From Sutterellaceae bacterium (GTDB lineage: Bacteria; Pseudomonadota; Gammaproteobacteria; Burkholderiales; Burkholderiaceae_F), in contig JAUNOJ010000017.1 in assembly GCA_030531135.1 (NCBI GenBank), forward strand, positions 1 to 14,835: DNA of 14,835 nt. Reading direction: 5' to 3'. Shown here in pieces: positions 1 to 14,835 of the stretch. Numbering within the stretch: position 1 is the first letter of the stretch; each line of letters starts with the position of its first letter. Position numbers and translations under genes: made by a program. The notes beneath the pieces were generated by a model. That model ran no database searches and was not told the origin of the DNA. It saw nothing but the letters and a program-made list of their open reading frames with translations.

Positions 1-567
1 TACATCCATTTCTTCCAACGTTTTGGTCTTTTTATCGGTCTGAGACTGTGCGCGTGCCTTTTTTGCGTATTCGATACGTTCCTGCACCGTCATTTCCAAT
101 CCCTGACGCTGAAACTCGGGGTCTCGCACCTGAGCGCGGAATGCTTGGTATTCGGTATCGAGCAGACACCATTCGTCGCCGTGGGATAAAAGAATTCGGT
201 CTTTGGGCGTTTCAATCACGACTTGGGGCTTTAAAAGCGTAGCGCCGCAATGGCGGGCAAAGTCTTCGCCCAACAGAAAGTCGCGATTGCCCTGCATCAT
301 ATAGATGCGATGACCTTTGGACGCATAGCGGCGCAACTCCTTGGCCACGGGTTCGGCAGGCTTGGCGCCGTCGTCTCCGATCCAATACTCGAAGAAGTCT
401 CCGAGAATAAAAAGTTCCTTGTAGTCGCGCGCCTTGGTTCTTAAAAACCAAAAGAAGCACAACAACGTTTTCATCTTCTTGCCGGTCAAATGCAAGTCGG
501 CAATGAAAATCGGTTTTTCAACGGCGGCAATTGTTGCGGTGCCGCTTAAAGCAGGAACTTTCAACAT
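1..567 (-). CDS. lpxH: UDP-2,3-diacylglucosamine diphosphatase LpxH (5' part; runs off the left edge)
   Basis: LpxH hydrolyses UDP-2,3-diacylglucosamine to lipid X and UMP at the inner face of the cytoplasmic membrane, the fourth step of lipid A synthesis. The 189 codons visible show the metallophosphoesterase motifs in order: FIADLHL at residues 21-27 (the metal-binding D-x-H), GDFFEYWIGDD at 56-66, GNRD at 93-96 and HGDEWC at 129-134. The final G-H-x-H motif and the stop lie outside the window. ATG at 567 is the only reasonable start. It puts about 16 residues more before the first motif than in the E. coli enzyme, and I see no clear Shine-Dalgarno sequence. The gene diverges from the cytochrome b gene. 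In related Burkholderiales I recall it following ppiB directly, whereas here about 3.9 kb separates them. Identification is secure from motifs; the exact start is less so. Confidence 0.95.
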   Translation of the reverse strand, partial: MLKVPALSGTATIAAVEKPIFIADLHLTGKKMKTLLCFFWFLRTKARDYKELFILGDFFEYWIGDDGAKPAEPVAKELRRYASKGHRIYMMQGNRDFLLGEDFARHCGATLLKPQVVIETPKDRILLSHGDEWCLLDTEYQAFRAQVRDPEFQRQGLEMTVQERIEYAKKARAQSQTDKKTKTLEEMDV

Positions 568-602
568 GGGTAAAGATTGACCAAGAACTCGGTTAAGCGG
601 CT

Positions 603-630
603 ATTGTGGCAGATTTGTAAGGTTTTGCAA
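603..630 (-). promoter_or_regulatory. Candidate sigma-70 promoter for lpxH
   Basis: Read on the minus strand, TTGCAA (630-625) and CACAAT (608-603) are separated by 16 bases, and each matches four of six consensus bases. Transcription would start near 596, giving a leader of about 30 bases to the lpxH ATG at 567. This is a visual match only. Confidence 0.35.
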
Positions 631-657
631 AGCAAAGGCAACACTTGGCAAAAAGAG

Positions 658-686
658 GGGACAACTCCCGCGAAACGCTCTAAGAT
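658..686 (+). promoter_or_regulatory. Weak candidate promoter for the cytochrome b gene
   Basis: GGGACA (658-663) and TAAGAT (681-686) are spaced by exactly 17 bases, each with four of six consensus matches. A start near 693 would place the hairpin at 714-743 inside a leader of about 108 bases. The rest of the 568-800 gap holds no convincing gene. Confidence 0.25.
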
Positions 687-713
687 ACACGTCAACACAG
701 GTCGTGGCGCGAC

Positions 714-743
714 GCAAAACATGCCCTCAAGGGGCGGTTTTGC
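714..743 (+). promoter_or_regulatory. Stem-loop in the leader of the cytochrome b gene
   Basis: GCAAAAC (714-720) pairs with GTTTTGC (737-743), and GCCC (723-726) pairs with GGGC (732-735) around the loop TCAAG. There is a small internal bulge (AT opposite G). No T-run follows beyond the stem, so it is not a classic terminator. It could be an attenuator, an RNA-stabilising element or a protein-binding dyad. Confidence 0.45.
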
Positions 744-800
744 ATTGCACACACTTTCTCTTGAGTCGATGTTTTCTTAACTATCCTCGGGAGAGATTCC

Positions 801-1517
801 ATGACCCACACCGCATCGCAAGTTCTGCGCTTTCACCTTTCAGATCGAATTTTCCATGCTTTACATGCGCTCTTTTGGTTTGCCTTGATGGCAAGCGCAA
901 TGTATGCGGGCGGCCTGCGGCATGCGGGCAACGAAGTCGCTTATGAAACAGCGATCGGCATTCATTTGGCATTGGGCGCGGGCTATGTCGCCGCTTTTGC
1001 CATTTACGTTGCCGTGGCACCCGACAGAATGGCGCGATTCTTCAAAGAGCTTTTTCGAAGCGATCGCAATTGCTTTGCGTGGTTTCGAAACTTCGGCAAC
1101 TACCCGAAGCGCTTTCTGGGCATCCAGATCGGACCGAAAGAAGTCGCAGCTCAAGGGCGCTATAACGGAGGGCAGCGCGTGACGTACACTTTATTTGCCG
1201 TGGCGGCCTTTGCGCTCATCGTCTCAGGCATTGCGTTGATGGGGCTGCGAGAAACGAACGAAGTGATCTACCAAGTCGTTGCGCAAATGCACGGCGGCAT
1301 TGCTCTTTTGACGACACTGGTGGTCGTGATCGGCCATATTCCGATGGCGCTCGTGAGCCCCGCCATGCGCAAAGCCATTGCACCTTGGGGCAACGGTCAA
1401 TTGTCGCTGGCAGTTGCCAAAGAACATTCGCCGCTTTGGGTCGCTAACGACTTGACGGAGAGCCCGATCAACGCATCGTTATTGGAAGAAAAGAGACTGG
1501 TAGCGCCGCGTCGTTAA
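801..1517 (+). CDS. Cytochrome b of the formate dehydrogenase gamma / b561 membrane family
   Basis: A 238-residue membrane protein with four hydrophobic segments near residues 20-36, 48-73, 127-148 and 164-186. Histidines suitable as ligands of two haems b sit in or beside them: H19/H22, H55, H164 and H179. This spacing, and the loop around residues 96-126 (RNFGNYP, then GRYNGGQR), resembles the gamma subunit of periplasmic formate dehydrogenases and related hydrogenase cytochromes b. Those proteins anchor the enzyme and pass electrons to quinone. GGGAGAG five bases before the ATG is a good ribosome-binding site. The catalytic molybdopterin and iron-sulfur subunits that usually accompany it are absent from the window, so its electron donor is unknown; it may serve an enzyme encoded elsewhere. 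The family call is good; the exact partner is not determined. Confidence 0.8.
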   Translation: MTHTASQVLRFHLSDRIFHALHALFWFALMASAMYAGGLRHAGNEVAYETAIGIHLALGAGYVAAFAIYVAVAPDRMARFFKELFRSDRNCFAWFRNFGNYPKRFLGIQIGPKEVAAQGRYNGGQRVTYTLFAVAAFALIVSGIALMGLRETNEVIYQVVAQMHGGIALLTTLVVVIGHIPMALVSPAMRKAIAPWGNGQLSLAVAKEHSPLWVANDLTESPINASLLEEKRLVAPRR

Positions 1518-1530
1518 CAAGAGGACGGCT

Positions 1531-1571
1531 CGAAAGAAAACGCGCTTGTCGAAACGGTATCGGCAAGCGCG
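1531..1571 (-). terminator. Rho-independent terminator of the dipeptidase gene
   Basis: CGCGCTTGTCG (1541-1551) pairs with CGGCAAGCGCG (1561-1571): 11 base pairs with one G-U wobble and a nine-base loop. On the minus strand the stem is followed by TTTTCTTTCG, a U-rich tail. On the plus strand there is no such tail, so it serves mainly the leftward dipeptidase transcript. It lies between two converging genes. Confidence 0.75.
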
Positions 1572-1598
1572 CTGATCTAGCAAGTTAAAAGACGCTCA

Positions 1599-3452
1599 TT
1601 ACTGGTCGTGGTTTTCCTTACCGGACTTCTTCGGAGGCGTATAACCTTCGGGAGCAACCAAAGCGGTGTCAAACGCCGTGATGCGATCTTTGCCCAGATA
1701 CGTGTAGAGCCACATATCGTAGACGGCGCCCGGGAGCATGAATTTCGTCAAGTCCTTGGCCTTGAACTGAAGCACCAAGTCGGCCTTGCCGTCCTTGTTG
1801 AAGTCGACCGTCTTCGTGGACACAGGTTGCGCCAACTGGCTCATCGTCACGGTCGTCGTGACGGAAGCGCGGCCGGCACCGGCGTAAGTGCGCTTCAAGT
1901 CAACCTTGGTCGCATCGAGCTTGGCGTCCGACAGAAGCACCACGTCGACCTTGTCTTCGCTCTTGGGATTGACGACGTCGGCCAAAACCACAATCTTGTG
2001 CGGCATCAATTCGTTAACGCGCGTCTGAGCAAAGCCCGTAGCAGCTTCAAAGCTTTCCACGTTAAAGGCATGCAGATAGGCGGCGGCCTTTTCGTTGGAA
2101 ACCTTGGTCAATTCCTTGGCCATGGCAACTACTTCGGCAGCCTTCTTTTCCCAGGTCTTTTCGAAACCGGCCAAGAGCTTGGTGTTGTTCTTCAGCTCTT
2201 CACGTTTGAATTCCAAGGCGTTGGCCATTTCGACAGACGTGAAAACAGGCCAGTCGGGGCTAAAGCTAAAGAGCGGAGCCGTACCCTTGAAGTGCTCTGC
2301 CGTGGCTTGGGCAGCATTCAGGAAGCCTGCATTTTCAGCCTGCTTGGCCAACGGGAAGAAGGGCACGTAAGGCGTTTCGCAGGGGCGAGCCAAGGAGCGG
2401 AAACCTTCGATCAACATCGGGTTGTCGTTCATGACCCAGACGCCGGACTCGTGCGTCGTGGGACGGCAAAGGCCGATGCCCTTAAAGTGATACCAGCCCG
2501 GATCGGCACCGATCGTCTTTTCGTGGGTGCGTAGCAAGTCCTTGACTTCTTCGACACCGAACTTCTTCGGGTTAACGGCGCTATACGGGAACTTTTCCGG
2601 ATCCGTAATGTTTTGGCCGAGAATCTTCTGCCAAGCCAGGTTGTTGCGAGACTGATTGTATTCTGCGGCGCGACGTTCTGCCGGTGCCACAGCCACACGG
2701 TAATTAAAGTCCTTGTAGACCCCCGGCGTTGCGGGCTTGTAGCGACCGTTCTTGATGGCGCGTTCAATCATACCCGGAGCCAAAATCACGTTTTCCGTGT
2801 CGGTGGCGTCGAGCTTATCCATCATGAAGTTGTTGGGGATGTAAACGATTTCGTTATCCTTGACGCGACGAGCAGCCCACGTATTGCCTTGGTGGATAGC
2901 GATCTGCCAAGCTTCTTTGCTGTCGGCAACCGTGTAGGTGCGGCCTTCGGAGAAGTAGCCGTATTTGCCGAGAAGATCGATGGCGATATCAATGGCGTGT
3001 TTGGCGCTCGTAGCGCGCTCGGCCATCAAACGACGAATGCCGTAGCCGATGCCGCCGTCTTTGGTCGGCATGATGTCGTCTTCATAAATACCCGTGCAGG
3101 CATTGGAGACAATCACGACGCCGTTTTCATTCACAAAGCCGTCGGAGAAGCTCGCGCCGTTGGGATCAAAGGTCTGCGACCAGTAGAAACCGAACGTCTT
3201 TTCAACCTGAGGAATTTTGGCTGCCGTCGGTTCATAGGTAATCATTTCGCCCTTGGCGTGCGTTGCTGCCGGCACCCAATACTGGGCAGAGAGAATGCGA
3301 CCGCCGTTGTCTTCGTTGTGGCCGACGATGATGGAACCCGTCTTGCTGACATCTTTGCCGACAATCACGGTCGAGCAGCCCATGGCGTTCATGGTCATGG
3401 ATGCAACAGCCAAACCGATGGCAACGGAAAGTGCCTTAATTTTAAGAGACAT
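1599..3452 (-). CDS. Exported C69-family dipeptidase (N-terminal nucleophile hydrolase)
   Basis: A 617-residue protein. Residues 1-25 look like a Sec signal peptide (MSLKIKAL, hydrophobic core, then NAMG). The next residue, Cys26, begins CSTVIVGKD, with GHNEDNGGR at about 44-52. This is the N-terminal pattern of peptidase family C69 (PepD), in which a cysteine exposed at the mature N-terminus is the nucleophile. Such enzymes cleave dipeptides with broad specificity. The protein is longer than the roughly 470 residues of classic PepD, and the extra C-terminal part holds DFNKDGKAD (550-558), a calcium-loop-like pattern. AAGGAAG about eight bases before the ATG is a strong ribosome-binding site, and a terminator follows the stop. 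The lipobox is not canonical (A-M-G-C), so a secreted or periplasmic enzyme is likelier than a lipoprotein. Probable role: peptide scavenging outside the cytoplasm. Confidence 0.87.
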   Translation of the reverse strand: MSLKIKALSVAIGLAVASMTMNAMGCSTVIVGKDVSKTGSIIVGHNEDNGGRILSAQYWVPAATHAKGEMITYEPTAAKIPQVEKTFGFYWSQTFDPNGASFSDGFVNENGVVIVSNACTGIYEDDIMPTKDGGIGYGIRRLMAERATSAKHAIDIAIDLLGKYGYFSEGRTYTVADSKEAWQIAIHQGNTWAARRVKDNEIVYIPNNFMMDKLDATDTENVILAPGMIERAIKNGRYKPATPGVYKDFNYRVAVAPAERRAAEYNQSRNNLAWQKILGQNITDPEKFPYSAVNPKKFGVEEVKDLLRTHEKTIGADPGWYHFKGIGLCRPTTHESGVWVMNDNPMLIEGFRSLARPCETPYVPFFPLAKQAENAGFLNAAQATAEHFKGTAPLFSFSPDWPVFTSVEMANALEFKREELKNNTKLLAGFEKTWEKKAAEVVAMAKELTKVSNEKAAAYLHAFNVESFEAATGFAQTRVNELMPHKIVVLADVVNPKSEDKVDVVLLSDAKLDATKVDLKRTYAGAGRASVTTTVTMSQLAQPVSTKTVDFNKDGKADLVLQFKAKDLTKFMLPGAVYDMWLYTYLGKDRITAFDTALVAPEGYTPPKKSGKENHDQ

Positions 3453-3552
3453 AGGTTTTATCTTCCTTTAGTGGTGTAAACGGTGTTTATGCAAAACGCC
3501 GAGGAAAGACGACATCGAAGTTTGTATTGAACAACCAACAAAATAGGGTGTC

Positions 3553-3599
3553 GCAATACCATTTTATGCCTTGTATTAAGGTATTTGCCCTAGGGTAAA
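3553..3599. promoter_or_regulatory. Paired dyad symmetries in the dipeptidase/kinase divergent spacer (possible operator)
   Basis: A 16-base near-palindrome, TTTGCCCTAGGGTAAA (3584-3599), has perfect TTT..CCCTAGGG..AAA symmetry with one mismatched pair. Overlapping it, GCAATACC (3553-3560) and GGTATTTGC (3580-3588) form an imperfect inverted repeat. The spacer (3453-3712) separates two divergent genes, where an operator would be expected. I found no confident -35/-10 pair in it. No regulator gene lies nearby, so the binding protein is unknown. Confidence 0.35.
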
Positions 3600-3712
3600 C
3601 CATTTAGCTTTGTCACCAAAGAATCGGAGGTGTTGTTGAAATAAAACGAGTTAGGCAAGAGGACGAATGTCGTTATCATCCAAAGATGAAATGAGCAAAA
3701 GGAGATATAGAA

Positions 3713-4246
3713 ATGATTATTTTGATTACCGGAGCATCGCATACAGGGAAAACTTTGTTGGCACAACAGCTTCTCGAGCGCTTGCACTATCCGACGCTAT
3801 CCATCGATTTGCTCAAAATGGGTCTGATTCGCAGCCGCCAAACAACATTGACGCCCGAAGACGACGAGGCGCTCGAAGATTATCTCTGGCCGATCGTGCG
3901 CGAGACGATCCGCACCGCCATCGAAAACGGACAGCATCTGATCGTGGAGGGTGGCTATATTCCCATTGATTGGCAGGCGTCGTTTGCCGAAAGCGAAATC
4001 GAGCACATCCGTTTTGCCTGTTTGGTGATGGACGAGGACTATATTAGAGAGCACTTTGACGACATCCGTGAACATGCCGACGCGATCGAAAAGCGTCTCG
4101 ACGACTCGGGGCTAACCGTGGAAAGCGTGCTCGAAGACAATGCGCACTACCTTGCGTTGTGCCGAAAGTTTGGGGTCGAGCCTTTGCTGATTGAAGGCGA
4201 TTATTCTCCTCAGGCGTTGGTCGAGCGAATTTGTACAACGGTGTAA
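3713..4246 (+). CDS. Small P-loop NTPase, predicted nucleotide or small-molecule kinase
   Basis: A 177-residue protein beginning MIILITGASHTGKT, with Walker A GASHTGKT at residues 7-14. A conserved-looking acidic SIDLLKMGLI stretch follows near 30-40, then LIVEGGYIP near 77-85. The order (P-loop, strand with Asp, strand ending in VEGG) fits small phosphotransferases of the adenylate kinase/zeta-toxin type P-loop fold; the substrate is unknown. I recall very similar short proteins in gut Clostridia and other Firmicutes, but this is memory and was not searched. AAAAGGAGAT six bases before ATG 3713 is the strongest ribosome-binding site in the window. The gene stands alone and divergent from the dipeptidase. 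It has no rightward terminator of its own, and its 3' end abuts the terminator of the converging small RNA candidate. Confidence 0.75.
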   Translation: MIILITGASHTGKTLLAQQLLERLHYPTLSIDLLKMGLIRSRQTTLTPEDDEALEDYLWPIVRETIRTAIENGQHLIVEGGYIPIDWQASFAESEIEHIRFACLVMDEDYIREHFDDIREHADAIEKRLDDSGLTVESVLEDNAHYLALCRKFGVEPLLIEGDYSPQALVERICTTV

Positions 4247-4283
4247 AAAAGGAAACCTCAGGAAAGATTACTCCCCGAGGTCC
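4245..4283 (-). terminator. Rho-independent terminator of the small RNA candidate
   Basis: On the minus strand ACCTCGGG (4281-4274) pairs with CCTGAGGT (4262-4255): eight pairs with one G-U. Two further G-U pairs are possible outside, before CC and a run of six Ts (4250-4245). The plus-strand side lacks a T-run, so it acts leftward only. It cannot serve the rightward kinase gene that ends at 4246. Confidence 0.65.
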
Positions 4284-4337
4284 TGAACCGGTACCTATAG
4301 GGACTCAATAAAAGTTGAGACACCCCCTATAGTGCAC
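4245..4337 (-). ncRNA. Candidate independent small RNA, about 93 nt
   Basis: A complete minus-strand transcription unit. A near-consensus promoter (4373-4345) is followed by a predicted start near G4337. A stem-loop comes next (4332-4295: eight outer pairs CTATAGGG/CCCTATAG, five inner pairs CTCAA/TTGAG, loop CTTTTA on the minus strand). A short linker containing ACCGGTT leads to a terminator hairpin (4281-4255) that ends in T6 at 4250-4245. There is no ATG with a ribosome-binding site inside, so it is probably non-coding. It matches no housekeeping RNA I know: it is too short for 6S RNA and lacks the signal recognition particle RNA core. Its 3' end touches the stop codon of the converging kinase gene, and another leftward terminator (4440-4405) insulates it from ppiB upstream. 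A base-pairing regulator is plausible; its target is unknown. Confidence 0.6.
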
Positions 4338-4344
4338 GACGCTC

Positions 4345-4373
4345 ATTGTATCGAACGCAGGAAAACCAGTCAA
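4345..4373 (-). promoter_or_regulatory. Near-consensus sigma-70 promoter of the small RNA candidate
   Basis: On the minus strand TTGACT (4373-4368) and TACAAT (4350-4345) are separated by exactly 17 bases, and each matches five of six consensus positions. This is the best promoter match I found in the window. No protein gene lies downstream on the minus strand before the terminator at 4283-4245. Confidence 0.7.
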
Positions 4374-4404
4374 AGTTTAACCCATACCACCTCAAACCAC
4401 GCTA

Positions 4405-4440
4405 GAAAGAAAAACCTCCGAAAACGCACGCTTTCGGAGG
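4405..4440 (-). terminator. Rho-independent terminator of the ppiA-ppiB transcript
   Basis: CCTCCGAAA (4415-4423) pairs perfectly with TTTCGGAGG (4432-4440), and the minus-strand stem is followed by TTTTTCTTTC. It lies 61 bases beyond the ppiB stop and separates that operon from the small RNA promoter. Confidence 0.85.
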
Positions 4441-4453
4441 CTCTTAACAGTGT

Positions 4454-4486
4454 CCCGAGTGTAGGGCTATTGCCGCAACACTCGGG
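4454..4486 (-). other. Stem-loop in the ppiB 3' untranslated region
   Basis: CCCGAGTGT (4454-4462) pairs perfectly with ACACTCGGG (4478-4486), and GGC/GCC can extend pairing inside the loop. No T-run follows on either strand, so it is not itself a terminator. It sits between the ppiB stop and the true terminator, where it could protect the mRNA 3' end or be a processing site. Confidence 0.55.
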
Positions 4487-4500
4487 TCCAAGGTCATCGA

Positions 4501-5001
4501 TTACACGATTTCGACCTTTTCCACCTTTTCAATCACGACATCTTCCACGGGCACGTCGCCGTAGTAGTTGCGCGTCGACGTTCTCACCTTGCTGATGGCG
4601 TCGACAACGTCGCGACCCACGGTCACGCGACCGAACACGGCGTAACCCCAACCCTGACCCATGGGGGCGGTGTGGTTCAAGAAGTCGTTGTCGGCAACGT
4701 TGATAAAGAACTGGCTGGTCGCGGAGTGCGGGTCGCTCGTGCGAGCCATGGCAATCGTGTACTTGTCGTTCTTCAAACCGTTGTCGGCTTCGTTTTCGAT
4801 CGGTTCATGCGTTTCCTTCTGGATGAGGCCGGGCTCAAAGCCGCCGCCCTGGATCATGAAGCCGGCAATCACACGATGGAAAATCGTACCGTCGTAGAAG
4901 CCTTCGCGCACATAGCGCATGAAGTTTTCGCAAGTCTTCGGAGCTGCGGCTTCGTCGAGCTCAACGTCGAAGATTCCCATCGAAGTGGTAAATCGGATCA
5001 T
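4501..5001 (-). CDS. ppiB: Cytoplasmic cyclophilin, peptidyl-prolyl cis-trans isomerase B
   Basis: This enzyme speeds cis-trans isomerisation of proline peptide bonds during protein folding. At 166 residues it is the usual size for bacterial PpiB. Cyclophilin motifs are clear: [15 protein letters not shown] near residues 41-55 (catalytic Arg in FHRVI), [18 protein letters not shown] near 85-102 and [10 protein letters not shown] near 117-126. There is no signal peptide, so it acts in the cytoplasm. AAGGAA lies about ten bases before the ATG. It is the last gene of a minus-strand cluster, 34 bases behind the exported cyclophilin, and is followed by a stem-loop and a strong terminator. A second, similar cyclophilin immediately upstream suggests an old duplication with division of labour between compartments. 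Confidence 0.95.
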
Positions 5002-5035
5002 AAAAATTCAATTCCTTTTAGAAGTGAAACCAAAG

Positions 5036-5614
5036 TTAGTCTTTGATTTTAACGGAGCGAATTGTAACCGTTTTTACGGGAACGTCACGCATGCCCATCT
5101 TGACGCCGGTGGGCGTCGACGAAATCTTGTCGATCACGTCCATGCCCTTTACGACGCGTGCAAAGACCGTGTAACCCCAGCCGTCGCGGGCGTTTTTGGC
5201 ATCCAAAAAGTCGTTATCCACCGTATTGATAAAAAATTGTGCGGTGGCAGAGTGCGGATCGCTCGTACGTGCCATAGCAACCGTCCCTCGGGTATTGGCC
5301 AAGCCGCCGCGTGCTTCGTTCACGATAGGCGCATTGGTACGCTTTTGTTTCATGTCTGCGGTAAAGCCGCCGCCTTGAACCATAAAGCCGTCAATGACGC
5401 GATGGAAAATCGTGCCGTCATAGAAACCGGCCTTGGCATATTCGATGAAGTTTTTCACCGTAATGGGGGCGCGATCGGCCTCAAAGCGAATCGTGATTTC
5501 ACCCATGGAGGTGTCCAAAACGGCTTCGTTTTCGGCTGCTGCCACCGAGCCCGCAAAAAGCGGCGCCACGGCCAAAGTCAAAAGGCCCAAACGGGCACGC
5601 ATCGAGAGGTTCAT
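5036..5614 (-). CDS. ppiA: Exported (periplasmic) cyclophilin, peptidyl-prolyl cis-trans isomerase A
   Basis: The reading frame extends further upstream, but ATG 5614 (MNLSMRARLG) begins a normal Sec signal peptide: basic start, hydrophobic core LLTLAVAPLFAG, then a likely cut in SVAAA before ENEAV. The cyclophilin domain follows, with [33 protein letters not shown] and GWGYTVFARVVKG. The protein is 193 residues. It should help fold proteins in the periplasm, including the outer-membrane and secreted proteins encoded nearby, though no specific client is shown. The ribosome-binding site is weak (AGAGTAAAAG). It lies 68 bases after the TPR gene and 34 before ppiB and is probably cotranscribed with both. 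An AT-rich spacer with repeated CAAAC precedes it. Confidence 0.92.
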   Translation of the reverse strand: MNLSMRARLGLLTLAVAPLFAGSVAAAENEAVLDTSMGEITIRFEADRAPITVKNFIEYAKAGFYDGTIFHRVIDGFMVQGGGFTADMKQKRTNAPIVNEARGGLANTRGTVAMARTSDPHSATAQFFINTVDNDFLDAKNARDGWGYTVFARVVKGMDVIDKISSTPTGVKMGMRDVPVKTVTIRSVKIKD

Positions 5615-5682
5615 AACTTTTACTCTATCAAACAAACAATCAAACGAATAAATTCGACAAAATCTGCACAAACTCGAACGAG

Positions 5683-6246
5683 TTAACGCAAAAGTTTGTC
5701 GACTTCCTGAATTTTCTTACGCATCACGGCGTTTTGCGGCGCCAACTGCAACGACGTCGCAAAGGAATTCTTGGCTCTGGCCAAGTACAGGTTGCCGAGA
5801 TTGGCGTGCGCCAAGGCAAAGTTGGGGCGCAGTGCCAGACACTTCTTTAAGAGCTCTTCGGCACGATCCAAGTTGCCGATGGAAGAATAGATCGCCGCCA
5901 AATTGTTATAAGGCTCGGGCACTTCGGGGTAGCGCGTGATGAAGTCCTCCAAGAGTTCTCGGGCGCGCTCTTTTTGCCCCATGCGTTCAAAAAGAACGCA
6001 ACGCTGAAAACGCAATTGCACCGAGAGGGGGTTTTCTTTGAGGCCGTCTTCGATAACGGTCTGGGCCAAATCGAAATTTTTGCGCGCAATGAGTTTGTCG
6101 ACCAATGCCGGGTATTCTTGAATGGGCACGATGCGACCGGGATCGTCGGGGTCGTAGGTCTTGATCGAGACGGCTTGTGCGGCGGACACGCTCAACAAAA
6201 AGACCGTCGCCGCACAAATACAAGAAAGCTTCAAAGAGTGTGACAT
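5683..6246 (-). CDS. Exported tetratricopeptide-repeat (TPR) protein
   Basis: I chose ATG 6246 because it starts a typical signal peptide (MSHSLKL, then CAATVFLLSVSAAQA before VSIKTYD); the frame could extend further upstream but then has no export signal at its start. The mature part of this 187-residue protein has about three to four TPR units, seen as repeating helix pairs: KNFDLAQTVIEDGLKENP, GQKERARELLEDFITRYP, GNLDRAEELLKKCLALRP, and a final partial unit near NSFATSLQLAPQN. TPRs are protein-docking scaffolds; no enzyme motif is visible. I recall a TPR protein at this position, between cysS and ppiA, in many Burkholderiales. It is the first gene of the leftward cluster with ppiA and ppiB, which suggests a role in envelope protein assembly. 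The specific partner is unknown. Confidence 0.85.
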   Translation of the reverse strand: MSHSLKLSCICAATVFLLSVSAAQAVSIKTYDPDDPGRIVPIQEYPALVDKLIARKNFDLAQTVIEDGLKENPLSVQLRFQRCVLFERMGQKERARELLEDFITRYPEVPEPYNNLAAIYSSIGNLDRAEELLKKCLALRPNFALAHANLGNLYLARAKNSFATSLQLAPQNAVMRKKIQEVDKLLR

Positions 6247-6446
6247 AACTGCAAACGAAAATCCGAATGTCCGAAAGCCGCGAATCAAACTGCAAAATCG
6301 GGTAAACGGACGAGCTGAAAAAGACAAATTGCAAGCACCGAAATGCTAAACTTTGCCGATTGTAATGGAAACGAAGGTCAAAGCCGACAATTCGGCGCAA
6401 AACCTTTGTAACCGAATTTGGTTTGGGACTTACGAAAAGCATTTTT
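6247..6446. promoter_or_regulatory. Divergent promoter region between the TPR gene and cysS
   Basis: This 200-base spacer must hold the promoters of both the leftward TPR-ppiA-ppiB cluster and the rightward cysS operon. Candidate -10 boxes are TACAAT on the minus strand (6364-6359) and TAAACT on the plus strand (6347-6352). Neither has a good -35 box at the right distance. I see no terminator, T-box or other leader structure before cysS. Confidence 0.35.
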
Positions 6447-7837
<1,391 letters not shown>

Positions 7838-7853
<16 letters not shown>

Positions 7854-8458
7854 CGTCAAACTTGGTGCCTTGGTGGCATGAGGCCAAGGCCCATTTGGCC
7901 AAGCACCCCATTTTGGGAAGCGTTGTGGCGCAATTTCCCGACATGGGGCTGGAAGTCTGCGAAGACTACGTCAGAGCCCTGGTACGAACCGTGTGCGGTC
8001 AGCAGGTCAGTAACGCCGCTGCCGCCAAACTTGCCGCCAATGTTTTGACGGCGGCCGACAATGCCGGCGAGCTTACTTTGGCGCAAAAGCTTTGCGACTT
8101 GGGCTCCGACGGTTTGCGCGCCTGCGGACTGTCGCAAGGCAAGGCAGGGGCTCTTTACGCTTTGATGGCCGGTGTCGTTGACGGACGTTTTGCCAAAGAG
8201 CGCTTGAGCTCGATGAACAACGCCGACATCGGCAAAGAATTGTGCGAAATCAAAGGCATCGGCCCCTGGTCGGTGACGATGATTTTGATTTTTGCGCTCG
8301 GCCGCCCCGACGTGTGGGCCGGGCGAGATTACGGGGTGCGCAAAGCGATCGAAAAGCTCGGCGCCCGTGAAGAGAATTTTGAAGATTGTGCGCCGTTTCA
8401 AACGGCTGCGACGTGGTATCTGTGGCGTACGCTCACGGCAACCCCGGTGAAATATTAG
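7838..8458 (+). CDS. DNA-3-methyladenine glycosylase, AlkA-type HhH-GPD family
   Basis: It should remove alkylated purines from DNA as the first step of base-excision repair. This 206-residue protein has the helix-hairpin-helix-GPD core: VCGQQVSN near residues 52-59, the hairpin EIKGIGPWS at about 137-145 and the downstream GRDYGVRKA, where D164 sits at the catalytic-aspartate position. There is no C-terminal four-cysteine iron-sulfur motif, so it is not of the endonuclease III/MutY type. It is shorter than E. coli AlkA (282) because the N-terminal domain is missing, as in other compact family members. ATG 7838 lies inside the end of cysS (16-base overlap). accA follows 24 bases after its stop. 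I recall the order cysS - glycosylase - accA in Burkholderiales. Confidence 0.88.
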
Positions 8459-8482
8459 TGTTGGACACGAAGGAAAAACAAA

Positions 8483-9883
8483 ATGGCCAAACAGGTGTTT
8501 CTGGATTTTGAAAAGGAATTGGGCGATATCGCCGCCAAAATCGAAGCTCTTGAAAACGAAGAGTTGGAAAAGGGCACGGCCGATCGCTATGAAATCAAGC
8601 GCCTGGAAGGGGAGCTCACCCGCCGCACGGCCGAGGTGTACCACGATTTGACGCCGGGCCAAACGACGTTGGTGGCGCGCCACCCCAATCGCCCGTATAC
8701 GATGGACTATATCGACGCCATCTTTGAAGACTTTCATGAACTGCACGGTGACAGAATGTATGCCGACGATCAAAGCATCGTGGGCGGTTTGGCCCGTTTG
8801 GCAGAGCATGCGGTGATGGTCATCGGGCACCAAAAGGGGCGAGATACCCGTGAGCGCACTCGTCGCAATTTCGGCATGACCAAACCCGAAGGCTATCGCA
8901 AGGCCTTGCGTTTGATGAAGTTGGCAGAAAAATTCAATCTGCCGATCTTTACCTTTGTGGACACGCCGGGCGCTTATCCCGGTATCGGCGCCGAAGAGCG
9001 CAACCAGTCCGAAGCCATCGGTCGCAACATCTTTGAAATGACCAAGTTGCGCGTACCGGTGATTTCTACCATCATCGGCGAAGGCGGCTCGGGCGGCGCA
9101 CTTGCCTTGGCCGTGGCCGACGTTCTTTTGATGCTGCAGTACTCCACCTATTCGGTGATCAGTCCCGAAGGGTGCGCCTCCATTTTGTGGAAGGATGCCA
9201 AAAAATCCAACGAAGCCGCGCAAGCTTTGGGGCTCACGGCCGATCGTTTGTTCGAATTGAATTTGGTCGATAAGGTCATTTCCGAACCCTTGGGGGGCGC
9301 TCATCGCGATCCCAAGTTGATGGCCTCCACCTTGAAGAAAGTGTTGGTCGATCAGTTAAAGATGGTCAAGGCCATGACGGTCGAAGACTTGATGGGGCGC
9401 CGCTTGGAACGTCTCTTGAGTTTCGGTCGTTTCGAGTCGCCCGAACCCTCTGCCGTGGCGCGTTTTGCCGATTTGTACTCCGCGCGTTTGCATGAAGACG
9501 ATGTGAAAGACAAAGTCGAAGATGCACCTGTCGAAGTTAAGGATCCCGCTGTTGCAACGCCCGAGTCGGATGTGACGGATTTGGAAGTCAATGCCGAGGT
9601 GCCTCAAGCTAAGCGCACCGTGCGCAAGACGGCAACCAAAAAGCCCGCAGCCAAGAAGACGACCGTGAAAAAGGCCGAAGCGGCACCGGCGGCAGCTACC
9701 GAAACGAAAACCGAAGTGCAGCCCGAAACACCTCAGGCCGAGGTTGCTGCCCAAGGCGAGGTTAAAGCGACTCCCAAAAAGACGACGCGCAAAAAAGCTC
9801 AGCCCAAGGCAACGGATGAGGGCGTGACGCAGGAGGTGAAGCCTAAGCGCCGTCGCACGACTAAAAAGACGACTGAAGCTTAA
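8483..9883 (+). CDS. accA: Acetyl-CoA carboxylase carboxyltransferase subunit alpha, with a long Lys/Ala-rich C-terminal tail
   Basis: With AccD it moves the carboxyl group from carboxybiotin to acetyl-CoA, giving malonyl-CoA, the first committed step of fatty-acid synthesis. Residues 1 to about 316 align in length and motifs with normal AccA (about 319 in E. coli): [36 protein letters not shown] at 199-208, and the end [10 protein letters not shown]. The protein then continues to residue 466. First comes an acidic stretch (about 325-373), then from residue 377 a 90-residue segment full of KK, KKT, PAAKK and KRRR, like the tail of histone H1. AAGGAA lies eight bases before the ATG. tilS begins five bases after the stop, so translation is probably coupled. 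The tail has no known function here; see findings. Confidence 0.97.
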
Positions 9884-9888
9884 GAACA

Positions 9889-11406
9889 ATGGCCGAATCG
9901 GATAAAAAGCCCCGTGTGAAGAAAGCTTCGCGCGGGCTCGCATCTTTGCGAGAACACTTGACGATGCTGGTGCGCACGACGATCGAAACGATTTCCGATC
10001 GCAGGGCCGCACACCCCATGCAGGACTTCACCTTGGAGCCCGTCAATCCCGTGCGCGTGATTGTGGCGTATTCGGGCGGACGCGACTCGACGGCGTTGTT
10101 GGACGTTTTGGCAAGGCTTAAAAAAGACAGTGCCTTTACGCGTTTGGCTTCCGTGACGGTGGTGCACGTGCACCATGGGCTATCCAAACACGCCGACGAG
10201 TGGGTGGATCATGCGCGCTTGACATGCGCCAAATACAGATTGCCTTTGCTGGTGGAAAAGGTTTACGTCAATCCCAATTCGGCGTTGGGGGTTGAAGCCG
10301 CTGCGCGTGAAGCGCGTTATCGCGTGCTTTTAAAAATCGCCAGAGAACACAGAGCCGACGTGATCATGACGGCGCACCATTTGGACGACAGAATCGAAAC
10401 GTTCTTGATTCAGTGGATGCGAGGCGCAGGTGTCGAAGGGTTATCCGCCATGACGCCCGTGCGTCCGATGGAATCCGTCACCGAGGCCGACACCCAAGTC
10501 GTTTTGGCGCGCCCCTGGTTGGATGTCACGAGTCACGATATTCTCACTTACGCCACCAAAGCCAAACTTTCTTGGATTGAAGACGACAGCAATACGGACA
10601 CGCGCTTTCTGCGTAACCTCATTCGCAACGACGTCTTGCCCATTTTGGACGAGGCGCGAGACGGTTGGCGCATGGCAGCGGCACGCTCCATCGGTTTGGT
10701 GAGCGAATCCGCGCAGGTTGTCAGAAGCGTGGCCACCGACGATCTCAAGCACTGTTTGGGTCCGCAGCCGGCAAGCTTGAATATTGCGAAACTTTTGGCT
10801 TTGCCCTTGGAGCGCCAGTCGCTGTGTTTGCGCGCATGGCTTTCCGGTGCCAAATTGAAGGCGCCGAGTCAGGTGAAGACCTTGGAAATTTTGCGTCAGT
10901 TGCGCGATACGCAAAACGACACCAAGCTCTCCTTCAGACTTGAAGGCAAGGAGTTGCGCCGTTGGGCGGGGTGCCTTGTCCTGCGCGATCCCGTGCCCAC
11001 AACCAAGGCCACCGATGCACTGGTCAAAGTCTTGGATTGGAAGGGCGAAGAGGAATTGAGCCTCGGTATTTGGGGAGGCGTGCTTCGCTTTGAGCCGTGC
11101 CAAGAGGGCGAAGACGGGTTTGACGCCCGAAAACTCAAGGACGGCGTGCTTGAGGTCAGACCGCGCAAGGGCGGAGAGAAAATTAAGTTGCATCGCCTGC
11201 GTCCGTCGAGAAACCTAAAGCAACTCTTTCAATCGGCAGGAGTGCCTTCTTTTGATCGCTCGCGCTTGCCGCTTGTGTGGTTGGACGGCGAACTGATTTT
11301 TGCGGCCGGTTTGGGCATGGAAGTCAGAAGCTTTGCAGACAAGGATTTGGTCAAAGACCGCATTCGCTTGGTGTGGGTGCCCGATAAGCCTTTGTTGGCG
11401 CTCTAA
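9889..11406 (+). CDS. tilS: tRNA(Ile)-lysidine synthetase TilS
   Basis: TilS attaches lysine to C34 of the CAU-anticodon tRNA-Ile, so that it is charged with isoleucine and reads AUA. The N-type PP-loop ATP site SGGRDST is at residues 62-68, the HHLDDRIETFLIQW stretch follows near 164-177, and the C-terminal TilS domain ends with LRPSRNLKQLFQ and GLGMEVRSF. The total is 505 residues against 432 in E. coli. Part of the excess is an N-terminal, partly basic extension of about 50 residues before the PP-loop strand. ATG 9889, five bases after accA, is assumed. Internal ATGs at 9964 and 10018 could be the true start, since none has a strong ribosome-binding site. I recall tilS after accA in Burkholderiales. 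Confidence 0.95.
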   Translation: MAESDKKPRVKKASRGLASLREHLTMLVRTTIETISDRRAAHPMQDFTLEPVNPVRVIVAYSGGRDSTALLDVLARLKKDSAFTRLASVTVVHVHHGLSKHADEWVDHARLTCAKYRLPLLVEKVYVNPNSALGVEAAAREARYRVLLKIAREHRADVIMTAHHLDDRIETFLIQWMRGAGVEGLSAMTPVRPMESVTEADTQVVLARPWLDVTSHDILTYATKAKLSWIEDDSNTDTRFLRNLIRNDVLPILDEARDGWRMAAARSIGLVSESAQVVRSVATDDLKHCLGPQPASLNIAKLLALPLERQSLCLRAWLSGAKLKAPSQVKTLEILRQLRDTQNDTKLSFRLEGKELRRWAGCLVLRDPVPTTKATDALVKVLDWKGEEELSLGIWGGVLRFEPCQEGEDGFDARKLKDGVLEVRPRKGGEKIKLHRLRPSRNLKQLFQSAGVPSFDRSRLPLVWLDGELIFAAGLGMEVRSFADKDLVKDRIRLVWVPDKPLLAL

Positions 11407-11439
11407 CGCAAGTCAAAACAAGAATAAAAGAATCAACCA

Positions 11440-12108
11440 ATGGCAAGAATTTCTAAAAAAGTCGCAGCCACGAGCGCCGATCTTTTTGGCGACGTTTTAA
11501 TCGCGCAAAGCGGGGATTTGATCGCCGGTGTCGACGAAGCCGGTCGCGGCCCTTTGGCCGGGCCCGTGGTGGCCGCCGCAGTGATTTTGGATCCGGACAA
11601 TCCCATCGAGGGGTTGCGAGACAGTAAAAAGTTGTCCGAAGAAGTGCGCGAGCGTTTGGCTGTGGAAATCAAAGCCAAAGCTTTGTGTTGGAGCGTGGCG
11701 CACGCCACGGTCGAAGAAATCGACGAAATCAACATTTTGCAAGCCACGATGCTTGCGATGAAGCGCGCCATCGAAGGCTTGACCGTCACCCCCGGACTCG
11801 TCTTGGTCGACGGCAACCGCCTGCCGCCCGTGAAGTTGCCGATGGACGCGATTGTCAAAGGCGACGATTTGATTCCGGCAATTTCCGCTGCTTCGATTAT
11901 TGCCAAAACGACCCGAGACGGATGGTTGCGCGAGATCGACAAGACCTATCCGGAATACGGCTTTGCCCAACACAAAGGCTACGGTGTTAAAAGTCACGTG
12001 GCCGCGATTGAAAAGTACGGCATTTTGCCCGTGCATCGCAAAAGCTTTTCGCCCATTTGCGACATGCTCAAAAAAGAGAACAAAAATGAGGACACAAACC
12101 GTTCTTAA
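11440..12108 (+). CDS. rnhB: Ribonuclease HII
   Basis: It cuts the RNA strand of RNA-DNA hybrids and nicks DNA at single misincorporated ribonucleotides. All four catalytic acidic residues are visible: D32 and E33 in [14 protein letters not shown]124 in VLVDGNRLP and D142 in the [17 protein letters not shown] region. Their spacing (92 and 18 residues) is the same as in the E. coli enzyme (D16, E17, D108, D126). The N-terminus is about 16 residues longer than in E. coli, at 222 residues in total. It follows tilS by 33 bases with a weak A-rich ribosome-binding site and is the last gene of the rightward run. In many proteobacteria rnhB sits beside lpxB, so its place after tilS is less usual. Confidence 0.96.
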
Positions 12109-12110
12109 GT

Positions 12111-12130
12111 CCTGATAATCAGGCACTTTT
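12111..12130 (+). terminator. Short hairpin with T-run right after rnhB (weak terminator)
   Basis: CCTGATAATCAGG (12111-12123) is a perfect palindrome around a central A, forming a five-pair stem with a three-base loop, followed by CACTTTT. It starts two bases after the rnhB stop. The short stem makes it a weak terminator or a stabilising hairpin; a stronger terminator lies about 105 bases further on. Confidence 0.4.
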
Positions 12131-12227
12131 GAGAATGACAATGCCGAAGTGTCAGTATTTTGCAACATCGGTGTTTCTCTGAATAGGGACGCTTGACGAA
12201 CTTCTTTCAGTTAGAGAGAAAACGCAT

Positions 12228-12272
12228 CAACCCCAATAAAATCAAGGTATTTATTGGGGTTGAATTATTTTT
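12228..12272 (+). terminator. Strong rho-independent terminator upstream of the porin gene
   Basis: CAACCCCAATAAA (12228-12240) pairs perfectly over 13 bases with TTTATTGGGGTTG (12250-12262), followed by AATTATTTTT. It ends any transcript leaving rnhB and insulates the porin. The 12109-12227 stretch before it has no gene I can support. Confidence 0.85.
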
Positions 12273-12342
12273 AAGCTCGTAACTGTTCTCATTTGGGCAC
12301 GAAATATGCTGAGGGCACCGGGTAATACGCCAAAAGAAATCC

Positions 12343-12380
12343 AAAAAATTTTTTCGGATAGCAGGTTTATCGGCTAGGAT
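12343..12380 (+). promoter_or_regulatory. Candidate porin promoter with upstream A6T6 tract
   Basis: TAGGAT (12375-12380) is a reasonable -10 box. The -35 position (TTCGGA, 12352-12357) is poor. Immediately upstream is AAAAAATTTTTT (12343-12354), a bent-DNA or UP-like tract that often supports strong promoters. A start near 12387 would leave a leader of about 64 bases containing the small hairpin CGGG-AGAC-CCCG. Confidence 0.35.
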
Positions 12381-12450
12381 TCGTGCTTCGTATGACGGGA
12401 GACCCCGGTTGTCCCCGCATTCGAAATTAAGATTTGGAGATACTTTTAAA

Positions 12451-13560
12451 ATGAAAAAAACTGCTATCGCTTTGGCTGCCATCGTTGCAGCTTCTAGCTC
12501 TGCAATGGCTGCCGAGTTTACCGTTTTCGGTAAGGTCGACATGGGTTTGGCTTACAGCAACGTCGACTTGCACTCGGTTGGCACGTCCGAAACGTTCTCG
12601 ATGGATTCCGGCAACAACTCCGGCTCCCGCTTCGGCTTCAAGGGTACGGAAGATTTGGGCAACGGCTATGCTGTGTCCTTCCACCTCGAAAACGGTTTCT
12701 CTGCCGATACGGGTGCTTTGCCTGACGGCGGCCGTCTCTTCCACCGCGAAGCTCGTTTGACCCTCGAAACGCCGTACGCTGAAGTCAGCTTCGGCCGCAT
12801 GGGCGCTTTGACCGCCGGTGCCGGTACTTACGATATCTTCCAGGCCTACGGTGACGCTCTCGACGGCGGTTGGGCTTACACCGTTGACATCAACAACTGG
12901 GCTGATCGTTCTCGCTATGACAACATGGTGACCATCGCCACCCAGAAGTTTGCCGGTTTCAAGGGCTATGCTCAGTACTCCTTCGGTACGGATTCCACCG
13001 ACAAATTGGATGATAACGTTACCAATGAACGTGCTACGCAGCGTTATGTTGGCGTCGGTGCCACCTATGACCTCGGTCAGTTGTCCGCAAGCTTCTTCTA
13101 CGATTCTGTCCTTCGTCAGCACACCACGGACTCGTCCCCCAACGATGCTCATAGCCTGAGCCTCTCCGTTGCTTATGACTTTGAAGTTGCCAAGGTTCTC
13201 TTCGGTGCTCAGTACGGCTGGGATGAAAACATCAACTTCTTCACCGCTTCTTCCGATGATATCGCTGCTGATGCTAAGGGTTTGAAAGCTGACGGCTATC
13301 GCCTGGGCTTGAGCTCGATCGTTCCGTTGCCCTGCGGTACGTTGAAGGCCGGCGTCTACTACGGTGACGTCGAAACCGATGATGACATCAAGGGTAAGAA
13401 CTTCAACATCACCGTCGGTCACGAATACCCCTGGAGCAAGCGCACCTTCTCCTACATCGGCTTGGGCTACAAGAACGCCAAGGTGGAAGACAAGGCTGGC
13501 AAGACCATCGAAGAAGAAAACAGCTTCACCGCCATGCTCGGTCTCGTGCACTCCTTCTAA
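12451..13560 (+). CDS. Outer-membrane general porin (Porin_4, betaproteobacterial type)
   Basis: A trimeric-type beta-barrel porin for passive entry of small hydrophilic solutes. ATG 12451 (MKKTAIALAAI) is preferred over an in-frame ATG at 12409: it has GGAGAT about nine bases upstream and begins a textbook signal peptide cut after SSSAMA. The mature protein starts AEFTVFGKVDMGLAY, the usual first strand of this family. FGFKGTEDLGNGY and a REARLTLET/VSFGRMG stretch follow, and it ends in a terminal phenylalanine (GLVHSF), the signal for the BAM assembly machine. It is 369 residues. Codons look more uniform than in neighbouring genes (many GCT, GTT, GGT and ACC), which fits high expression. 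It forms its own transcription unit between two strong terminators. Substrate preference cannot be read from the sequence. Confidence 0.93.
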   Translation: MKKTAIALAAIVAASSSAMAAEFTVFGKVDMGLAYSNVDLHSVGTSETFSMDSGNNSGSRFGFKGTEDLGNGYAVSFHLENGFSADTGALPDGGRLFHREARLTLETPYAEVSFGRMGALTAGAGTYDIFQAYGDALDGGWAYTVDINNWADRSRYDNMVTIATQKFAGFKGYAQYSFGTDSTDKLDDNVTNERATQRYVGVGATYDLGQLSASFFYDSVLRQHTTDSSPNDAHSLSLSVAYDFEVAKVLFGAQYGWDENINFFTASSDDIAADAKGLKADGYRLGLSSIVPLPCGTLKAGVYYGDVETDDDIKGKNFNITVGHEYPWSKRTFSYIGLGYKNAKVEDKAGKTIEEENSFTAMLGLVHSF

Positions 13561-13569
13561 TATCGGCTA

Positions 13570-13586
13570 GAGAAGTTGATCTTCTC
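13570..13586 (+). other. Small stem-loop in the porin 3' untranslated region
   Basis: GAGAAG (13570-13575) pairs perfectly with CTTCTC (13581-13586) across the loop TTGAT, nine bases after the porin stop. It is followed by AAAA, not Ts, so it is not a terminator. It may stabilise the abundant porin mRNA. Confidence 0.45.
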
Positions 13587-13606
13587 AAAACGATTTAGTT
13601 GAGTTA

Positions 13607-13649
13607 CACCCCTGTAGACACACGTTGTTTACGGGGGTGAAATCTTTTT
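13607..13649 (+). terminator. Rho-independent terminator of the porin gene
   Basis: CACCCCTGTA (13607-13616) pairs with TACGGGGGTG (13630-13639): ten pairs with one G-U. AAATCTTTTT follows. Confidence 0.85.
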
Positions 13650-13666
13650 GGGGCAGAGACTTTCGG

Positions 13667-13672
13667 TAAAAT
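13667..13672 (+). promoter_or_regulatory. Candidate -10 box for ispDF
   Basis: TAAAAT matches five of six consensus bases and lies 35 bases before the ispDF ATG, just after the porin terminator. No good -35 box is seen at 16-18 bases upstream (T-rich CTTTTT only). Confidence 0.35.
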
Positions 13673-13707
13673 GCAGTTCACGTTTTTTGAAATTTTCCGA
13701 CCGAGCC

Positions 13708-14835
13708 ATGCCTCAAGTCTTTGCCATTATTCCCGCTGCCGGAGTCGGTGCCCGCATGAAGGCCGACTGCCCCAAGCAGTACTTGCCGGTGGACGATGCA
13801 GGTACCCCCATGTTGGCGGCCACCGTCAAGCGTCTCGCAAGTGTGCCAGCGATTGACGCCGTCTACGTGACCGTGAGTCCCACGGACGAATATATCGATG
13901 ATGTGGACTTGGGCCACGCCCGCATTTTGCGAGAAGGGGGCGCGACGCGTGCAGAAACCGTTCTCAACTCCTTGGGAGCAATTGCCGACGTTGCAAGGGC
14001 AGCGGACCTCGTCTTGGTGCATGATGCTGCCAGGCCCTTTGTCAGCCCCGATGACGTTGAGAGTCTCATTTCCCTGACCCGTAAGTGCCTCGAAGATAAA
14101 ACCGCTGCAGGCGCCGTTTTAGCCGTTCCCGTGGCCGATACCGTCAAGCGCGTGGATGCCGAGGGCATTTTGACCGAAGACATCGATCGCGTGGGCTTGA
14201 TGCGCATTGCGACGCCTCAGTGCTTCCCATACGGCTTGTTGGTAAGTGCTTTAGAAGAGGAAACGGACGTGACGGACGAATCAAGTGCCGTGCGTGCCGT
14301 CGGGCACAGGGTCAAAGTCTTGGAATCGACGCCAATGAACTTTAAGGTGACGCGCCCGCAAGATTTGGAATTGGCCAAAGTATTGAACTCTCCCAAAGGA
14401 AAGACGCAAATGAAACTTCGTATCGGCTACGGCTACGACTCGCACCGTTTGGAGGAAGGCCGCAAATTTATTTTGGGCGGCGTAGAAATTCCCCATACCC
14501 TCGGTTTGGCGGGCCATAGCGACGCCGATGCGCTCTTGCACGCCATTACGGACGCTCTGTTGGGCGCGGCCAAGTGCGGCAACATCGGGATGCTGTTTCC
14601 GGACAACGATGCGCAATTTAAAAATGCCGACAGCGCCGTGTTGCTCAAAGCCGCTTGGGACAAAGTGCAGACAACCGGCAAGTGGGAAATCCAAAACATC
14701 GACTGCGTGGTGGTTGCGCAAAAGCCCAAACTCAACCCGCATGTAGAGGCGATGTGCGCGCGCATTGCCGACATTCTTGAAATCGACGCCGATCAAGTTT
14801 CCGTGAAACCCAAAACCAACGAAAAACTCGGCTTT
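13708..14835 (+). CDS. ispDF: Bifunctional IspD-IspF fusion of the MEP isoprenoid pathway (3' end off the window)
   Basis: One uninterrupted frame of 376 codons encodes two enzymes. Residues 1-234 are IspD, which joins CTP to methylerythritol phosphate: PAAGVGARM at 9-17 with R16, PKQYL at 22-26 with K23, HDAARPF at 105-111, TPQCF near 169-173, and K213 in NFKVTRPQD. Residues 235 onward are IspF, which makes the cyclodiphosphate: GYGYDSH with metal ligands D244 and H246, then [13 protein letters not shown] with H270, then the start of the C-terminal motif TNEKLGF. I estimate only about 15 residues are missing at the right edge. Stops were checked codon by codon across the junction and none exists. 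The linker is only about ten residues and contains an ATG with a ribosome-binding-like sequence upstream. IspDF fusions are known in alpha- and epsilonproteobacteria; separate genes are the usual betaproteobacterial form. Confidence 0.96.
14395..14412 (+). promoter_or_regulatory. Internal ribosome-binding-like site and ATG at the IspD/IspF junction
   Basis: AAAGGAAAG (14395-14403) lies just before the in-frame ATG at 14410. That ATG is where a separate IspF would begin ([12 protein letters not shown]). It may be a leftover of a once separate ispF start, or may still yield free IspF besides the fusion protein. Confidence 0.45.

Follow-up and report, generated by a model that had tools for sequence, protein, structure and literature searches.

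Does the 254-nt intergenic gap (4247-4500) between a cyclophilin gene and a convergent kinase-like gene hold a small RNA gene of its own? The gap lies within a window of 14,835 bases, which is the whole stretch of DNA that was analysed, and the original prediction was that its minus strand carries a self-contained small RNA gene with a near-consensus promoter. The features on which an answer depends, in order of position, are the following.

1..567, minus strand: 5' part of lpxH, which is truncated at the contig end
3713..4246, plus strand: AAA_33 P-loop kinase-like gene, convergent to the candidate
4250-4245, minus strand: terminator T run of six Ts, the predicted RNA 3' end, with CC between the stem and the Ts
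4283-4253, minus strand: terminator stem-loop of 13 pairs, 5 of them G-C
4290-4284, minus strand: short linker between the hairpins, mostly single-stranded in the MFE structure
4337-4291, minus strand: two-tier 5' hairpin (MFE structure)
near 4337, minus strand: predicted transcription start, with a G+C-rich discriminator (by eye)
4373-4345, minus strand: sigma-70-type promoter TTGACT-17-TACAAT, a 10/12 match
4405..4445, minus strand: terminator behind the cyclophilin gene (script and fold), insulating the candidate from it
4501..5001, minus strand: cyclophilin gene (called ppiB), upstream of the candidate on the same strand

The promoter-like site, the hairpins, the terminator and the insulation from ppiB are read directly from the DNA, as is the insertion described below. 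Along the minus strand, the gap runs from the ppiB 3' end through a hairpin, a terminator, the promoter, the two-tier hairpin and the linker to the six-T terminator. The promoter originally proposed for this strand is present, and the 38-base two-tier hairpin first outlined at 4332-4295 proves to be the core of a slightly longer one: the MFE structure has four outer pairs, a 9-pair lower stem, a 5-pair upper stem and a 6-nt loop, with a bulge of 4 nt on the 5' side. The predicted terminator hairpin is likewise found together with its six Ts, and the T run overlaps the stop codon (4244-4246) of the convergent kinase-like gene. A leftward terminator had also been said to separate the candidate from ppiB. 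This terminator was omitted by a scan of 3500-5500, and a separate script and fold reveal a strong one at about 4445-4405. With this terminator upstream and the kinase-like gene on the opposite strand downstream, no protein gene is left for the promoter to drive, as had been claimed. On the plus strand of 4247-4500, no intrinsic terminator was found for the kinase-like gene.

The predicted RNA contains no ATG, the frames that stop inside it are at most 21 codons long, and no properly spaced Shine-Dalgarno sequence is seen by eye. The possible starts are a GTG at +1 (10 aa), a GTG at +15 (21 aa), where a purine run directly abuts the start, a TTG at +30 (16 aa) and a CTG at +77, whose frame has no stop inside the RNA. 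Judged by eye, none of these start codons is credible, and the frame listing bears out the earlier statement to that effect. Rfam gave no match at gathering level anywhere in the window and nothing relevant over 4200-4450 at E values up to 10, in agreement with the claim that the RNA fits no known housekeeping family. For 6S RNA (RF00013, a 187-position model), no match was found over the candidate or elsewhere in the source assembly.

Shuffled sequences provide a measure of how far these elements exceed chance. The 95 nt from 4337 to 4243 fold at -37.3 kcal/mol (z -3.77); shuffled versions average -24.6 kcal/mol, and none of 200 folded as well as the native sequence. Taken by themselves, the 3' 58 nt do not stand out (z -1.10, with 27 of 200 shuffles folding as well), and the fold signal is therefore attributed mainly to the 5' hairpin. 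The promoter at 4373-4345 is the sole site matching at 10/12 or better on both strands of the window, and a site of this quality appears on the gap strand in 30 of 4000 dinucleotide shuffles (0.75%). Since shuffled whole windows average 0.73 such sites, the promoter by itself is not remarkable. A scan of 3500-5500 returned three promoter-like sites (at least 9/12), compared with 1.3 in shuffles, and three terminator-like sites, compared with 2.8 in shuffles; terminator-like sites are therefore not above chance in this region. A joint unit was defined as a promoter of at least 10/12 followed, 50-200 nt downstream, by a terminator of -12 kcal/mol or lower with at least six T in eight. In shuffle tests that score the promoter and terminator together, leaving the intergenic position and the 5' hairpin uncounted and making no correction for the window having been read for oddities, the window holds this unit once and 6 of 300 shuffled windows contain one; with the limit loosened to -9 kcal/mol, none of 600 shuffled versions of the gap has one. 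A chance origin is therefore unlikely, though possible.

With its promoter, insulation and terminator in place and no credible open reading frame, the locus retains the architecture of a self-contained small RNA gene; the originally proposed check that it did not pass is conservation in related genomes. Searches of those genomes did not find the promoter, hairpin pairing and terminator to be conserved. At the DNA level, a search with 4445-4230 as the query gave matches in 21 of 60 relatives at E values up to 1, all of 16-33 bases only (best E 0.02), and no homolog among the 60. A single-sequence covariance model of the candidate (R1) recovered, from 67 family genomes, the candidate itself and one match overlapping a tRNA, with no convincing homolog in the 66 others. 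Run against 399 genomes of the order (own genome included, and overlapping the family set), R1 found no convincing homolog in the 398 others; beyond 40 genomes the search filters are stricter, and weak homologs could be lost. Under default filters, R1 had no match at E values up to 1 in 45 loci from other genomes (around relatives of ppiB, the kinase and the C69 gene). A distant blastn search of plasmids and phages gave no match to the candidate, and its degenerate hairpin pattern was not matched in viral contigs.

Besides the candidate itself, the matches of R1 in the order were three. Two were set aside: that in genome G008 is the tRNA overlap, and that in G118 falls in coding DNA, within a coding frame and antisense to it. 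The third, in G043, reaches 37.7 bits, with an E value of 2.1e-5 when one genome is considered and of about 0.008 across all 399, and its two-tier hairpin and terminator are alike in shape to those of the candidate, in a different genomic context. No promoter lies at the corresponding place, the one at 1722-1693 being some 85-90 nt too far upstream; a 12-codon frame precedes the hairpin, and R2, the model of the ppiB module, matches the stretch as well. This match is treated as what it probably is, a generic hairpin-terminator, with a small chance that it is a distant relative.

Two of these loci have features of their own. The G043 stretch (locus L173, 1500-1730, minus strand) combines a promoter-like site, the 12-codon frame with a Shine-Dalgarno-like sequence, the two-tier hairpin and a strong terminator. 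It folds with a z of -6.56, lies downstream of a gene that is HNH-type by eye, and could be a separate small RNA or a leader. Positions 1-1200 of locus L140, from G008, are repeat-rich and CRISPR-array-like (by eye, from repeated peptides in the ORFs) and adjoin the tRNA gene.

The gene order around the gap bears on how the absence from relatives should be read. All nine genus relatives have lpxH on the strand of ppiB, 33-256 nt past the end of the ppiB match. Here the start of lpxH is at 567, a distance of 3,934 nt from the ppiB stop. The block between the two genes (567-4501, about 3.9 kb) contains a cytochrome b561 gene, a C69 dipeptidase gene, the AAA_33 kinase-like gene and the candidate RNA. 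Judged from this gene order, the candidate belongs to a genome-specific insertion or lies at its edge. This placement partly accounts for the absence of the RNA in relatives; in a conserved gap, such an absence would count more heavily against a gene. The placement also leaves no argument from conservation.

Other genes of the block have their own distributions. In none of the nine genus relatives was a match to the P-loop kinase-like gene found; 8 of 67 family genomes gave one, a count that includes its own genome and a 24-residue fragment, and the highest identity to a family relative is 59%, in G062. Among the best 80 of at least 436 relatives, a set that may leave out near relatives of the source genome, most are from Clostridia, at 55-68% identity, and a few are from Actinobacteria, spirochaetes and others. 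With Clostridia dominating these relatives and the best family match at 59%, the kinase-like gene was likely acquired laterally, a reading based on identities and not on a tree. A relative of the C69 gene at 81% is present in G007, a genome with no kinase match, and no trace of the RNA was found beside that relative. Repeats within 540-5100 comprise three direct families and one inverted pair, all within genes, and none was found at the insertion edges. With a G+C content of 0.48-0.50, the kinase and gap stretch is somewhat below ppiB and most of the C69 gene (0.52-0.57); other parts of the window are lower as well, and no clear compositional island is therefore recognized. The candidate is present as a single copy in its assembly (search at E values up to 10; assembly 87.6% complete), which rules out a dispersed repeat or MITE. 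An orphaned lpxH promoter is unlikely as well, since lpxH has, just upstream, its own promoter-like TTGCAA-16-CACAAT (by eye), unlike that of the candidate.

The reading that we prefer, with a probability of about one half, is that minus-strand positions 4337-4245 are a stand-alone, lineage-restricted intergenic sRNA gene of about 93 nt, whose product probably base-pairs in trans. As far as sequence can tell, it is a plausible, unproven sRNA gene found in this one genome only, and it is best read as recently acquired or newly arisen. We infer transcription, Hfq binding, targets and regulation by base pairing in the following form. RNA polymerase carrying the housekeeping sigma factor would start near 4337 and stop at the six-U terminator, yielding a product of about 93 nt with a strong 5' hairpin, a short linker and the terminator hairpin. 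Imperfect pairing with mRNAs encoded elsewhere would proceed through the linker and the loops, with help from Hfq; the linker (4290-4284) may serve as the seed region. The gene would have arrived with the roughly 3.9-kb insertion between ppiB and lpxH, or arisen at its edge. Because the candidate is absent from the ppiB-lpxH gap of nine relatives, its origin is bracketed, and, if transcribed, it would represent a datable example of a lineage-specific RNA gene.

The partners that trans-acting regulation would draw on were also surveyed. Hfq is encoded in 9/9 genus relatives and in 65/67 family genomes. It was not found in the source assembly (87.6% complete), where it is probably a missing piece of the assembly. 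The candidate RNA has a predicted six-U tail at its terminator. A ProQ-family protein (PF04352) was found in 0/10 genus genomes. In a target check of 13 window regions, four of them off a start codon and all scored with no shuffled control, the lowest linker energy was -14.9, for tilS, a value from which no target is read.

A possible, though not a probable, account is that the unit is fortuitous: a chance promoter would have come to lie beside hairpins at the insertion junction, giving at most a non-functional, unselected transcript. The lack of conservation in the relatives searched and the location at an insertion junction agree with this account, as does the appearance of such units in shuffled windows (6 of 300), the more so in a window that was read for oddities. 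However, the promoter, hairpin and terminator coincide in one intergenic gap, and the 5' hairpin begins at the predicted start.

It is unlikely that the RNA is made and has its effect in cis, on the kinase-like gene that converges on it and is probably a lateral acquisition. A full 93-nt duplex, or convergent transcription, would then set the 3' end, stability or level of the kinase mRNA. Since no intrinsic terminator was found for this mRNA on the plus strand of 4247-4500, it would be expected to extend across the complement of the RNA, although Rho termination is equally possible. The overlap of the T run with the kinase stop codon, and the presence of both RNA and kinase-like gene within the inserted block, would fit such a role. 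In contrast, a similar RNA was found at none of 80 kinase-relative loci (the best 80 of at least 436, some ended by contig edges; best score 13.0 bits), nor at the 7 loci of family kinase relatives. The result at the 80 loci also led to rejection of a kinase-RNA module in the style of a toxin-antitoxin pair. It is quite improbable that a young RNA gene, born in or imported with the insertion, controls the adjacent kinase via a full-length antisense duplex at the mRNA 3' end; were this antisense reading true, one RNA gene would act as both terminator and regulator for foreign DNA.

It is hardly credible that the candidate is a tandem duplicate of the hairpin-terminator module at the ppiB 3' end that diverged and picked up a promoter. 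In favour of this, R1 scores the ppiB module at 27.2 bits, when nothing in 806 kb of other loci exceeds 13.0 bits, and the local alignment of the two beats 1995 of 2000 shuffles. Against it, an alignment to the candidate no worse than that of the ppiB module is reached by 4 of 202 unrelated terminator modules (9 of 285 when similarity-fetched loci are kept), and in the reverse test the candidate reaches 15.8 bits, below matches in loci of four other genomes (L173, L145, L146 and L152), so that this idea, already weak, fails against real terminators.

Read as a stand-alone sRNA gene, the candidate can be set beside RNAs from another member of the order. Table 1 of a report on Burkholderia cenocepacia covers 15 candidate sRNAs of 57-259 nt, with MFE values (mfold) of -22.6 to -102.0 and z values of -1.0 to -7.2 (PMC5688073), and the length, fold energy and z of the present candidate fall within the range of those 15. 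Three B. cenocepacia RNAs, ncS01, ncS25 and ncS35, are independently transcribed intergenic sRNAs of 85-166 nt (PMC5688073, PMC5760752). The candidate resembles them in having its own promoter, an intrinsic terminator, no ORF, a strong fold and no listed Rfam family. Unlike the candidate, which is known from its DNA and has no known relatives, these three are experimentally transcribed and conserved in Burkholderia groups. A search of an open-access library returned no paper that links Sutterella to small RNA and Hfq, or Sutterellaceae to sRNA; if transcribed, the candidate would be an sRNA in a family for which that search gave no sRNA paper.

Two classes of double-hairpin RNA were considered for comparison. 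The "toxic small RNAs" of RF02278 are double-hairpin RNAs described as occurring three to five per Burkholderia genome (PMC5688073). The candidate is similarly a short RNA made almost entirely of two hairpins, but it differs from that description in being single copy and in having no clear CU-rich unpaired stretch (by eye), and the RF02278 covariance model has no match over 4200-4450, even at E values up to 10. Plasmid counter-transcribed RNAs such as CopA are about 90 nt long and have two hairpins. The candidate shares this length and layout; unlike the CopA type, it has no replication gene seen on the opposite strand. The ctRNA_p42d model produced a chance-level score only, and this over the ppiB terminator, not the candidate. 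The ppiB 3' end itself (4402-4491, minus strand) also combines a hairpin with a terminator and folds very strongly (z -6.48).
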